Positions 1 to 64,000 of a stretch of 64,000 bases of DNA are shown piece by piece. Every line of letters begins with the position of its first letter. Position 1 is the stretch's first letter. This DNA comes from an uncultured Acidobacteriia bacterium (GTDB lineage Bacteria > Acidobacteriota > Terriglobia > Bryobacterales > Bryobacteraceae): positions 186,001 through 250,000 of the forward strand of contig CAIVPR010000126.1 of assembly GCA_903907865.1 (NCBI GenBank), in the 5' to 3' direction. The notes beneath the pieces were generated by a model that was not told where the DNA came from, did no database searches, and was given only the letters and a program-made list of their open reading frames with translations. Position numbers and translations under genes: made by a program.

Positions 1-1
1 C

Positions 2-2512
2 AGCGGTAGAAATTGCGCATCGGCCCTCCTGTTTGACGATCCGCAGTCGGCCGATGGGACCTTGGCGGCGCTGAACGTCGCGCCGAACATTCTGTTTGCC
101 GGGATTTACCGAGTTGCCAGCACCCCCGGCAGCCAGCCCTTCGCGGAATACCGGCGCGAACCAACTTCACACGCCCCCGCGCTTCCAGCAATCCCTTCGG
201 CGCCGCTCGCCGAATCCTATCGTTTCTCGTCCCGGTCGTTGGGCTTGTGGCGGCCAATTATCCTCCAAGACAAGCTCGTCGGCATCATCTACATCGTCTC
301 CGACCGGCGGGAGGAGTCCGAGCGGCTCCAGAGTTACGGTGAGATCGTTGCGGCGGTGCTGGCAATCTCGCTATTTGCGGCATGGTCGCTCTCCTCGGTA
401 TTCCAACGGACGATAGCAGAACCGATCATGGCCCTCGCACGCATCGCCCGGACGGTTTCCGGCGAAAAGCGCTACTCGCTCCGTGCACCCTCCACCAGCA
501 ACAGGGACGAGGTGGGCGTCCTGATCGACGCGTTCAACGAGATGCTGGCCAACATCCAAGACCGCGACGCAGCCCTCCAACAGGCGCACGAGCGGCTGAA
601 TCTGGCCCTGAGGTCCTCCGGCACAGGCACTTGGAGCTGGTCGGAAGGCGATCCGGCAATGGCTTGGGACGATTACATGCATCCGCTTTTCGGTATCAGC
701 GCCCTAGGCTCCCAGCGTTTGCTGCCGGAGATCTTGGCTATGATCCACCCCAAGGACCGGGAACGGGTGCTCGCGACCGTCGCCGAATTCAACGCGCAAC
801 GCGCGGGCGGGACACAGTCCACCGACGTGGAATTCCGTACGGTATGGTCGAACGGAACCGTCCATTGGCTCACTGTCCGTGGCACGATGTTCCGGGGCCA
901 GTCGGGCAAGCCACTCAGAATGGCGGGCGTGTGCTGGGACGTCAGTGCTCGTAAGCTTGTCGAGGAAGACCGGCAGAAGTTCGTTTCATTGATCGACCAG
1001 AGTGCGGACCTGATTGCCGTTGCCGGTCCCGACGGCAAGCTGACGTACCTGAATCCCTCCGGCCACGCCTTGACCGGGCTCTCCGGCATCAACGAGCCGA
1101 GGTTCCTTCCCGACCTGTTCGGACACGCTTGGCGCGAACGAATCGAAACCGATGTGATTCCGGCGCTCTTGAACGGTCGCAATTGGGTCGGGGAGGCGCA
1201 ACTGGTCCGGGTCTCGGATGGCACCGCGGTCGACGTCCTGTTGAATTTGTTTCCCGTCAATGATCCGGAGACTGGAAACCTGCTTTGTCTGGCGGCGGTC
1301 GCCCGCGACATCACCGAGCGGCGCAAACTGGAACTGCAACTCAGGGAGGCGCAGAAATTGGAGACCCTGGGCCAGTTGGCAGGCGGCGTCGCGCATGACT
1401 TCGGCACCCTGCTCACGGTGATCAGTGGATTCGCCCAGTTGATCGCTTCCCAGTTCCCGGACGGCCACCAGGTCCGCGAATCGGCCGACGAAATCTACAG
1501 CGCCGCCAACAGGGCCACTGCCCTTACTCGGCAACTTTTGGCCTTCGGTCGGCGCCAGAGCGTGCTCGAGCGGGACATTGCAATCAACAGCCTGGTACGA
1601 AGCGTCGAGAAGATGCTGCGTCCGTTAATGGGAGACGACTCGGATCTGGTTTTATCCCTTGATGAAACCGCGGGCTACCTCCGGGCCGACCGTGGGCAGT
1701 TGGAACAAGTGATCGTCAACCTGGTTATCAACGCCCGCGACGCGATTCCATCCGGGGGTAGGGTTGAAGTGGGTACGTCGAGGGTCTATCTCGACGAAGA
1801 GTTTGCCGCCGAGCACGGCTCGATGCAGCCCGGCGAATACGTCGAGTTGTTCGTCGCCGACACCGGCTCAGGAATGACCGCCGAGGTGAAGGAACGCATC
1901 TTCGAGCCGTTCTTCACGACCAAGGAGCCCGGAAAAGGCACGGGACTGGGCCTCGCCATGGTGCACGGCATCGTAACCCAGAGTCGCGCATTCATCCAAG
2001 TGGATTCCGAGCCCGACCGTGGCACTACCTTCCGACTCTACTTCCCCGCCATCCAGACGGACGCGGAAAGCGACGAATTCGAGACGGATGCCGCGGAGAC
2101 ACCCGCTGGCGGCACCGAAACAGTGCTGGTGGTTGACGATGACGCGGGGCTGTTGGACTACCTTTGCGTCATTTTGGAAAAGCACGGCTATGACGTCCAG
2201 AGGGCTGCAGGCGGACGGGAGGCGCTGGAGATCATTGAGCAGCAGGGACGCCGGCTGGACCTGCTTGTGTGCGATGTGGTGATGCCTGAAATCGGCGGAC
2301 CTGAGGTCGCGGCACGGTTCGGGGAAGTCAACCCGAACGGGACGATTCTCTACATGTCCGGCTACGGCAGCCGCTATACCTTGGACACGGGGGAATCGGA
2401 CGGCGTGCTGCAGAAGCCGTTCTCTGAAACCGAATTGCTGGCGCGGTTACGGGAATGCCTGGATCGGTGCCATCAGGGTTTGGGTGGTTCCGGCTTCTCG
2501 CCGGGGCGGTAG
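2..2512 (+). CDS. Hybrid sensor histidine kinase / response regulator, 5' end cut off by the window
   Basis: The frame is open from base 2, so the N-terminus lies outside the window; a TTG at 62 is only an internal candidate start. Domains in order: an extracytoplasmic sensor remnant, a membrane segment (about nt 335-405), HAMP, two PAS/PAC domains, HisKA with phospho-acceptor His at nt 1394-1396, HATPase with N, G1 and G2 boxes (NARDA, DTGSGM, GKGTGLGL), and a C-terminal receiver with phospho-Asp at nt 2273-2275 (CDVVMPE). The H-box reads HDFGTLL where most relatives have HDFNNLL. Such proteins autophosphorylate in response to a signal and pass the phosphate to their own receiver or a partner; the ligand is unknown. 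The 3' end overlaps the convergent downstream gene by 40 bases. Confidence 0.93.
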   Translation, partial: SGRNCASALLFDDPQSADGTLAALNVAPNILFAGIYRVASTPGSQPFAEYRREPTSHAPALPAIPSAPLAESYRFSSRSLGLWRPIILQDKLVGIIYIVSDRREESERLQSYGEIVAAVLAISLFAAWSLSSVFQRTIAEPIMALARIARTVSGEKRYSLRAPSTSNRDEVGVLIDAFNEMLANIQDRDAALQQAHERLNLALRSSGTGTWSWSEGDPAMAWDDYMHPLFGISALGSQRLLPEILAMIHPKDRERVLATVAEFNAQRAGGTQSTDVEFRTVWSNGTVHWLTVRGTMFRGQSGKPLRMAGVCWDVSARKLVEEDRQKFVSLIDQSADLIAVAGPDGKLTYLNPSGHALTGLSGINEPRFLPDLFGHAWRERIETDVIPALLNGRNWVGEAQLVRVSDGTAVDVLLNLFPVNDPETGNLLCLAAVARDITERRKLELQLREAQKLETLGQLAGGVAHDFGTLLTVISGFAQLIASQFPDGHQVRESADEIYSAANRATALTRQLLAFGRRQSVLERDIAINSLVRSVEKMLRPLMGDDSDLVLSLDETAGYLRADRGQLEQVIVNLVINARDAIPSGGRVEVGTSRVYLDEEFAAEHGSMQPGEYVELFVADTGSGMTAEVKERIFEPFFTTKEPGKGTGLGLAMVHGIVTQSRAFIQVDSEPDRGTTFRLYFPAIQTDAESDEFETDAAETPAGGTETVLVVDDDAGLLDYLCVILEKHGYDVQRAAGGREALEIIEQQGRRLDLLVCDVVMPEIGGPEVAARFGEVNPNGTILYMSGYGSRYTLDTGESDGVLQKPFSETELLARLRECLDRCHQGLGGSGFSPGR

Positions 2513-3135
2513 AGCGTCGGCGGCTTCCGCTTCGGCTTGCCGTCCTCGGCGAGTTCCGCTTTTGCCGCCTCGGCCTTCTGTTCCTTCAACTGCTCGGTGC
2601 TGGTCATGGTGTCCAGCTTCTTCTTCTCCTCGGCAGCCTTGGCCTTGACCGCCTCCGAGCGCTTGCCGGTATCCGCCGCCGCCGTTTCGATGCTTTCGCT
2701 AGTGGTATCCTCGGCGTCCTTGAGCGACACCTCGTACATGTCGAGGTCGTGCGGCTGGGCGGCCTCGATCTTCTTCAACTGGTCGAGGAACTTGCGCTCC
2801 GCATTGCCCACAGCAACCAGACCTTCGTCGATGTTCTTGCCACGCTTCAGCGCGTCGTCGGAAACCGTGTCGATGGCGTCGATGATCTGCGTATAATCCT
2901 CCAGCAGTTGGCGGACGAGCACGGACCGGCCCTTCTTGTCTTTCGCAATCTGCTGGTTGACCTGGTCGATCCGCTGCTTGGCGAACTGCACGTAGACAGT
3001 CAGCCGCTGGTTGGGCTCTTGGGCCTCGCGGATTTTTTCAATCTCGTCGTTGGTGAGGAACTCGCGCTGGGCAATCGCCGGGCGGACCAGCGCGGGGAGC
3101 GCCAGCAGCGAGAGGGCAAGCAGAATCTGTCTCAT
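2473..3135 (-). CDS. Secreted hypothetical protein, Glu/Lys-rich
   Basis: A 220-residue protein with a clear Sec signal peptide (MRQILLALSLLALPALVRPAIAQ, cleavage after AQA-like site). The mature part is highly charged, probably largely helical, and ends in a proline-rich tail. I recognise no enzymatic motif. Its ATG overlaps the stop of the upstream gene (ATGA, 4 bases), so the two are probably translated together; both are small, exported and of unknown function. The 3' end runs 40 bases into the convergent histidine kinase gene. Confidence 0.8.
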   Translation of the reverse strand: MRQILLALSLLALPALVRPAIAQREFLTNDEIEKIREAQEPNQRLTVYVQFAKQRIDQVNQQIAKDKKGRSVLVRQLLEDYTQIIDAIDTVSDDALKRGKNIDEGLVAVGNAERKFLDQLKKIEAAQPHDLDMYEVSLKDAEDTTSESIETAAADTGKRSEAVKAKAAEEKKKLDTMTSTEQLKEQKAEAAKAELAEDGKPKRKPPTLYRPGEKPEPPKP

Positions 3136-3557
3136 TTCTTCCTCATGATGCCGTCAAACCATTCGTCGTGGATGTCCTGGACCTTGGTGCGAGGGCCTTC
3201 GACCGCAGCCCGCTCCTCGGCATCCATCCGTTTCTCAAGGTCCGCAAGCCTGACCAGAATCTCCTGCGTTTTCAACTCCGCGGATTTGTATGGACCCGGA
3301 TGGCGCATCGGGGTCTTGCCAGTCTGCGAAAACGCCGCTTGGGCCAATTCGACGCCCAGAGCCATCTCCTTCAACTCGGACGCTGTCGACGCCATGTTGC
3401 CTGCCGTGTAAGCGGCTTCCGCCCGCCTTTCCGCCGCCGCCGCGAACTCGACCGCCAACTTGGCCCGCCGCTCCAAGTTTGGCTCGCTGCGTATTTGGTC
3501 GAGCGATGGCGGTGCCGCCTGCGCAAGCAACAAGAGGATGGTGATCAGTGCGCCCAT
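3132..3557 (-). CDS. Small exported hypothetical protein
   Basis: A 141-residue protein beginning with a hydrophobic stretch (MGALITILLLLAQA) that looks like a short signal peptide, followed by a charged, helix-prone region. No known domain is recognised. It is the first gene of a coupled pair with the next exported hypothetical and lies 21 bases downstream of a TPR gene on the same strand, so the three may form one operon. No Shine-Dalgarno is visible; TANNNT-type hexamers lie just before the ATG. Confidence 0.75.
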   Translation of the reverse strand: MGALITILLLLAQAAPPSLDQIRSEPNLERRAKLAVEFAAAAERRAEAAYTAGNMASTASELKEMALGVELAQAAFSQTGKTPMRHPGPYKSAELKTQEILVRLADLEKRMDAEERAAVEGPRTKVQDIHDEWFDGIMRKK

Positions 3558-3578
3558 GACTCTAGCCTATGATGCCGC

Positions 3579-4817
3579 TCACTTCTTCTTCAGTTCATTC
3601 CCGATGATGCGAATCCGCTGACGCGCCTGGAAGTCCTGATCCTCGTGGGCACCCTTGTCGGCCTCGAGAAATTGCTGGTAGGCCGCCATCGCCTGGGGCT
3701 TCATCTTCAGCTTGTCCAACGTGATGGCGCGCAGGAAATAGTCCCCGGGGATCTCCTTGCCCAGCGCCCGGACGTGGTCCAGCGCCGCCAAACCTTCGAC
3801 GTAGTTTTCCCCCACGATCAGCACGGACGCCAACTCGTTCCACGCAGGAGCGGAATCCGGCTGGAGTTTCGCGGCCGCCTGGAACTGCAGAGCCGCCGGA
3901 ACGAACTTGCGGCCATCCCGCAGCGCGCGTCCGAGCGACATCCGGATCTCGTAATTGCCCGGATCGCCTTGCGCCGCCAATTGCAATTGTTCCAGCATCT
4001 TGTCAGGCTGCTTGTTCATCCGGTAGGCGTCGGCAAGGGCCAGCCGCCCCGAGGTCGTCGGAGCCCGCCTAACCGCGTCTTCCAAATTCGCGACCGCCCC
4101 TGCCGCGTCGCCCCCGGCATCCAGTTGCAATTCGCCGAGCCGCTGCCGCGCCCCCGCGTTTTCGGGAAATTCCTTGTAGAGCGCTATGGCGTCCGTCTTG
4201 TTCCCGGCATGGTCGTACGCCATCGCAACCTCTAGAAGCCCCTCTTTCCACCCGGCCGCCCGGAATTTCTCCGCCGACTCCGGCAACTTGCCCAGTTTCA
4301 GCATCACCTGTGCCTGGCCAAGCAGCGCAACGGGATTCTTCGGGTCGATATCGGAGGTAAGCGCAAACTGCCGCTCCGCACCCGCGACATCCCCGCTGTC
4401 GAACAGGGCCTGCGCGTAGTAGAGGTTGGGGCGGAACTCTTTCGGCTTGGCCTCCACCGCCTCTTTCAGTGGAACCAAGGCCCCCGCCGGATCCTTGTCG
4501 CGAACGAGCAGGATTCCCAAATTCAGATCAGCCTCGTACAGCTTGGGCTGGAGCTCCAAGGTCTTGCGCAATTCCGCAACCGCCTCGGGGTCTTTCCGTT
4601 GCAAACTCAAGGCCAGGGCGAGGTTGAAGTGCGCCTCCACATCCATTGGATCGGCCTCGACAGCCTTCCTCAGGAGCGGCTCGGCCACAGCGGGCTGCTT
4701 GGCATTCAACGCCTTCAATCCGTCGGCGAGGTAGTCCTCCGCGGGTGCCCCAATGAGCAGGGACACTGCAAGGAGCAACGCGACGGCCATCCTGATCCCG
4801 CATGCAACCATACCCAT
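3579..4817 (-). CDS. Tetratricopeptide-repeat protein, exported
   Basis: A 412-residue protein with an N-terminal signal peptide (MAVALLLAVSLLIGAPA core) followed by about ten TPR-like helical repeats (for example AEAHFNLALALSLQ-type and NPVALLGQAQVMLKLG units). TPR arrays are protein-protein interaction scaffolds; the partner is unknown. A hexamer TAGAAT ends one base before this ATG and seven bases before the third codon (also ATG, position 4811), so translation of a leaderless transcript may start at 4811 instead. It lies 21 bases from the S9 peptidase gene. Confidence 0.85.
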   Translation of the reverse strand: MGMVACGIRMAVALLLAVSLLIGAPAEDYLADGLKALNAKQPAVAEPLLRKAVEADPMDVEAHFNLALALSLQRKDPEAVAELRKTLELQPKLYEADLNLGILLVRDKDPAGALVPLKEAVEAKPKEFRPNLYYAQALFDSGDVAGAERQFALTSDIDPKNPVALLGQAQVMLKLGKLPESAEKFRAAGWKEGLLEVAMAYDHAGNKTDAIALYKEFPENAGARQRLGELQLDAGGDAAGAVANLEDAVRRAPTTSGRLALADAYRMNKQPDKMLEQLQLAAQGDPGNYEIRMSLGRALRDGRKFVPAALQFQAAAKLQPDSAPAWNELASVLIVGENYVEGLAALDHVRALGKEIPGDYFLRAITLDKLKMKPQAMAAYQQFLEADKGAHEDQDFQARQRIRIIGNELKKK

Positions 4818-4838
4818 GATTCTATCGGCACTTTACGG

Positions 4839-7280
4839 CTACTTCTTTAGGGTGGTTTCGAAAAGTTTGAAGATGCGCTTGTACTCGTCCGTCCAGCTCG
4901 AAGGCTGCACGAAACCGTGGTCCTCCACCGGGTACGAGGCAAGCTCCCAGTTGTCCTTGCCCAGTTCGATCAGCTTCTGCACCAGCCGCACCGTTTCGAT
5001 GTAATGCACGTTGGTGTCCACCATGCCGTGCGCGATCAGCAACTGCCCCTTCAGCCCGCCTGCGAAGTAGATCGGCGACGACTGCTTGTACGCCTCCGCG
5101 TCCCCCTGCGGCTGGTTGAGGATATTCCCCGTGTACTGCTGGTTGTAGTAGGTCCAGTCGCTGACCGGACGCAGGGCCGCACCGGCGGCGAAAACATCGG
5201 GCTGCGTGAACATCGCCATCAGTGTGATGAAGCCGCCGTAGCTGCCCCCATAGAGCCCAATCCGCTTGGGATCCACGCCGTGCGCCGAGACAAGCCACTT
5301 CGCCGCGTCCACCTGGTCGTCCAGGTCCTTGCCGCCCATATGACGGTAAATCGCAGTGCGCCAGTCGCGCCCGTAACCCTTCGACCCCCGGTAGTCGATG
5401 TCGATGGCCAGGTATCCATGCTCCATCAGGAACTGGCTGAACATGTATTCGCGGTAGTAGTTGGCCGACCAGCCCTTCGTCACACCCTGCGCATAGCCCG
5501 CGCCATGCACGAAAATCACCGCCGGGCCGCCCTTCTTGAAGTTCGCGGGCTTGAACAGGTGGGCCGGGACCTTGGCCCCGTCGCGCGCTGGAACCTCAAC
5601 GAGCGGCGCGTCCATCAGCGCGATCTGCCCGAAATCCGTCGAGGGCGAGTTGGTCAGCCTCGCGCCGTCGACCATCGGCGTGTTGGGCTGGACGTAAAGC
5701 TCCGGCGGCTTGGTGGCGTAGGAATAGACGTCGGCGATCCATTTTTCATCAGGCGAAAGGACGCCCGCATGGAACCCGGGCAGTTTCGTGATACGTCGGC
5801 TGGTGCCGCCGGTCGCGGGCATCGACCACAGGTGCCGCTCCGCCGCCCCGCCTTCGCTCGTCGTCAGATAGAACGTGGACTTGTCGCGCGACAGCACCAA
5901 CCGGTCGATCTCCCACTTGCCCGAAGTCAGCGCCTTCGGCTCCCCGCCATCGTACGCAACACCGAAAAGGTGGTTCGAGCCAGCACGCTCCGACGTGAAA
6001 TAGAACGTCTTGTTGTCCGCCAGCCAACCAGCGCCGCCGCCGGGACCGCCGATCCAGGCCGCATCCTTCTCGGTCGAAATGGCGCGGGCCTTGCCGCCAG
6101 CCAAATCCAAGGCGAAATACCAGCACGTCTTGTTGTCCTGCGACCGCGCCCCGAACACCCCTTTCGTCCCATCCGGAGAGAAGTACACCGTCTGAGCCGG
6201 TCCGAACGGCCCCCCGCCGCCGCCACCGCTGCAACTCCCGCCGTCCTCGATCTGGTTCGCCGGAACCCCCGCCTCGCCGTGATCGACGGTCTTAGCCTCC
6301 CCGGTCGCCACGTCGATCACCACCAAGTGCCGCTGGCCGAGCGAATCGCCGACACGCGCACGACCCGGCAGGTCTTCCGGAAAGCTGGAATCGGTGATCC
6401 AGTCCGGCACGATGGAATTCTTCGACCCGTTTGCCGTTTCCGACAGCAGCGCGACAACCTTCTTCCCGTCCGGCGCAAGTTGCAGCCCGCTGAGGCTTTG
6501 CCGGGCCTGCAGGGTATAAGGTTTGCGGACCGCCAGCTTCTTGCGACGCGCGTCGGCCTCGTCCTTGTACTTCACGCGGTCGCGGACGACCTCGAACAGT
6601 TCCTTCTGCTCCTTCTTGAAGTACTCCTGGGCATCCGTGCCCTTCGGGGCGTCGCCTGAGGCCGTGGGGGCCGCACCGCCACGACCACCTCGGCCTCCTC
6701 CTCCGCCCCGGCCCCCACCTGCAGCCGCCGCCGGAGCCGTCGCGTCGCCCGCCGCGCGGATATCGGTCAACTGCTCCAGATCGCCGTTCTCCAGCGATAG
6801 CAGGAACAGATTGCCACCCCGCTGGAACGTGATCTTTTTCGTTCCAGGCACGAAGCGCGGATTCGTCTCCGCGTCGACGGTCTTCGTGACCTGCCGACGT
6901 GTCCCGGTAGTGTTGTTCATTAGGACGATGTCGCCATCCTCGGCATACACGCTAAGCGACCGGTCGTCGTTCGTGTCCATCAGCGCGGGCGGGGCCGTGC
7001 GAACCTCCTCTTCCGACAGTTTCCGGAGATCCGAGCCATCCCGGTTCACCACATACGTGTCCATCGGGGCTGCGATCGGGTCCGACGCCTTCTTCCACTG
7101 GAAGTAGATCTTGGACGAATCGCCGGACCATCTCACCTGCGACGGTTCCGTTCCGACCAGGTTAGGACCCTTCATGATGCGTTCAATGGTGAGCGCGATT
7201 TTCGATTCGCCCGCAGCGGCAGCCAGCAGGCAGAAACCCAAGATCGAGGCAGTGACACGTCCGAGGCGAGTGCGCAGCAT
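4839..7280 (-). CDS. S9 family prolyl oligopeptidase / dipeptidyl peptidase, secreted
   Basis: An 813-residue serine peptidase. After a signal peptide (MLRTRLGRVTASILGFCLLAAAAG) comes an N-terminal beta-propeller of WD40/TolB-type blades with a glycine/arginine-rich insert near residues 180-200, then a C-terminal alpha/beta hydrolase domain. The triad is complete: Ser680 in GGSYGGF, Asp755 in GMVDTN and His788 in EDHGF, with spacing normal for S9. It probably cleaves peptides in the periplasm. I chose 7280 because the signal peptide follows directly; the frame is open upstream to 7460 but that part looks non-coding. The start codon lies nine bases from the start of the divergent next gene. 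Confidence 0.92.
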   Translation of the reverse strand: MLRTRLGRVTASILGFCLLAAAAGESKIALTIERIMKGPNLVGTEPSQVRWSGDSSKIYFQWKKASDPIAAPMDTYVVNRDGSDLRKLSEEEVRTAPPALMDTNDDRSLSVYAEDGDIVLMNNTTGTRRQVTKTVDAETNPRFVPGTKKITFQRGGNLFLLSLENGDLEQLTDIRAAGDATAPAAAAGGGRGGGGGRGGRGGAAPTASGDAPKGTDAQEYFKKEQKELFEVVRDRVKYKDEADARRKKLAVRKPYTLQARQSLSGLQLAPDGKKVVALLSETANGSKNSIVPDWITDSSFPEDLPGRARVGDSLGQRHLVVIDVATGEAKTVDHGEAGVPANQIEDGGSCSGGGGGGPFGPAQTVYFSPDGTKGVFGARSQDNKTCWYFALDLAGGKARAISTEKDAAWIGGPGGGAGWLADNKTFYFTSERAGSNHLFGVAYDGGEPKALTSGKWEIDRLVLSRDKSTFYLTTSEGGAAERHLWSMPATGGTSRRITKLPGFHAGVLSPDEKWIADVYSYATKPPELYVQPNTPMVDGARLTNSPSTDFGQIALMDAPLVEVPARDGAKVPAHLFKPANFKKGGPAVIFVHGAGYAQGVTKGWSANYYREYMFSQFLMEHGYLAIDIDYRGSKGYGRDWRTAIYRHMGGKDLDDQVDAAKWLVSAHGVDPKRIGLYGGSYGGFITLMAMFTQPDVFAAGAALRPVSDWTYYNQQYTGNILNQPQGDAEAYKQSSPIYFAGGLKGQLLIAHGMVDTNVHYIETVRLVQKLIELGKDNWELASYPVEDHGFVQPSSWTDEYKRIFKLFETTLKK

Positions 7281-7289
7281 ATTCCATGC

Positions 7290-8306
7290 ATGATAGCGTG
7301 GTTGCTGATGAACTGGGCGGTAGCATTTCTCACGCTGCTTCTGCTGGCGAACCTTCCCCGTCCCACCTTGGTCGCGGTGGAGAAGGCGTCGGGCAAGATT
7401 GGCTTCTTTACGGCATCCGGGAAGCTTGTGTCGGAGGTGGAAATCGGCGGACACCCGCACGAGATGGCGATCTCATCGGACGGACGCTACCTCTTCACCA
7501 CTGACAACGGCGTCATGTTGATGACGGAAAAGACCGACGGCGGCAACTCGTCGTCCATCGTCGACCTCGTCGAACGGAAGAAGGTCGGCGTGATTGATCT
7601 CGGTCCGCACCGCCGTCCGCACGGCATCGATTTCGACCCGTCCACCGGCCACGTCCTCGTCACCACGGAGCTTCCCAGCAAGCTGCTGATCCTCGATCCC
7701 GCGCGCAAGGCCGTTGTTGACACCTACGACATCGGCGGCAAAGCCCCGCACATGGTGCGGCTGGCCCCCGACCACCGCACGGCATGGATCAGTTGCACCG
7801 ACACCGGAACCGTCACCGCCCTCGACCTGCAAACTCGCGCCTTCGAGCAGATTCTGGTCGGGGCCCGTCCGCAGGGAATCGAATTCTCTCCCGACTTCCG
7901 GCGTCTCTACGTCGCCAACTCCGACGGCTACTCGGTGACCGTGATCGACACGACCACCAAGAAGGTGGTCGGAGAGATTCCGCTGGGGAGTGCACACAGC
8001 GGGCCGGTCCGCGTGATCCCGTCGCGCGACGGAAAGGTTGTAATCGCAGCGCTGCAACCGGACCATGCCATCGCGTTCGCCGACGCGTCAACCCTCAAGC
8101 AGACGAAGATTCTGCCGCTGCCGGGTCCGCCAGTCTCGATGACGCTGTCCGCCGACGGCAAACTCGCCTATTGTTCCGTCCAGGACTTGGACACGGTTTT
8201 CGTGGTCTCGCTTGCTCGCCGGACCATCCTCCGCAGTTTCAAAACCCCGCCGCATTCCGGTCCCGACCCGGTCCTGCCGATACCCGCCCCCGCCAACGCG
8301 CATTAG
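7290..8306 (+). CDS. YncE-like secreted beta-propeller protein
   Basis: A 338-residue protein with an N-terminal hydrophobic signal (AVAFLTLLLLANLPRP) and about seven 40-residue blades of the YVTN/YncE kind (HPHEMAISSDGRYL, RPQGIEFSPDFRRLYVANSDG, KVVGEIPLGS). Proteins of this family bind ligands or DNA in the envelope; the role here is unknown. An alternative ATG at 7308 would give a shorter signal. It is transcribed divergently from the S9 peptidase with starts only nine bases apart, and is followed closely by the cupin gene on the same strand. Confidence 0.85.
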   Translation: MIAWLLMNWAVAFLTLLLLANLPRPTLVAVEKASGKIGFFTASGKLVSEVEIGGHPHEMAISSDGRYLFTTDNGVMLMTEKTDGGNSSSIVDLVERKKVGVIDLGPHRRPHGIDFDPSTGHVLVTTELPSKLLILDPARKAVVDTYDIGGKAPHMVRLAPDHRTAWISCTDTGTVTALDLQTRAFEQILVGARPQGIEFSPDFRRLYVANSDGYSVTVIDTTTKKVVGEIPLGSAHSGPVRVIPSRDGKVVIAALQPDHAIAFADASTLKQTKILPLPGPPVSMTLSADGKLAYCSVQDLDTVFVVSLARRTILRSFKTPPHSGPDPVLPIPAPANAH

Positions 8307-8322
8307 GGAATATGATGATTCC

Positions 8323-9258
8323 ATGCGAAAAGTACTCGTCGCCGCCGGGCTCGCGGCATGCGCCCTTGTTGGCACCCTGACCGCACAACGGAATGAAATC
8401 CTCGCCTGGGGTCCGAAGACCATCAAGCCTTCCGAATGGACCGGCAACAATCGCCCGCACTACGTCTACGCCGACCTCCTCGCCCAGCACAAGGGCCAAG
8501 CCAGTTGGCACCAAGTGGTTCTCGACGACGAGCACCTGAAGGGCGTCTACATCTCCGAGCCTCCCGGCACCAAGACCCCGCGCCGCTTCCACGCCGACAC
8601 GCGCGAGTGGTGGGTCATCACGCAAGGCCAGATCCGCTTCACCATCGACGGCCAGGAGCCCTTCGTGGCGTCCAAGGGCTGGCTGGTGCAGGTGCCGTAC
8701 CGCACGATCTACAGCATGGAGACCGTCGGCACGGAGCCCTCGATCCGCCTCGAAACCAACATCGCGGGCGCGAAGACGCTATATCCGATGGACGTGCGGC
8801 CGCCTAAGCTGGACGGCTTTGATTTTGTGCCGGTGCGCATCGCGGGCCCGGTGATGAAGGACTTCCCGACGAACCGGATCCACGCGACCTATGAGGAACT
8901 GGCCGCCGAAGCCGAGGCCACCCCGCGCCACCAAGCGACGCTGCGTTTTGCGCACGACGAACGCGGCACCGTGAACTTCATCTATGGCCGCGAAAGTGAC
9001 CTGCCCCCGGTCAACCTGGCCGACAAGGGCCACTACCACCCGGAGGGCGGAGAGTTTTGGATCGTGCTTTCAGGCCACATCCGGTATAAGATCGAGGGCA
9101 TGGACCCGTTCATCGCCGGGTTGTACGACACGGTGTATGTGCCGAAATCGAAGTTCCATCTGGCCCGGTGGTCAGGCGAAGGGCCGTCGGTGCGGTTGGC
9201 GATGAACGGGTATTTCGATATAGCCCACTTGTTCGAAGCACCTCCGGCGAAAAAATAG
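8323..9258 (+). CDS. Secreted double-cupin protein
   Basis: A 311-residue protein with a signal peptide (MRKVLVAAGLAACALVGTLTAQ) and two cupin beta-barrels. The second carries GHYHPEGGEFWIVLSG, close to the first cupin metal motif G(X)5HXH(X)3-4E(X)6G; the first contains TREWWVITQGQIRFTIDGQEPF. Cupins bind metals or small ligands or act as dioxygenases/isomerases; the substrate cannot be read from the sequence. The ATG at 8323 was chosen because the signal peptide begins there. TATGAT lies six bases before it, which would give a leaderless message. It is 16 bases downstream of the propeller gene. Confidence 0.83.
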   Translation: MRKVLVAAGLAACALVGTLTAQRNEILAWGPKTIKPSEWTGNNRPHYVYADLLAQHKGQASWHQVVLDDEHLKGVYISEPPGTKTPRRFHADTREWWVITQGQIRFTIDGQEPFVASKGWLVQVPYRTIYSMETVGTEPSIRLETNIAGAKTLYPMDVRPPKLDGFDFVPVRIAGPVMKDFPTNRIHATYEELAAEAEATPRHQATLRFAHDERGTVNFIYGRESDLPPVNLADKGHYHPEGGEFWIVLSGHIRYKIEGMDPFIAGLYDTVYVPKSKFHLARWSGEGPSVRLAMNGYFDIAHLFEAPPAKK

Positions 9259-9314
9259 GGGCCCTTGGCTTTGCATCTGCTCCGAGCGGTATCATTGAAG
9301 AAGCGAGAGCACCA

Positions 9315-9539
9315 ATGCGCACGTATTCCATCCACCCGGGCACCGAGCCGGACGAGAAACTTGTCGTCGTGGCATCCTCCCATGCGGGTCCATCTGTCGT
9401 GACCTCTCGTTCAGAAATGTTTCGTGGCTTCGCGGCATTCATGAGCCGCAGTTCAATTCCGACAAGCCCAACCGAATCCGACGAGATGGATGCGGTGATT
9501 GATGAGGCTGTCTCTCATGCCCGGCATCACCGGGCGTGA
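9315..9539 (+). CDS. Putative antitoxin of a PIN-type toxin-antitoxin pair
   Basis: A 74-residue acidic/polar protein beginning MRTYSIHPGTEPDEKL. I do not recognise a DNA-binding fold with certainty. The antitoxin call rests on size, on position directly upstream of a PIN-domain gene and on the GTGA overlap of its stop with that gene's start. A TATCAT hexamer about 20 bases upstream may be the promoter -10. The frame is open further upstream into the cupin gene but that part is a shadow. Confidence 0.65.
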   Translation: MRTYSIHPGTEPDEKLVVVASSHAGPSVVTSRSEMFRGFAAFMSRSSIPTSPTESDEMDAVIDEAVSHARHHRA

Positions 9540-10006
9540 GAGCGGTACTCGATACGAACATCTTGGTCCGAGCTGGTAGGCGCGCAAATGGGCCTGCCCA
9601 TGAACTTCTTGTCCGGATTGTCGGAGCGGACCGATGGCGACTATTGATGTCGCCCTTTCTGCATGAGGAACTGGCTCGAGTTCTTTCCTACCCTCGGGTC
9701 CGCAGAGTGACAAAGCTATCCGCCGCCGAGGTGCGACAATACTTGGACTACCTAGCTCACGATGATATCGCTGAGACGGTCTTTCCCGGACCGCCTCCCC
9801 GTGTCGTCACTGCCGACCCGGACGACGATCATGTCGTACACACTGCAGTTGAAGGCAAAGCGGATTTCCTGTGCACGCTTAACGTACATTTCTTCCAACC
9901 CGAAGTGCTGGAACACTGTCGAGCGCACGGGGTCACCATCTTGCGTGACTTGGAGCTCTTGCGACTCCTGCGCGACGAACAAGTCGTCCCGCCCTTAGTG
10001 GTGTGA
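9536..10006 (+). CDS. PIN-domain ribonuclease, toxin of a type II toxin-antitoxin pair
   Basis: A 156-residue PIN protein of the 'putative toxin-antitoxin system toxin component' family. Acidic active-site residues are visible: Asp6 (VLDTN), Glu44/45 (HEEL), the cluster Asp94-Asp98 (DPDDD) and Asp110 before the LCTLN strand. Such enzymes cut RNA in a metal-dependent way when the antitoxin is degraded. The GTG start overlaps the antitoxin stop by four bases. No inactivating change is seen, unlike the two broken toxins near 39-41 kb. Confidence 0.85.
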   Translation: MRAVLDTNILVRAGRRANGPAHELLVRIVGADRWRLLMSPFLHEELARVLSYPRVRRVTKLSAAEVRQYLDYLAHDDIAETVFPGPPPRVVTADPDDDHVVHTAVEGKADFLCTLNVHFFQPEVLEHCRAHGVTILRDLELLRLLRDEQVVPPLVV

Positions 10007-10025
10007 TGGTGGCGAGCTTCCTAGC

Positions 10026-10709
10026 CTACAACCCCGCTTCCCGAAACGCCTTGTGGACCGCAGCCGCAATCCCCTGCGCTCCAGGCGTGTCCCCGTGGAT
10101 GCAAACCGTCTCCGCCAGCCCCGCCTTGGCCATCCGAACAGCCTGGGCGGCGGCCTCGGAGGGATCTTGGATCAGCGCTCCGGGCAGTTTCCGGTTCCGC
10201 AGTGTGCCGTCGGACTCGTACCGGCGGTCCGCAAACGCCTCGGCCAACACCGGGAACCCCTGTTCCCGGAACACGGCCAGCATCTTCGATCCGGCGAGGC
10301 CCACCAGCGTCACCGTCTTGTCGTAACGGGCCACGCCCCGCGCGATCGCCAGCGCCAGCCGCTCATCCTTGGCAGCTTGGTTGTAGAGCGCCCCGTGCGG
10401 TTTCACGTGGACAATGTGCCCGCAGATCTTCACCAGCGCCAGAATCTGCTCGTGGACCGTCTGCTCCACCGCACCCAGAGGCATGTCTAGTTCCAGCCTG
10501 CCGAAATTGGCGCGATCGGGATAGCCCGGATGCGCCCCGATCTTGAGCCCGTGGCGGCGAGACTGGTCCACCGAAACGCGCATCGTCCGGTCATCCCCCG
10601 CATGCCCGCCACACGCGATGTTGACCGAGGTCAGAAACGGCATGATTGACTCCTGCCGACCGTCCTCGATCATCTCGTGGATCTCTCCGATGTCGCAGTT
10701 GATGTCCAT
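10026..10709 (-). CDS. pxpA: 5-oxoprolinase subunit A (LamB/YcsF family)
   Basis: A 227-residue protein beginning MDINCDIGE, the hallmark start of this family, with NIACGGHAGD, GAHPGYPD and KPHGALYN motifs. Together with PxpB and PxpC it hydrolyses 5-oxoproline to glutamate with ATP. It is slightly short (usual length about 250), mainly at the ends. It is the last gene of a four-gene minus-strand operon, starting two bases after the stop of the MFS gene. The frame is open upstream to 10790 inside the MFS gene, but the motif-bearing start is at 10709. Confidence 0.93.
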   Translation of the reverse strand: MDINCDIGEIHEMIEDGRQESIMPFLTSVNIACGGHAGDDRTMRVSVDQSRRHGLKIGAHPGYPDRANFGRLELDMPLGAVEQTVHEQILALVKICGHIVHVKPHGALYNQAAKDERLALAIARGVARYDKTVTLVGLAGSKMLAVFREQGFPVLAEAFADRRYESDGTLRNRKLPGALIQDPSEAAAQAVRMAKAGLAETVCIHGDTPGAQGIAAAVHKAFREAGL

Positions 10710-10711
10710 AC

Positions 10712-11923
10712 TCAAGCCAGTTCCTCCCCCTTGGTCTCCGGCAACAGGAAGATCAGGGCCGCTCCCAGTATAAAGAAGGCCGACGTGCACGCGAGCGCGG
10801 CGCCGATGCCCCGCGCATCAGCGATGGCCCCGATGGTCCAAGGAGCGAACGCGCTGACCGCCTTGCCCGCGTTGTAGGAGATCCCTTGCGCGGTGGCCCG
10901 GATCGACGACGGAAAGATTTCCGCCAGCATCGCGCCGAACAAGCTAAAGTAGCCGTGCCCGAAGAACCCAATCAGCGGCCCGAGGATCATCAATAAGGTG
11001 GGGTTGGCCCCAGCCAACCCGTAGACCGGAACCAGCGCCGCCGCGGCGAGCACGAAGGTCAAAAAGGCCGGACGGCGGCCGAAACGGTCTGCAAACATCC
11101 CAAAGAGGTTGTACCCGGCGAACGACCCCAGCTGCATCGGGACCACCCACGCCGCCGATTTCACCACGCTCATCCCCGCACCCCCGCGGGCAATGGGCGT
11201 CGCAAGATACGCCGGAATCCACGTGAACAGGCCCCAATAGGCGAACAGCAAGCTCGTGCAGACGGCGCTGGCGACGAGCAGCGGCCTTCTGACGCGAGGA
11301 GTCCACAACATGGAAAGCTGAGGACGGTGCGCGGAATGCCGCCAAACCTGCGGCTCGGGAATAGCTCGGCGGATCCAGACGGTCACCAAGGCGGGCAGGA
11401 CCCCACACACGAACAGCGCGCGCCATCCGAATCGTGGAATGACCGACCCCGCCAGCAGCGCCGCCAGGACGTACCCCAGTGCCCAGCCGGACTGCACAAA
11501 CCCCACCGCCTTCCCCCGGCTTTCGGCGGGCCACGATTCGGCCACCAGCACGGAACCGGCCGACCACTCCGCCCCCAGCCCGAACCCCATCAGCGCCCGC
11601 CAGACGCCCATTTCGACCGGTGTCCGGGCGGTCGCGGTCAAACCGGTGAACAAGGAATAGACAAGGATGGACCAAACGAGGACGCGCGCCCGTCCGTAAC
11701 GGTCGGCAAAGTAGCCCGCGATGGCCCCACCGGCGGCACCGGTCACAAGGGGAATCGAGGACAGCAGTCCGGCCTGGGCCGACGTCATGCCGAACTCTCG
11801 CTGGATGCTGGCAAGCGCGAACGAGTAGAGCAGCGCGTCCATGCCGTCCAGCATCCAGCCGAGCTGGGCGGCGAGGAGGATGCGGCGCTGGTCCGGGCTG
11901 GCAGCGCGCAGAAGGGCGATCAC
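10712..11923 (-). CDS. MFS transporter in the 5-oxoprolinase operon
   Basis: A 403-residue, twelve-helix major facilitator protein with the loop 2-3 motif GYFADRYGRARV and an equivalent MFADRFGRRPAF in the second half, typical of the metabolite:proton symporter (aromatic acid/sialate) group. Its start overlaps the pxpC stop by four bases and it is followed two bases later by pxpA. This position suggests it imports 5-oxoproline or a related acid for the oxoprolinase; that substrate is inference. Confidence 0.88.
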   Translation of the reverse strand: MIALLRAASPDQRRILLAAQLGWMLDGMDALLYSFALASIQREFGMTSAQAGLLSSIPLVTGAAGGAIAGYFADRYGRARVLVWSILVYSLFTGLTATARTPVEMGVWRALMGFGLGAEWSAGSVLVAESWPAESRGKAVGFVQSGWALGYVLAALLAGSVIPRFGWRALFVCGVLPALVTVWIRRAIPEPQVWRHSAHRPQLSMLWTPRVRRPLLVASAVCTSLLFAYWGLFTWIPAYLATPIARGGAGMSVVKSAAWVVPMQLGSFAGYNLFGMFADRFGRRPAFLTFVLAAAALVPVYGLAGANPTLLMILGPLIGFFGHGYFSLFGAMLAEIFPSSIRATAQGISYNAGKAVSAFAPWTIGAIADARGIGAALACTSAFFILGAALIFLLPETKGEELA

Positions 11924-12819
11924 AGAAATATCTCCTCGGATTTCAGCAGGGCTTCGCGCTCGCGGATGAGTTGGTGGGCGTGGGCCGGGTCGATTTGTTC
12001 GAAACGGACTTGGTCGCCGGGGCGGAGTTGCCCGACCGACGGAAGGTCCACCGTAACCACGTTGGCGATCTTCGGGTACCCGCCTGTGGTCTGCTGGTCC
12101 ACGAAGAGAATGATCGGCAGGCCCCCGGCGGTGATCTGGATCGCTCCCAACGGAACGCCCTCGGTGGTCATCTCGGCTCCATTTTGTAAGGATAGGGCAG
12201 GGCCGTCCAGCCGGACACCGAGGCGGTTTGAGTTGTTCGAGACGGTATACGTTCCGGTCAGAAACTGCGCCAGCGCGTCGGCCGGGAACCAGTCCGCCTG
12301 GGGGCCGAGGGTAACCCGAAGGGTCCGTCGCGGGGCGAGCTTGGCAAGGATTTCCGGGCGGATTCCCTCACGCACGGCACCCACCGCCGCCGTCCCGATC
12401 CGGAGCGTGTCCAGCTTGCGCAGGGGCCGGCCCTCAAAGCCTCCCATGTTTCCGGGCACGTGCGTGGAGGCGCTGCCCGCGATCAGGGGAACTTCGATGC
12501 CGCCCCGAACACAGAGGTAGCCGCGGACCCCGGGCTGAATCGGACCTGCCCGAAGCGTTTCGCCCGGCTGAAGATGGACTGGCCGAACGGACTCAGGTCC
12601 CGCGATGGCGACGACCGCCCCTTCCGGGAACACAAATGTCCCACCCAGCAGGGTCATTTCCAGCGCTGACGCGTTTTCAGGATTCCCCAGCAGCCGGTTT
12701 CCCAACCGCAGCGACACTGGATCGGCCGCACCGGCGCGCGACACGCCGCTCATCCCCTGCATCGGGCGGCCGAGATCCTGCACGGTGGTGAATGCGCCGG
12801 GGTTCTGGACGACGATCAT
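11920..12819 (-). CDS. pxpC: 5-oxoprolinase subunit C (biotin-dependent carboxyltransferase family, KipA-like)
   Basis: A 299-residue protein with the family start IVVQNPGAFTTVQDLGR and motifs RAGAADPVSLRLGNRLLGN, NRLGVRLDG and EGVPLGAIQI. It forms the catalytic complex of 5-oxoprolinase with PxpA and PxpB. The start overlaps the upstream pxpB stop by four bases (ATGA) and the end overlaps the MFS start by four, so the operon is tightly coupled. Confidence 0.94.
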   Translation of the reverse strand: MIVVQNPGAFTTVQDLGRPMQGMSGVSRAGAADPVSLRLGNRLLGNPENASALEMTLLGGTFVFPEGAVVAIAGPESVRPVHLQPGETLRAGPIQPGVRGYLCVRGGIEVPLIAGSASTHVPGNMGGFEGRPLRKLDTLRIGTAAVGAVREGIRPEILAKLAPRRTLRVTLGPQADWFPADALAQFLTGTYTVSNNSNRLGVRLDGPALSLQNGAEMTTEGVPLGAIQITAGGLPIILFVDQQTTGGYPKIANVVTVDLPSVGQLRPGDQVRFEQIDPAHAHQLIREREALLKSEEIFL

Positions 12820-13487
12820 AAAGGCAGAAACCGTACCGTGTCGCCTGGCTGCAGCAGGCTCATGGGATTGCGCGCCGGGTGGAACATTTCGAGCGTCGTG
12901 CGGCCGATTAGCCTCCAGCCGCCGGGGCTCGCAGCCGGGTAAACACCGGTCTGCCGGCCCGCGATTCCGACGCTCCCCGCGGGCACCAGTTTGCGCGGAG
13001 AATCGAGGCGGGGCGTTTCCAGCGACTCCGGGAGGCCGGTCAGGTACGCGAAACCGGGGGCGAATCCGAGAAAGCAGACCTCGTAGTCCACCGATGAGTG
13101 CCGCTCAATGACGTCCGCCGGTGTCATCCGGTGATGCTCGGCGACCCATCCGAGGTCCGGCCCATCTTCACCGCCGTACTGGACCGGAATCTCGACCAGC
13201 CTGCAAGGCGCTGTGGTTTCCGGTTCCCCGGTGTGGGCGGCCAAGGCCAAGGCGATGCGCCCGACGATTTCGTCCGCGCTGGTGAGGACTGGGTCGAAGA
13301 CCACCAAGACCGTCGCGTAGGCCGGATGTAGGTTGACCAAGCCGGGAATCGAAAACGCAGCCAGTTTCCGGGCAGCCGCGATGACCCGATGGCGCGTGGC
13401 GGGGTCCTTCGGAGACCCGAAGTCTACCAGCACCGACTGGTCGCTGGAGTAGAGCAGCCGGGCATCGGCCAGTTGCTTCAGCAGCAT
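12816..13487 (-). CDS. pxpB: 5-oxoprolinase subunit B (KipI-like carboxyltransferase)
   Basis: A 223-residue protein with family motifs VNLHPAYATVLVVFDP, VEIPVQYGGEDGPDL and GFAPGFAYLTGLP. It is the first gene of the oxoprolinase operon. A TAGGAT hexamer (13495-13500) ends seven bases before the ATG and no Shine-Dalgarno is visible, so the operon message may be leaderless. The SDR gene is divergent, 63 bases away. Confidence 0.94.
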   Translation of the reverse strand: MLLKQLADARLLYSSDQSVLVDFGSPKDPATRHRVIAAARKLAAFSIPGLVNLHPAYATVLVVFDPVLTSADEIVGRIALALAAHTGEPETTAPCRLVEIPVQYGGEDGPDLGWVAEHHRMTPADVIERHSSVDYEVCFLGFAPGFAYLTGLPESLETPRLDSPRKLVPAGSVGIAGRQTGVYPAASPGGWRLIGRTTLEMFHPARNPMSLLQPGDTVRFLPL

Positions 13488-13550
13488 TTGTTTGATCCTA
13501 GCGCGGACAGCCCGGCCGATTCAAATCTAGGGCGGCTAGAATTGCTCTAG

Positions 13551-14339
13551 ATGCCTTCCACGCCCCCATCCGCCACTACCGCCCTCGTGACCGGTGCGTC
13601 CAGCGGTCTGGGGGAAATGTTTGCCCGCAGACTAGCCGCGCGGGGGTACAACCTTATCTTGGTCGCCCGTCGCGGGGAGCGCTTGCTGGAACTGGCTAAG
13701 GAACTGCCCGTCCAAGTCCAAACGATCTGCGCCGACTTGGTCACGGAAGACGGCCTCGGGAAGGTCGAATCGGCCATTCGGGACTGCCCCTCGCTCGACC
13801 TATTGGTCAACAACGCCGGTTTCGGCACGCTCGGGTACTTCTGGGAAGCGGACATCGCCGGGCAACGCGACATGCACGCCCTCCACGTGATGGCGACGGT
13901 CCGGCTAACGCATGCGGCCTTGGGACCCATGGTGCGGCGTAACCGGGGCGGCGTGATCAACGTGTCGTCGGTCGCGGCGTTTTCCATCAACCCCGGCAAC
14001 GTAAGCTACTGTTCGACAAAGGCATGGATGAACAACTTCACCGAGGGGCTGGACATCGAACTGCGGCATGCGAAATCGGCAGTGCGGGTGCAGGCGCTCT
14101 GTCCCGGCTTCACTTACACGGAGTTCCACGACACGCTCGGAGTAGACCGGAAGGGCATTCCCGACTGGCTGTGGCTCAAAGCCGACGACGTCGTGGAATC
14201 CTCCCTCCGCGGGCTGGGCTCGGGCAAAGTGATCGTGGTGCCGGGCCTCGTGTACAAGCTGGTCGCCGCGCTGGTCCGCCCCCTGCCGTACGGGATCCGC
14301 AAACACCTGAAGCGCCCTTTCAAGGACAAGCGCGCGTGA
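13551..14339 (+). CDS. Short-chain dehydrogenase/reductase (SDR)
   Basis: A 262-residue classical SDR: cofactor motif TGASSGLG near residues 13-20, NNAGFG, active-site Ser in NVSSVAAF and the catalytic YCSTK (Tyr-x3-Lys). It reduces or oxidises a carbonyl/alcohol with NAD(P); the substrate is unknown, but the C-terminal hydrophobic segment (KLVAALVRPLP) resembles acyl-chain or steroid-type SDRs. TAGAAT (13537-13542) ends eight bases before the ATG. Its stop overlaps the GTG start of ftcD by four bases, so the two are translated together. Confidence 0.9.
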   Translation: MPSTPPSATTALVTGASSGLGEMFARRLAARGYNLILVARRGERLLELAKELPVQVQTICADLVTEDGLGKVESAIRDCPSLDLLVNNAGFGTLGYFWEADIAGQRDMHALHVMATVRLTHAALGPMVRRNRGGVINVSSVAAFSINPGNVSYCSTKAWMNNFTEGLDIELRHAKSAVRVQALCPGFTYTEFHDTLGVDRKGIPDWLWLKADDVVESSLRGLGSGKVIVVPGLVYKLVAALVRPLPYGIRKHLKRPFKDKRA

Positions 14340-15211
14340 TCGCCGAGTGCGTCCCCAATTTTTCCGAAGGCCGCGACTTGGCGCTGGTGGACCGGATCGC
14401 GGCGGCGGTTCCAACTTCCATGCTCTTGGACAGGACGTCGGACCCCGACCACAACCGGTCGGTCCTGACCTTTGCCGGGGAACCGGCGGCAGTTGCTGAT
14501 GCGGCGTTCGAGGCCGTTCGCGCGGCAGTGGCGGCACTCGATCTACGCAGTCACCATGGGGTCCATCCCCGGATCGGAGTGGCGGACGTGGTACCGCTTG
14601 TACCCGTCGCAGGAATCACGATGGAACACTGCGTCGAATTGGCGCGGTCAGTCGGACGCCAAATCTGGGAAGAATTGGAGGTGCCGGTGTTCTTCTACGA
14701 GGCTGCGGCGTTGCGTCCCGAATGCGTCCGACTGGAGAATGTCAGGCGTTTGGCGATGGCCGACACCTTGGCGCCGGACCTCGGAACCGGGCGGCACCCC
14801 TCCGCCGGGGCCTGCGTGGTGGGGGCGCGCAAGTTCCTGATCGCTTGGAATATCGACCTGGACACGGCGGATGTAAACGTTGCGAAAGCGATCGCAGGGA
14901 GAATCCGCGAGTCCGGGGGCGGGCTGGCGGGAGTCAAGGCGCTCGGACTGATGTTGAAGTCTAGCGGGGTGGCGCAGGTGTCGATGAACCTTGTCGATTT
15001 CGAGAGGACTCCGATGTGGGTTGTCTTCGCCGAAGTGGAGCGGTTGGCGCGGGAGCTAGGGGTGGGGGTGCGGGGGAGCGAATTGATCGGCATGTTGCCC
15101 CGCGCGGCGCTGGATGCGTGCAGGGACAGGGATCTGAAGTGGATGAACCTGGCTGCGGGGTCGGTGCTGGAAGCCCGCCTGCAATGCGGCGACGCGGGAG
15201 GAACGGGTTGA
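14336..15211 (+). CDS. ftcD: Glutamate formimidoyltransferase
   Basis: A 291-residue formiminotransferase domain protein with the typical start ECVPNFSEGRD, the DHNRSVLTF strand, HHGVHPRIGVADVVPLVP and a normal length for the stand-alone enzyme. It transfers the formimino group from N-formiminoglutamate (histidine breakdown) to tetrahydrofolate; some homologues also process 5-formyl-THF. No hut genes are visible in the window. The GTG start (14336) overlaps the SDR stop. Both this enzyme and the neighbouring oxoprolinase yield glutamate. Confidence 0.92.
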   Translation: MIAECVPNFSEGRDLALVDRIAAAVPTSMLLDRTSDPDHNRSVLTFAGEPAAVADAAFEAVRAAVAALDLRSHHGVHPRIGVADVVPLVPVAGITMEHCVELARSVGRQIWEELEVPVFFYEAAALRPECVRLENVRRLAMADTLAPDLGTGRHPSAGACVVGARKFLIAWNIDLDTADVNVAKAIAGRIRESGGGLAGVKALGLMLKSSGVAQVSMNLVDFERTPMWVVFAEVERLARELGVGVRGSELIGMLPRAALDACRDRDLKWMNLAAGSVLEARLQCGDAGGTG

Positions 15212-15330
15212 AACAAAAGGGAAGGATCTTGTTGTATTCTGAGAGGTATACTGCGCTCGAGTTCCCTCCTGCCGGGTGGATACCCCGCAGCGTACTAGGA
15301 CGCTGAGCCCACGGCGGCAAATATTTTCTG

Positions 15331-15358
15331 TTGCGGTGAGGGTCAGGTGTTGTATAGT
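15331..15358 (+). promoter_or_regulatory. Candidate sigma-70 promoter of the PEP-CTERM gene
   Basis: TTGCGG (15331-15336) and TATAGT (15353-15358) are separated by 16 bases, and the start codon follows 43 bases later with a good Shine-Dalgarno. The -10 matches 5 of 6 consensus bases, the -35 only 3. Confidence 0.5.
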
Positions 15359-15401
15359 GGGTGTAGATCGGAACGAAGCGTCCGACTCGGAGGATTTAAC
15401 T

Positions 15402-16403
15402 TTGAAGCGAATTCTAACAATCTCATGGGTGGGTCTTGTTGCGGTGGCGGCAGCCAGCGCGGCGTCGTTCAACATCAATCTGGCGCAGGGCCTGTCAGCA
15501 GCTAACGTCACCGGCGGATCCAACACGATCAGCGGGACTTGCGCAGGTGGCACGCAGGCTGCGGCTGGCTACGGTGGTTGTATCCAAGGCACGCAGGCTG
15601 CGGGAACCGGCACCGGTAACGTGGCATGGAACAGCGTCAACACCTACTCGAACAACATCTTCAACTCGGCCAGCAGTGCTACGGCTGGCAATGGCAATAC
15701 TGGCAGCTTCTCGCCAGCTTCCTCGTACAACGTGACTGATCCCTATGCCGGGACGATCTCGCTGGCGTTGGGAAGCACGAGCACCGTGTGGAACGGTACG
15801 GGCGGTCCGTCAGGTGCTACGGCCACTCTCACCATTCCGATCGGCGTGTATGGTGTCACCGATGTTTGGACCATGCTCCAAGATGAGTTCGGCGTGAACG
15901 GCGTCAGCAACACGACCGTGATTTTCAACTTCGGCTCTTCCTCAAATCAGACTTCTGGATTGACACAGGTCTCCTACAGCCTGACCAACGGGAATCAGAT
16001 CCGCTCTTCCACCGTCTGCACGGGAACGAATACCGGCGGTGCCGCTCCGGCGTCTTGCACAGGATTCGCGGGAACGACGAGTTCGTCGAACACCACTCAG
16101 GTGTATTCGCAAGCATATGCTGGTGACGGTCGGACTGGTCCGTACCTGAACACGCAGGGGAACATCTACCTTGATGCGCAAGTCTTCAACTTGGCAACCT
16201 CCTACTCAGCCGCCACGCCGTGGTTGGTGAGCATCCAGATTCAAAACATCGGCGGCGTCTACAACGGTACCGGCAGCACGTTCACGAGCCGCACGGCCCT
16301 CTCCGCAATCACGGTGGACACGGCTCCCGAGCCCTCGTCTGTCGCGCTTTTCGGAGCTGGCTTGGGTGCCTTGGCGTGGTTCCGTCGTCGGCGTCAGGCA
16401 TAG
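15402..16403 (+). CDS. PEP-CTERM sorting-domain protein
   Basis: A 333-residue secreted protein: signal peptide (KRILTISWVGLVAVAAASA), a Gly/Ser/Thr/Asn-rich beta-type body poor in charged residues, and a C-terminal PEP motif (APEPSSVALFGAGLG), hydrophobic helix and RRRR tail. This is the exosortase/PEP-CTERM signal, which directs cleavage and surface display in EPS-forming bacteria; no exosortase gene is in the window. The start is TTG at 15402, chosen because GGAGG (15389-15393) stands eight bases upstream and the signal peptide follows. The body function is unknown. Confidence 0.88.
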   Translation: MKRILTISWVGLVAVAAASAASFNINLAQGLSAANVTGGSNTISGTCAGGTQAAAGYGGCIQGTQAAGTGTGNVAWNSVNTYSNNIFNSASSATAGNGNTGSFSPASSYNVTDPYAGTISLALGSTSTVWNGTGGPSGATATLTIPIGVYGVTDVWTMLQDEFGVNGVSNTTVIFNFGSSSNQTSGLTQVSYSLTNGNQIRSSTVCTGTNTGGAAPASCTGFAGTTSSSNTTQVYSQAYAGDGRTGPYLNTQGNIYLDAQVFNLATSYSAATPWLVSIQIQNIGGVYNGTGSTFTSRTALSAITVDTAPEPSSVALFGAGLGALAWFRRRRQA

Positions 16404-16426
16404 ACAAAACCACAACAGCTTCAAGA

Positions 16427-16462
16427 AAAGAGGGCGGCTCCGTCCAAGGAGCCGCCCTCTTT
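16427..16462. terminator. Strong bidirectional intrinsic terminator
   Basis: A perfect 15-bp stem (16427-16441 with 16448-16462) and a 6-base loop, A-rich on one side and T-rich on the other. It lies between the convergent PEP-CTERM and B2-like genes and can stop transcription from both. Confidence 0.88.
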
Positions 16463-16467
16463 CCGTT

Positions 16468-16962
16468 TTACGGCCTGCGCCAAGGCATCGGGAGATCGTA
16501 GGACCCGGAGGCCTCCAGCACCGAGTAGGTGGCCACTTCCGCAAGCGACTCGTTCAGAGGTATCCCCTCGTATTCCAGCCAAGCGTGACCTTCCAACTTT
16601 CCGTCCCGCCGTCGAAACCCTACCCGCACGATCCCGTCCAAGCCTCGACGCCGCATCAAAGCCCACAGTGAGAGGGAGCGGACAAGGCAATTGACGCGCC
16701 CGGCTGTGTAGCCGTGGGTTGTGTATCGGTAAAAGATAGCTTGGGTCTTGTAAACGATCTGGAGCAAAACCCGCTGTTCATCGCTCGATAGAGCCGCGCT
16801 GCGCGTCGGCGCGCTCCACCGGCGCAGAAATGCTTGAGTCTTTGGGACCCCCCAGATTCGGAAGGCCGCCGACACGATGGGCACCGCAGCGAAGGTCTTC
16901 ACCAACAGGCCGCGTCCGACCGGCCCCAACCCCCAAAAAGTCCGCAGTTTTCTAACCAGCAC
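16468..16962 (-). CDS. Lasso peptide biosynthesis B2-like protein (transglutaminase-fold cysteine protease)
   Basis: A 164-residue member of the B2/transglutaminase-like family that removes leader peptides in lasso peptide and related RiPP pathways. Cys92 stands in the conserved NCLVRSLSL block, His126 in EGHAWLEYEG, and the acidic third residue follows in PLNE, so the triad looks intact. The N-terminal helix region (RKLRTFWGLGPVGRGLL) is typical. GTG start at 16962. No cyclase (asparagine-synthetase-like), RRE/B1 or precursor gene was found nearby. It is divergent, by 23 bases, from an operon with sulfotransferase-like and nucleotidyltransferase genes, enzyme types also reported as tailoring partners in RiPP clusters. 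Confidence 0.82.
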   Translation of the reverse strand: MLVRKLRTFWGLGPVGRGLLVKTFAAVPIVSAAFRIWGVPKTQAFLRRWSAPTRSAALSSDEQRVLLQIVYKTQAIFYRYTTHGYTAGRVNCLVRSLSLWALMRRRGLDGIVRVGFRRRDGKLEGHAWLEYEGIPLNESLAEVATYSVLEASGSYDLPMPWRRP

Positions 16963-16985
16963 TGTGATGATAAACTCAGTGTGGC

Positions 16986-17393
16986 ATGGTCATGATCGCC
17001 CTCGCCGTCTGCGTCGGCTGCATTATGCTCTCCTCGTTGCGCAAGGATGCTTGGCCGCTCACTAGGTATCCAATGTTCACAAGGCGTATAGAGGCCAAGG
17101 ACATGGTGGCGATTCGATTTCGGCTCCTGCGTGCCGACGGGTCGGCGGACTGGTGGCGGCCAAGGTCGCATCGGTATGAGGATTGCATTGGAGAGCGCAT
17201 CCGGGCCTTGGGCACCGCCGAGGTAATGTGGGGTGTCGCCGAAATGTTGCGCTTGCTGGCACTCGACGAAGCCGACACCAGCCGTTACCAAGCTGTTGAG
17301 GTGGTAGAACGTTCATTTGCCAATGGGCGCGTCGAGGACCGGCAGGTGGCGGTGGTTCCGGTTCCCCATAGACGGTTACCGATAGATGAGTAG
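16986..17393 (+). CDS. Small membrane-anchored protein upstream of an HTTM-like gene
   Basis: A 135-residue protein with one N-terminal membrane segment (MIALAVCVGCIML) followed by DAWPLTRYPMF, a motif that I associate with small partner proteins encoded next to HTTM proteins, and then a soluble alpha/beta region. The molecular function is not known to me. It is the first gene of a four-gene plus-strand operon; its stop overlaps the next start by eight bases. Two ATGs (16986, 16992) are possible starts. It is divergent from the B2-like gene. Confidence 0.7.
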   Translation: MVMIALAVCVGCIMLSSLRKDAWPLTRYPMFTRRIEAKDMVAIRFRLLRADGSADWWRPRSHRYEDCIGERIRALGTAEVMWGVAEMLRLLALDEADTSRYQAVEVVERSFANGRVEDRQVAVVPVPHRRLPIDE

Positions 17394-18144
17394 ACCGTTG
17401 GCAACTCAAGTCTTCGCATCCTTGTACTGCGGCACAATTGCGCTGCAGACGGCGGTCCGCTTTCGCGATCACGCTTGGTTCCAACGCAGTGATCCCGCTC
17501 GGCTCTACGGCCCTCCACCGCGACTGTTCGGCCTTGTTCGGCTACCCACCCCAAGCAACCAGGTTTTTCAGTTGGCAGGAGCGGCTTTCATCGTCGCGCT
17601 CCTCGGGGCAGCGCTCGGAATTGCGGCGAAGTTGTCGCTGGCAGCGGCGCTGCTGGCGTACTTCGTCCATTTTCCTCCCATCCATGGACTTGGCTACATA
17701 GCGCGTACGAGCAACCTGATCCCGGTCGTTCTCGCCATTCTTTTGGTCGCCCCCCCTGAACAGATCATGGCCGTGCAACTGGCGGTAGCAGCAGTCTATT
17801 TTTCAGCAGGAGTGGCGAAACTGCGCGCCTCCGGCTTGCGTTGGGCCGACGGGGTCGCCCTACAGGGTTACATGGTTCAAGCCTACATGTGGCATGAAAA
17901 GCCCGCCGCCCTCTGGATATCACGCCGCAGATGGCTGTGCGCCGGACTCAGCGCGGTCGTCCTGATGTGGGAAGTCACATTCCCGGCTGCCATATTTTTC
18001 CCGCATGTCGTTTGGATCTGGGTATTTGTGGGCGTCCTGTTCCATATCAGCACGTCCGTACTGATGCGGATCCACTACTGGATCTACTTCGGACCGGCGT
18101 ATTTCGCCTTCATAGCCGAATGGCTCGCAGGGAGAATCCAGTGA
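17386..18144 (+). CDS. HTTM-like multi-helix membrane protein
   Basis: A 252-residue integral membrane protein with about six to seven hydrophobic helices. The pattern AVYFSAGVAKLRASGLRWADG and the later WEVTFPA and FHISTSVLMR resemble the HTTM domain (horizontally transferred transmembrane domain, related to vitamin K-dependent gamma-carboxylase and DoxX/MauE-type proteins). No proven activity can be assigned. It overlaps the preceding gene by eight bases and the next by four (GTGA), so it is translated as part of a coupled operon. Confidence 0.72.
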   Translation: MSRPLATQVFASLYCGTIALQTAVRFRDHAWFQRSDPARLYGPPPRLFGLVRLPTPSNQVFQLAGAAFIVALLGAALGIAAKLSLAAALLAYFVHFPPIHGLGYIARTSNLIPVVLAILLVAPPEQIMAVQLAVAAVYFSAGVAKLRASGLRWADGVALQGYMVQAYMWHEKPAALWISRRRWLCAGLSAVVLMWEVTFPAAIFFPHVVWIWVFVGVLFHISTSVLMRIHYWIYFGPAYFAFIAEWLAGRIQ

Positions 18145-19073
18145 CAACTTGCGCCATGACGACAACGAGTCCCGGCATGGTTCCTGTGGGGCTCGAGCAC
18201 GCCACCGACGGCGAGCTACGCCTCCGCTGGCAGGATCTGGGGCGGTTCCACTGCTACGACGGCTTCTTCGACAGCGGGCTCGATCGCATGCGCGCCATGC
18301 TCGGTGGCGATCCTCCCGGCATTACCAGCACACTCGCGGCCTTGGACTCCCTGCCCCTAGACGATTGCATCGCCCCGACCGGCTTGATCTTCCATACCGG
18401 CCGGTGCGGCTCGACCCTCCTCGCCAAGGTGCTTGCCCGGTCCCGACGCAACATCGTGGTTGGCGAGGCAAGCGTCCACAACGCTTTCTGGAATCTCCTC
18501 CCCGGTCGTGGCGATAGGGAAATCGAACAGTTCCGCCGACTCGTCCTCGCCATGGGCAGACGCAGGCTGGAGACGTATTCCGGCCACATCGTCAAGTTCA
18601 CGTCCTACAACGTCCTGCGGCATTCCGCGATCCGGTCGTCATTTCCAGACACGCCAACGATCTTCCTTTTCCGCGAGCCCCAAGCGACGCTCGATTCCAT
18701 CCATGCCAGTCCGCCGGGCTTCATCCAGAGCGGCGGTATTGCTGAGTTCCGCTTTCCCTCGCCCGAACAGATGCTGGAGGACTACATGGAGGCAGCGCTT
18801 GCGATCCCCGACACGGGCATGCGGGTACTCGACTATTCGCACCTGAAGCCGCAATTCCTCCCCGCCATCCTGGACTGGTTCCGGCAGAAACCCGACCCCG
18901 CCGAACTCCGGCAGATGCTCTCGGAATTCGACTGGGATGCCAAGGGCGGCATCGGTGCCCGATTTGTAGGAAAACAGCGTGCGCAACGCGGCGTGGTCTC
19001 ACCCCGACACCTGGAACTCTACACCGCCCTGCGCGACCGGGCGAAGCGCGACTGGCCGGAACTCCCGCAATGA
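18141..19073 (+). CDS. Sulfotransferase-like P-loop protein
   Basis: A 310-residue protein with the PAPS-type phosphate-binding loop HTGRCGSTLLAKVLA (near residues 82-96) and FLFREPQATLDS, which corresponds to the second PAPS site region of sulfotransferases. It would transfer sulfate from PAPS to an acceptor, here unknown. I place the start at GTG 18141 because GGGAGA stands six bases upstream and the codon overlaps the previous stop; ATG 18156 is the alternative. Twenty-eight bases later follows a nucleotidyltransferase gene. Confidence 0.75.
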   Translation: MTTCAMTTTSPGMVPVGLEHATDGELRLRWQDLGRFHCYDGFFDSGLDRMRAMLGGDPPGITSTLAALDSLPLDDCIAPTGLIFHTGRCGSTLLAKVLARSRRNIVVGEASVHNAFWNLLPGRGDREIEQFRRLVLAMGRRRLETYSGHIVKFTSYNVLRHSAIRSSFPDTPTIFLFREPQATLDSIHASPPGFIQSGGIAEFRFPSPEQMLEDYMEAALAIPDTGMRVLDYSHLKPQFLPAILDWFRQKPDPAELRQMLSEFDWDAKGGIGARFVGKQRAQRGVVSPRHLELYTALRDRAKRDWPELPQ

Positions 19074-19101
19074 GCCGCTGCTAACCTGGGAGAAAGCGCC
19101 C

Positions 19102-20157
19102 ATGCCACCCTTCGAATCCGCCAGAGTCCTGGCCGCCCTCTTGTCGGACCCGGCCAATCGTTTGCCCGAAGATGCGGATGAAAGGCGCCGCTTGATGGAA
19201 TCGGCCGCGCGCCAAGGCTTGGGCCCATGGCTTGCGGGAAGCCTGCGACCGCTGCTTACAGGCTCCGACCGGGCATGGTGCGATGAAAAGCTAACGCGGT
19301 CATGGCGCCAATACAGCAGAATGCTCGGGGCCGCCACGGAAATACTGGGCATCTTGGGGTCGGTGGGGATCCTGACGCTCGCACTGAAGGGCCCCGTGTT
19401 GGCATTGCGACGCTACGCGCCTCCGTTCCTCAGAAGGCCGTCGGCCGATCTGGACATCGGAGTCGCGGATAGGGACCTGGAAGCGGCGTGCAAGGCGCTG
19501 GAGGGCGCGGGGTACGTACTGCGCAGCACCCTCCAGGCGAGCCGGGCAATCCGTCACCACGCAGTCTTGACGCACGAAACACTGCCGGAGATCGAGCTCC
19601 ACTACAGGCTCACACACGGTACGCTGGGTACCCCGATTGCAGAATTACTCAAGGACTGCATTCCGTTCGACCTGCCCGGCGGGGCCACGACAATGGTCCT
19701 GGGTCCGGCCGAGGAGCTTCTGCACTTGTGCCTCCATTCCGTGGACAGCCGGTTTGCACCTTGGTTCCATTTGTTCGAGTTTCGACGACTCTGGGAGGCT
19801 GCGGACCCGGTAGTTCGGGAACAATGCCTGGCACGCGCTGTCGAGCGGCACATGGTCGGCGCGCTTCTGATGATGGATGTCGCGTTGCGCGCGATCTGGC
19901 AGGAGGGCTTGATTCCGGACACCGCGGCGCTTCCTCGCACATGGCTGGACTTCCGAATCAACCAGGATCTCCTGTCGGAATTCGAGGCGTGGGGAGTGGA
20001 GAGTGCGGCCCTCGGCGGCGTTGGCATCGGCTTGAAGAACCGCATCCACGGGCGCTGGCTGGATGTCCAGCTGACAGACCGACCGGCGGATGCATGGAAG
20101 CAAGTTGCAGCGCTGTTTCACCTCTGGCGCGAACAAAGAAATCTTTCTAGCCGTTGA
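19102..20157 (+). CDS. Nucleotidyltransferase family protein (NTP_transf_5 type)
   Basis: A 351-residue protein of the uncharacterised nucleotidyltransferase family often found in RiPP and polysaccharide clusters. Visible hallmarks are LALKGPVLA, then RRPSADLDIGV (the two metal-binding aspartates) and a histidine-rich IELHYRLTHG strand. It probably moves a nucleotidyl group onto a small molecule or peptide. ATG at 19102 has GGGAGA about nine bases upstream. It is the last gene of the operon and is followed by a hairpin. Confidence 0.78.
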   Translation: MPPFESARVLAALLSDPANRLPEDADERRRLMESAARQGLGPWLAGSLRPLLTGSDRAWCDEKLTRSWRQYSRMLGAATEILGILGSVGILTLALKGPVLALRRYAPPFLRRPSADLDIGVADRDLEAACKALEGAGYVLRSTLQASRAIRHHAVLTHETLPEIELHYRLTHGTLGTPIAELLKDCIPFDLPGGATTMVLGPAEELLHLCLHSVDSRFAPWFHLFEFRRLWEAADPVVREQCLARAVERHMVGALLMMDVALRAIWQEGLIPDTAALPRTWLDFRINQDLLSEFEAWGVESAALGGVGIGLKNRIHGRWLDVQLTDRPADAWKQVAALFHLWREQRNLSSR

Positions 20158-20166
20158 GGGAATTCC

Positions 20167-20200
20167 GAGCGGCTTCCTGTACCCATAGACAGAGCCGCTC
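20167..20200 (+). terminator. Hairpin, probable terminator of the 16986-20157 operon
   Basis: Arms 20167-20174 and 20193-20200 (8 bp) continue inward as 20177-20180 with 20189-20192 after a two-base bulge; the loop is 8 bases. It starts ten bases after the operon's last stop. The tail is only moderately T-rich, so efficiency is uncertain. Confidence 0.5.
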
Positions 20201-20237
20201 ATGTTCACGTTTGGGACGGTGTAGAATCGGGTGCTGA

Positions 20238-20563
20238 ATGCAGTCGCCGCGAGGGATCGCCGTGTATGTTTCGCCTGTATTGTGGCTGGCTTTGGCCTCG
20301 TGCCGCCCCCCGCAGCCGGTGCCGCGCAGCTTCGAGTACACCATCGAGGCGCAGAAGATGCGCGACGGCAAACCGGTGTCGGAGGCATATGCGGCCTCGG
20401 CGTAGGACACGTTCGAGGCGGGCTGGCGGTTCCGGTTGCGGATGAAGGCGGGTCAAGCGGGGTATTTTGCGCTGATCCGCAGACGGTGTACCGGGTCGCT
20501 GCCGGGGCCAAGGAGCCGCTGTTGGTGAAGCTCACATTAAAGTACGGTGCCAAGGCCCGCTGA
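20238..20563 (+). pseudogene. Broken lipoprotein gene (in-frame stop plus frameshift)
   Basis: From ATG 20238 the frame encodes a lipoprotein signal ending in LWLALASC (lipobox), then PQPVPRSFEYTIEAQKMRDG, and hits TAG at 20403-20405 after 55 codons. The same frame continues meaningfully after the stop (DTFEAGWRFRLRMKAGQAGYFALI-type strand), then the homology-like sequence switches frame near 20470 (DPQTVYRVAAGAKEPLL) and ends at 20563. The strand pattern resembles DUF4384-like proteins. A TAGAAT -10 (20222-20227) remains upstream. Two independent lesions make a sequencing error less likely, though it is not excluded. Confidence 0.68.
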
Positions 20564-20620
20564 GGCGCGTCCCACTGGATGGAAGTCGAGTAGTATGGAG
20601 AGAGGACTCAAGGAGCCACT

Positions 20621-20941
20621 ATGAAGAAATTTCAATATCTAGCCGCCGCGTGCGCCCTGCTGTGCGGGAGCACCACGGTTTACGGTGCAGGGGATGCGAA
20701 GAAGGGCCAGGAAGTGTTCGACCAGTGCGCAGTCTGCCACAACGCGGACAGCACCGAGAAGAAGATGGGACCGGGCCTGAAGGGTCTGTTCAAGAACAAG
20801 GCCCTCGGCAACGGCAAGCCTGTCAACGACGCCAACGTCACGAACAAGATCAACGAAGGCGGCAACGGCATGCCCGGCTACAAGGACATGCTGAACGACG
20901 CCGAGCGCGCGAATCTTGTCGCCTACTTGAAGACGCTGTAG
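20621..20941 (+). CDS. Class I c-type cytochrome, periplasmic
   Basis: A 106-residue cytochrome c with a signal peptide (MKKFQYLAAACALLCGSTTVYG), heme-binding CAVCH (Cys36, Cys39, His40) and axial Met84 in GNGMPGY. It carries one electron in the periplasm; the redox partners are unknown. AAGGAG stands six bases before the ATG. It is followed by a strong terminator shared with the convergent S41-like gene. Confidence 0.93.
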   Translation: MKKFQYLAAACALLCGSTTVYGAGDAKKGQEVFDQCAVCHNADSTEKKMGPGLKGLFKNKALGNGKPVNDANVTNKINEGGNGMPGYKDMLNDAERANLVAYLKTL

Positions 20942-20961
20942 TCCAACACCGTCTGATCGAC

Positions 20962-20992
20962 AAAGGGCCGTCGGAAGTTCCGACGGCCCTTT
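20962..20992. terminator. Bidirectional intrinsic terminator
   Basis: Arms 20962-20974 and 20980-20992 form a perfect 13-bp GC-rich stem with a five-base loop, A-run on the left and T-rich sequence on the right (TTTGCTTTTCT). It separates convergent cytochrome c and S41-like genes. Confidence 0.85.
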
Positions 20993-20998
20993 GCTTTT

Positions 20999-22219
20999 CT
21001 AGCTGTTCTTCGCGGCTACGATTTCGAGCGCCTTCTTGAGGATCATGTCCTCGTTGGACTTTTTCTCGGGAACCGTCGGCGCGGCGTCCAGGTCGTCCTC
21101 GGGATCGCCCGCGTTCTGGTCGGTATCGATCACCTTCTCGTCGGGCGTCACGCCGTTGTCCTGGATCGCCTTGCCGTCCGGGCCGTAGTACTTGGCCACG
21201 GACAGGATGATGGCGCTGCCGTCCTCCATGCTGATCGGGCGCCGGATGGAGGCATCCCCGAAAGTCGGCTCGCCGACCACGGTGGCGCGCTTGTTCTTCT
21301 GCAGGCCCGTCGCGGCCACCTCGGCGGCGGCAGCGGTACCGCGGCTTGTCAGGACCACGAGGGGCAGACCGGAGACCATTTTCTTCTCGTCGGCCGTGTA
21401 GGTCTTCTTCGGGAACTTCTGACCTTCGGCGTAGGTGATAGTGCCCTTGCCGAGGAACAGGTTGGCGAGTTCTACACCGTCCTCCGGATCGCCGGTGGCG
21501 CACTGGCGGAGGTCGAGGATGATCCGCTTCGCTCCCTGCTTCTGCAACGCCGTGGCTGCGGTGGAAACCTCCTTGACGCGGGCGGCGCTGAGCGCTGCGG
21601 CCTTGATGTAGCCGACGTCGCCGGACATCAGCTTGGAGTCCACGGCGGGCAGCGCGATCACGGCGCGCGTCATCGTAAGCTTCTGCGGCTCGGGCTTGCG
21701 CCGCAGCACGGAAAGGTCGACAGTCGAACCGGGTTCACCCCGCAACAGCAGGCTGGCATAGGCGAGCGGCATGTCGCGCGTGGCGACGCCCTTCACCGAT
21801 TCAAGGAAATCGTTGGTCGTCAGCCCCGCCTTGTCGGCCGGCGAGCCGGGCACCACCGCCACGATGGTGATGTAGCCGTACTTCTTCGCCAGCACCATGC
21901 CGAGGTCACCCTTATAGCTGTCGAAGTTCTTCAGGTATTCCTTGTACTGGTTTGCGTTGAGGAAGCTGGCGTAGGGGTCAATCGCTTCCAGCATGCCGGT
22001 CATGGCGCCGAGCGTCACGCTGCTCATGTCCGGCTCTTCGACGTATTCGCTCTTGATCCGTGACAGGACTTCGGAGTAGACGGAGAGATGGCGGTAGACG
22101 TTGTTGCTGCCGGAGCCCTGGTCGGCCGGGGCACCCTTGGTGACAACACCGCCTAGCAGGAGCATGGCCACCATGACGGTGGACGACATCACGATGGCGA
22201 ACTTTGCACGGCTGTTCAT
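20999..22219 (-). CDS. S41 (CtpA/Prc)-family protein lacking catalytic Ser and Lys
   Basis: A 406-residue exported protein: N-terminal membrane/signal segment, a helical region (VYSEVLSRIKSEYVEEP), a PDZ domain (GYITIVAVVPGSPADKAGL) and an S41 core (RIILDLR; VVGEPTFG). In active members the core holds GSASASEI and, 25 residues later, GEPTFGK; here the same positions read GTAAAAEV and GEPTFGD, so Ser is Ala (residue 297) and Lys is Asp (322). It is therefore probably a non-proteolytic peptide-binding protein. I start at ATG 22219 (AGAAGA upstream); ATG 22243 in the same frame is possible. Confidence 0.85.
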   Translation of the reverse strand: MNSRAKFAIVMSSTVMVAMLLLGGVVTKGAPADQGSGSNNVYRHLSVYSEVLSRIKSEYVEEPDMSSVTLGAMTGMLEAIDPYASFLNANQYKEYLKNFDSYKGDLGMVLAKKYGYITIVAVVPGSPADKAGLTTNDFLESVKGVATRDMPLAYASLLLRGEPGSTVDLSVLRRKPEPQKLTMTRAVIALPAVDSKLMSGDVGYIKAAALSAARVKEVSTAATALQKQGAKRIILDLRQCATGDPEDGVELANLFLGKGTITYAEGQKFPKKTYTADEKKMVSGLPLVVLTSRGTAAAAEVAATGLQKNKRATVVGEPTFGDASIRRPISMEDGSAIILSVAKYYGPDGKAIQDNGVTPDEKVIDTDQNAGDPEDDLDAAPTVPEKKSNEDMILKKALEIVAAKNS

Positions 22220-22332
22220 AGGTCTTCTGTTTGGACGCGGCATCACGGCAAAACGGTGCGCGCGCTCCTAGTTTGAGTATATGCCGTCACGCGGCTGTAA
22301 ACTGAAGATTCGGTTCAGACAGGCCAAAACCT

Positions 22333-23373
22333 ATGTCCAAGATGTTGGACGAGATCCGGCAGCAGCCGGCCGCTCTCGAAAAGACCCTCGACGAGGCACT
22401 GCCCCTCCTCGAAAAATTCCGAGCCGCCATCGCCGCGCGGCAGCCACGTCTTGTGGTGCTGGCGGCGCGCGGAACGTCGGACAACGCGGCCCAGTTCGGG
22501 CGCTACCTGATTGAGATCGCGACCGGCATCCCCGTGTCGTTGGCCGCGCCGTCGGTCCACACGCTCTACGGGGCCAAGGTCGACTACCGCGACGCGCTTG
22601 TCGTCGGGATTTCCCAGTCCGGCGAGTCCACGGACACCAATATGGTGCTCGAACGTGCGCGCGAGGCCGGGGCCGTCACCGTGGCCATCACCAACGAGGA
22701 AGACAGCACCATGGCCGGCCTCGCCGACCACGTCCTTTTCGTGCGCGCGGGCCGCGAGAAGAGTGTCGCCGCAACCAAGACCTACACCGGCCAACTGCTG
22801 CTGATGTACGTGGTCGCGCACGCGCTGGGGGCCAAGTTCAAACCGGACCAGCTCCGCGCCATTCCCGACTGGGTGGAAAAGGCGTTGGGCATCCACGAAC
22901 GCGTCTTCGAAGTCGCGGGACGCTACCGCTTCATGGAGCACGCCGTGGTCGTAGGCCGCGGGCTCAACTACGCCAACGCCTACGAGTTCGCGTTGAAGAT
23001 GATGGAAACTTCCTACGTGGTGGCCGAGCGCTTCTCGTCCGCCGACTTCCTCCACGGCCCCATCGCGATGGTCGAGCGCGATTTTCCCGCCTTCGTCTTC
23101 GCCCCGTCGGGTCCTACGGGCGTTTCGATCAAGGAGATGCTGGTCAAGCTGGACGTACTCGGGGCCGAGACCCTCGCAATCGCGGACGAGTCGAGCCGGT
23201 CGGCCGCGAAGTTGGCATCAAGGGCACTGGTGATCCCCGCGAAGATTACGGAAATTTACACTCCGATCCCCTATATCGTCCCCGCGCAGCTGTTCGCGGC
23301 GGCTCTGGCGGTCGAGAAGAACCTGAATCCGGACCGTCCGCGCACCTTGACGAAGGTAACTCAAACGCTCTAG
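22333..23373 (+). CDS. SIS-domain sugar-phosphate protein (GlmS isomerase / glucosamine-6-P deaminase-like)
   Basis: A 346-residue protein with two SIS domains and no glutaminase part. It starts SKMLDEIRQQP, like GlmS C-terminal domains, and keeps ARGTSDNAAQFGRY, GISQSGESTDTN and KSVAATKTYTGQ. Proteins of this architecture act as aldose-ketose isomerases or deaminases on amino-sugar phosphates (for example NagB-II, FrlB or AgaS groups). Which of these it is cannot be decided. It is transcribed away from the S41-like gene. Confidence 0.88.
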   Translation: MSKMLDEIRQQPAALEKTLDEALPLLEKFRAAIAARQPRLVVLAARGTSDNAAQFGRYLIEIATGIPVSLAAPSVHTLYGAKVDYRDALVVGISQSGESTDTNMVLERAREAGAVTVAITNEEDSTMAGLADHVLFVRAGREKSVAATKTYTGQLLLMYVVAHALGAKFKPDQLRAIPDWVEKALGIHERVFEVAGRYRFMEHAVVVGRGLNYANAYEFALKMMETSYVVAERFSSADFLHGPIAMVERDFPAFVFAPSGPTGVSIKEMLVKLDVLGAETLAIADESSRSAAKLASRALVIPAKITEIYTPIPYIVPAQLFAAALAVEKNLNPDRPRTLTKVTQTL

Positions 23374-23505
23374 CGCGAGGAACGCGACACACCCGGAGGG
23401 CTGCAATACAATAAAAGACTGCTCGGGTTTGCTGTGCGTCCGACGCTTGCGGTAGGGGGCGGAAGCGCGGTCGATTTGCGGCACAAAGAACTTCGATTCG
23501 ATTAG

Positions 23506-23534
23506 TTGACGCGGGTGCCATTTCCCCCTTGAAT
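23506..23534 (+). promoter_or_regulatory. Candidate sigma-70 promoter of the class II aldolase gene
   Basis: TTGACG (23506-23511) and TTGAAT (23529-23534) stand 17 bases apart, matching 5/6 and 4/6 of consensus, in an otherwise gene-free stretch (23374-23581). The start codon follows about 50 bases downstream. Confidence 0.55.
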
Positions 23535-23581
23535 AATCCTCCGGAATCAAGTGAAATGGAAGCCACGGTGGAATACACGCC

Positions 23582-24664
23582 TTGCTAGTGAGCCCAGCCT
23601 CGGAGATAGATTCCCTGATGCACCTGTCGGCCCGCATCGGTGGCGAGCCCCTGCTCGTCCAAGCGGGAACCGGAAACACGTCCATCAAGCTGGACGGCGT
23701 CCTGTGGATCAAGGCCTCCGGCAAGTGGCTGGCACACGCGGCGACCGAGGAGATCCTCATTCCGGTCAATCTGGCCGAGACCCGGCGGCGTGTCACTCAA
23801 AACTCGGATCCCTCGGGCCAGACGGCAATGATCGGTGGGCGGGCACTGGCTGCGTCGGTGGAAACCGCGATGCACGCCGTGCTGCCGCACAGGGTAGTGC
23901 TCCATGTCCACTCGGTGAATACGATCGCGTTCGCGGTGCGCCAAGACGGTCCCAGGCAACTGGCGGAGCGCCTTGAAGGCATCCGTTGGGAGTGGATTCC
24001 CTACGTGCCGTCGGGACTTCCGTTGGCCAGGCTGATCCAGGCGGCCGTCGCCCGTGATCCCGAGATTGTCGTGCTCGTGCTGGCCAACCACGGACTCGTA
24101 GTTTGCGGCGCGGATTGCGCGGAGGCCGAAGCGTTGTTGCGCGAGGTGGAGCGCAGGGTCGCGGTGGCACCTCGTCCCTCCCCCGAACCGGGCTGGGATT
24201 TGATGAACCGGCTGGCGGCGGGCAGCGGGTGGCGCGTTCCGGCAAGCGTTGCGGCGCACGCCATGGGTGCCGACCCTGTTTCGCGACGGATCGTGTCGCA
24301 CGGCGTCCTCTATCCGTGCCAAGCGATCTTCCTCACGCCCCACTCGCGGGTCTTTCCGCGCAACGTGTCGGAGTCGGAACTGTCAGCAACCGAGGAGCCC
24401 TTCGTCTTGATCGAGGGCGCGGGTACGCTGCTCAGGCACAAGCCGAATCCGACGGAAGCCGCGACGCTGAACGGACTGGTGCAGGTGCTGCAGCGGATTC
24501 CCGAATCGGCTCCGGTGCAATACCTGTCGGAGCGTGAAGTACGGGATCTCCTCTGTGCCGACGTTTACCACTACCGCGAGTTGGTGGAAGACAACGGTGC
24601 GGGCCACATGGCCTTCCAACCGCATGTCTCCGGGGATTCGGTCGGGATCAATTTGGCGTCGTAA
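23582..24664 (+). CDS. Class II aldolase/adducin family protein
   Basis: A protein of about 358-360 residues. Family motifs are LLVQAGTGNTSIK, WIKASGKWLA, LHVHSVNTIAF (metal-binding histidines) and NHGLVVCG. Such enzymes cleave or epimerise sugar phosphates with Zn2+; the longer C-terminal part is shared with rhamnulose/short-chain-dehydrogenase-linked aldolases. The start is uncertain: TTG 23582 or GTG 23588. The SIS protein immediately upstream suggests joint work in sugar phosphate metabolism. Confidence 0.86.
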   Translation: MLVSPASEIDSLMHLSARIGGEPLLVQAGTGNTSIKLDGVLWIKASGKWLAHAATEEILIPVNLAETRRRVTQNSDPSGQTAMIGGRALAASVETAMHAVLPHRVVLHVHSVNTIAFAVRQDGPRQLAERLEGIRWEWIPYVPSGLPLARLIQAAVARDPEIVVLVLANHGLVVCGADCAEAEALLREVERRVAVAPRPSPEPGWDLMNRLAAGSGWRVPASVAAHAMGADPVSRRIVSHGVLYPCQAIFLTPHSRVFPRNVSESELSATEEPFVLIEGAGTLLRHKPNPTEAATLNGLVQVLQRIPESAPVQYLSEREVRDLLCADVYHYRELVEDNGAGHMAFQPHVSGDSVGINLAS

Positions 24665-24682
24665 GTGGACGGGACGAGTCGG

Positions 24683-24832
24683 ATGCAAGACAGCCGCGAC
24701 GAGCATGAATATATGGCGAACCAGCTTTCCCCGTCAGACACGCCTTGGATGCGGTTCGTAGGCTTGGTGGAAACGGGCGGTCCCCAAGCCAGCCGCTCCA
24801 TCGACGAAGTCGTCTATGAGAACTCGATCTGA
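24683..24832 (+). CDS. Orphan VapB-like antitoxin remnant or small antitoxin
   Basis: A 49-residue frame starting MQDSRDEHEYM. Its second half, PWMRFVGLVETGGPQASRS followed by IDEVVY, resembles the conserved C-terminal tail of small antitoxins encoded upstream of PIN toxins (pattern P-W-x-x-F-x-G-x-x-E-x-G-D-P-x-x-S-x-x-I-D-x-x-V-Y). No PIN gene follows; the next gene is ffh. It is either an orphan antitoxin or the end of a decayed module. Confidence 0.5.
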   Translation: MQDSRDEHEYMANQLSPSDTPWMRFVGLVETGGPQASRSIDEVVYENSI

Positions 24833-24997
24833 TTGCCGGATAGAGACCCGGAACTCAGGAACCTCGCCTTAGAAACTTCCCTTCCCCCCCATCGATCCGT
24901 TACAATGAAGAGTCACCCATCCGTGCCGAGCGCCCTATACCCGGGTCCCGGGCTGTTGGGCTGATAAAGGCAACCGGAACGACCCCGAACTAGACGC

Positions 24998-26371
24998 ATG
25001 TTTGATAACCTGTCCGACAAACTGCAGCGTGTCTTCAAGAACCTGCGTGGCCAAGGACGCCTCACCGCCGAGAACATGGAGGTGGCGCTCCGCGAGGTCC
25101 GCGTTGCGCTCCTTGAGGCAGACGTCAATTTCAAGGTCGTCAAACAGCTCATCGAAGCCGTTAAAACCCGTGCGCTCGGTGCCGAAGTCCTGCAGTCGCT
25201 TTCGCCCTACCAGCAGGTCATCGGCATCATCAGCGAGGAACTGGTCAAAATCCTCGGCAGCCACGAATCGAAACTCCGGTTTGCCAACGATCCGCCCAGC
25301 GTCTTCCTCATCGTCGGCCTCCAAGGCTCCGGTAAAACTACTTCCACCGGCAAGCTCGCCAAGTGGCTGATAAAGAACGGACACCGCCCGCAGGTTGTTT
25401 CCGTCGACATCTACCGCCCCGCCGCGCGCCAGCAGTTGGCCATCATTGCGCGCGACAACAAGATTCCGATCTACGCCGGTGCCGAAGGCGAGACGCTACC
25501 CATCGATTTGGCCCGCTCGGCGCGCCGCGAGACCGTCAATTCCGGTCGCGACGTCCTGCTGGTCGATACCGCAGGCCGCCTCCACATCGACGACCAGTTG
25601 ATGACCGAGTTGAAGCAGTTGAAGGAACTGCTCAACCCCGTCGAAATCCTCTTCGTGGCCGACGCCATGACCGGCCAGGACGCGGTCAAGTCCGCCGACG
25701 AATTCCACAAGCAGTTGGGAATCACCGGCGTGATCCTGACCAAGATGGACGGCGACGCCCGTGGCGGCGCGGCGCTCTCCATCCGGCACGTCACCGGCCA
25801 GCCTCTCAAGTTTGTCGGCCTTGGCGAAAAAGCCGACGCCTTTGAGCCGTTCCACCCCGACCGGGCTGCCTCGCGCATCCTCGGGATGGGCGATATCGTA
25901 AGTTTCGTCGAGAAGGCCCAGGAGGCCTTCGACTCCAAGCAGCAGGAGGAGATGCAGCGCAAGCTGCTCGACAACGAATTCTCGCTGGAGGATTTCCGGG
26001 ACCAGCTCAAGTCCTTGCGCAAGCTCGGCTCGCTGGATTCCATCCTCAAGATGATGCCGAAGGTCGGCATGATGAAGGAGCTGCAGGGGTTGCAGCCCGA
26101 CGAGAAGGAACTGACGCGGATTGTGGCGATCATCGATTCGATGACACCCAAGGAGCGTCACAACCACATGATCATCAACGGAGCCCGCCGTCGGCGCATC
26201 GCGCGCGGCAGCGGCACCACCGTCCAGGACGTAAACGAGTTGCTCAAGCAGTACGGACAGGCCCGCAAGATGATGAAAAGCTTGTCCGGCAGCCTGTCCG
26301 GGATGGGCTTCCTCGGCAAAAAGCTGGGGAAGATGGGCGGGCTGGGCAAGCTCGGCCTTCCCGGATTTTGA
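24998..26371 (+). CDS. ffh: Signal recognition particle protein Ffh
   Basis: A 457-residue SRP54 GTPase: helical N domain, G domain with GLQGSGKTTSTGKLA, DTAGR and TKMDGDARGG, and a methionine-rich M domain (MPKVGMMKELQG, MGFLGKKLGKMGG) that binds signal peptides and SRP RNA. It directs membrane proteins to the translocon with FtsY. It leads the conserved operon ffh-rpsP-khpA-rimM-trmD. I found no SRP RNA gene near it. TACAAT at 24901-24906 is a possible -10 element with a poor -35. Confidence 0.97.
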   Translation: MFDNLSDKLQRVFKNLRGQGRLTAENMEVALREVRVALLEADVNFKVVKQLIEAVKTRALGAEVLQSLSPYQQVIGIISEELVKILGSHESKLRFANDPPSVFLIVGLQGSGKTTSTGKLAKWLIKNGHRPQVVSVDIYRPAARQQLAIIARDNKIPIYAGAEGETLPIDLARSARRETVNSGRDVLLVDTAGRLHIDDQLMTELKQLKELLNPVEILFVADAMTGQDAVKSADEFHKQLGITGVILTKMDGDARGGAALSIRHVTGQPLKFVGLGEKADAFEPFHPDRAASRILGMGDIVSFVEKAQEAFDSKQQEEMQRKLLDNEFSLEDFRDQLKSLRKLGSLDSILKMMPKVGMMKELQGLQPDEKELTRIVAIIDSMTPKERHNHMIINGARRRRIARGSGTTVQDVNELLKQYGQARKMMKSLSGSLSGMGFLGKKLGKMGGLGKLGLPGF

Positions 26372-26427
26372 TCCGCCCGTAATTTTGATTTGGTCTTGAA
26401 GAGTTTTCAGAGGACAATAAGAAGCAG

Positions 26428-26676
26428 ATGCTGATGATTAGACTGGCGCGTTTCGGCGCCAAAAAGAAGCCGTTCTACCGGATCGTCGTGATCGAGAAGG
26501 AACGCGCCCGCAACAGCCGCAACATCGAGGTGGTTGGCCACTACAACCCGCTCATCGACCCGCCGGCCGTGAAGCTCGAATACGAGCGGATCGCCCACTG
26601 GACCAAGAACGGCGCCCAGCTCTCCGAGACGGTCGAGCGGTTGATCAAGAACAACCCGGCCCCGGTAGCAGCGTAA
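26428..26676 (+). CDS. rpsP: 30S ribosomal protein S16
   Basis: An 82-residue S16 with the standard start MIRLARFGAKKKPFYRIVV and VVGHYNP. It binds 16S rRNA during small-subunit assembly. A second ATG two codons in gives the classical MIRLAR start. It lies 56 bases after ffh and 26 before khpA. Confidence 0.97.
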   Translation: MLMIRLARFGAKKKPFYRIVVIEKERARNSRNIEVVGHYNPLIDPPAVKLEYERIAHWTKNGAQLSETVERLIKNNPAPVAA

Positions 26677-26702
26677 GCCCGGTATCCCGGAGCGAGAAGG
26701 CC

Positions 26703-26936
26703 ATGTCGATGCAACAACTGATCGAAAACATCGTCCGGGAACTTGTGGACTCTCCCGACCAAGTGTCCGTGTCGCCCAAGGCTGGCACGGACTCGGTCTT
26801 GGAATTGAAAGTTGCACCGGGCGACTTGGGCAAGGTGATCGGCAAGCAGGGCAGGACCGCCCGGTCGCTGCGCTCGATACTCGGGGCGGCTGCGGCCAAG
26901 CACGACACGCGCTGCACGCTGGACATCCTTGAGTAA
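26703..26936 (+). CDS. khpA: KH-domain RNA-binding protein KhpA
   Basis: A 77-residue single KH domain with the GxxG-type loop GKVIGKQGRTARSLRSIL. KhpA (with KhpB) is a small global RNA-binding protein affecting cell elongation and translation. The gene sits between rpsP and rimM as in many bacteria and overlaps rimM by eight bases. Confidence 0.94.
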   Translation: MSMQQLIENIVRELVDSPDQVSVSPKAGTDSVLELKVAPGDLGKVIGKQGRTARSLRSILGAAAAKHDTRCTLDILE

Positions 26937-27480
26937 TACCGGAACGGACTGGGTCACCATCGCCATCCTCGGTCGCCCGCGCGGCAACAAGGGTGAGGTG
27001 ACTTCGTCCCCCTTGACCAGCCACGAGGACCGCTTCGAGGACTTGGAAACTGTACAGCTCTTCGGAGCCACCGGCCAAGGTACCGAGTACGTCGTCGAAC
27101 GGATCTGGATCCACCAAGGCACCCCCATCTTCAAATTCGCCGGCGTGGACTCCATCAACGCCGCCGAGCTTCTGCGGGGCCGCGAAGTACGCGTACCCAA
27201 AGAAGAGCGGGTCGAACTGGAAGATGGCGAGTTCTTCCATGACGACCTGATCGGTGCCGAGGTGCGCGACCGCGTTTCCGACCGCTTGATCGGCAAGGTG
27301 ACAGGCTGGGAAGAGTTCGGTGGGCCTGCTCTGCTTGAAATCGACGGCGGCCGGGTCTTGATCCCGTTCGTGAAGGAGATCTGCGTCGAAATCCTGCCGG
27401 ACCAGCAATTGATCCGGGTCGACCTGCCGCAAGGGTTGGAGACGATAAACGAGGACTCCACAGCCAGTCCCTCCGCTTGA
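26929..27480 (+). CDS. rimM: Ribosome maturation factor RimM
   Basis: A 183-residue protein with the N-terminal RimM barrel (VTIAILGRPRGNKGEV, LRGREVRVP) and a C-terminal PRC-barrel (DDLIGAEVRD, VLIPFVKEICVEI). It binds S19/16S rRNA in 30S head maturation. Start is TTG at 26929, inside the end of khpA. Confidence 0.94.
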   Translation: MSNTGTDWVTIAILGRPRGNKGEVTSSPLTSHEDRFEDLETVQLFGATGQGTEYVVERIWIHQGTPIFKFAGVDSINAAELLRGREVRVPKEERVELEDGEFFHDDLIGAEVRDRVSDRLIGKVTGWEEFGGPALLEIDGGRVLIPFVKEICVEILPDQQLIRVDLPQGLETINEDSTASPSA

Positions 27481-27487
27481 CGCAGGC

Positions 27488-28168
27488 ATGAAGTTCCATA
27501 TCCTGACCATCTTCCCGGAGTTCTTCGACGGCCCATTCCGCCACGGAGTGGTCTCAAGGGCTGCTCAAGCCGGATCCCTCGAAATCATCCTCCACGACCT
27601 CCGCACTTGGACTCACGACTTCCATCGCACCGTTGACGACCGCCCCTTTGGCGGCGGCGAAGGCATGCTCATGAAGGCCGAGCCCATCTTCAGCGCCGTC
27701 GAGACCATCTGGCCCGAGCGCGGACCCGGCCGCAAGGTGGTGCTGCTCTCCGCCCAAGGACGCAAGTTCGACCAGAAGGTCGCCCGCGAGTACCTCCAAG
27801 CCGACGAACTCCTCTTCATCTGCGGTCGCTACGAGGGCGTGGACGAGCGCGTAGCCGAGCACCTTGCCGACGACGAGGTGTCGATCGGCGACTACGTGCT
27901 GAGCGGCGGGGAATTGGGTGCCGCCGTCATCGTCGATGCCGTGGCCCGCCTACTTCCCGGCGTGCTCGGCAACAGTGGCTCCGCAGTCAACGAATCGTTC
28001 GAGGACGGGATTCTGGATTGTCCGCAATGGACCCGTCCGGCGGATTTCCGTGGCTGGAAGGCTCCTGAGGTTCTACTGGGTGGCAACCACGCGGAAATAC
28101 GGAAGTGGCGGCACGAGGCGGCCTTGGCCAAGACTCGAAGGCTACGCCCCGACCTGCTGCCCAGCTAA
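27488..28168 (+). CDS. trmD: tRNA (guanine37-N1)-methyltransferase
   Basis: A 226-residue SPOUT enzyme with MKFHILTIFPEFF, the PFGGGEGMLMK loop, ICGRYEGVDERV and the knot sequence SIGDYVLSGGE. It methylates G37 of tRNAs with SAM and prevents frameshifting. The usual next gene, rplS (L19), is absent; a convergent membrane protein gene follows instead. Confidence 0.96.
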   Translation: MKFHILTIFPEFFDGPFRHGVVSRAAQAGSLEIILHDLRTWTHDFHRTVDDRPFGGGEGMLMKAEPIFSAVETIWPERGPGRKVVLLSAQGRKFDQKVAREYLQADELLFICGRYEGVDERVAEHLADDEVSIGDYVLSGGELGAAVIVDAVARLLPGVLGNSGSAVNESFEDGILDCPQWTRPADFRGWKAPEVLLGGNHAEIRKWRHEAALAKTRRLRPDLLPS

Positions 28169-28188
28169 GGCGCTGCCCCAGCCCGAAC

Positions 28189-28758
28189 TTACCGCCGACG
28201 GTCTTCCTCAACGTCAGGCACCGCCACCGCGGATGTCAGCTCCCTGGCTGCAGCCCCGATCCGCGCAGAAAGTGGCAACAGGAAGACAAACGGCACGCCG
28301 ATGTAGTGCGGTGTCCGGGTCCAGAGCACCACCACAAACCCGATCGCCACCACAACAGCGATAATTGCGATAACCTGCGCCGGAACCGACCCCGGCTCGC
28401 CCGAAGCGGTGCAAGCTGTCCACCCACCTAGAAGCGCGCCGAAACACATCAACACCATCGATGCCACCAACGTATAACGCGGTGGACGGGCCGTATCGTC
28501 CAAAACCGGCAATAGTCCGTCGACAATTTGATCGGTGCCGGCGACGATGAAGGCCAGCATCACGATACCTGCGACAACACCCAGCACAACCCGAGTGCGG
28601 ACGGCGTCCAAAATCAACAACGCGCCGGACAACGCCAGCGCAATCGCGATTGCCAAACCGACCGCGAAACGGTCGACATGGCGACCTGCCCAGACTGCGG
28701 CACAAATCGCCACGAAGTACAAAACCGTTCCGAGTAAGCGTCTGATCGAAGGACTCAT
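28189..28758 (-). CDS. Hypothetical multi-helix membrane protein
   Basis: A 189-residue protein with about five hydrophobic helices (LYFVAICAAVWAG, LAIAIALALSGALLIL, VLGVVAGIVMLAFIVAG and two more) and a short charged tail. No recognisable family motif. It is convergent to trmD and divergent from the next gene. Confidence 0.7.
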   Translation of the reverse strand: MSPSIRRLLGTVLYFVAICAAVWAGRHVDRFAVGLAIAIALALSGALLILDAVRTRVVLGVVAGIVMLAFIVAGTDQIVDGLLPVLDDTARPPRYTLVASMVLMCFGALLGGWTACTASGEPGSVPAQVIAIIAVVVAIGFVVVLWTRTPHYIGVPFVFLLPLSARIGAAARELTSAVAVPDVEEDRRR

Positions 28759-28823
28759 CTTTTCTGTTCCATTATCCCCCGACCCGGTGTCCGTGTGGCC
28801 CGGCGTTCGCTAATATCACCTGT

Positions 28824-29153
28824 ATGCGCCCTGCCCTCGTCCGGAAACGAGAATACCCCAACAACATCACTTTCCCGAGGGCGCTGCGCGATGCCATTCC
28901 GGACCACGAACTGTCGATGGGGCGCGTCTTGAAGCTCGCCACTGTGGACGCGCAAGCCGCCCACACGGTCCAAATGGGCCGCAGGGTGCAGATCAAGCTC
29001 CATGTTTGCGAGACGGGGAAGCTGGAGGGGGAATTCGACGTCTGGATCGACATCGAGTCGGAGGCGGCGAAGGCTTTCGCTAATTTGGTGACGGAGGCTG
29101 CCACCCAGGCCGACCGGCTCAAACCGGTCGATGCCTGGGCCCAGCCCAACTAG
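28824..29153 (+). CDS. Hypothetical soluble protein
   Basis: A 109-residue protein (MRPALVRKREYPNNITFPRA start) with a mixed alpha/beta pattern and no signal peptide; I do not recognise the family. TAATAT (28811-28816) ends seven bases before the ATG without any Shine-Dalgarno, so the transcript is probably leaderless. It meets the lactonase-like gene tail to tail with two bases between. Confidence 0.65.
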   Translation: MRPALVRKREYPNNITFPRALRDAIPDHELSMGRVLKLATVDAQAAHTVQMGRRVQIKLHVCETGKLEGEFDVWIDIESEAAKAFANLVTEAATQADRLKPVDAWAQPN

Positions 29154-29155
29154 AC

Positions 29156-30295
29156 CTACTTCACGAACGCGAACGTGACAGGGGCCCCCAAGTCCACCTT
29201 CTCGCTCACCGGTGCCAGCTTCCCCGTCTTGCGGTCAATCTTCAGCACGGCGATGCTGTTGGTGTCCTGGTTGCCAGCCACGATGTAGTTGCCGGAGGGG
29301 TCGATCATGAAGCCGCGCGGCGTCTTGCCGCCCGTCGACTCCGTGTGCAGGAACTTCAGCTTCCCGGTCGCCGCGTCGACTGCGAAGACGGCAATCGAAT
29401 CATGGCCGCGATTGGAGGCATACACGAACTTGCCAGCGGCGTCCGTGAAGATCTCGGCGGTCGTGCTCTTGCCCTTGAAGTCGGAGGGCAGGGTGGAGAC
29501 AGAATCGATCTCCTTCATGGTGCCCTTCTCGGCGTCGAAATCGAAGGTGGTCACCGTGGACGCCATTTCGCTCAGGACATAGAGGTGCTTCTGGTCCGGC
29601 GCGATCGCCGAGTGGCGAGGACCCGAGCCGGGCTTCACGGTTCCGAAGGCCGGGTCGTTGGGCGTGATCTTGCCGGCGGCCGCGTCAACTTTGAAGACGT
29701 TGACGTGGTCGGTGCCAAGGTCAGCCCCGACGGCGAACTTGTTGTTCTTGGTCAGCACGATGGAGTGGCCGTGGGGTGCCTTCTGGCGGCTGGCGTCCAC
29801 GCTGCCGCCGGTTTCCTGGATGAAGGAAGCGGCCTCGCCGAGCTTGCCGTCGGCCGCCAGCGGAAACGACGAGAAGCTGCCGCCCGCGTAGTTGGCGACC
29901 AGAACAGCCTTGCCCGTGGCGTCGACCACGAGGTGGCAGGGACCGGGGCTGGCCGACGAAACCTGATTCAACAGCGTCAGCTTGCCCGACGCCTTGTCAA
30001 TCGAGAAGGCCGAGACCGAGCCAGTCTTCTTGCCTTGGAATTCGTTGTCCTCGTTGATCGCGTAGAGGAACTTGCCGTTGGGATGGACGGCGAGGAAGGT
30101 CGGGTTCGAGCTCTCCGCGGCCAAGCCGATGGAGGTGAGCTTGCCCGTCTTCGCGTCGAAGCGGTAGGCGTAGATGCCTTTTGAGCCCGTCTTGGGCGTC
30201 GTGTACGTGCCCGCATACAGCAGTTGAGCGGAAAGCGTGGGGGCGAAGGTGGAGACGACGCCGAGCGTCAGTGCGAGAATGGCCAATTGTTTCAT
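29156..30295 (-). CDS. Lactonase-family seven-bladed propeller protein, exported
   Basis: A 379-residue protein with a signal peptide (MKQLAILALTLGVVSTFAPTLSAQ) and seven-bladed propeller motifs of the 6-phosphogluconolactonase/cycloisomerase-2 family (LLYAGTYTT, NPTFLAVHPNGKFLYAINE, GPCHLVVDATG, PHGHSIVLTKNNKF, GPRHSAIAPDQKHLYVLSE, GKTPRGFMIDPSGNYI). Because it is exported, a cytosolic pentose-phosphate role is unlikely; an envelope lactonase or binding protein is more likely. TACATT ends nine bases before the ATG. Confidence 0.87.
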   Translation of the reverse strand: MKQLAILALTLGVVSTFAPTLSAQLLYAGTYTTPKTGSKGIYAYRFDAKTGKLTSIGLAAESSNPTFLAVHPNGKFLYAINEDNEFQGKKTGSVSAFSIDKASGKLTLLNQVSSASPGPCHLVVDATGKAVLVANYAGGSFSSFPLAADGKLGEAASFIQETGGSVDASRQKAPHGHSIVLTKNNKFAVGADLGTDHVNVFKVDAAAGKITPNDPAFGTVKPGSGPRHSAIAPDQKHLYVLSEMASTVTTFDFDAEKGTMKEIDSVSTLPSDFKGKSTTAEIFTDAAGKFVYASNRGHDSIAVFAVDAATGKLKFLHTESTGGKTPRGFMIDPSGNYIVAGNQDTNSIAVLKIDRKTGKLAPVSEKVDLGAPVTFAFVK

Positions 30296-30611
30296 CGACC
30301 ATTGAATGTATCAGGAAGCGGCGCGGACTGCAACGATGCCCGAATTTCGGGTCGGTGACAGGCCGCTGAAATCATTTACGGACCTTTACTAACCTTTGTC
30401 CTCCGAGAAGCGTTATACAGATATACCGAAAACGGCACGCGATGAATGGTGCGGCACCCCTCCGCCACACTTTGTCACGCGCCGGACAGGACCGATCCCC
30501 CCCTCGGGTCGGCCTGTCACCCCCCTAAGAAGGCCCGACCTCCCCTCGGTCGGGCCTTCGCATTTCTGACGACCTTGATTCAACGCTGTCCCTGTGATAC
30601 GTTCGGCTTGA
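30296..30611. other. Gene-free stretch between divergent lactonase and DUF1549/DUF1553 genes
   Basis: About 316 bases without a convincing gene. It should hold both divergent promoters. The visible structures are a hairpin at 30530-30558 and a relatively AT-rich patch around 30370-30430 (with TTATAC and GATATACC). No small RNA can be assigned. Confidence 0.5.
30530..30558. terminator. Hairpin upstream of the DUF1549/DUF1553 gene
   Basis: A perfect 11-bp GC-rich stem (30530-30540 with 30548-30558), 7-base loop. No T-run follows on the plus strand and only a weak one on the minus strand. It ends 53 bases before the next start codon, so it may be a terminator for an unseen upstream transcript or a 5' leader structure. 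Confidence 0.4.
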
Positions 30612-33176
30612 GTGCCACACTTGAATCGATTCACACACTCCGTGCTGGCGACCGTCCTCGCGTCTGCGACGGCGCTGGCCCAGACACCGTCCCCCGCACC
30701 TGCCCCTATTGATTTCAACCGTGACGTCCACGGGATTCTGGCCGAGCATTGCCTCGTCTGCCATGGCGAGGTCAAGCGCGGCGGAGGGCTGTCGCTGGCC
30801 ACCCTTGAGGACATCCTGCACGGCGGACGCACGGGCTCGGCGGTCAAGCCCGGCTCCAGTTCGACCAGTCTTATCATCCAGCGCGTGACGGGAGCCGCCA
30901 GCACCCGCATGCCACAGGGCGGCGCGCCCCTGTCCGCGAAAGAAATCGACACCCTGAAAGCCTGGATCGACCAAGGTGCCAAGGCAGCCCCAGGCGGTGC
31001 CGTGGCCAAGGCCCGATGGGAGCCCAAACTGGCGTTGGTCTCGCCGCCCGTGCCGCAGCCCGTGTGGCCCGCATGGTCGGAGCCCCTCGATCGCCTCTCA
31101 TCGCGCTACCTCGCCGGCCACGGTGCCAAACAGGCACCGGCACTCGTCGGCGACGCCGAATTCGCCCGCCGCGCCTACCTCGACATCCAAGGCCTGCTTC
31201 CCGATCCCGACCAACTCCGTACTTTCCTCGACTCCAAGGATCCCGGCAAGCGCGCCACGCTGGTCAACACTCTCCTGGCGGATACCGACAAGTACACGGA
31301 CCACTGGATCAGCTTCTGGAACGACCTGTTGCGCAACGACGAGGGAGTCGCCTACTATTCCGAAACCGCCAACCGCAAGACCATCACCCCGTGGCTGGTC
31401 AACGCCCTGCGCACCAACAAGCCCTACAGCGAATGGATCACCCAGTTGCTGAATCCGACCAAGTCGGGCGATCCGGACGGCTTCCTAACCGGCGTCAATT
31501 GGCGCGGCACTGTGAGCGCAGCCCAAACTCCGGCCATGCAGGCGTCGCAAAACACCGCCCAGATCTTCCTCGGCATCAACTTCAAGTGCAATTCCTGCCA
31601 TGACAGCTTCATCAGCCACTGGAAACTGAAGGACGCCTACTCGCTCGCGGCCTACTTTGCGGCCGAAGAGAAGCTGCAGGTGTACCGGTGCGACGTGGCG
31701 CAGCCCAACACCTTTGCCACCGCTGCGTACATGTACCCGGCAATCGACAAGCCCGTGGCATCGGGCGATCCGGCGGACCGCCGTGCGGTGCTGACGTCGA
31801 TCTTCCTCGACCCCCGCAACGGGCGCGTCCCCCGGACCCTCGTGAATCGGATCTGGACGCGGTTGATGGGTCGCGGGTTCGTGGAGGACGTGGACGACCT
31901 CGACGGCGAGCCATGGAGCCCGGAAACGATGGATTGGCTGGCGGCGGATTTCGTTTCCCACGGCTACGACCTCAAGCACCTGATCGCCACGATCATCGCC
32001 TCAAGGACCTACCAACTGCCTGCCGTCAAAGGCGTAGGCTCACCGGCGACGGAGTACGTGTTCCGTGGGCCGGAATTGCGGCGCTTGACCGCCGAACAGT
32101 TTGCCGATGCCGTCGCATCCGTCACCGGGGACTGGCATGTGGCCCCGGTGCAGAAGTTCAACGCCCCGGCGGCAAACGGAAACGACGCCAAAGTGGTTGC
32201 CGTGTTCTCGGGAGCTCCCGTCGATGGCGCCGGAGTGGCACCTCGTCCCGCCGCGCCCGCTGCTCCCCAACGGTCCGGCGGACGCGGGGGCAACGGCACT
32301 CCGCCCCCTCCACCACCGCTCCTGGGCGGCGAGTACGTGCGCGAGTGGCGCGTCGCGGGCAGCAGTTTGACGAAAGCGATGGGGAGGCCTATCCGCGACC
32401 AAGTCTACACGTCGCGCGAAACCCAGGCCACCACCATCCAAGCCATCGAACTGGTGAATGGCGAACCGTTGACGCACTGGCTCTGGCGCGGCGCCCAGCG
32501 GATGGTCGGCGAATTGCCTGCGGAGCCGAAGAGCCTCGTCGGCGTCCAGGTGGGCGGCAGCGGTGCGCCGAAGGAATTCGCGGCAGCACCCTTCAGCGTC
32601 GACATCTCGAACTCCAACAAGCTCTACCTAATCGTCGAGGACCGGCTCTCGACTGCACCGGACAAGGCCGCCCCGGTCTGGCGCGGCGCGCAGTTGGTCG
32701 GGCCGAACGGAAATGTGCCCCTGGCCTCGTTGACGCCGTTGGCCAGTACCGCCTTGCGGGACGGTGCCACTGTGGACGGAATCGCCGTCAAGTTCCCGTC
32801 AGTGGTGGTCTATGACATCGCAGGGAAGGGCTTTGCCCGCTTCGAGGGGGTGCCCGTGATGGAGAACATCGGCCTGGCGCAGGGCGAAAACATCACATCG
32901 CGCTTTTTCGTCTTCGACTCCCAGCCCAGCTTGGACCGGCTGGTGCCGCCCGCCCCGGGAACTCCGCTACCGGCTGCTTCAGCGCTGACCACGATTCCGC
33001 AGACAGTGGACCGGGCCTATTGGTACCTGTTCGGACGCGCCCCGACGTCCAACGAACGGCGGATCGCGTCGGCGTCGCTTGTGGATCCGGCTCGTCCGGG
33101 CCGTCCTTCGCCGCAAGGTTTGGCGGATTTGCTATGGGTGCTGCTGATGAGCCCCGAGTTCCAATTCATCCGGTAG
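30612..33176 (+). CDS. Secreted DUF1549/DUF1553 protein with planctomycete-type cytochrome c domain
   Basis: An 854-residue exported protein. After the signal peptide comes a PSCyt1-type heme domain with CLVCH (Cys47, Cys50, His51), then DUF1549 containing a second CNSCH, and a C-terminal DUF1553 (NRIWTRLMGRGFVED, DLKHLIATIIASRTYQ). A proline/glycine-rich insert lies near residues 555-575. Such proteins are numerous in Planctomycetes and Bryobacterales and are always paired with DUF1501 proteins; the enzymatic role is not established. GTG start at 30612; TACGTT lies eight bases before it. The DUF1501 gene follows after 13 bases. Confidence 0.9.
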   Translation: MPHLNRFTHSVLATVLASATALAQTPSPAPAPIDFNRDVHGILAEHCLVCHGEVKRGGGLSLATLEDILHGGRTGSAVKPGSSSTSLIIQRVTGAASTRMPQGGAPLSAKEIDTLKAWIDQGAKAAPGGAVAKARWEPKLALVSPPVPQPVWPAWSEPLDRLSSRYLAGHGAKQAPALVGDAEFARRAYLDIQGLLPDPDQLRTFLDSKDPGKRATLVNTLLADTDKYTDHWISFWNDLLRNDEGVAYYSETANRKTITPWLVNALRTNKPYSEWITQLLNPTKSGDPDGFLTGVNWRGTVSAAQTPAMQASQNTAQIFLGINFKCNSCHDSFISHWKLKDAYSLAAYFAAEEKLQVYRCDVAQPNTFATAAYMYPAIDKPVASGDPADRRAVLTSIFLDPRNGRVPRTLVNRIWTRLMGRGFVEDVDDLDGEPWSPETMDWLAADFVSHGYDLKHLIATIIASRTYQLPAVKGVGSPATEYVFRGPELRRLTAEQFADAVASVTGDWHVAPVQKFNAPAANGNDAKVVAVFSGAPVDGAGVAPRPAAPAAPQRSGGRGGNGTPPPPPPLLGGEYVREWRVAGSSLTKAMGRPIRDQVYTSRETQATTIQAIELVNGEPLTHWLWRGAQRMVGELPAEPKSLVGVQVGGSGAPKEFAAAPFSVDISNSNKLYLIVEDRLSTAPDKAAPVWRGAQLVGPNGNVPLASLTPLASTALRDGATVDGIAVKFPSVVVYDIAGKGFARFEGVPVMENIGLAQGENITSRFFVFDSQPSLDRLVPPAPGTPLPAASALTTIPQTVDRAYWYLFGRAPTSNERRIASASLVDPARPGRPSPQGLADLLWVLLMSPEFQFIR

Positions 33177-33189
33177 GACTCTGAAGAAC

Positions 33190-34632
33190 ATGACACGGGA
33201 AGAACAGTACATCACTTCGAAACTGGATCGCAGAGGCTTCATGGGACGCTGCGCCACCGCCGCCGCGACCCTCGGCGCGCTGGCCGGAGTTGAGCCGGAG
33301 CTCGTCCGGGCTGCCCCGGCCGAGGCCGCCACCGCCGACACCATCGTCGTCCTCTGGATGGCGGGCGGCATGGCGCAGACTGAAACCTTCGACCCCAAGC
33401 GCTACACCCCCTTCGCGCCCGGCGTCCGCACCGACCAAGTCCTGAGCACCTTCCCCGCCATCGACACCGTGGTCGACAACATCAAGCTTTCCAAGGGCTT
33501 GGAGCGTGTGGCCAAGGTGATGGACCGGGGCACGCTGATCCGCACCTACCAAGGGCCGGATCTCGGCTTCATCCTCCATTCCCGACACCAGTTCCACTGG
33601 CACACCGGCTACATCCCGCCGCAACCAATGGCGGTGCCGCATATCGGGGCCGTCATCGCGAAGACTCTGGGGCCGAAGGTGGCCACGGTGCCGCCGTTCA
33701 TCTCCATCGGCCAGAACATGGAGATCGGTGCCGAGAGCCCCGCTCTCAAGTCATTCCACACGGCGGGATTCCTTGGCACGGAGTACGGGCCGTTCCTGAT
33801 CACGGAGCCGATGGATGCCGCTTCCGCCGTCCGTCCGCCGTCCGATCTCGGTCCGTCACGCTTCCGCAGCCGCCGCAAGTTGTACGAGCAATTGCTGGCC
33901 CAGCAGCCGGTGTACCAATTTGCCGGTGATTTCCAACGGGAGTCGTTGATTCGGTCGCTGGATTCTGCCGACAGGCTGCTTTCGTCGCCCTCGGCATCGG
34001 CGTTCGACATTTCGCTGGAGCCCAAGGAGAAGGCCGCGGCGTACGGCAACACCCGCTTCGGGCAAGGCTGCCTGCTGGCGCGGCGCTTGGTGGAAGCCGG
34101 CGCACGTTATGTCGAAGTGACTTCCGAGTACGTGCCGTTCCGCTGGTGGGACAGCCACCAGGACGGCCATTCCAAGGCAGAGTTGATGAAACAGATCATC
34201 GACGGGCCGATTGCGCAACTGGTGCTGGACTTGGAAGAACGCGGGCTGTTGAACCGCACGTTGGTCGTGCTGGCGAGCGAGTTCGGGCGCGACGCGATCA
34301 CGGAGGGAAAGGTGGGCAAGGAAGTCCGCGACCAGGCGAATACGCCGGATGTGATGCAGACCCCGATGCACTACGGGATGCACAGGCACTTTACGGCGGC
34401 CGGATCGGTGTTGATGTTTGGCGGCGGGGTGAAGAAGGGGTACGTGTACGGCAAGACTGCCGACGAGCGTCCCTGCACGACCATCGAAAACCCGGTGCCG
34501 CTTGAGAACCTGCACGCCAGCATGTACCATGCGCTGGGGATCGCGCCCAACCAGTTCTTCGTGAACGAGAAGCGACCGGTGTACGTGACCAAAGACGGCA
34601 AGGGCGAGGTCGTGCGGGAATTGTTTGCCTGA
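33190..34632 (+). CDS. DUF1501 domain-containing exported protein
   Basis: A 480-residue protein with a Tat-like start (DRRGFMGRCATAAATLGALAG), though a single Arg pair, and alkaline-phosphatase-like fold motifs (VVLWMAGGMAQTETFDPK, VEVTSEYVPFRWWDSHQD, LVVLASEFGRD, HYGMHRHFTAAGSVLMFGGGVKKG). It belongs to the DUF1501 family, the constant partner of DUF1549/DUF1553 proteins, and presumably acts in the same envelope process; the substrate is unknown. Confidence 0.92.
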   Translation: MTREEQYITSKLDRRGFMGRCATAAATLGALAGVEPELVRAAPAEAATADTIVVLWMAGGMAQTETFDPKRYTPFAPGVRTDQVLSTFPAIDTVVDNIKLSKGLERVAKVMDRGTLIRTYQGPDLGFILHSRHQFHWHTGYIPPQPMAVPHIGAVIAKTLGPKVATVPPFISIGQNMEIGAESPALKSFHTAGFLGTEYGPFLITEPMDAASAVRPPSDLGPSRFRSRRKLYEQLLAQQPVYQFAGDFQRESLIRSLDSADRLLSSPSASAFDISLEPKEKAAAYGNTRFGQGCLLARRLVEAGARYVEVTSEYVPFRWWDSHQDGHSKAELMKQIIDGPIAQLVLDLEERGLLNRTLVVLASEFGRDAITEGKVGKEVRDQANTPDVMQTPMHYGMHRHFTAAGSVLMFGGGVKKGYVYGKTADERPCTTIENPVPLENLHASMYHALGIAPNQFFVNEKRPVYVTKDGKGEVVRELFA

Positions 34633-34658
34633 CCCCGCCCTGGTGGAGACCGTTCTAC

Positions 34659-34808
34659 CTAATTGTTGCCGGACTTGCCGACCCTCTTGCGCTTCTTCTG
34701 TTTCCCAGGCTTGCCGGACTTGCCCGGCTTACCGGCCTTCTGTCCTGCTTCGGCGAAGGGGGCGAGGACGAGGCCAAGGCCGATCATCGTCGCGATGAGT
34801 TTCTTCAT
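34659..34808 (-). CDS. Tiny secreted Lys/Gly/Pro-rich basic peptide
   Basis: A 49-residue peptide: signal sequence MKKLIATMIGLGLVLAPFAEA followed by a mature part of about 28 residues made of short GKPGKS-like repeats and a KQKKRKR cluster. GGAGAG is seven bases before ATG 34808, which fixes the start even though the frame is open to 34940. The mature peptide would be strongly cationic. It may bind nucleic acid, polysaccharide or membranes; no family is recognised. Confidence 0.65.
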   Translation of the reverse strand: MKKLIATMIGLGLVLAPFAEAGQKAGKPGKSGKPGKQKKRKRVGKSGNN

Positions 34809-34963
34809 TTCGTATCTCTCCAGAATCTTGTGTCGACCGGTAGCCACCGACCGCATGAGTTGTTGAACACGGGTAGTACCGATAAGTTGCGGTTCCGCAT
34901 TGGTTTCGCCCAAGCCGTGCCCGACCATGATCTGAAGCACATCGCGAAGTCGACCGAGACCTC

Positions 34964-36925
34964 CTAGTGTACGCCGAGGGCGATGATGTTCTGGCCGGAG
35001 GCGATGGCGATGTACTGCTTGCCGTCAAACTCGTAGGTCATCGGGGAGGCCTTGAAGGTAGTGTTGGTGTCGAACTGCCAGAGGATCTTGCCGTTCAGCG
35101 AATCCACTGCCATCAAGTTGCCGCCATCGCCAGCCACGAATAGGACACCGCTGGCAAAAAGCAGGGTTCCTCCCCACGATGTTGCGCCGCCCGCCTGGGG
35201 CAGTTCCCAGACCACCTTGCCCGTCTTGTAGTCGATGGCGCGGAGGATCTGCTGGGGGATCTCGCCGGGCACGAGGCGCTGCGAGCCGCCGGAATAGCCG
35301 CGTCCGGCCTGCCAATCCTCGGTGGTGCGGGTCGTATAGATGCTGCACTTCTCGTACGTCTGGACGAAGTACCGGCCGGAGGACGGGTCGAACGACGAGG
35401 AGAACCAGTTGGTGGCGCCGTCCTGCGACGGGCAGACCTTGAATGCGTTCGGCGTGCCCGCACTCACGGGCGGGAGGAGGACCGGCTTGCCGTCGGCACC
35501 GATTTCCTTCGCCCAGTTGATGTTCTGGATGAAGGGCTTGGCGAGCAGGAGCTTGCCGTTGGTGCGGTCGAGGACGTAGAAGAAGCCGTTGCGGTTGGCC
35601 TGGATGAGGAGTTTGCGCTGGGTGCCCTGCCAATCGGCATCGACGAGGACCAGGGGCTCGGTGGCATCCCAGTCGTGGGTGTCGTGCGGAGTGGTCTGGT
35701 AGTACCACTTCATCTTGCCGGTCTTGGGATCGAGGGCGAGGATGGACGAGGTGTAGAGGTTGTCGCCCTTGCGCTCGTCGCCGTTGTAGTCGGGGCCGGG
35801 GTTGCCGGTGGCCCAGTAGAGGGTGTCGAGCTGGGGGTCGAAGGACCCGGTGAGCCAGGCGACGCCGCTGGGATGTTCGATGGCCTTGCCGCCCCAGGTC
35901 TCGGAGCCGGGCTCGCCGGGCTTGGGGACGGTCCAGATGCGCCAGACTTCCTTGCCGGTTTCCGGACTCCACGCCGCGATGAAACCGCGCGCGCCCTGTT
36001 CGCCGCCTGCGGTGCCGGAGATAACGAGGCCGTCGGCGATCAACGGGGCGGAGGTGGCGTTGTAGTTCTGCTTCCAGTCGGCCATTTCCGTTTCCCAGAG
36101 GACGTCGCCGGTGAAGCGGTTGAGGCCCAGGATGTGGGCGTTGTCGGTAACCATGAAGGCGCGGTCGCCCAGCACGGCGACTCCGCGGTTCATGCCTTGG
36201 GCGGCGTTGCCGACGAGGCCCTTGGTGCGGGCGCGTTGGAAGTGCCAGATTTCGCGGCCCGCGCCGGCGTCGAGAGCCCAGCACTCGTTGCCGCTGGTGA
36301 CATACATGATGCCCTGGACCACGACCGGCGTCGTTTGGGCTCGGGCGGTGGTGCCTTCCATGGTGAACATCCAGCGGGGAGCGAGCTTGGAGGCGTTCTC
36401 CTTGTTGATCTGTTCGAGCTTGCTGTAGCGGTTGCCGCGGATGTCGCCGTTGTAGGTGGTCCAGTCGGTTTGCGAAGTGACTTCGCGGTACTTGGATGCG
36501 ACTGGCCTGAGAAGGTGGATCTTGTTGTCGTCAGTGCGGAGTTGCAGGCTGGCGAGGTTTTCGCCGATGACGAGGCCCGTTAGGGTGGTGCCTGTCGTCG
36601 TCTCGACGGTCTTGCGGACCGGGGGGAGGCGGCGGCGGGGACGGAGGGTGCGGAGGAAGGCCACCATCTTGGCCTTTTCGGGCGCGGCGAGGTTGGGGAA
36701 GCCGGGCATGCCACGGTCGGGGCGGCCGTCACGGAGGAGCGTGTCGAGTTGCTCGTCGGTGAGGTTGGCGATGCGGTTTATGATGGCGGGGCCCATTTCG
36801 CCGCCCATGGCGTCGCCGCCGTGGCAGGAGCCGCAGTTGCGCTCGTATTCGGTCTGGCCCGGTTGTTGCTGCTGGGCAAAGAGCGGGCTGGCTAGAAGCA
36901 GGAGGATGGCGATTCGGGGAAGCAT
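34964..36925 (-). CDS. Cytochrome c-PQQ dehydrogenase (quinohemoprotein-type beta-propeller), periplasmic
   Basis: A 653-residue protein: signal peptide MLPRIAILLLLASPLFA, a cytochrome c domain with CGSCH (31-35) and axial Met in RGMPGF, a linker domain, then an eight-bladed PQQ propeller (TPVVVQGIMYVTSGNECWALDAGAGREIWHF, YWATGNPGPDYNGDERKG pieces). Enzymes of this plan oxidise alcohols or sugars in the periplasm and pass electrons to the fused heme. The heme domain is N-terminal here, whereas classical quinohemoprotein alcohol dehydrogenases carry it at the C-terminus. The frame is open upstream to 37180 but the signal peptide marks the start. Confidence 0.9.
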   Translation of the reverse strand: MLPRIAILLLLASPLFAQQQQPGQTEYERNCGSCHGGDAMGGEMGPAIINRIANLTDEQLDTLLRDGRPDRGMPGFPNLAAPEKAKMVAFLRTLRPRRRLPPVRKTVETTTGTTLTGLVIGENLASLQLRTDDNKIHLLRPVASKYREVTSQTDWTTYNGDIRGNRYSKLEQINKENASKLAPRWMFTMEGTTARAQTTPVVVQGIMYVTSGNECWALDAGAGREIWHFQRARTKGLVGNAAQGMNRGVAVLGDRAFMVTDNAHILGLNRFTGDVLWETEMADWKQNYNATSAPLIADGLVISGTAGGEQGARGFIAAWSPETGKEVWRIWTVPKPGEPGSETWGGKAIEHPSGVAWLTGSFDPQLDTLYWATGNPGPDYNGDERKGDNLYTSSILALDPKTGKMKWYYQTTPHDTHDWDATEPLVLVDADWQGTQRKLLIQANRNGFFYVLDRTNGKLLLAKPFIQNINWAKEIGADGKPVLLPPVSAGTPNAFKVCPSQDGATNWFSSSFDPSSGRYFVQTYEKCSIYTTRTTEDWQAGRGYSGGSQRLVPGEIPQQILRAIDYKTGKVVWELPQAGGATSWGGTLLFASGVLFVAGDGGNLMAVDSLNGKILWQFDTNTTFKASPMTYEFDGKQYIAIASGQNIIALGVH

Positions 36926-37036
36926 GGTTGGAAGAGGTGCCGGAACCGCAAGTTTATGCCCTTCGGAGTCCAACGTCAACCTGGGACGGGGAAGTGCCTG
37001 AGCCTGGGGCCTTGGAATAGACTGGTGACTGTTCAT

Positions 37037-37966
37037 ATGGATCGCAGACAATTCCTGAAGACTGCCGCTTTCGCGGCTGCGGCGACGCAACTGAATGCCC
37101 AAGCGGTGCCGGACTGGGGGACGCCGGTTTTCGACGTCCACTTCCACATGCGCCCGACGGTGGAGGGCAACGCCGAACACCTCGACGGGTGCGGAGTGAC
37201 GAAGGCCAACCTATTGACCAGCGGACCCGCTCTGGAGCAGGTGAAGGCCGTCCAGAAGGCCTACCCGAACCGTTTCATCTGGTTCAACCGGGCCGACATC
37301 ACGCAGCCGGACGCCGAGAAAATTCTGACCCAAGCGGTGAAGGACGGGGCGCAGGGCCTGGGCGAGATCAAGTTCCACGTGGCGGCGGACGGGCCGGAGT
37401 TGCGACGGATGTATGCGCTGGCGGCCGAGTTGAACGTGCCGATCACAGTCCACTTCCAGGAATTCCCGCACACTCCCACCGAAGGCGTTTTCAGCACCGG
37501 GTGGAAGAACTTCGCGGCGATGTTGAAGGCCTATCCGAAGACCAAGTTTCTCGGGCACGCGGATGCGTTCTGGGCGAATGTGAGCGCGGACTACAACAAT
37601 GACGTGGCGTATCCGTGGGGGCCGATCAAGCGTGGCGGCGTCACGGACAAGCTGCTGGGCGACTACCCGAACCTGTATGCCGACATGTCTGCCAATTCGG
37701 GGAACAACGCGCTGTCGCGCGACCCCTCGTTCACGCCGGACTTCCTGAAGCGCCACCAGGACAAGCTGATTTTTGGCAGCGACTGCGGGTGCAAGGACGG
37801 CAAGGGCGGCGGCGTGTCGCAGGCCAACAACCCGACGGCGACGCGGCTGGCGGGGAAATGCGTGGCGCGGGAGACGCTGGCACTGTGCAAGTCGTCGACG
37901 ACGCCGGAGATTTTCCGAAAGCTGGCTTGGGGGAACGCGCATAAGTTGTTGAAGATTCCGGCGTAG
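37037..37966 (+). CDS. Amidohydrolase family protein (TIM-barrel metal hydrolase), exported
   Basis: A 309-residue protein with a Tat-like signal (MDRRQFLKTAAFAAAATQLNAQA) and the amidohydrolase-2 metal motif DVHFHM (His35, His37), later HFQEFPH, LGHADAFW and FGSDCGCKD. Members decarboxylate or hydrolyse cyclic acids and lactones using a divalent metal. ATG 37037 is chosen for the signal peptide. It is divergent from the PQQ enzyme by 111 bases. Confidence 0.87.
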   Translation: MDRRQFLKTAAFAAAATQLNAQAVPDWGTPVFDVHFHMRPTVEGNAEHLDGCGVTKANLLTSGPALEQVKAVQKAYPNRFIWFNRADITQPDAEKILTQAVKDGAQGLGEIKFHVAADGPELRRMYALAAELNVPITVHFQEFPHTPTEGVFSTGWKNFAAMLKAYPKTKFLGHADAFWANVSADYNNDVAYPWGPIKRGGVTDKLLGDYPNLYADMSANSGNNALSRDPSFTPDFLKRHQDKLIFGSDCGCKDGKGGGVSQANNPTATRLAGKCVARETLALCKSSTTPEIFRKLAWGNAHKLLKIPA

Positions 37967-37971
37967 GGTGG

Positions 37972-38664
37972 TCAGGCGGCTTTGGCGAGGGTGTCGGGAA
38001 GCCGATCATCCAGAACCGGGGGCGTGACGGTTGCGGCGGAAGAAAATTCAAAGCCTTGACCAGGGGTATCGGTCTGCGTTGGGTACTGGGAGGATAAGTC
38101 CGGCGTGCGAACTTCGGAGGCCATCGGCTTCGACCGGGTATTGAGGCGGGCTGGGAGCTTGGTGGTTTCAAGGGCTTCGGCGCGGGTGGCGCGGCGGTCC
38201 GACTGGAGCTTTTCGAGGCGAGCAGTGGCGGCCTTGATGTTGCGGTGGATGCGGGACTCGTAGAGGGTCAGGCGTTCGAGTTCCTTGGAGTGTTGGAGGA
38301 AGGCCTTTGCCTGGTTGAGGGCTGCGTCGGCCTGGGGGTGGGTCGCCAGCGTCTCATTTTCAGCGAACTGGATGGCGAAGATGCCGTCCTCGATGGATTT
38401 GACGCGTTGGAGTCGCCAGTAATCGTCGGCGATGAGGGCTGCGAGCTGGATTTCCTCCGGGCCTTCGGGTTTCAGGGAGGCGGTCAGGGATTTGACGTGG
38501 GTCTTGTAGAGGTCGAGGTCGTCGGACGGTAGGACGACGGTGCGTCCGGTGAGGCCGTGGCGGAGGGCGTTGACCCGGACCGTCTGTTTGCCTGCGGTGG
38601 TGCGGGGGCCGGTGGATTTCTTGGCGTTCTGCCGGTTCGCGGCGATCTGTTTGCGTGTGGACAT
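37972..38664 (-). CDS. Hypothetical protein of the 'ANRxNAxxSTGPRT' family
   Basis: A 230-residue protein. The N-terminal ANRQNAKKSTGPRTTAGK block followed by NALRHGLTG is a signature I know from many paralogous acidobacterial proteins of unknown function; the C-terminus is low complexity. A coiled-coil-prone middle (ELERLTLYESRIHRNIKAA) is visible. GGGAGA six bases before ATG 38664 sets the start. It may act on DNA; this is only a guess from the basic N-terminus. Confidence 0.75.
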   Translation of the reverse strand: MSTRKQIAANRQNAKKSTGPRTTAGKQTVRVNALRHGLTGRTVVLPSDDLDLYKTHVKSLTASLKPEGPEEIQLAALIADDYWRLQRVKSIEDGIFAIQFAENETLATHPQADAALNQAKAFLQHSKELERLTLYESRIHRNIKAATARLEKLQSDRRATRAEALETTKLPARLNTRSKPMASEVRTPDLSSQYPTQTDTPGQGFEFSSAATVTPPVLDDRLPDTLAKAA

Positions 38665-38773
38665 GTGGATTCTCCCGTGCAAGGAATAGCACGGGCGGGG
38701 GTGGAATCCGGGGTCGGATGGCGGCAAGATGTTGATTCTGTTGGGAAAATAAATTTTGACTGAGGGGTGGGCC

Positions 38774-39070
38774 CTACCGCAACTCGGCGGCAACTGCTCT
38801 CCGCAGAGTTTCGTTGACCAAATCGTTCATCGGCTGGTGGTTGCGGCTAGCCAAGTCTGCGAAGTGGGCGCGGAGGTCGTCACTGAGGCGGATAACCGGG
38901 CCGCGGTGAAGAAGTCCCCGGACGGCATTGGCGGGCAACTCGCGAATCTCGGGTATGTCTGAAAAGTCTATGTCGGAGTCGGGCATCGCGATCAGTGCGG
39001 CGATTTCGAACTCCTGTTCAGCCGACCGTGGTCGTCCAAGGAGCTCCTCCTCAGTGAATTGTTTGATCAT
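38774..39070 (-). CDS. brnA: BrnA-like antitoxin
   Basis: A 98-residue protein with an acidic middle (DSDIDFSDIPEI) and a C-terminal ribbon-helix-helix-like DNA-binding end (VIRLSDDLRAHFADLASRN, MNDLVNETLRRAV). It neutralises the BrnT ribonuclease and represses the operon. It starts 20 bases inside the end of the upstream toxin gene, the normal brnT-brnA order. The reading frame is intact. Confidence 0.8.
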   Translation of the reverse strand: MIKQFTEEELLGRPRSAEQEFEIAALIAMPDSDIDFSDIPEIRELPANAVRGLLHRGPVIRLSDDLRAHFADLASRNHQPMNDLVNETLRRAVAAELR

Positions 39071-39378
39071 AGATTCGCCTCTCAGCGTTCGATGCGCGGC
39101 GGGCGGAAATGGTCCGCATCACCTCGTTCATGCCATGCTCCGTCCAAGTATGGACGACTGTCAGCAGCAACAGGCGATCCAGTGACGTGACCGATGGCGT
39201 GCCAACGCTCCTCTCCCGCTTCAGCGCGCTCGATGTACTGGACGACTCTCGCGTCCTCGAAGACACGACTGGCGGTCTCGAATGAGATCCCGTGTTTCCG
39301 GCGATTGATCTGGTTCTTCTCATCGTTCCAGTCGAACCGGACACTCTCAGGATACTCGGAAATCCGATCACGTGGCAT
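39051..39378 (-). pseudogene. brnT: brnT toxin gene interrupted by a one-base insertion
   Basis: The N-terminal half reads ESVRFDWNDEKNQINRRKHG and continues to EERWHAIGHVTG in one frame; the C-terminal half (RLLLLTVVHTW, then MRTISARRASNAERRIYDQ) is in the next. Removing the single base at about 39177 joins them as VTG-RLLLLTVV, a standard BrnT sequence, and the total length becomes an exact multiple of three. BrnT is a RelE-fold RNase. Either the toxin is inactivated or there is a sequencing error; the adjacent antitoxin is intact. Confidence 0.8.
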
Positions 39379-39469
39379 CCGCATTGAAGCCGGGGCGCGC
39401 CCAGGGACGCGGACCATGCGCCAACCAGCGGCGTTGGCGCCGGGCATTTTCGAGCCCGACGGATTTGGC

Positions 39470-39497
39470 TTGACAATTGCGGGGGGGGGGATACTCT
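39470..39497 (+). promoter_or_regulatory. Candidate phase-variable promoter with a G10 tract in the spacer
   Basis: A perfect TTGACA (39470-39475) is followed by ATTGC, ten consecutive G (39481-39490) and an AT-rich block containing TACTCT (39492-39497, spacer 16). The RDD gene starts at 39518. Slipped-strand changes in the G tract would alter the -35/-10 distance, as in known phase-variable promoters. Confidence 0.5.
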
Positions 39498-39517
39498 TAT
39501 GGAAAAGCGTAGGCCAT

Positions 39518-40492
39518 ATGAAGATTCCGAGCAAGTTACTTGAGGGATTGGGTGGCGGGTTGGGCTGTTTGGCGATGCTGGCGATCTTCGGGCTCGCGGC
39601 GGTCTGGTGGGTCGGCAGCCAAGTCGCGATCGTAGTGATGTTCTTCACGACCAATTGGATTGGCATGGCTTGGAGCGACTGGCTTACGCCCTTAGCTGGG
39701 TCGATATTCGCGCCCCTCGCCACGGCATTGTATGTTTGGCGGGCCGGGCAGCATATCCCGTTCGAGGGGGGCTGGCGGACTTGGATCGAGGTTATCCTCG
39801 TGCTCCAAGTCGGCACTGCTATCGCCGGAATCCTGTACAGCAGGCTCCCCGAAAAGGACGGCGAGAACCAGGTGTCGGAGAATCCGCAGCTGGCACCAAT
39901 CTGGAGGCGGGCGCTTTGCATTCCGGTTGATGTCTTTGTTTTCCTGATGTTGTCCACGCCTCTACAGTTCTATCTTTTCTGGCCTGTTCTTCTGTTCGTA
40001 TGGGTTGCGTCATGGATAGCCACGTCATCTTTGGCCGTTGATTTTCTTACCTTTCACCCTCTGCCTGAACCAAGCGCACGGCTGGCAGCCGAGATTGAAG
40101 GGCCGATAGTAGCATTCATAGCATTTTCGATTGTGGGCTACTATTACGCCTATTTCGTCTCCCGTCACGGGGCGACGCCAGGTATGATTCTATTTGGATT
40201 GGAGGTCGTCACGCCAAATGGCGGACGGATTTCCAAGGATCGCGCTGTGGGGAGATACATGGCCACCCTGCTAAGCATTGGCACATTCGGCGTTGGCCTA
40301 CTCGTCGCGTTGTGGGATCCAGAACGCCGGACGCTGCATGACCGGCTCGCAGGCACCCGCGTAATCAGTTCATCAAGAAAGTGGTGGCGTAGGTCGGCCG
40401 GGGATGAAATGCCATCGGGTTTGCCGGACCGGGTCGGTCGCCCCGACTGTCCATCAACAGGACACGGCCATCACAGTCTGGCGCGCCAATAA
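39518..40492 (+). CDS. RDD-family membrane protein
   Basis: A 324-residue protein with about six membrane helices. The C-terminal part holds the RDD domain (RRALCIPVDVFVFLMLSTP, HGATPGMILFGLEVV, DRAVGRYMATLLS, RTLHDRLAGTRVI). RDD proteins are thought to be small-molecule or ion transporters; the N-terminal helices are an extra. The region around 39900-40200 is visibly richer in A/T than its neighbours, consistent with transfer. Start ATG 39518. The end overlaps the convergent broken toxin gene by 22 bases. Confidence 0.8.
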   Translation: MKIPSKLLEGLGGGLGCLAMLAIFGLAAVWWVGSQVAIVVMFFTTNWIGMAWSDWLTPLAGSIFAPLATALYVWRAGQHIPFEGGWRTWIEVILVLQVGTAIAGILYSRLPEKDGENQVSENPQLAPIWRRALCIPVDVFVFLMLSTPLQFYLFWPVLLFVWVASWIATSSLAVDFLTFHPLPEPSARLAAEIEGPIVAFIAFSIVGYYYAYFVSRHGATPGMILFGLEVVTPNGGRISKDRAVGRYMATLLSIGTFGVGLLVALWDPERRTLHDRLAGTRVISSSRKWWRRSAGDEMPSGLPDRVGRPDCPSTGHGHHSLARQ

Positions 40493-40762
40493 CCGGGCCT
40501 TCGTTTGGAGTGGGCGACTGCAACGACGTCGGTAGCATGGGCCGTCGTGCGAAACACAACGCTGAACGGGAATTTGCGTAGGACGGCTCGTCTTGTTTCG
40601 TAATCCCACCTGGAAGGGAGTAGCGGCGATTCTTTCCAGAACGGCATCCAGTTCCAGAAGGAATCTTCGCGCCGCGTTCGGGCTGCGGGCTTGGTACCAG
40701 TCTGCGGCGGCTTGGGCTTCCAGCAGTGCGTCAGGGTGGATCTGAAACGCGATGGGATTCAA
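40471..40762 (-). pseudogene. RelE/ParE-type toxin gene interrupted by a one-base insertion
   Basis: The first half (FQIHPDALLEAQAAADWY, FLLELDAVLERIAATP) and the second half (SRWDYETRRAVLRKFPFSVV, then AHSKRRPGYWRARL) are typical ParE/RelE sequence but lie in different frames. Skipping one base near 40615 joins ATP to SRW and gives an in-frame 96-residue toxin. The TTG start (40762) overlaps the antitoxin stop (TTGA). The antitoxin is intact. Confidence 0.8.
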
Positions 40763-41004
40763 TGATCCAAACGCGCCCAGAGGGACTTGCGCGCCTCGGA
40801 CCACGGGATCATCTTGACAGCGCCGGAGTCAATTTGGTCTAAACGACGACGGATTTCGGCTCGCCACTCGTCTGCGATCCCCGAAACGTCATCGCCTTCG
40901 GGTTCTCCATCGAGGCTTTCGAGCAGGGAATCCACCAAAGCGGCTCGCGAGTGCGGGGGAAGCGCAAGCGCGTCCCTGAAGATTTCCGCGGAAGTGATCG
41001 CCAT
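40759..41004 (-). CDS. Antitoxin of the addiction-module component family
   Basis: An 81-residue protein starting MAITSAEIFRDALALPPHSR with RAALVDSLLESLDG and a C-terminal RRLDQIDSGAVKMIPW, the pattern of the 'putative addiction module component' (TIGR02574-like) antitoxins paired with ParE/RelE toxins. Start ATG 41004, with TATACT only six bases upstream. Its toxin partner downstream is frameshifted. Confidence 0.82.
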   Translation of the reverse strand: MAITSAEIFRDALALPPHSRAALVDSLLESLDGEPEGDDVSGIADEWRAEIRRRLDQIDSGAVKMIPWSEARKSLWARLDH

Positions 41005-41117
41005 GCGACCAGTATAGGACAAATGCGTGATGGCCTGTGAATCGCGGTATTGTGGCGCGAATGCCGCGGAGGCTCGACCGCCGACGAGTTAGAACTGCAG
41101 GATGCGGGTGCGCCACG

Positions 41118-42203
41118 TCAGGCCATGCGGGAGCCGGCGGACTTGGCGTCGTAGCCTCCGAGGCCTTCCAACTCGCGGCGGAAACTGGATTTGCCGAGGG
41201 TGTCGAGGAGGGCTTGGATGCCGGGGAGGTCGAGGAATTCGCGGCGAATGGCTAGGTCGTAACGCTCGCTGACGAGGGGGATGAAGCCGAGTCCGAGGAC
41301 GCGGGCGGCGGCGCGAGTGGCGATGCAGCAGTCGGCCGTGCCGGTGCGGACGTGCCAGGCGGCGGGGAGGTGTCCGGGGGCTGTGCGGTTGTAGCCCAGG
41401 ACTTTTTCGGACGGAACTCCCAGCTTGCGGAGGCCGTCGTCGAGGAGGCGGCGGGTTCCGGCACCTTCCTCGCGGTTCATGATGGAGACGTCGGGCCGGG
41501 CGAAATCCTCGATGCCTCGGATGCCCTTGGGATTGCCCAGTGCCGTCACGATACCCTCCTCCCAGATGGCGAAGGAGATAACGGCGACGGTGCCCTTCTT
41601 GAAGTAGTGGTCGACGCCGCCGGTGAGGTGGGTGCCAGCGACGTGGATTGCGCCGCGACGGAGCAGGTCCAGCGACTGGGAACTGTTGCGGTGGGCGAGG
41701 ACGAGGCCGGTTCCGGCGGCTTGGACATGCTTGGAGAGAACGGAAATGCCGGGGTCGCAGCCCGCGACGAGGATGCGGTTTTGGACGTCGACGGTGCCAT
41801 GGAAGAGGCGGACCTGGGCGGAGCCGTCCGGATGGGCGGATTCGACCACCGCGTCGCTGGCGGGGAAGTACCAGGCCTGGGGGGCTGGCGGGGAGGCCAT
41901 GAGCTTGCCGCCGACTTCGCAGAGTTCCACCATTTGGCCGGGGACGGGGGTGTCGGTGGCGTCGAGGAGGGTGGCGGATTCGGCACGGAGGTCGGGGCCG
42001 GGGTCGCCTTCGAGTTGGAAAAGATCCTCGACCGAGCAGTCGAGGGCGCGGGCAAGGCGGAGGGCGACGACGGTGTTGGGGACGTAGGTGCCGGATTCGA
42101 TGGCGTAGACGGTTTGGCGGCTGATGCCGACGGCTTTGGCGAGCTCGATGGCGGAGAGGCCGCGTTTTTGTCGGAGGGGAGAGAGTTTGTTGACGCTCAA
42201 CAT
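41118..42203 (-). CDS. HTH regulator fused to a periplasmic-binding-protein-like domain
   Basis: A 361-residue protein: an XRE-type HTH at residues 5-60 (LRQKRGLSAIELAKAVGISR, VALRLARALDCSVEDLF), then a PBP-like substrate-sensing domain (VAGCDPGISVLSKHVQ, RNSSQSLDLLRRGAIHVAGTH, MNREEGAGTRRLLD, GTADCCIATRAAARVLGL). Such regulators resemble molybdate/tungstate- or cofactor-sensing ones; the ligand here is unknown. GGAGAG precedes ATG 42203 by five bases. A 5 x 16 bp tandem repeat lies just upstream of its start. Confidence 0.85.
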   Translation of the reverse strand: MLSVNKLSPLRQKRGLSAIELAKAVGISRQTVYAIESGTYVPNTVVALRLARALDCSVEDLFQLEGDPGPDLRAESATLLDATDTPVPGQMVELCEVGGKLMASPPAPQAWYFPASDAVVESAHPDGSAQVRLFHGTVDVQNRILVAGCDPGISVLSKHVQAAGTGLVLAHRNSSQSLDLLRRGAIHVAGTHLTGGVDHYFKKGTVAVISFAIWEEGIVTALGNPKGIRGIEDFARPDVSIMNREEGAGTRRLLDDGLRKLGVPSEKVLGYNRTAPGHLPAAWHVRTGTADCCIATRAAARVLGLGFIPLVSERYDLAIRREFLDLPGIQALLDTLGKSSFRRELEGLGGYDAKSAGSRMA

Positions 42204-42230
42204 GCGGCTCTCCCCTTTATATCCCGTCTC

Positions 42231-42310
42231 CATCACCAGCGCACGTCATCACCAGCGCACGTCATCACCAGCGCACGTCATCACCAGCGCACGTCATCAC
42301 CAGCGCACGT
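42231..42310. repeat. Tandem repeat, five perfect copies of a 16-bp unit
   Basis: The unit CATCACCAGCGCACGT is repeated five times without spacers. It lies 28 bases upstream of the HTH regulator start and 20 bases beyond the end of the acyltransferase gene. It may be a variable-number repeat or an array of binding sites. It has no spacers, so it is not a CRISPR array. Confidence 0.95.
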
Positions 42311-42329
42311 CCAGCCGCGGCTGGCGGGC

Positions 42330-43364
42330 TCATGAGCGGGCGGGGTCGAAGAGGCGCTTTGCGAGGCGCTGGCCGAAACGGATCATCGGGTCTTCGATGA
42401 AATGGAACATGGCGACCGGGGTCGCGACGGCGAGGGGCACGAAGACGGCCAGCTGGGCCGGACGCGGCACGGGGAGATTGAAGCACCAGAGCATGAGCGC
42501 TATGTGGGAGAGGTAGATCCCGTAGCTGTATTTGGCGATCCAGTGGGCGACGCGGACGAGTGGTGCCCACGAGAACTCCTGGAACCATGGGAGGGCAAGG
42601 CCGAGCACGAGGCAGTAGGCCCAACGGAAGGGCATGTCATTACCATGGCGGGCTGCGAAAAAGACGGGCCACACCGAGACCATGGCGAATGGCCACAGCC
42701 AGCCCGGAATTCGGCGCGGGGCCATCGTAGAAAGCCTCCATGCGATGGCACCGGCGATGAAACAGGGGACGTATCCTAAGACGTCAAGGCGCCGCGTGGT
42801 GCGGAGTTGCGCGAAGGCTACCGGGATCGCGAGAAGCCAGAGTGCGCCCAGCAGCTTAAGCCCGTACTTCCGCCCCGCGAGGAACAGGAAGGGCAGGGTG
42901 ATGTACATTTGGACCTCGATAGGGAGGGTCCAGAGGCCTCCCACCATGACTGGGGTGAACAGCAGGTTGGTTGTGAGGGCCAGGTTCGAGAAGTATTGAG
43001 GCCACGTCCAGTACACCACCGGTTCGGAAATCGCCGGCGAGCGGTGGAGGATCATGGCGATGGTTACGCACACCATGCTCAGCGGGTAGATACGGAAAGA
43101 GCGGCGGAGGTAGAAGGAGAGGAACCAGTCGCGCCCATTGGCAGGGGAGCGCTCCATGGACAGCATGAGCACGAGGCTTGTGTGGACGAAGAAACTCAGT
43201 ACGCCCATCTGGTCAAAGTGCCAACTGGTGAGGCTCTCGGCGCCGGTGACGATCACGTAGAGGTGGCCGAAGAACACCGACAGGACCGCGACCGCCCGAA
43301 GGAGGTCGAGGTTGGCACTGTTGGAGCGGAAGGAGGATCGCGACGGGCTTGGGGGCGGGGCCAA
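42330..43364 (-). CDS. Acyltransferase family 3 membrane protein (OafA/YrhL type)
   Basis: A 344-residue integral membrane protein with ten or so helices. It begins the family domain with NLDLLRAVAVLSVFFGHLYV (catalytic His in the first helix) and has RSFRIYPLSMVC, the conserved Arg/Tyr segment. It transfers acyl groups to surface polysaccharide, lipid or peptide. TTG start at 43364 is weak; later in-frame starts are possible. It lies downstream of the GH13 gene on the same strand. Confidence 0.87.
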   Translation of the reverse strand: MAPPPSPSRSSFRSNSANLDLLRAVAVLSVFFGHLYVIVTGAESLTSWHFDQMGVLSFFVHTSLVLMLSMERSPANGRDWFLSFYLRRSFRIYPLSMVCVTIAMILHRSPAISEPVVYWTWPQYFSNLALTTNLLFTPVMVGGLWTLPIEVQMYITLPFLFLAGRKYGLKLLGALWLLAIPVAFAQLRTTRRLDVLGYVPCFIAGAIAWRLSTMAPRRIPGWLWPFAMVSVWPVFFAARHGNDMPFRWAYCLVLGLALPWFQEFSWAPLVRVAHWIAKYSYGIYLSHIALMLWCFNLPVPRPAQLAVFVPLAVATPVAMFHFIEDPMIRFGQRLAKRLFDPARS

Positions 43365-43412
43365 TGACTATGTTAACCAGCCTTCCGCGCGGAACCAAGG
43401 TTACCACCGTCG

Positions 43413-45290
43413 CTAGCCGCGCACGAAGACGTACCCGTAGTTGGGTGGGACGTTTACGGTGGCCGTGGCTTGGTCCGATGCGATCTGGATGGGCGGCATG
43501 GGGCTGGTGTCGGCGTCCAGCATTTCGGTCCAGATGCCGGCTTTCGGGAATGGCAGTTGGATGGTGCCTTCGGTGTGTCCGAAGTTGAGCACGACCATGG
43601 CCCAGGAGTCGGATGCCGGGTCGTGGCGGTGGTAGGCCAGGATTTGGTTGCCCTTGAGGGATTGCTCGAAGTAGTAGAACGACCGGCGTCCGCGGAGGGC
43701 CGGGGTTGAACGGCGGAGTTGGCCGAGGCGGCGGTAGAGACGCACCATCGGGGTCCCGTTGTCGTCGTAGAAGTACTCCCAGTGGGCGTCTCGCCGGAGG
43801 CCGATACGGGCTTGTCCACCGCCAGGCAGGTTGTAGCTCTCGACGAATTCCTCGCCCTGCCAGAGCATGGGGACGCCCTGACAGGTGAGCAGGGCAACGA
43901 CCATGGGCTGCAACTTCCAGAACTTGGTGCGGTCGCCGGGGGAGAGGAGGTCTTTGGGATGCTCCAAGCCGGCGGCCACAATCAGGTGGCTGTGGTCGTG
44001 GGAGTTGAGGTATTGGAAGGGCGCGACGGGCATTTTGACGGGCTGGCCGTCGGCGTTGGTGACGGTATTGGTGTCGGGATAGCCTTGGAACAGCGGGTCG
44101 AGCGTGTGGGCGAAGTCGTCGGTTACCAGGGCGCCCGCCGCGATTGCGACCGCCTTGTTGAGCAGATCGTCCTGCCAGGCGCAGTTGGTGTACGTGGTCG
44201 CAAGGACTGGTTTGGCCTTGCCCAGTGCTTCGGCGCACTGGATGATGCGGCTGTAGCTGTTCGGATCCTGGGTGAAGCGTGGCTTGTTCACGGAGTAGTT
44301 GTAGGTCCGGAAGGCCAAGGCGGCGTAGGCGTTGTCGGTGGGGCTCGTGTAGAGGTCGGTCACTTGGTCGTAGCGGAAGCCGTCGACGTGGTAGTTGTCG
44401 AGCCAGTTTTGGTTGGCGGCGACGAAGAAGTCGCGGGTGAATTCTTGGTTGAAGTCTGCCTGGGGCCCGAATTGGCCGTCCGCACCGATCATGGGGCTGG
44501 CCGGGTGCGGGGCATCGGGGATCTTCTTCAAGTCGTCGTACACCTGATGGTAGGTGAAGAAGGGGTCGACGTGCTGGTAGACGACGTCGAGGATGACCGC
44601 GACACCAGCCGCGTGGCAGGAGTTGACGAGGCGGCGGAGGCCATCGGGTCCGCCGTAGTGGGTACTGGGGGAGAAGTAATGGAGCGGGCCGTAGCCCCAG
44701 TCGAAGTCGGTCTTGGCGCTGTTGACCGGCATCAGTTCGAGGCAGTTGACGCCGAGGCTCTTCAGATAGTCGAGGCGCTCCACGACTCCGTCGAAGGTGT
44801 CGTTGAATTGGGCGATTTGGAGTTCGTAGACGATGAGGTCGTCGAGTTCGGGGGTTTTGTGGTTGGCGTCGGTCCAGACGAAGGCAGTGGGGTTGCGGCG
44901 AAGTTCGATGGCCGACATCAGGCCTTCTTCGGTCCGGCGGGCGAAGGGGTCGGTGAACCAGTTGGTGACGATGTGCTGGGTGCCGGCGTGGTCGGTCAAA
45001 AGGAGTTGGAAGCGGTAGAGATGGACGCCCTCCTTGCCGAGGTTTGTGCGGCCATCGGGTTGCACGGCGACGGTGGCTTTCCAGAGGCCGCGGGAGTCGT
45101 TTTGCTGCCAAGTTAGGGAGAATTTTCTGGCCGGGACGGCGGGGTTGAAACGGTCGTCGCGGTGAATGATGCGGACGACGACTTCGAAACCGTCCTTGGC
45201 CGTGATGCCGGGCAGGAGGAGACCGAAGGCGATTTGGAAGCCTTGCGGGGTGGTTGAGGCGAAGGCCCCGGCGTCGGAAAAGTCGATCAC
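43413..45290 (-). CDS. Glycoside hydrolase family 13 (alpha-amylase/branching-enzyme-like)
   Basis: A 625-residue enzyme with an N-terminal beta-sandwich (CBM48/isoamylase N-like), a TIM barrel and a C-terminal beta domain. Catalytic residues are present: nucleophile Asp308 in DGFRYD, acid/base Glu354 in CAEALG and the third Asp432 in SHDHSH. No signal peptide, so it is cytosolic, possibly acting on glycogen or trehalose-type alpha-glucans. I chose GTG 45290 because GGAG lies seven bases upstream; a TTG at 45347 is possible but lacks a ribosome binding site. Confidence 0.86.
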   Translation of the reverse strand: MIDFSDAGAFASTTPQGFQIAFGLLLPGITAKDGFEVVVRIIHRDDRFNPAVPARKFSLTWQQNDSRGLWKATVAVQPDGRTNLGKEGVHLYRFQLLLTDHAGTQHIVTNWFTDPFARRTEEGLMSAIELRRNPTAFVWTDANHKTPELDDLIVYELQIAQFNDTFDGVVERLDYLKSLGVNCLELMPVNSAKTDFDWGYGPLHYFSPSTHYGGPDGLRRLVNSCHAAGVAVILDVVYQHVDPFFTYHQVYDDLKKIPDAPHPASPMIGADGQFGPQADFNQEFTRDFFVAANQNWLDNYHVDGFRYDQVTDLYTSPTDNAYAALAFRTYNYSVNKPRFTQDPNSYSRIIQCAEALGKAKPVLATTYTNCAWQDDLLNKAVAIAAGALVTDDFAHTLDPLFQGYPDTNTVTNADGQPVKMPVAPFQYLNSHDHSHLIVAAGLEHPKDLLSPGDRTKFWKLQPMVVALLTCQGVPMLWQGEEFVESYNLPGGGQARIGLRRDAHWEYFYDDNGTPMVRLYRRLGQLRRSTPALRGRRSFYYFEQSLKGNQILAYHRHDPASDSWAMVVLNFGHTEGTIQLPFPKAGIWTEMLDADTSPMPPIQIASDQATATVNVPPNYGYVFVRG

Positions 45291-45430
45291 TTGCGTGCTC
45301 CTTTGGAGGTTCACCGGACTGGGGTTGATGTCCAGAGTAGCACGCAAATGGGCTGAAAAGCGTGGGGGATTGGTTGACCTAGAAACGGCAGTTGGCCGTG
45401 CGGCGGCGGATTCCCGGTTCCCCGAAAAGA

Positions 45431-45494
45431 CGCTCCCTCGCGGTCGCGGCTCGGCTGAATCAACAGGTCACCGAGCCGTGATCACGAGGGAGCG
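45431..45494. repeat. Long imperfect inverted repeat (24-base arms)
   Basis: Arms 45431-45454 and 45471-45494 pair over 10 bp, skip a 4-base internal loop and pair again over 10 bp with one mismatch; the loop is 16 bases. It lies 32 bases beyond the 3' end of the sulfatase gene (minus strand) and upstream of the GH13 gene. It could be a terminator without a T-run or a REP-like element. Confidence 0.75.
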
Positions 45495-45526
45495 TACGGG
45501 CAAATCGAAGGGTCTGTGCTCCAGGG

Positions 45527-46993
45527 TTAAGATTTTGGTCGGGTGTAGCCCTGGGACTTGTACTTTTCGAGGAGTGTGGACAGGCGGTCGACGACCTCCG
45601 GGCGCTTCTGGTAGAGGTTGTAGCGCTCCTCGGGGTCCTTCGACAGGTCGTAGAGTTGGCCAGCGGGGCCGCCGGGGGCTTGTTCGACCGTAGCGGGAGG
45701 GCTGAAGCCGCCGGAACCGAGGCCGAGTTCGAGTTTCCAGGAGCCTTCGCGGATGGCGAACATGCCGCCGTTGGAATGGTGGACGATGGCGTCGCGGACC
45801 GGTTTGGCGGGCGGGCCGAGGAGTTCGGTAAGCAGGTTGTAGCTGTCCTCGCCCGCGTTGTCTGGGAGTTTGACGCCGGTGAGGGCGGCGAGGGTCCCCA
45901 TGAGGTCGGTCAGGCAGCCGAGATGGTTGTTGACGGTGCCGGGCATGATGTGGCCGGGCCAGCGGGCGATGAAGGGGATGCGGTGGCCGCCGTCCCAGAC
46001 GTCGGCCTTTTCGCCGCGCCAAGTGGCGTTGGCGAGGTGGGCGTAACGCTCCTTGTCTTCGAGTTTCCAATCGGCACCGTTGTCGCTGGTGACGATGAAG
46101 AGGGTGTTGTTGCCGATTTTGGCGTCGTCGATGGCCTGGGAGATGCGACCGATCAGATCATCGACCTCGGTGACGAAGTCGCCGTAGTCGCCCGCCTTGG
46201 AGCGGCCTCGGTTTTCGGGCTTGGGGAGCCAGGGGGTGTGGGGGCCGGAGAAGGCGACGTAGAGGAAGAAGGGCTGGTCGGGTGTCTTGGCGCGGTTTTG
46301 GATAATGCTGACGGCCTTGTCGGTGATGGTGGGCAGGACCTCTTCGAGCTTGAGGCCGGGGGAAATGGGGCCGGGACGCCAAAAGACTCCGCGCGGGGCG
46401 TTTTGGCCGGGGGTGGTGGCGGTGGGCTGCTCGACGGCGTGGTCGTTTTCGAAGAAGAGGTAGGGCGGCATGTCGAGGGAGGCCGGGATGCCGTAGTAGT
46501 AGTCGAAACCGCGGTCGGTCGGGCAGGGGTGGAGGGGCTTGGAGTAGTCGGTCTTTTCTTCGGTGCCGAGGCCGAGGTGCCATTTGCCGACGCCGGCGGT
46601 GTAGTAGCCCTGGGATTTCAGCATGGCGGGGACGGTGAGGCGGCCTTCTTCGATGAGGTACGGGCTGTAGCCGTCGAGGACGCCTTTTTTCAGGCGGGTG
46701 CGCCAGCTGTAGCGGCCGGTGAGGATGCCGTAGCGGGTGGGGGTGCAGACGGCGGAAGGCGAATGCATGTCAGTGAAGCGCATGCCCTGGGTGGCGAGTC
46801 GGTTGCCGTTGGGGGTGGGGATGGCGGATGCGGGGTTGTAGCAGGCCATGTCGCCCCAGCCGAGGTCGTCGGCTAGAACGTAGACGATGTTGGGGCGGTT
46901 AGGTGTGGCGGCGGGGAGGAGGCCGGTCGAGAGGGCGGTGGTGGCGAGGGCTGCGGTGCGGCAGAAATCGCGGCGGTTGATGGGTGGGGTCAC
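45527..46993 (-). CDS. Sulfatase, arylsulfatase A type, exported
   Basis: A 488-residue sulfatase with a Tat-like signal (INRRDFCRTAALATTALSTG), metal ligands in VLADDLGWGDMA, and the formylglycine motif C83-TPTR followed by GILTGRYSWR; the cysteine type needs the formylglycine-generating enzyme (not in the window). It removes sulfate from sugars or aryl esters in the envelope. GTG start 46993 is preceded at eight bases by a perfect TATAAT, which suggests a leaderless message. Confidence 0.92.
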   Translation of the reverse strand: MTPPINRRDFCRTAALATTALSTGLLPAATPNRPNIVYVLADDLGWGDMACYNPASAIPTPNGNRLATQGMRFTDMHSPSAVCTPTRYGILTGRYSWRTRLKKGVLDGYSPYLIEEGRLTVPAMLKSQGYYTAGVGKWHLGLGTEEKTDYSKPLHPCPTDRGFDYYYGIPASLDMPPYLFFENDHAVEQPTATTPGQNAPRGVFWRPGPISPGLKLEEVLPTITDKAVSIIQNRAKTPDQPFFLYVAFSGPHTPWLPKPENRGRSKAGDYGDFVTEVDDLIGRISQAIDDAKIGNNTLFIVTSDNGADWKLEDKERYAHLANATWRGEKADVWDGGHRIPFIARWPGHIMPGTVNNHLGCLTDLMGTLAALTGVKLPDNAGEDSYNLLTELLGPPAKPVRDAIVHHSNGGMFAIREGSWKLELGLGSGGFSPPATVEQAPGGPAGQLYDLSKDPEERYNLYQKRPEVVDRLSTLLEKYKSQGYTRPKS

Positions 46994-47001
46994 TTCGGGG
47001 A

Positions 47002-47007
47002 ATTATA
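47002..47007 (-). promoter_or_regulatory. Perfect -10 element directly before the sulfatase start
   Basis: TATAAT on the minus strand, 8 bases upstream of GTG 46993, with no Shine-Dalgarno in between. Transcription would start at or within a base or two of the start codon. No good -35 is visible. Confidence 0.55.
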
Positions 47008-47026
47008 TCGGGTTCGCGGGGGCGGG

Positions 47027-47791
47027 TCAGGGGGCGAACTCGACGGCGACGACGGTGGGCTCGAAGGAGGGGCCGTAGCGGAGGCGGACGCGGACGTGGG
47101 GGTTGCCGGGGGCGTGCTTGCGGAATTGGTCGGCGAAGGGTTGGGGGACGTGGATTTCGTCGTTGGCGGGAGAGATGGAGCCGGCTATTGTGAGTTTGGA
47201 GCGCTCGTTGGGTGAGAGATTCTTGGCGGCGTAGGGGTAGAGGCGGATGGATGCGATGGCGGGGACGATGATTACTTGGGCGCGGTCGGGATGGCGGGCG
47301 CGGAGGTTGGCGGGGTCGAGGTCGGCGTCGATGGCGACGAGCTGGCTGGCGGCGTCTGGATTGAAGGGCGTAACGGGGGCGACGACCTTGTTGCCGGTTT
47401 GCGATTCGCGCGCCACCGATTCGGCCCAAGCCAGCCACGCGGGTCCGGCATATTCGAACGCCGCGTAGACCTTGCGGGGCCGCTGCTGTCCGTAGAACCG
47501 CCACGCCGTACTTGCGGAGGGATCCAGATTGCAATCGAAGCCGAGAGACTGCAGCTTGGGCGGGTTGAGCCATTTGGGGACTGGCAAGGAACTTGCGTGC
47601 TCGGTCCAAAGGATCCTCAGTAGGATGCTGCTGTCGTCGTCGCTCGCGGGCCGGTTGAGCTGGAGTTCCCGGTCGGAGAGGACGATTTCGGCGTCCGGCG
47701 CGCCGCTGCGATTCGATTGGGCGTGGAAGACGACCAACGCGTTGGCGATCAGGACGGTTGCGGCGGCGAGGGCCAATGAGAGAGACTTCAT
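47027..47791 (-). CDS. DUF4824-like exported protein
   Basis: A 254-residue protein with an N-terminal membrane/signal segment (MKSLSLALAAATVLIANALVVFH) and a body that fits the DUF4824 family (IVLSDRELQLNRPASDDDSS, RVRLRYGPSFEPTVVAVE). Function unknown; the family is regularly encoded next to DUF2157 membrane proteins, as here. The ATG overlaps the DUF2157 stop by four bases. The frame is open upstream through that gene but is non-coding there. Confidence 0.82.
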   Translation of the reverse strand: MKSLSLALAAATVLIANALVVFHAQSNRSGAPDAEIVLSDRELQLNRPASDDDSSILLRILWTEHASSLPVPKWLNPPKLQSLGFDCNLDPSASTAWRFYGQQRPRKVYAAFEYAGPAWLAWAESVARESQTGNKVVAPVTPFNPDAASQLVAIDADLDPANLRARHPDRAQVIIVPAIASIRLYPYAAKNLSPNERSKLTIAGSISPANDEIHVPQPFADQFRKHAPGNPHVRVRLRYGPSFEPTVVAVEFAP

Positions 47792-48864
47792 GCTGCACGC
47801 TCCTGCGGCAGGGCCAGACGGGTCCGCAGTTGCTTGAACACGATCACGAGGCCGATTGCGATGGCTCCGATGGCGGCGAAGAAGAGATACTTCGGCATCC
47901 ACTGCCACCACCAGTGGTAGAGGCGGATGAAGAGGAAGATGGTGAAATAGACCGCGCCGGTGTTTACGGTGCCGGTCCAGCTTCGGGTTATGCCCCACCA
48001 GATCGCGCCGGTCGAGAGGGCGAGGCCGACGAACTCGTAGGTGTGCTCGATGGTATCGGTTTCCCAAGGGAGATAGCTGGACGCGCCCCACGCGGCCAGG
48101 GACAGTACCGCTGTCAAGGCGACGAGGGCACCCACGAGGCGGTAGACGGGGTCGAACTCGCGGTTAGCGGCGTGTCGGACGGCGAAGGGGCACGCGAAAG
48201 CGATGAAGCCCAAAAGCAGGAAGATCTCGGGACGGCTGGCAAATTGGCCCCACGCGACTCCTTGGAGCGTCGTGCATGTGGCCGCGACCCATGCGGTCAG
48301 CAGCGCCAAACCGGCGGCCAGGTGCAATCGAAGGCCGTAACGGTAAGCCAGAAGGAGCGCGAAGATGCCCCATGGCAGGAGCGCCCGTTCGGTCGGGACG
48401 AGGTTGAAGATCGTGCCCAAGGCCGAGAGATTCATGATGAAGGCGGTCAGCGCCGTGAGGCCCAGCAGGCCGGTGAAGTAGCGGGCGCGTTCGCGTCGGG
48501 CGGCGAATTCGGTGGCGGCCAGAAGCACGAGGGGGATGGCGATTAAGAGCGCCATCTGTTGCCATGTTTCGAGATAGCCCCAGAAGCGCAGGAAAAAGAG
48601 CACGAGCGCCGCGCACAGGGCGAGTCCGCCGAGCGTGGCGGCGATGCGCATGCCCCAGGAAACGCGTTTTTGGGACGAGGTGGTGTCGACGTCGAATTGA
48701 CGTTCCAGTTCGACGAGCCTGGCGCGGGACCATTCGTCGAAGCGGACGAGTTGGTCTGGGGATAGGCCGAGGACGTCGCGGAGTTCGGGTGCGGCGAGTT
48801 CGTCGCGGAGGATGCGGATGCGGTCGGCCTTCTGCTGCGCGTCGGCTGGGGTCGCGGTGGGCAC
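47788..48864 (-). CDS. DUF2157-like multi-helix membrane protein
   Basis: A protein of about 358 residues with a soluble N-terminal helix bundle (ADRIRILRDELAAPELRDVLG, DQLVRFDEWSRARLVELERQ) and about ten membrane helices. Family function is unknown. The start is uncertain: GTG 48864 is given because the conserved part begins soon after; TTG 48924 is the longer alternative. It is coupled to the DUF4824-like gene. Confidence 0.78.
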   Translation of the reverse strand: MPTATPADAQQKADRIRILRDELAAPELRDVLGLSPDQLVRFDEWSRARLVELERQFDVDTTSSQKRVSWGMRIAATLGGLALCAALVLFFLRFWGYLETWQQMALLIAIPLVLLAATEFAARRERARYFTGLLGLTALTAFIMNLSALGTIFNLVPTERALLPWGIFALLLAYRYGLRLHLAAGLALLTAWVAATCTTLQGVAWGQFASRPEIFLLLGFIAFACPFAVRHAANREFDPVYRLVGALVALTAVLSLAAWGASSYLPWETDTIEHTYEFVGLALSTGAIWWGITRSWTGTVNTGAVYFTIFLFIRLYHWWWQWMPKYLFFAAIGAIAIGLVIVFKQLRTRLALPQERAA

Positions 48865-48977
48865 AGTCTGATTGTATTCGAAATTGGTGGCGCGCAGAGG
48901 CCAAGAAGCGAGCCGGGAGCGCAATGGCAGGGCGAGCTTGGTTCTGGCGGTTGTACGCTAGGAACGAGAAGGTTCTT

Positions 48978-49274
48978 ATGGACAAGGATGCTGTGCTGGC
49001 CCGGCTCCGGGAACACCAACGGGAGTTGAGGGATTTGGGGATCGAACACCTGTCGCTGTTCGGGTCAAAGGCTCGCGGTGACGACACTGCCGCGTCGGAT
49101 GTGGACTTGGTTGCGGTCTTCGACGCAGGGAGAAGATACTCCCTCTTGGACATGGTCGCGATGGAAAACCGGCTTTCCGATCTACTGGAAGAGCCCGTGG
49201 ACCTTGCGCCCGAGCGGTCGCTGAAAGACGGGATTCGCGAGCGGGTTTTGAGCGAGGCAGTGCTTGCCTTTTGA
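48978..49274 (+). CDS. MNT-family nucleotidyltransferase (antitoxin of an MNT/HEPN pair)
   Basis: A 98-residue minimal nucleotidyltransferase with GS29KARG, then SD41-V-D43 (metal aspartates). In the known MntA-HepT system the MNT enzyme adds AMP to the HEPN toxin and neutralises it. It overlaps the HEPN gene by 11 bases. ATG at 48978; no strong Shine-Dalgarno. Confidence 0.87.
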   Translation: MDKDAVLARLREHQRELRDLGIEHLSLFGSKARGDDTAASDVDLVAVFDAGRRYSLLDMVAMENRLSDLLEEPVDLAPERSLKDGIRERVLSEAVLAF

Positions 49275-49590
49275 GGACTCTGATCGATGGCTGCGGGATA
49301 TCGTGGATGCGATCAACGCTATCGAACAGTTCATCGAAGGTATGGACTACTGCACGTTTTGCGACGACCCGAAAACCGTCGCAGCGGTTGAGCGGAAGCT
49401 ACAGGTGATCAGCGAGGCGGCGATCCGACTGGGAGCAACAGTCGAAACGAGGTTTCCGGACATTCCGTGGAGGGAGATTCGGGGCTTGGGAAATTGGTTG
49501 CGCCATCAATACGACCGGATTGAGCTGGACACGATCTGGAAAACGGCGGTAGACGACTTGCCTCGCTTGAAGAGGGCGATTTCCAAGTAG
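49264..49590 (+). CDS. HEPN/DUF86 (HepT-like) protein
   Basis: A 108-residue helical DUF86 protein. The HEPN RNase motif region reads RGLGNWLRHQYDRI. His81 and Tyr83 (the AMPylated tyrosine position in HepT) are kept. The Arg that usually forms RN-x3-H is Gly76; an Arg sits next to the His instead. This LGNWLRHxYD version may be a subfamily trait. It starts inside the MNT gene and is followed by an intrinsic terminator. Confidence 0.86.
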   Translation: MPFEDSDRWLRDIVDAINAIEQFIEGMDYCTFCDDPKTVAAVERKLQVISEAAIRLGATVETRFPDIPWREIRGLGNWLRHQYDRIELDTIWKTAVDDLPRLKRAISK

Positions 49591-49637
49591 CAGGTGCAAG
49601 GCGTAAATCTTCTGGCTAACGGTCCTCTTGACAGCAA

Positions 49638-49665
49638 AAAGGCACCCGGCGGACCGGGTGCCTTT
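49638..49665. terminator. Intrinsic terminator between hepT-like gene and rho
   Basis: A perfect 12-bp stem (49638-49649 with 49654-49665) and a 4-base loop. On the minus strand it is followed by five T and serves rho; on the plus strand a three-T tail follows, serving the MNT/HEPN pair. Confidence 0.85.
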
Positions 49666-49690
49666 GCTACGTCGGAGATACCGCTCCCAA

Positions 49691-51427
49691 CTACCCGTTC
49701 ATAGCAGCCAGGAACTCGGCATTGCTCCGGGTCCTGCCCAGCTTATCCAGCAGCAACTCCATCGTTTCCACCGGCGACAGCGGGCTGAGGACCCGGCGCA
49801 GGATGTAGACGCGGTTGAGCTCGTCCTTCGGGAGGAGCAGTTCCTCTTTCCGGGTGCCGCTCTTGTTGATGTCGATGGCGGGGAAGACGCGCTTGTCGAT
49901 GAGCTTGCGGTCCAAGTGGATTTCCATGTTGCCGGTACCCTTGAACTCTTCGAAGATCACGTCGTCCATACGGCTGCCGGTGTCGACGAGCGCGGTCGCA
50001 ATGATGGTCAGCGAGCCACCTTCCTCGATGTTGCGGGCCGCGCCGAAGAAGCGCTTCGGGCGCTGCAGGGCGTTGGAATCCACGCCGCCGGAGAGGACCT
50101 TGCCCGAGGGCGGCACGATCGTGTTGTAGGCGCGGGCGAGGCGGGTGATGGAGTCGAGCAGGATCACGACGTCCTTCTTGTGCTCCACCAAGCGCTTGGC
50201 CTTTTCGATCACCATTTCGGCAACCTGCACGTGGCGCGTGGCGGGCTCGTCGAAGGTCGAACTGATGACCTCGCCGCGGACCGAGCGCTGCATGTCGGTG
50301 ACTTCTTCGGGCCGCTCGTCGATGAGCAGCACGATGAGGTTCACTTCCGGGTGGTTGGTGGTGACGGAGTTGGCGATGGCCTGCAGCAGCATGGTTTTGC
50401 CGGTGCGGGGCGGGGCGACGATCAGGCCGCGCTGGCCCTTGCCGATCGGGGTCACGAGGTCCATGACGCGTCCCGAGAAGTTGTCGCGCGTTGTTTCGAG
50501 CTTGATCCGCTTGTCTGGATAGAGCGGCGTCAGGTTGTCGAAGAAGATCTTGTTGCGCGCTTCCTCCGGTGGTTCGAAGTTGATCGCGTCCACCTTGATG
50601 AGGGCGAAGTACCGCTCGCCTTCCTTGGGGGGGCGGATCTGGCCGGAGACGGTGTCACCGGTGCGGAGGTCGAAGCGGCGGATCTGCGAGGGCGAGACGT
50701 AGACGTCGTCGGGACCGGGCAGGTAGTTGTATTCGGGGGCGCGGAGGAAGCCGAAACCGTCCGGCAGGCATTCGAGGACGCCTTCGGAGAAGATGAGGCC
50801 GCTCTTTTCCGCCTGGGTCTGCAGGATTTTGAAGATCAGTTCCTGCTTGCGGTAGCCAGCGGCGTTCTGGACGCCCATTTCCTTGGCGATGTTGTTGAGG
50901 TCGATGATGCTCTTGTCCTTGAGCTCGACCAGGTCCAAGCGGTTTTCCTTGCCTTGCAGCTGGGCCTTGCGGCGCTGCTGCTGGCCGGGGTGCATGTGCT
51001 GCTGGGGCTGCTGGTTACCGCCCTGGGGATTTGCGCCCTGCTGGTTGTTCTGCTGGGGCTGGTTTGCAGGAGGTTGGGCCGCCGAAGGCTGGGCAGCGGG
51101 TGGTTGCGCCGACGCCTGGGGAGCGGGAGCAGGAGGCGTCGCGACAGGCTGCGGGGGCGCGGGGGGCGCGGTCTCCGCCTTTTCGACGGGCTTGGAGCCA
51201 GCGTCGGAGTGCTTGTGTTCAGCCGGCTTGTGTTCCCCGTGCTTGGCCGGGGGGCGTGGCGGACGCGGCGGACGCTCGTGGTGCTGCTTGGAGTCGTCGT
51301 GCTTTGCGTGCTCTTTCGCGGTCGACGTGTCCCGGGCGGGACGTTCGGCCGTCTTCCCTGAAGCCGGTTGCTCCTGGGGCGGTGTGTCTGTGTTTACTGT
51401 AGGTGTGATTTCGTTATCGCTTGCCAA
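49691..51427 (-). CDS. rho: Transcription termination factor Rho with a long disordered N-terminal extension
   Basis: A 578-residue Rho. The C-terminal ATPase has APPRTGKT (near residue 340), [16 protein letters not shown] and the R- and Q-loop region ([11 protein letters not shown]). The RNA-binding domain includes [27 protein letters not shown]. The first 150 or so residues are rich in Pro, Gln, Ala, Lys and His, low in complexity and absent from short Rho proteins. TTG start at 51427 overlaps engB by 34 bases. It ends at a strong intrinsic terminator. Confidence 0.96.
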
Positions 51428-51954
51428 ATTTCCCTCACTCCCCGGCCGGTGACGGCCGAGAACGGCAACGGCTCGGCATATTGCCGGATGGCGTCCAAGC
51501 TTTGCCGCTGCTCTTTCTGATTCAGTTTGTCGATCTTCGAGGCCACGACGAGGTACGGGTGGCCGTTGGATTCGAGCCAGGCCTTCAGGTCGAGATCCTT
51601 CTCCATCCAGGCCCGTCGCGCATCAAGGATGATGAACGACAACTTCAGAGACTTCCGGTTCGCCAAGTAGCTTTCGATCAGCTTGGCCCAGCCCACCTTC
51701 GCGGCGACCGGCACCTTGGCGTACCCGTATCCGGGGAGGTCGACCAAATACAGACGGTCCTCGACCCGGTAATAGTTAATAGACTGCGTCCGACCAGGAG
51801 TGTTGCTGGTGAACGCCAACTTCTTGTGTTCCGTGATCGCGTTGATCAGGCTCGACTTGCCCACGTTGCTCCGGCCGAGGAACGCGATCTCGGGTAACCC
51901 GTCCACCGGGAAATGTTCCGGACTGTTGGCGCTTAAAACGAATTCAGCTTTCAA
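51394..51954 (-). CDS. engB: Ribosome biogenesis GTPase EngB (YihA/YsxC)
   Basis: A 186-residue GTPase with G1 [14 protein letters not shown]2/G3 [11 protein letters not shown] and [10 protein letters not shown], and G4 SKIDKLN. It acts in late 50S assembly and is usually essential. TTG start 51954; its first codons (TTGAAAGCT) match the core of the tandem repeat directly upstream, and the start overlaps the stop of a short upstream frame (TTGA). The 3' end overlaps rho. Confidence 0.94.
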
Positions 51955-51959
51955 AGGTT

Positions 51960-52004
51960 AGCTTTCAGGTCGGGCGCTTTCAAGTCGGGAGCTTTCAGGT
52001 CAGA
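51960..52004 (-). repeat. Three tandem copies of a 15-bp repeat just upstream of engB
   Basis: On the minus strand the unit reads GACCTGAAAGCTCCC with small variations (copy 3 diverges at its end). The same core (TGAAAGCT) occurs a fourth time as the first codons of engB. The repeat lies 5 bases from the engB start codon, where a ribosome binding site would be. Confidence 0.85.
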
Positions 52005-52117
52005 CCAAGAATCGGCAGGGGAAACGGAAGCAGGGTACCTGGAACCAGGCAAGAACCATTGTACTCCTTTTTCTTGACGCGCGTGGCGGCTGCAATTGCA
52101 AGGTGTTGCGGATCGTG

Positions 52118-52615
52118 CTAAATCGCGGCACGGAGGCGGCGCCACGACACGTCCAAGTCCTCCGGCAAAACACGGGTCTCCCCGATGACCGACATGAAAT
52201 TCGCGTCCCCGTGCCAGCGGGGCACCGCATGCAAGTGGATGTGGGCGGCGATTCCGGCCCCGGCGCATTCGCCCAAATTCATCCCGATGTTGATCCCGCC
52301 GGGCTTGTATACAGCCCGAAGAGCGCGCTCGGAGCGCCTCGCGAGAGACATCATCTCCGCCGCCGCCTCGTCCGAAATGGCCGACAGGTCGGAGGAGTGC
52401 CCGTACGGGATCACCATCAGGTGGCCGCTCGTGTACGGGAAGCGGTTCAGGACTACGAAATTCCACTCGCCGCGGAACAGGACCAAGTTTTCCTCGTCCC
52501 GGTCGGCCGGGTCGGACCCGATTCGGCAGAAGACGCAACCGGCGTCCCCACTTTTCCCTTCCACCTTTTCGGCGGTCAGGTAGCGGTAGCGCCACGGGCT
52601 CCAGAGATGGTCCAA
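52118..52615 (-). CDS. HIT family hydrolase/phosphorylase
   Basis: A 165-residue HIT protein with the histidine triad in HIHLHAVPRW and the N-terminal CVFCRI zinc-like cysteines; typical of Ap4A-processing enzymes of the galactose-1-phosphate uridylyltransferase-like branch (LWSPWRYRYL start). It hydrolyses or phosphorolyses dinucleoside polyphosphates. It lies ten bases after the HU gene in the same direction. Confidence 0.9.
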   Translation of the reverse strand: MDHLWSPWRYRYLTAEKVEGKSGDAGCVFCRIGSDPADRDEENLVLFRGEWNFVVLNRFPYTSGHLMVIPYGHSSDLSAISDEAAAEMMSLARRSERALRAVYKPGGINIGMNLGECAGAGIAAHIHLHAVPRWHGDANFMSVIGETRVLPEDLDVSWRRLRAAI

Positions 52616-52625
52616 TGAGTCCGCC

Positions 52626-52925
52626 CTAGTCGTCCAGTTCGTCCGACTCGCCGCCGTTCACCGTGTCTTTGAGTTCCTTGCTCGGCTTGAAATACGGGAT
52701 TTTCTTGGCCGGAACCTCGACCTTGGTGCCAGTTTTCGGGTTGCGACCGAGGCGCGACTGGCGCTGCCGGGTCCGGAAGCTCCCGAAACCGCGGATCTCG
52801 ATTTTGTCGCCGGCGCGAAGGGACCGAACGATGCTGTCAAAGATGGCCTCGACGATGACCTCGGATTCCTTCCTGGTCATTTCGACCTCGCGCGAGACCT
52901 CTTCAATCAGATCGGCTTTCGTCAT
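52626..52925 (-). CDS. HU/IHF-family DNA-binding protein
   Basis: A 99-residue nucleoid protein starting MTKADLIEEVSREVEMTRKE, with the family signature GFGSFRTRQRQSRLGRNPKTG and the PAKKIPYFKPSKEL strand. It bends DNA and organises the nucleoid. GGAGGA lies eight bases before ATG 52925. A short acidic tail (ESDELDD) is unusual. Confidence 0.95.
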   Translation of the reverse strand: MTKADLIEEVSREVEMTRKESEVIVEAIFDSIVRSLRAGDKIEIRGFGSFRTRQRQSRLGRNPKTGTKVEVPAKKIPYFKPSKELKDTVNGGESDELDD

Positions 52926-53003
52926 TTGTGTTTTCCTCCGGCAACCGCCGGAACTACGAGTATCGCCTACAAACCCTATTGTTTGCAATGGCCTTGCTCA
53001 GGC

Positions 53004-54806
53004 TTAATCAGACTTCCTTCGTGGGAGCACGCTTTCGAAACCCGAAGTTGCCGCAGCCGCACGCTTGGAGTACTCGTCCAGCCTGCCTCTTTCGGCATCG
53101 ACGGCCAGCGCCTTGATGCTCAGTCCGATCTTGCGCTCCGCCTCGTTCATCTTCACGACCTTGAAATCCACCTCGTCGTCCACGTGCAGCGGCGGCGCTT
53201 CCGACTTCTTGCCGGACCAGCCCGCGACCTCCGAGAAGTGGCACAACCCCTCCACGCCCTCGGCCAGTTCCACAAAGGCGCCGAAACCGGTGAGCCGTAG
53301 CACCTTGCCCCGCACTGTGTCGTTCACGTGGTGGGTCTGGAACCAAGTTTCCCAAGCGTCCGGCTGCAGTTGCTTGATGCCGAGCGAGAGCCGCTTGCTG
53401 GGCGCGTCGATCGATAGGATGACGGCTTGCACGACGGACCCTTTGCGCAGGATCTCGCTGGGATGCTTGACGCGCTTGGTCCAGGAAAGGTCGGAGATGT
53501 GGACGAGGCCGTCAATGCCCTCCTCGATCTCGATGAAGGCCCCGAACTCGGTCATGTTGCGCACGCGGCCCTCGACGACCGACCCGGCTGCGTAGCGCTG
53601 GTCCACCGTGGTCCAGGGATTGGCCTCGAGTTGTTTCAATCCGAGTGAGATCCGGCGGTCTTTGACGTGCACTTCGAGGACGACGGTCTCGACCGTATCG
53701 CCCGGTTTGACCACCTTTGACGGGTGTTTCATGCGCCGCGACCACGTCATCTCGCTGATGTGGATCAGTCCCTCGACGCCGGACTCCAGTTCCACGAAGG
53801 CCCCGTAGTCAGTCACGCTCACCACGCGCCCCATGACGCGGGAACCGGCGGCGTAGCGCTCCGGTGTGCCTTCCCACGGGTCAGGGGCGAGTTGCTTCAT
53901 GCCCAGGGAGACGCGTTCCTTGGCTGGGTCGTACTTCAGGACCTGCACCGTAATCTCGTCTCCAGTGTGCAGAACCTCCGATGGGTGGGTGACGCGGCCC
54001 CATGAGATGTCGGTGACATGCAGGAGGCCATCAATACCGCCGAGGTCGACAAACGCCCCGTATTCGGTCAGATTCTTGACGGTGCCGGTGACGACCGCGC
54101 CCTCGTGGAGTTGCTCCAAGGTGACGGTCTTGCGGGCGGTTGTCTCTTCCTGGACCGCGAGTCGGCGCGAGACAACGGCGCTGCCGCGCTTGCGGTTGAG
54201 CTTGACCACCTTGACCGGAATGTCCTGGCCCACGAACTGGTCGGCGTTGCGCACGGGGCGTGAATCGACCTGGGAGCCGGGCAGGAAGGCTGGGATTCCA
54301 ATGTCAACCTGCAAGCCGCCCTTGACGCGCTCCAGCACCCGACCGGTAATGGTGGTCTGGCTGGCCATGGCCTCTTCCAGGTCGTCCCAGATCTTGAGGC
54401 GGGCGGCGCGTTCATGGGACAGATGGACGTAGCCCTCCGGCGAGTGCGCGGTCTCGACCATCACCTCGACGATGTCGCCCGCTTGGACGGAGATCTTGCC
54501 CGAACCGTCGAGAAAGTGTGCGATAGGGGCCACGCCGTCGGACTTGTAGCCGACGTCGATGAAGACGTGCGTCGTGGAGATCTTGAGGACCTTGCCTTCC
54601 ATCACCTCGTTGCGCGCGGGTGGCGCGAGGTGGCTGTAGTCCTCGAGAAGATGCTGGTAGTCTTCGGGGTCCATCTCCTGGGAATCGGATTCCCGCAGTT
54701 CCTCCACCGTTGCCGGGGCGCTTTCCGTTGGTGGAAAGTCCCCCGCGGCCGGATCGACTGCCGAGGCCGGTGGTTCCCATGTGCCGGTCAATGCGTTGTC
54801 TTCCAA
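53004..54806 (-). CDS. rpsA: 30S ribosomal protein S1
   Basis: A 600-residue protein with six S1 RNA-binding domains (for example VTDYGAFVELESGVEGLIHISE and MTEFGAFIEIEEGIDGLVHISD), preceded by an acidic extension of about 75 residues. S1 recruits mRNA to the ribosome. TTG 54806 is chosen because GGGAG is seven bases upstream. A near-consensus promoter lies upstream on the same strand. Confidence 0.95.
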   Translation of the reverse strand: MEDNALTGTWEPPASAVDPAAGDFPPTESAPATVEELRESDSQEMDPEDYQHLLEDYSHLAPPARNEVMEGKVLKISTTHVFIDVGYKSDGVAPIAHFLDGSGKISVQAGDIVEVMVETAHSPEGYVHLSHERAARLKIWDDLEEAMASQTTITGRVLERVKGGLQVDIGIPAFLPGSQVDSRPVRNADQFVGQDIPVKVVKLNRKRGSAVVSRRLAVQEETTARKTVTLEQLHEGAVVTGTVKNLTEYGAFVDLGGIDGLLHVTDISWGRVTHPSEVLHTGDEITVQVLKYDPAKERVSLGMKQLAPDPWEGTPERYAAGSRVMGRVVSVTDYGAFVELESGVEGLIHISEMTWSRRMKHPSKVVKPGDTVETVVLEVHVKDRRISLGLKQLEANPWTTVDQRYAAGSVVEGRVRNMTEFGAFIEIEEGIDGLVHISDLSWTKRVKHPSEILRKGSVVQAVILSIDAPSKRLSLGIKQLQPDAWETWFQTHHVNDTVRGKVLRLTGFGAFVELAEGVEGLCHFSEVAGWSGKKSEAPPLHVDDEVDFKVVKMNEAERKIGLSIKALAVDAERGRLDEYSKRAAAATSGFESVLPRRKSD

Positions 54807-54880
54807 AGCCTTTGCTCCCTGAACTCCCCGGTGTCCGCGTCCGCCACAGTGGCCAACGCACGCAGCTCGGGATTCTATCA

Positions 54881-54910
54881 ACTATAGAGATCGTAACCCG
54901 AAAATGTCAA
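54881..54910 (-). promoter_or_regulatory. Sigma-70 promoter of rpsA
   Basis: On the minus strand TTGACA (54905-54910, 6/6) and TATAGT (54881-54886, 5/6) are 18 bases apart. The rpsA start codon follows 74 bases downstream. Confidence 0.8.
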
Positions 54911-54980
54911 TCGCCGACAAATCGGCACCCAAGGATGCGGTCGGCGAGGTTCGGTGGTAGAATGAAGATTCCGACCCAAA

Positions 54981-55057
54981 GGCGGGGTAGCTCAGCTGGC
55001 TAGAGCGACGGTCTCATAATCCGTAGGTCGGGAGTTCAAGTCTCCCCCCCGCCACCA
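54981..55057 (+). tRNA. tRNA-Met (anticodon CAT), 3' CCA encoded
   Basis: A 77-base cloverleaf: 7-bp acceptor (GGCGGGG with CCCCGCC), D arm TAGCTCAGCTGGCTAGA, anticodon loop CTCATAA, variable AGGTC, T arm GGGAG-TTCAAGT-CTCCC, discriminator A and encoded CCA. Its acceptor begins with a G:C pair rather than the mismatch of initiators, so it is an elongator tRNA-Met; tRNA-Ile with modified CAT is the alternative. TAGAAT at 54958-54963 is a plausible -10. The next gene begins ten bases later. Confidence 0.95.
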
Positions 55058-55066
55058 GATCTTCTT

Positions 55067-56344
55067 TTGCGCCGTCTCGCATCGCTTCCGGTGATCTTTG
55101 TTGCCGCTTTGGCGATTCGGTTTCTGTTCCTCTGGCTCTACCTCGATTCCCACCCTGTCCGGGCACTCTCCACAATTCCATTCCTTTTTGAGCCCGGCAA
55201 CATCGCGTACTCGCTGGTGAACGGCAACGGTTTCGCGTCGCCGTTTCGCGTCGAGACGGGTCCGACTGCTTGGATGACACCGGTCTGGCCGCTCATCCTA
55301 GCGGGCGTCTTCAAACTTTTCGGCACGTACACGATCCAGGCGTTCGTGGCCGCAGCCGGCTTGAACGTGTGTTTCTCCGCTGTCACCTGCATCCCGGTCT
55401 ATGCGGCTGCCAGGCGGATCGCCGGGTCGGGCGCGGCTGCTGGGGCGACGTGGCTGTGGGCGGTGTTTCCGACGGCAATCCTGCTGCCGTACGAATCCCT
55501 TTGGGACGCCTCGCTTTCCGCCCTGCTAGCGACGACGCTGTTGTGGGCGACGATGGTGGTCTCCGAATCGGTTTCGAACTCGCGCTGGGCCGCCTACGGG
55601 CTTCTGTGGGGCTTCGGGCTGATGACCAACGCGGCGCTCCTCTCGTTGCTGCTGTTCCTGTTCGGCTGGGCGGAGTTCCGGTCGCACCGAATGGGGAAGT
55701 ACGATTTCCGCAATCCCTTGCTCGCCGCCGCGATGGCGATGCTCTGCTGCATGCCGTGGATGGTCCGCAACTACCGGGTTTTCCATGCCTTTGTTCCGCT
55801 GCGTTCGGTAGCGGGACTGGCCCTGTGGCTGGGCAACAACGAGCACGGCGACGGCCTTTCCGCCCGCCAACACCCGATCTCCTACCAGCAGGAGCGCGAC
55901 CGCTACGTGGAACTCGGCGAGATCGCGTACATGCGGGAGAAGCAGGCTGAGGCCGTGTCGTACATGCTTGGGCATCCGGCGCGCACGGTGCAACTGGCCG
56001 CGCTCCGATTCACGGCGATTTGGACCGGCACCAGCGGCCGCTTCCTGGACGACGTCCGCCGGGCCCGGACGGCGCGGTTCTACCTGGTTGTCGGGTCGGA
56101 CCTAGTCGCCGCACTAGGGGCGCTGCTGGGTGTAATTCTGCTGGCGCGCGGGCGCGATCCCCGCCTGATCCCGCTCGCCGCATTTCCGCTGGTTTTTCCG
56201 CTCGTTTACTATTTCGCACTCGCACCTCCGCGCTATCGCCATCCCATCGATCCGGCGCTACTAATTCTTACGGTCCTCGCATTCACCCGTCTGGCACACT
56301 TAAAGAAGCGGCCTGTCCAAGGCCGCACAAGCAACCCATCGTGA
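55067..56344 (+). CDS. ArnT/PMT-like GT-C membrane glycosyltransferase
   Basis: A 425-residue membrane protein with about eleven helices, a first periplasmic loop bearing acidic residues (LYLDSHP), and the HPARTVQLAALRF segment typical of the dolichyl/undecaprenyl-phosphate-sugar-dependent glycosyltransferase family (ArnT, PMT). It would attach a sugar to lipid or protein in the periplasm. TTG start at 55067, only ten bases after the tRNA, so it is probably co-transcribed with tRNA-Met. Its stop overlaps the next start (GTGA). Confidence 0.8.
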   Translation: MRRLASLPVIFVAALAIRFLFLWLYLDSHPVRALSTIPFLFEPGNIAYSLVNGNGFASPFRVETGPTAWMTPVWPLILAGVFKLFGTYTIQAFVAAAGLNVCFSAVTCIPVYAAARRIAGSGAAAGATWLWAVFPTAILLPYESLWDASLSALLATTLLWATMVVSESVSNSRWAAYGLLWGFGLMTNAALLSLLLFLFGWAEFRSHRMGKYDFRNPLLAAAMAMLCCMPWMVRNYRVFHAFVPLRSVAGLALWLGNNEHGDGLSARQHPISYQQERDRYVELGEIAYMREKQAEAVSYMLGHPARTVQLAALRFTAIWTGTSGRFLDDVRRARTARFYLVVGSDLVAALGALLGVILLARGRDPRLIPLAAFPLVFPLVYYFALAPPRYRHPIDPALLILTVLAFTRLAHLKKRPVQGRTSNPS

Positions 56345-59300
56345 AGAATACCCGCACGCTCAACCTGTCTTTCGGCATTTCCTTCGAGGAACTTTATAGC
56401 CGCGAGGGCCTGATCCGGCTCGATTCGCAATTTTTGTCCAACCTCGCCGAGTCGGACGTCCCCCTCCACGGTCGGCTCCTCGCGGCCCGCGAGAATCCGG
56501 CGTCGGTCGCGCTCAAGCCGGGCTCGGAGCTGATCATCGCGCTCGCCCCGCACGTCGAGGACTTCATCGGCCAGTTGTTCGGCATCGGCCCCGAGCTCCG
56601 CGCGCTCCAAGCCCGCCACCACGATTTCTCGCCGATCCTCTCGGTCAAACGCCGTTTCGTCTTCAAGAAGGCCCTCACCGGACAGACCCCGGAGAAGGCC
56701 GCGTTGATCGACGGTGCCGCGGTTGGTAGCCAGTTGGAAGCGCTGTTCGGAGAACCCGTCACGCAGAGTTCCTACGGGGCCCACGTCGCGCAGTGGATCG
56801 ACTCTGCCGAGGCCGAGGCTGCGCACGCGGACGACCTCAAGATCGCCGCGCAGTACGCTGTCTGGGCCGTGCTCACGCCAGCCGGCAAGGCCGTCCATAA
56901 GGGCGACATCCTTTTCCACCTGCCCCACAAGCTGGATATGAACCACCTTGTGCCAGCTGAAACCCTGCAGACCGGCAACCTGGTGCAGTTCATCTTTGGC
57001 CCCGAGCATTGGCGCAACCGCTCCGGCTTCGACCTGACCGACCCCGGCATGACCCTCCTGCCCGCGCTCGACCAGGCCGCCTACTGCATCAAGTGCCACA
57101 ACCAGGGCAAGGACAGCTGCTCGCACGGACTGAAGGAGAAGGACGGCTCGTTCAAATCCTCGGCCTTCGGCGTCAAGCTCGCCGGTTGCCCGCTGGAAGA
57201 AAAGATCTCCGAGATGAACGTGGTGAAGGGTGACGGCCTGCCGCTAGCCGCCCTCGCCGTGGTCACCATCGACAACCCGATGGCCGCAGCCACCGGGCAC
57301 CGCATCTGCAACGACTGCATGAAGTCCTGCATTTTCCAGAAGCAGGAGCCGGTCGACATCCCGCAGGTGGAAACGCGCTCGCTCAAGGACGTGCTGGAGC
57401 TGCCGTGGGGTTTTGAAATCTACTCGCTGCTGACGCGCTGGAATCCGCTCAACTTCTCGCGGCCCTATCCGCGTGAAGATTCGGGGCGCAAGGTGCTCGT
57501 GGTCGGACTCGGCCCCGCCGGGTTCACGCTGTCGCACCACCTGATGAACGACGGCCACACGGTCGCCGCCGTCGACGGTCTGAAGATTGAGCCGCTGCCC
57601 TCCGACATTTCCGGTGTCGACCCTTGGGGCCGCCGTGTTGGATTCCGACCGATCGAGGACATCACCGAGATCTACGAACGGCTGGGCGAGCGCGTGATGG
57701 CCGGTTTCGGCGGCGTGGCCGAGTATGGCATCACCGTCCGGTGGAACAAGAATTTTCTCAAGGTGATCCGGCTGCTGCTGGAGCGGCGCGCCCAGTTCGC
57801 CATGTTCGGCGGCGTGCGCTTCGGCGGAACGCTGACGGTGGACGACGCCTTCAACCTCGGCTTCGACCACATCGCGCTCTGCGCCGGCGCCGGTCGTCCG
57901 ACCGTGATTCCGATGAAGAACGGCCTTGTGCGCGGCGTCCGGCAAGCTTCGGACTTCCTGATGGCGCTGCAACTCACGGGTGCCGCGAAGTCCGATTCGC
58001 TGGCCAACCTGCAGATCCGGATGCCGATCGTGGTGATTGGCGGCGGCTTGACGGCGATCGACACGGGCACGGAATCGATGGCGTATTACGTCGTCCAAGT
58101 GGAGAAATTCCTTGCGCGTTACGAGGCGTTGGTGGAAGATCTCGGGGAAGTCGCCGTGCGTTCCAAGTGGACACCGGATGAAGCGGTGACGGCCAAGGAA
58201 TTCCTCGCCCACGGACAAGCGATTCGCGCCGAACGCGACCAGGCTGCGGCAGAGGGTCGCGAGCCCCGATTCGTGGAGTTGCTCAATTCTTGGGGAGGCG
58301 TCACGGTTGCGTACCGACGCCGCCTGATCGACGCCCCCAGTTACACCCTCAACCACGAGGAAGTTTCGAAGGCGTTCGAGGAAGGCGTGAAGTTCGCCGA
58401 ATGCCTCGCGCCGGAGGAAGTTGAAGTTGATGCCGCCGGTTCCGCCGCCGCGCTGCGCTTCCAGAAGTACGCCTGGGATGCCGAGAAGGCCAAGATTGTT
58501 GCGACCGGCGAGTCCGTGACGCTGCCCGCGAAGACGATTTTGGTCGCCGCCGGCACCCAGCCCAACACCGTGCTCGCCCGCGAGGACGACCACAATGTGT
58601 TCCTGGATGGCCGCTACTTCCAGGCGTTCGACGAGGAGGGCAACAAGGTCAAGCCCGAGCGGATCGCCAAGCCGCAGGAAGTGCGGGTGCTGATGTCGCT
58701 GCGTCCCGACGGGCGCGCGATCAGCTTCTTCGGCGATCTGCATCCCTCGTTCTCCGGCAACGTCGTGAAGGCGATGGCCAGCGCGAAGCAGGGGTATCCG
58801 GTGGTTTCACGCAGTCTGGCGCGGATGTCCGCCCCCGCCGTGGATCCGCAGACGCTCATCGCGAAACTCAATGACGAATTGCGGGCAACGGTGCACGATG
58901 TGGTGCGCCTGACTCCGAATATCGTCGAGGTGATCGTCCGCGCCCCGCTCGCCGCACGCGCGTTCCTGCCGGGGCAGTTCTACCGGCTGCAGAATTACGA
59001 GGCGCTGGCACCGCGCACCAAGGACACCGTTCTCGGGATGGAAGGGCTGGCGCTTACCGGGGCCTCGGTGGACCACGAACAGGGCCTGCTTTCCACAATC
59101 GTGCTGGAAATGGGCGGTTCATCCGACCTCTGCGCCATGCTCAAGAAGGGTGAACCGGTGATCCTGATGGGTCCGACAGGCACCCCGAGCGAGACGCCCT
59201 CGAAGGAGACTGTGCTGCTGGTGGGTGGCGGCCTCGGAAACGCGGTGCTGTTCTCGATCGGCCAGAAGCTGCGCGAGGAGGGCTCGCGGGTCCTTTATTT

Positions 59301-59880
59301 CGCCGGCTATAAGAAAATCATCGACCGCTATAAGGTCGAGGAGATTGAAAAAGCCGCCGACATTGTGATTTGGGTGTGCGACGAGGCCCCCGGTTTCTCG
59401 GCGACGCGCGTGCAGGATTCGGCGTTTGTCGGCAACATCGTGGAGGCCATGGTGGCCTACGGGCGCGGCGAGCTCGGCGACGCTGACTTGGGACAAGGCG
59501 GCATCGCGCTTTCCGCCGTGGACCGGATCATAGCCATCGGCTCGGACGGCATGATGCGGGCAGTCCAGCAGGCCCGCCACACGGTGCTGCGCCCCTACAT
59601 CAAGCCGGACCACCAAGCGATCGGCTCCATCAACTCGCCCATGCAGTGCATGATGAAGGAAATTTGCGCGCAGTGCCTCCAGACGCACCGGAATCCGGAG
59701 ACGGGCGAGGAGACGGTGGTGTTCTCCTGCTTCAACCAGGACCAGCCGCTGGACCATGTCGATTTCGCCAACCTGCGGACGCGGCTGACCCAGAACGGCG
59801 CGCAGGAGAAGTTGACGAAGATGTGGATCGACCATTGCTTGCGGGAATTGGGCGTGCGCGACGCCGGGGTCGGGGCGTAA
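56341..59880 (+). CDS. Giant fused NfnAB/GltD-PyrK-like flavin and iron-sulfur oxidoreductase
   Basis: An 1179-residue protein. Residues 1-240 are an uncharacterised N-domain; Cys249/252/260 and Cys323/326/330 form the iron-sulfur region typical of GltD; FAD and NAD(P) loops follow at about 385-400 (VVGLGPAGFTLSHHL) and 560-575 (VVIGGGLTAID). From about residue 860 a ferredoxin-reductase/PyrK-like part begins (FLPGQFYRLQN, LLVGGGLGNAVLFSIG near 960), closing with a Cys1103-x5-Cys-x2-Cys1112-x17-Cys1130 cluster. In two-subunit form these are NfnB and NfnA, an electron-bifurcating NADH/ferredoxin:NADP reductase. Bifurcation here is inference. GTG start 56341. Confidence 0.85.
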   Translation: MKNTRTLNLSFGISFEELYSREGLIRLDSQFLSNLAESDVPLHGRLLAARENPASVALKPGSELIIALAPHVEDFIGQLFGIGPELRALQARHHDFSPILSVKRRFVFKKALTGQTPEKAALIDGAAVGSQLEALFGEPVTQSSYGAHVAQWIDSAEAEAAHADDLKIAAQYAVWAVLTPAGKAVHKGDILFHLPHKLDMNHLVPAETLQTGNLVQFIFGPEHWRNRSGFDLTDPGMTLLPALDQAAYCIKCHNQGKDSCSHGLKEKDGSFKSSAFGVKLAGCPLEEKISEMNVVKGDGLPLAALAVVTIDNPMAAATGHRICNDCMKSCIFQKQEPVDIPQVETRSLKDVLELPWGFEIYSLLTRWNPLNFSRPYPREDSGRKVLVVGLGPAGFTLSHHLMNDGHTVAAVDGLKIEPLPSDISGVDPWGRRVGFRPIEDITEIYERLGERVMAGFGGVAEYGITVRWNKNFLKVIRLLLERRAQFAMFGGVRFGGTLTVDDAFNLGFDHIALCAGAGRPTVIPMKNGLVRGVRQASDFLMALQLTGAAKSDSLANLQIRMPIVVIGGGLTAIDTGTESMAYYVVQVEKFLARYEALVEDLGEVAVRSKWTPDEAVTAKEFLAHGQAIRAERDQAAAEGREPRFVELLNSWGGVTVAYRRRLIDAPSYTLNHEEVSKAFEEGVKFAECLAPEEVEVDAAGSAAALRFQKYAWDAEKAKIVATGESVTLPAKTILVAAGTQPNTVLAREDDHNVFLDGRYFQAFDEEGNKVKPERIAKPQEVRVLMSLRPDGRAISFFGDLHPSFSGNVVKAMASAKQGYPVVSRSLARMSAPAVDPQTLIAKLNDELRATVHDVVRLTPNIVEVIVRAPLAARAFLPGQFYRLQNYEALAPRTKDTVLGMEGLALTGASVDHEQGLLSTIVLEMGGSSDLCAMLKKGEPVILMGPTGTPSETPSKETVLLVGGGLGNAVLFSIGQKLREEGSRVLYFAGYKKIIDRYKVEEIEKAADIVIWVCDEAPGFSATRVQDSAFVGNIVEAMVAYGRGELGDADLGQGGIALSAVDRIIAIGSDGMMRAVQQARHTVLRPYIKPDHQAIGSINSPMQCMMKEICAQCLQTHRNPETGEETVVFSCFNQDQPLDHVDFANLRTRLTQNGAQEKLTKMWIDHCLRELGVRDAGVGA

Positions 59881-59884
59881 ATCG

Positions 59885-60667
59885 TTGCGCCTGCTCTTTA
59901 TCGGCGACATATTCGGGCATGCGGGCCGGATGATCGTGTCGGACCATGTGGCCGACATCCGGCGGTCGCAGGGGATCGACGTCGTGATCGCGAATGTGGA
60001 GAATTCGGCATCGGGTTTCGGGGTTACGCCCGGGATTGCGGACGAGATTCTGCGCTACGGGGTGGACGTGATGACCTCCGGCAACCACATCTGGGACAAG
60101 AAGGAAATCTTCGACTACATCGCGCGGCAGCCGAAATTGCTGCGTCCGGCGAATTATCCCGGCAATTCGCCGGGGTCGGGGCTGTACATCCACACAACAC
60201 CATCGGGCGAAAAGTGCGCGGTGATGAATCTCCAGGGACGCGTGTACATGGCGGGGACGGATTGCCCGTTCCGCAAGGCCGATGCCCTGATCGCGTCGAT
60301 TCCGGCGGACGTGAAGGTCAAGTTTCTGGACTTCCACGCCGAGGTGACGAGCGAAAAGATGGCGATGGGGTGGTATGTAGATGGCCGCATTTCGGCGGTC
60401 GTCGGGACCCATACGCACGTGCCGACTGCGGATACGCGGATTCTGCCGGGGGGTACGGGGTATCAGACCGACTGCGGGATGACGGGACCGTACGATTCGA
60501 TCATCGGGGCGGACCGGGACATGTCGATGCGGCGGTTTTTGACGGGGATCGGCGGGCGGCTGGAGGCTGCCACGAAGTCACCGGAGCTGCATGCGGTGAT
60601 TGTTGAGGTTGATTCGGTGACGGGGAAGACGGTGGCGATCCGGCGGCATACGGTTCAGGGGGGGTAG
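59885..60667 (+). CDS. YmdB/TIGR00282-family metallophosphoesterase
   Basis: A 260-residue protein with GDIFGHAGR, NVENSASGFG, SGNHIWDKKE, DFHAEVTSEK and GTHTHVPTADTRIL, the complete metal-binding set of YmdB-type cyclic-nucleotide phosphodiesterases. In Bacillus YmdB hydrolyses 2',3'-cAMP and affects sporulation and biofilms. TTG start at 59885, four bases after the preceding stop, so it is probably co-translated with the large oxidoreductase. Confidence 0.93.
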   Translation: MRLLFIGDIFGHAGRMIVSDHVADIRRSQGIDVVIANVENSASGFGVTPGIADEILRYGVDVMTSGNHIWDKKEIFDYIARQPKLLRPANYPGNSPGSGLYIHTTPSGEKCAVMNLQGRVYMAGTDCPFRKADALIASIPADVKVKFLDFHAEVTSEKMAMGWYVDGRISAVVGTHTHVPTADTRILPGGTGYQTDCGMTGPYDSIIGADRDMSMRRFLTGIGGRLEAATKSPELHAVIVEVDSVTGKTVAIRRHTVQGG

Positions 60668-60686
60668 GACCACCCCTGCGGATGAC

Positions 60687-61322
60687 CTACGCCCGCTTCT
60701 TCCGAGCCTCAAGCAGAATCGGCAAGAAAGAAATAAATACTACCGCCAGCACCACCTTCTCGAAATTCCGCTGCACCAGCGGGATCTGACCCAGCTTGAA
60801 CCCCAGCGTGGTCATGAAGGCGATCCAGAACATTCCCCCGAACAGGCTGAAGAACAGGAAACGCCCATAATTCATCCGGGCCACGCCCGCGATGAACGGG
60901 GTGCAGGTCCGGACGATCGGCACGAATCGCGCATAGACCAGCGCGCGCGCCCCGTACTTCTCGTAGAATTCCCGCGTCCGCTTGAGGTGGTCGGGGTGGA
61001 AGAAACGCGACTTCGGCTGGTTGAAAATCCTCGGACCCGCTTGGCGTCCGAGGAAATAGCCCACGTTGTCGCCGATGATCGCGGCCACCATCAGGAGGCC
61101 GGCTAACAGATACAGGTCGATGCTGGCCGCCCCGCCCGCGACGCCCACACTGAACAACAGGGAGTCGCCCGGCAGGAAAAAGCCCACCAGCAGGCCCGTT
61201 TCCGCGAATACGATACCGCAAAGACCAGCCAATCCCAACGGGCTGGCGAGGAGCATCCGCACCAGCGCCAGAAGCCGCTCGGCGTTGTAGAGCGACTTCA
61301 GGAAGTCGAGTATGGCGTCCAT
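60687..61322 (-). CDS. DedA-family membrane protein
   Basis: A 211-residue membrane protein of the DedA/SNARE-associated (VTT) family: ETGLLVGFFLPGDSLLFSVGV, GDNVGYFLGRQAG, KYGARALVYARFVPIVRT, FIAGVARMNYGRF. DedA proteins flip undecaprenyl phosphate or other lipids. Start ATG 61322. It is six bases downstream of the foldase gene on the same strand, so probably co-transcribed. Confidence 0.93.
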   Translation of the reverse strand: MDAILDFLKSLYNAERLLALVRMLLASPLGLAGLCGIVFAETGLLVGFFLPGDSLLFSVGVAGGAASIDLYLLAGLLMVAAIIGDNVGYFLGRQAGPRIFNQPKSRFFHPDHLKRTREFYEKYGARALVYARFVPIVRTCTPFIAGVARMNYGRFLFFSLFGGMFWIAFMTTLGFKLGQIPLVQRNFEKVVLAVVFISFLPILLEARKKRA

Positions 61323-61328
61323 TCAGAG

Positions 61329-63266
61329 TTAGCCGCGCTTGTAGTTGGCCACGATGCGCTGGATCACGTCGTCGTGGATCTTGAGCGTCTTGTCGGCCTT
61401 CAGGCGTTCCTTGAGGCCTTCCTGGAACAGCTGCGCGCGGTCGCGGGACTTCTTCTGCCGCAACTCGGTCCGGATGGCATCCGAGGTCGCCGCCAGCGTC
61501 GCCGTGTCCGCAGGAGTCTTGGCAACAATCTTGGCCACCAATCTGCCGCCGTTGACGGTCGACGGTCCGAGGAGCGTGCCGACAGGCTTGGTGAAGACGT
61601 CGGGGATGGACGAGGCCGTGCCGACCGATTCGATCGCACCCTGGCGATCCACGTCGGCGGAGGTCTTAACTTCGAGCTTGAGCTCTTTGGCGGCCTTCTC
61701 CAAGTCGCCGTTGTACTGCTGGGCCTTGGACACGAGCAGGGTCACCTTGTCCTGGATGAGGCTGTTCAGCTTCTCCTGGCCTGCACGGGTCTTGGCCTCG
61801 GCGCGGGCTTCGTCGTAGGCGGCGGGGTGGGCGGCTTGGACGTCGGTCACTGAAGCGACCACGGCGCGACCGTCGGCTAGAACGACGGGGCCGGCCATCG
61901 CCTCACCCTTGCGCAGTGCAGCGACCGCGTCGTTGAATTCCTTGGAGTTGCCGACGCCGGGAACGGGGTCGCCGGTCTGGATGTTTTCGGCGCGCACGAC
62001 GGTCGTCCCGACGGCTTCGGCAGCCTTTTCGGGATGCAGGGCGTCCTTACGGAGTTCGGCGGTGGCCTTGTCGGCGAGTGTTTGGAGCTGCTGGTTGGCG
62101 ATGCGCTTCTGGTAGTCCACGATGATCTGGCCGCGGACCTCGTCCAAAGGCTGCATGTGGGCTTGCTCGTGCGCTTCCACCTGCAGGATGTGGTAGCCGT
62201 ACGTGGTCTTCACGAGGCCGCTGGTCTCGCCGACCTTCAGGGAGAAGCCGGCCTTCTCAAATTCGGGCACCATCTGGCCGCGGACCATCCAGCCAACCTC
62301 GCCTCCCTGGTCCTTGGAACCGGGATCTTCGGAGTTCTCCTTCGCGAGCTTGGCGAAATCCGCGCCGCCCTGGATCTGCTTCAGGAGCGCTTCGGCCTTG
62401 GGCTTCACGGTGGCCTCGTTGGAGGCGTCGGACTTCAACAGGATGTGGCGGGCCTTGACGCGCTCGGCAACCTGGAAATCGTTGCGGCGGTTGTTGTACT
62501 CGGACTGGACGATAGCGTCGGACGGCATGTTGGCCGCGCCGATCTTGGCCGGGTCGAGCACGATCACGCCGTAGCTCTTCTTCTCGGCGGTGCGGAATTC
62601 GGCTTGGTGCTTGTCGTAGAAGGCCTTGATCTCGGCTTCCGTCGCTTCGCCTTCGGCTTGGAACCGGGCGTTGGTAAGGAAGGCGTATTGAATCTTCACC
62701 TTCTCGTTGCGGTGCTTGAACTCGTCCTCGATCTCCTTGGGCGAGATGACCACACCCTGGGAAACGATCTGTTCCAGTTTGTTGATGATCACCTGGCGCG
62801 CGGTGCTGGACTTGAGGGCGGCCATGGTCAGGCCCTCGGACTGGAGCATGGCGTTCAAGGTGGCGGTGTCGACCTTGCCGTCCTTGACGAGCTGGGGAGG
62901 CAGGGAGTCGATGATGGCGGTGTCGGTCTCCTCGTCGCCCGCCTGGATGCCCAAGCGCTTGGCCTCGTAGGCCATGATGCGCTCGTCGATCATCTGGTTG
63001 ATGATCTGGGGAACGTAGATGGAAAGCAGTTCCGGCGGAAGCTGGCGGCTGCGGGTCATGTTCTGGACCGCCTTGCTCACTTCCTGCGCGGTGATTTCGT
63101 CTTTGCCGACCTCGGCGACGATGGTCTTGTCATCGGCGCTGGCCCCGCTGGATCCCGTGCCGGAGCCCGGAATCAAATAGGTCACCATCGATACGGCAAC
63201 CAAGCCGAGCATGACGGTCAAAAGGATGCGTACAGCCTTGTCGCGGCTGCGGAACAGATCAAACAT
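61329..63266 (-). CDS. PpiD/SurA-like membrane-anchored peptidylprolyl isomerase
   Basis: A 645-residue foldase: a short cytoplasmic N-terminus, one membrane helix (AVRILLTVMLGLVAVSMVTYLI, about 11-32), SurA_N/trigger-factor-like helices (DDKTIVAEVGKDEITAQEV, QIINQMIDERIMAYEAKRLG), a parvulin domain (RVKARHILLKSD, GYHILQVEAH) and a helical C-terminal part. It assists folding of exported proteins at the Sec translocon. ATG 63266 is used since the membrane anchor follows; the open frame extends to 63344. Confidence 0.92.
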   Translation of the reverse strand: MFDLFRSRDKAVRILLTVMLGLVAVSMVTYLIPGSGTGSSGASADDKTIVAEVGKDEITAQEVSKAVQNMTRSRQLPPELLSIYVPQIINQMIDERIMAYEAKRLGIQAGDEETDTAIIDSLPPQLVKDGKVDTATLNAMLQSEGLTMAALKSSTARQVIINKLEQIVSQGVVISPKEIEDEFKHRNEKVKIQYAFLTNARFQAEGEATEAEIKAFYDKHQAEFRTAEKKSYGVIVLDPAKIGAANMPSDAIVQSEYNNRRNDFQVAERVKARHILLKSDASNEATVKPKAEALLKQIQGGADFAKLAKENSEDPGSKDQGGEVGWMVRGQMVPEFEKAGFSLKVGETSGLVKTTYGYHILQVEAHEQAHMQPLDEVRGQIIVDYQKRIANQQLQTLADKATAELRKDALHPEKAAEAVGTTVVRAENIQTGDPVPGVGNSKEFNDAVAALRKGEAMAGPVVLADGRAVVASVTDVQAAHPAAYDEARAEAKTRAGQEKLNSLIQDKVTLLVSKAQQYNGDLEKAAKELKLEVKTSADVDRQGAIESVGTASSIPDVFTKPVGTLLGPSTVNGGRLVAKIVAKTPADTATLAATSDAIRTELRQKKSRDRAQLFQEGLKERLKADKTLKIHDDVIQRIVANYKRG

Positions 63267-63302
63267 TGGTAGGGAAGTCTCCTGGACGAAAGCGAATCCT
63301 TG

Positions 63303-63308
63303 ATTATA
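63303..63308 (-). promoter_or_regulatory. Consensus -10 element upstream of the PpiD-like gene
   Basis: TATAAT on the minus strand, 36 bases upstream of ATG 63266. The -35 at the usual distance is poor (GACACG). A TTGACA (63339-63344) lies 30 bases away, too far for a standard promoter. Confidence 0.4.
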
Positions 63309-63375
63309 GCGCGGACGGGAGCGGGCGTGTCTTCGAGGTGTCAATAGGCAGCCCAGCTGCGATGGTCACGGCAGA

Positions 63376-63395
63376 CCACTACAGTTTTGTAGTGG
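63376..63395 (-). terminator. Short hairpin after the TrmB-like gene
   Basis: A perfect 8-bp stem (63376-63383 with 63388-63395) and a GTTT loop. It begins 10 bases after the TrmB-like stop on the minus strand. There is no T-run, so terminator function is tentative. Confidence 0.4.
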
Positions 63396-63405
63396 CTCGC
63401 AGTGG

Positions 63406-64000
63406 CTACGATGATTCCCCGAAGTCCCGCGCGCGTTCCCACCGGTCCTCGAACAGATGCCGCATGGCCTCGCCCATCCCGGCGTGGTCGAAAACCAAAG
63501 CGGTCCACGCGGGCTTGCTGACCACCGGGTCCAACAAGGCGATCAGGCCGCTGCGGCCGTCGAACAATGCCAGCTTCAGCGGCAGGGACTCCGCTTGGCG
63601 GATTTCCACCCCGGCGGCCGCGTATTCGCTCAGCCGCTGCCGGTGCGGACCGTCCAGCGTGCCGCTCTCGATCAGCAGGCGGCAAACCACCCCTTGCAGG
63701 CGCGCCTGGCGGACGAGTTTCTCGTCCAGCGGATCCACGGCGTAGGGCGGGCGCGAAAACTCGAGGTATTCGCCCCTCACTTCCGACAGCATGCGCCGGT
63801 ACTCGGCGGCGGTCTGGGTGGGCTCCACAATGATGCGGAGAAAATCGAGCGTGCCCCGCCCTCCCTTGCCCTCAGAGTAAAAATTATTCAAATCTTCGAG
63901 GAGGTTGTTGGCTTTGCGGGCCTGGTCGGTCAATTCATGTTCCGCCTGCTGCCGTTTGCGGGTCAGATAGGCGGGGATGGCAAGGTTCGGCTCCACAGCC
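63406..64000 (-). CDS. TrmB-like transcriptional regulator, 5' end outside the window
   Basis: The frame is open to the right edge (… AVEPNLAIPAYLTRKRQ), so the N-terminus with the expected winged helix is missing. What remains is a coiled-coil helix (QQAEHELTDQARKANNLLED) and an effector domain (FLRIIVEPTQTAAEYRRML, GTLDGPHRQRLSEYAAAGVEIR, LPLKLALFDGRSGLIAL). This matches sugar-sensing TrmB regulators, whose C-domain is phospholipase-D-like. The ligand is unknown. GTG 63996 is an internal codon. Confidence 0.75.
   Translation of the reverse strand, partial: AVEPNLAIPAYLTRKRQQAEHELTDQARKANNLLEDLNNFYSEGKGGRGTLDFLRIIVEPTQTAAEYRRMLSEVRGEYLEFSRPPYAVDPLDEKLVRQARLQGVVCRLLIESGTLDGPHRQRLSEYAAAGVEIRQAESLPLKLALFDGRSGLIALLDPVVSKPAWTALVFDHAGMGEAMRHLFEDRWERARDFGESS

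Follow-up and report, generated by a model that had tools for sequence, protein, structure and literature searches.

In the window (the whole 64-kb stretch of DNA analysed here), a gene for a B2-type leader peptidase is divergent from a tight four-gene operon, with 23 bases between the B2 start and the ATG of the first operon gene. The operon encodes a small protein with a YPMF motif, an HTTM-like membrane protein, a sulfotransferase-like protein and an NTP_transf_5 nucleotidyltransferase (Table 1); the first two reading frames overlap by 8 bases. The coordinates and order of these five genes are as given in an earlier note on this DNA. Overlooked in that note was a gene encoding a PEP-CTERM protein, which is convergent with the B2 gene and 64 bases from it. 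The hairpin between these two genes (-32.7 kcal/mol, z -6.8) was not reported by a consensus terminator scan, and a promoter scan found none. The GC content at third codon positions is mostly lower in the six locus genes (0.67-0.78) than in seven flanking genes (0.77-0.87).

Table 1. Genes and other features of the locus, with positions in the window.
Feature	Position	Strand	Remarks
PEP-CTERM gene	15276..16403	+	PF07589 24.1 bits (cut-off 20.7); true start probably near 15400
Hairpin, probable terminator	16427..16462		15 bp, between convergent PEP-CTERM and B2 genes
B2-type leader peptidase	16468..16962	-	GTG start; NF033537 60.6 bits (cut-off 33), PF13471 54.9 bits (cut-off 26)
YPMF small protein	16986..17393	+	ATG at 16986; no family match in Pfam or NCBIfam
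HTTM-like membrane protein	17386..18144	+	PF05090 27.5 bits (cut-off 27.7)
Sulfotransferase-like protein (Sulfotransfer_3 relatives)	18156..19073	+	call backed by homologues
NTP_transf_5 nucleotidyltransferase	19102..20157	+	PF14907 83.3 bits (cut-off 31.2)

The B2 and NTP_transf_5 assignments of the earlier note agree with the profile scores, and the DxD motif of the latter protein is intact by eye. The HTTM assignment is kept only as "HTTM-like", since the match falls just below the cut-off. The sulfotransferase alone matches PF13469 with E=0.12 only. However, two of its three scanned homologues, L026 and L028, score 39 bits with this model (cut-off 27), the third, L038, scoring 12. The YPMF protein has a single N-terminal hydrophobic segment, a WPxxxYPM[FY]-like motif and a soluble tail. 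A PDB sequence search with the B2 protein returned nothing useful.

Relatives of the operon genes and of the PEP-CTERM gene

The earlier note proposed to look for co-occurrence of the five families in other genomes. No second case was found via the B2 (93 genes), sulfotransferase or HTTM relatives. Near the 93 other B2 genes, neither HTTM nor YPMF proteins were detected (0/93 each) by models grown from the window genes, which are insensitive, and a sulfotransferase of the window type was seen once (1/93), weakly. Such lack of co-occurrence had been named in the earlier note as a refuting observation, and it speaks against the five-gene set as a conserved system.

Apart from the copies of the window itself, a scan of all collected loci for the YPM motif gave only G014 and a Novosphingobium plasmid. 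In L010 and L037 the gene for a YPM[FY] protein precedes an HTTM-like gene, and the YPMF-HTTM pair was found at two places without B2. This arrangement suggests that YPMF is a partner of the HTTM-like protein. HTTM relatives occur in three of 150 family genomes, and sulfotransferase relatives in 8/150 family and 10/396 phylum genomes, the genome itself being included in each count. Tblastn against plasmids gave two records with the sulfotransferase, one with HTTM and none with YPMF. Two genome-contig scans, one for HTTM and one for the sulfotransferase, confirmed no relative, but each used six short peptide patterns and is weak evidence.

The sulfotransferase relatives adjoin other kinds of genes. 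Tail-collar proteins were seen by eye in 7 of 11 phylum loci; a regular expression, being too strict, caught them in 3 of the 11. The window type differs from the Sulfotransfer_1 enzymes of same-genus clusters.

Among all fetched loci, the window nucleotidyltransferase is the reciprocal best match of the NTP_transf_5 protein of L212, a locus from the same genus (39% identity over 299 aa, 193 bits; next 67). L212 contains a cyclase, two PqqD genes, B2, two kinases, a precursor-like ORF, a sulfotransferase and a homologue of the PEP-CTERM gene. NTP_transf_5 genes lie within 10 kb of 40 of the 93 other B2 genes. A review (PMC8498205) reports B2, nucleotidyltransferase and sulfotransferase genes among Firmicutes lasso clusters.

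The PEP-CTERM family has one strong copy (>380 bits) in each of four of 150 family genomes, the next match scoring 45.5; the same four genomes were recovered by a single-sequence search among five genomes of the genus. Three homologues match PF07589 with 22.0-29.2 bits (cut-off 20.7). The window protein is a predicted secreted PEP-CTERM protein, and its family is limited to the genus. Its predicted structure has a mean pLDDT of 34.6, too low for fold comparison. In all four genomes, three of them other genomes of the genus, the family gene lies inside or beside lasso-type genes, which hints that the peptide pathway and the PEP-CTERM protein may work together. Among the papers listed in keyword searches of the literature (20 of 44 and 10 of 1,115), none was seen to link PEP-CTERM with lasso peptides. 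In the two listed papers that contain all terms of the second search, PEP-CTERM occurs in the reference lists only.

Lasso-type genes elsewhere in the genome

Models for PqqD, lasso cyclase, HprK-like kinase and radical SAM proteins, with hits taken up to E 0.1, found none of these anywhere in the 64 kb of the window, nor in 19.5 kb of sequence left of it. A separate precursor rule (YxxPxL leader, T/I/V at -2, Asp or Glu at core position 7-9), which can miss frames opening upstream, found no precursor in the window. The classical clustered arrangement of cyclase, RRE and precursor beside B2 was not observed there either. The earlier statement that a cyclase, RRE and precursor are lacking holds for the window. 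It does not hold for the genome, where a candidate lasso-type cyclase, a kinase, a PqqD and two candidate precursors are encoded elsewhere.

Six genes of the genome match PF00733, two of them weakly (29 and 32 bits). One, on the same contig as the window (C126, about 41.6 kb) and 160 kb away from it, has the lasso cyclase NF033535 as its best NCBIfam model (204.8 bits; strict cut-off 525), whereas the best models of those on C140, C74 and C88 are AsnB or XrtA amidotransferase. The C126 gene is separated from the other genes neither by the raw lasso-cyclase score (204.8 versus 221.1, 174.6 and 250.8 bits) nor by a profile grown for this analysis (323 versus 303-372), so that only its best model and its neighbours set it apart. 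A candidate precursor (precursor B, about 41.5 kb), which passes the rule, overlaps the cyclase start, and the cyclase is followed by an HprK-like kinase and a JmjC protein.

The other candidate precursor (precursor A), at about 5.6 kb on another contig, C146, lies 34 bases after a PqqD gene, whose best NCBIfam models are lasso ones (39 bits, below cut-off). The rule scan missed this precursor; a tblastn match led to it, and it was then recognised by eye. With Tyr taken as position -17, both precursors show Val at -2, Ala1 with Asp8 or Asp9, and Ser at the C-terminus. This way of counting, and Ile or Val at -2 in Acidobacteriaceae, are reported in PMC10368454.

A further locus of the same genome, on C158, contains genes for a radical SAM/SPASM protein, PqqD, a kinase and NTP_transf_5; no B2 gene was found in the 20 kb read. 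The rule, which can miss some precursors, identified none around it.

Possible partners of the leader peptidase

All 94 B2 sequences, the window's included, retain the catalytic Cys and His; loss of these residues in relatives had been named in the earlier note as an observation that would speak against it. PqqD lies within 10 kb of 82 of the 93 other B2 genes, and 72 have a cyclase-type gene. A search of the genome contigs found no B2 gene other than that of the window, although a second one could be missing, as the assembly consists of 186 contigs with 98.3% completeness. In G097, a genome of the same genus, the one B2 gene found is on a contig other than that of the PEP-CTERM cluster (C84), and the annotated part of 20 kb at this cluster contains no B2. 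This is a same-genus precedent for a B2 protein that may act in trans.

One possibility is that the window B2 is an orphan, a relic or a protein of other function, placed by chance beside an unrelated accessory operon. Indeed, seven of the 93 other B2 genes have no PqqD, cyclase or radical SAM gene nearby, so that a B2 protein in such a setting may have another role. In the B2 tree the window protein forms a long branch of infirm placement, its nearest neighbour being an orphan B2 (support 90/81, not starred). The lowered third-position GC also is as for accessory genes. On the other hand, mere chance is made rather unlikely by the proximity of NTP_transf_5 genes to 40 of the 93 B2 genes, by the retained catalytic residues, and by the fact that both the PEP-CTERM family and the nearest NTP_transf_5 relative occur in or by same-genus lasso-type clusters.

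Alternatively, the window B2 could serve the C158 locus, whose four genes lack a B2 nearby; six of the 93 other B2 genes do stand by radical SAM and PqqD genes without a cyclase. However, the rule, with the limit just named, recognised no precursor there, and the tree, in which the placement is unsure, does not group the window B2 with radical-SAM-linked ones. We regard this assignment as improbable. Slightly less probable still is the earlier reading of a self-contained, cyclase-free system, with the products of all five genes jointly acting on a peptide not yet recognised: the tight operon and the B2 gene next to it would suit such a system, but the combination was found in no relative examined, no precursor in the window passes the rule, other places in the genome encode lasso-type components, and YPMF-HTTM also occurs without B2.

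A candidate dispersed pathway and its comparison with known systems

On balance, and with moderate confidence, we consider that the locus probably contributes the leader peptidase, tailoring enzymes and PEP-CTERM protein to a lasso-type RiPP pathway whose genes are dispersed. The earlier idea of a leader peptidase with tailoring enzymes is retained in so far as an intact B2 adjoins enzymes of peptide-tailoring types, but its qualification "without a lasso cyclase" is dropped, given the lasso-type parts elsewhere.

From the genes observed, their positions and conservation, and the motifs of the precursors, we infer the following steps. The precursors from C126 and C146 would be bound by the PqqD-type RRE of C146, and their leaders removed in trans by the window B2. 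The C126 lasso-type cyclase would close an Ala1-Asp ring of 8 or 9 residues. The C-terminal Ser could be phosphorylated by the HprK-like kinase beside this cyclase, and the phosphorylated Ser then extended with a sugar or nucleotide by the NTP_transf_5 enzyme, a step like that proposed for PsmN of pseudomycoidin. The substrate of the sulfotransferase may be the peptide or the neighbouring surface protein. The PEP-CTERM protein would be secreted and act as a partner, perhaps as a surface for display or as an acceptor. YPMF-HTTM would be a membrane module in its own right that was added to the operon.

A bolder version, to which we give only a small chance, is a RiPP pathway of this genus with a physical link to surface sorting of the exosortase type, whose genes can lie scattered over the genome and share one B2. 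Its product would be a lasso-type peptide that carries phosphate, a sugar or nucleotide, and perhaps sulfate. This peptide would be displayed on or attached to a single dedicated PEP-CTERM protein, or would protect the cell by way of it; alternatively, the tailoring enzymes would act on the protein itself. Such a tie, if true, would give the peptides a testable cell-surface role. Searches that require the cyclase, RRE and B2 genes to lie together would miss each fragment of the proposed pathway. Should B2 act in trans, counts of lasso pathways are too low, and one peptidase can serve several of them.

An HTTM protein, crdG, belongs to the linaridin cluster of corynaridin (PMC9927463); the likeness lies in an HTTM protein in a RiPP setting, although the window match is borderline. 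The clusters of pseudomycoidin (psm), paeninodin and Bradymonas (bsf) contain B2, RRE, cyclase and HprK-like kinase, psm and bsf also carry a nucleotidyltransferase, and some Firmicutes clusters a sulfotransferase gene, according to PMC8498205, PMC9266682 and PMC10368454. In contrast, the parts in the genome considered here are in three places, and a PEP-CTERM gene and YPMF-HTTM stand beside B2. Closer at hand are the same-genus loci L212 (G142), L218 (G124) and L256 (G097), all with the PEP-CTERM family, a sulfotransferase, HprK-like kinase, PqqD and cyclase; B2 is present in L212 and L218, and NTP_transf_5 in L212. The window differs from them in having no cyclase, PqqD or kinase, in its type of sulfotransferase and in the presence of YPMF-HTTM.

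Neighbourhood of the five window genes

The five genes are real: their positions, strands and spacing are all as the earlier note gave them. The window itself spans positions 186001-250000 of contig CAIVPR010000126.1 (C126), in a genome of 7.5 Mb in 186 contigs, 98.3% complete. The families of NTP_transf_5 and of B2, the lasso-type leader peptidase, are both above curated cut-offs, and the catalytic Cys and His that had been seen in B2 are invariant in all 94 B2 sequences. The HTTM protein scores just below its cut-off. The sulfotransferase is a weak match by itself, but two of its three scanned homologues exceed the PF13469 cut-off. No family match to YPMF was found by the profile scan. By eye, the interval from NTP_transf_5 to a cytochrome c gene contains a small lipoprotein-like reading frame broken by a stop, possibly a decayed gene.

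Positions of features in the window and in other loci
Feature	Location	Position	Strand
PEP-CTERM gene	window	15276-16403	+
B2	window	16468-16962	-
YPMF	window	16986-17393	+
HTTM	window	17386-18144	+
Sulfotransferase	window	18156-19073	+
NTP_transf_5	window	19102-20157	+
Broken reading frame	window	20238-20560	
Candidate cyclase	C126	~41.6-43.4 kb	
JmjC_2/cupin protein	L245 (own genome, C126)	11318-12466	
Radical SAM locus	L009 (own genome, C158)	7894-11544	
Sulfotransferase-like locus	L038 (Azospirillum plasmid)	5640-12873	

The surroundings of 93 B2 genes were surveyed at 92 loci: 60 from the phylum list (mostly chosen by score), plus every one of the 32 places in other genomes on the family list. 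Within 10 kb of B2 we observed PqqD (82), a cyclase-type Asn-synthetase gene (72), an HprK-like kinase (56), NTP_transf_5 (40) and radical SAM (7), as counted with models grown from seeds within the fetched set. Some loci are short contigs; the 67 with at least 5 kb on each side contain PqqD (59), cyclase (51) and NTP_transf_5 (35). AsnB-type genes, whose mark is an N-terminal MCG, also score with the cyclase model. None of the 72 cyclase-positive cases had an N-terminal-MCG gene as sole candidate, and in 65 a candidate lies at most 4 kb from B2. An isolated B2 is uncommon, not unique, as seven of the 93 have no PqqD, cyclase or radical SAM nearby. The window-type sulfotransferase occurs within 10 kb of one of the 93, as a weak match, and HTTM and YPMF of none. 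Thus the relatives examined lend no support to the earlier idea that B2 and the four-gene operon act together as a self-contained peptide-modification locus.

YPMF and HTTM appear to be a module of their own, judging by motif and layout, the similarity being only 19-22%. In G014, a genome of the same family, and in a Novosphingobium plasmid, a YPM[FY] protein that is hydrophobic over a stretch near its N-terminus precedes an HTTM-like gene. In our ORF calls the two genes overlap in G014; in the plasmid one small ORF separates them. Neither HTTM-like partner matches PF05090. No B2 match was found in the G014 genome, nor any B2, by annotation or model, in the plasmid stretch. The short contig of a third HTTM match, in G003, contains no YPM protein.

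Relatives of the window sulfotransferase were found by eye in loci with what we take to be tail-collar (microcystin-dependent-type) proteins in seven of eleven cases (L026, L027, L030, L031, L032, L033, L034), some also with presumed APS kinase, ATP sulfurylase-like, GNAT or Asp/Asn hydroxylase-like genes. L038, where two tail fibre genes have PqqD, sulfotransferase-like, HprK-like and asparagine-synthase genes close by, may bridge the two settings in which sulfotransferases occur.

At six loci (L143, L148, L157, L158, L201, L229) B2 stands beside radical SAM and PqqD genes and precursor-like ORFs, with no lasso cyclase within 10 kb, which suggests a class of loci that pairs B2 with radical SAM. 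On C158 of the window genome, radical SAM/SPASM, PqqD and kinase-like genes are divergent from a second NTP_transf_5; no B2 was seen within the 20 kb read.

Lasso-type genes elsewhere in the genome

The lack of lasso parts, noted earlier, proved local to the window: a candidate cyclase, PqqD and two precursor-like ORFs were found elsewhere in the genome, in which the searches detected one B2 and two PqqD genes. Six genes contain PF00733, two of them weakly; the best models of the other four are AsnB or XrtA amidotransferase (three) and lasso cyclase (one). The latter gene, on C126, scores 204.8 bits with this NCBIfam model against a strict cut-off of 525. AsnB-type genes reach raw lasso scores in the same range (174.6-250.8), and a cyclase profile grown here did not separate the C126 gene from them either. 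Same-genus cyclases, for which the lasso model is also the best, score 239 (L218), 359 (L256) and 689 bits (L206), only the last being above the cut-off. A precursor-like ORF (precursor B) overlaps this gene at its start; the genes downstream encode an HprK-like kinase and a JmjC_2 protein. The JmjC_2/cupin protein, directly behind the cyclase and kinase, is a candidate peptide hydroxylase. The best models of the PqqD on contig C146 are lasso ones (39 bits, below cut-off). Precursor A, an ORF of 51 aa that has a GGAGG site, starts 34 bases past this PqqD.

Both precursor ORFs contain YxxPRLTxLGxI. With Tyr set at -17, the counting point described for Bradymonas BsfA in an excerpt of PMC10368454, Val stands at -2 in each, an Asp falls on core position 8 in A and 9 in B, and Ser is the C-terminal residue of the two. 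A scan by rule (the motif, T/I/V at -2, D/E at core 7-9) found precursors at 29 of the 92 B2 loci, some probably by chance; shuffled windows gave 0.5 matches on average. In the genome it caught precursor B and missed A, and in the 64-kb window it found none.

Same-genus clusters and the PEP-CTERM family

Same-genus clusters connect the window, on sequence grounds, to the lasso-type pathway. Among all fetched loci, the window NTP_transf_5 has its closest match in L212 of the same-genus genome G142. The match is reciprocal, covers 299 aa at 39% and scores 193 bits, where the next locus reaches 67. L212 also contains a cyclase, two PqqD, B2, two HprK-like kinases, a Sulfotransfer_1 protein, a 53-aa precursor-like ORF that fails the ring rule, and a PEP-CTERM protein homologous to that of the window.

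This PEP-CTERM family is a new element of the locus. The window gene is convergent with B2 at 64 bases, with a 15-bp hairpin between. A single-sequence search of five genomes of the genus found one gene of the PEP-CTERM family in each of four; the fifth, G041, has neither such a gene nor a B2 match. When 150 genomes of the taxonomic family were searched with a model, the same four scored above 380 bits and the next 45.5. As the model derives from these four, high scores for them are built in; the gap to the next is not. Matches at E up to 0.001 occur in 99 of the 150, mostly via the common C-terminal signal.

All four strong copies lie within or beside lasso-type genes: beside B2 in the window; less than 200 bases from the B2 match in G124; adjoining NTP_transf_5 in G142; and flanked by PqqD and sulfotransferase in G097, with a cyclase 2.6 kb away. 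The annotated part (~16 of 20 kb) of the surroundings of the G097 gene shows no B2, and the single B2 detected in G097 lies on a different contig. The chance of three such placements is about 1 in 10^5 to 10^6, a rough post hoc estimate from four related genomes that assumes up to 75 kb of lasso-type territory in each of the three others.

The most likely reading of these sequences is a dispersed lasso-type scheme, from PqqD through B2 in trans, cyclase and kinase to NTP_transf_5. The precursor would be bound by PqqD, the window B2 would cut off the leader in trans, and ring closure would follow leader removal. The kinase would act on the C-terminal Ser, which paeninodin-type kinases phosphorylate according to a section of PMC8498205. 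NTP_transf_5 may then add a hexose or nucleotide, after the PsmN model discussed in passages of PMC9266682 and PMC8498205, if PsmN belongs, as we suppose, to PF14907. Sulfation of the peptide or of a surface protein is a possible further step. What is new, in an otherwise known kind of pathway, is that the genes lie dispersed and that a PEP-CTERM family goes with them.
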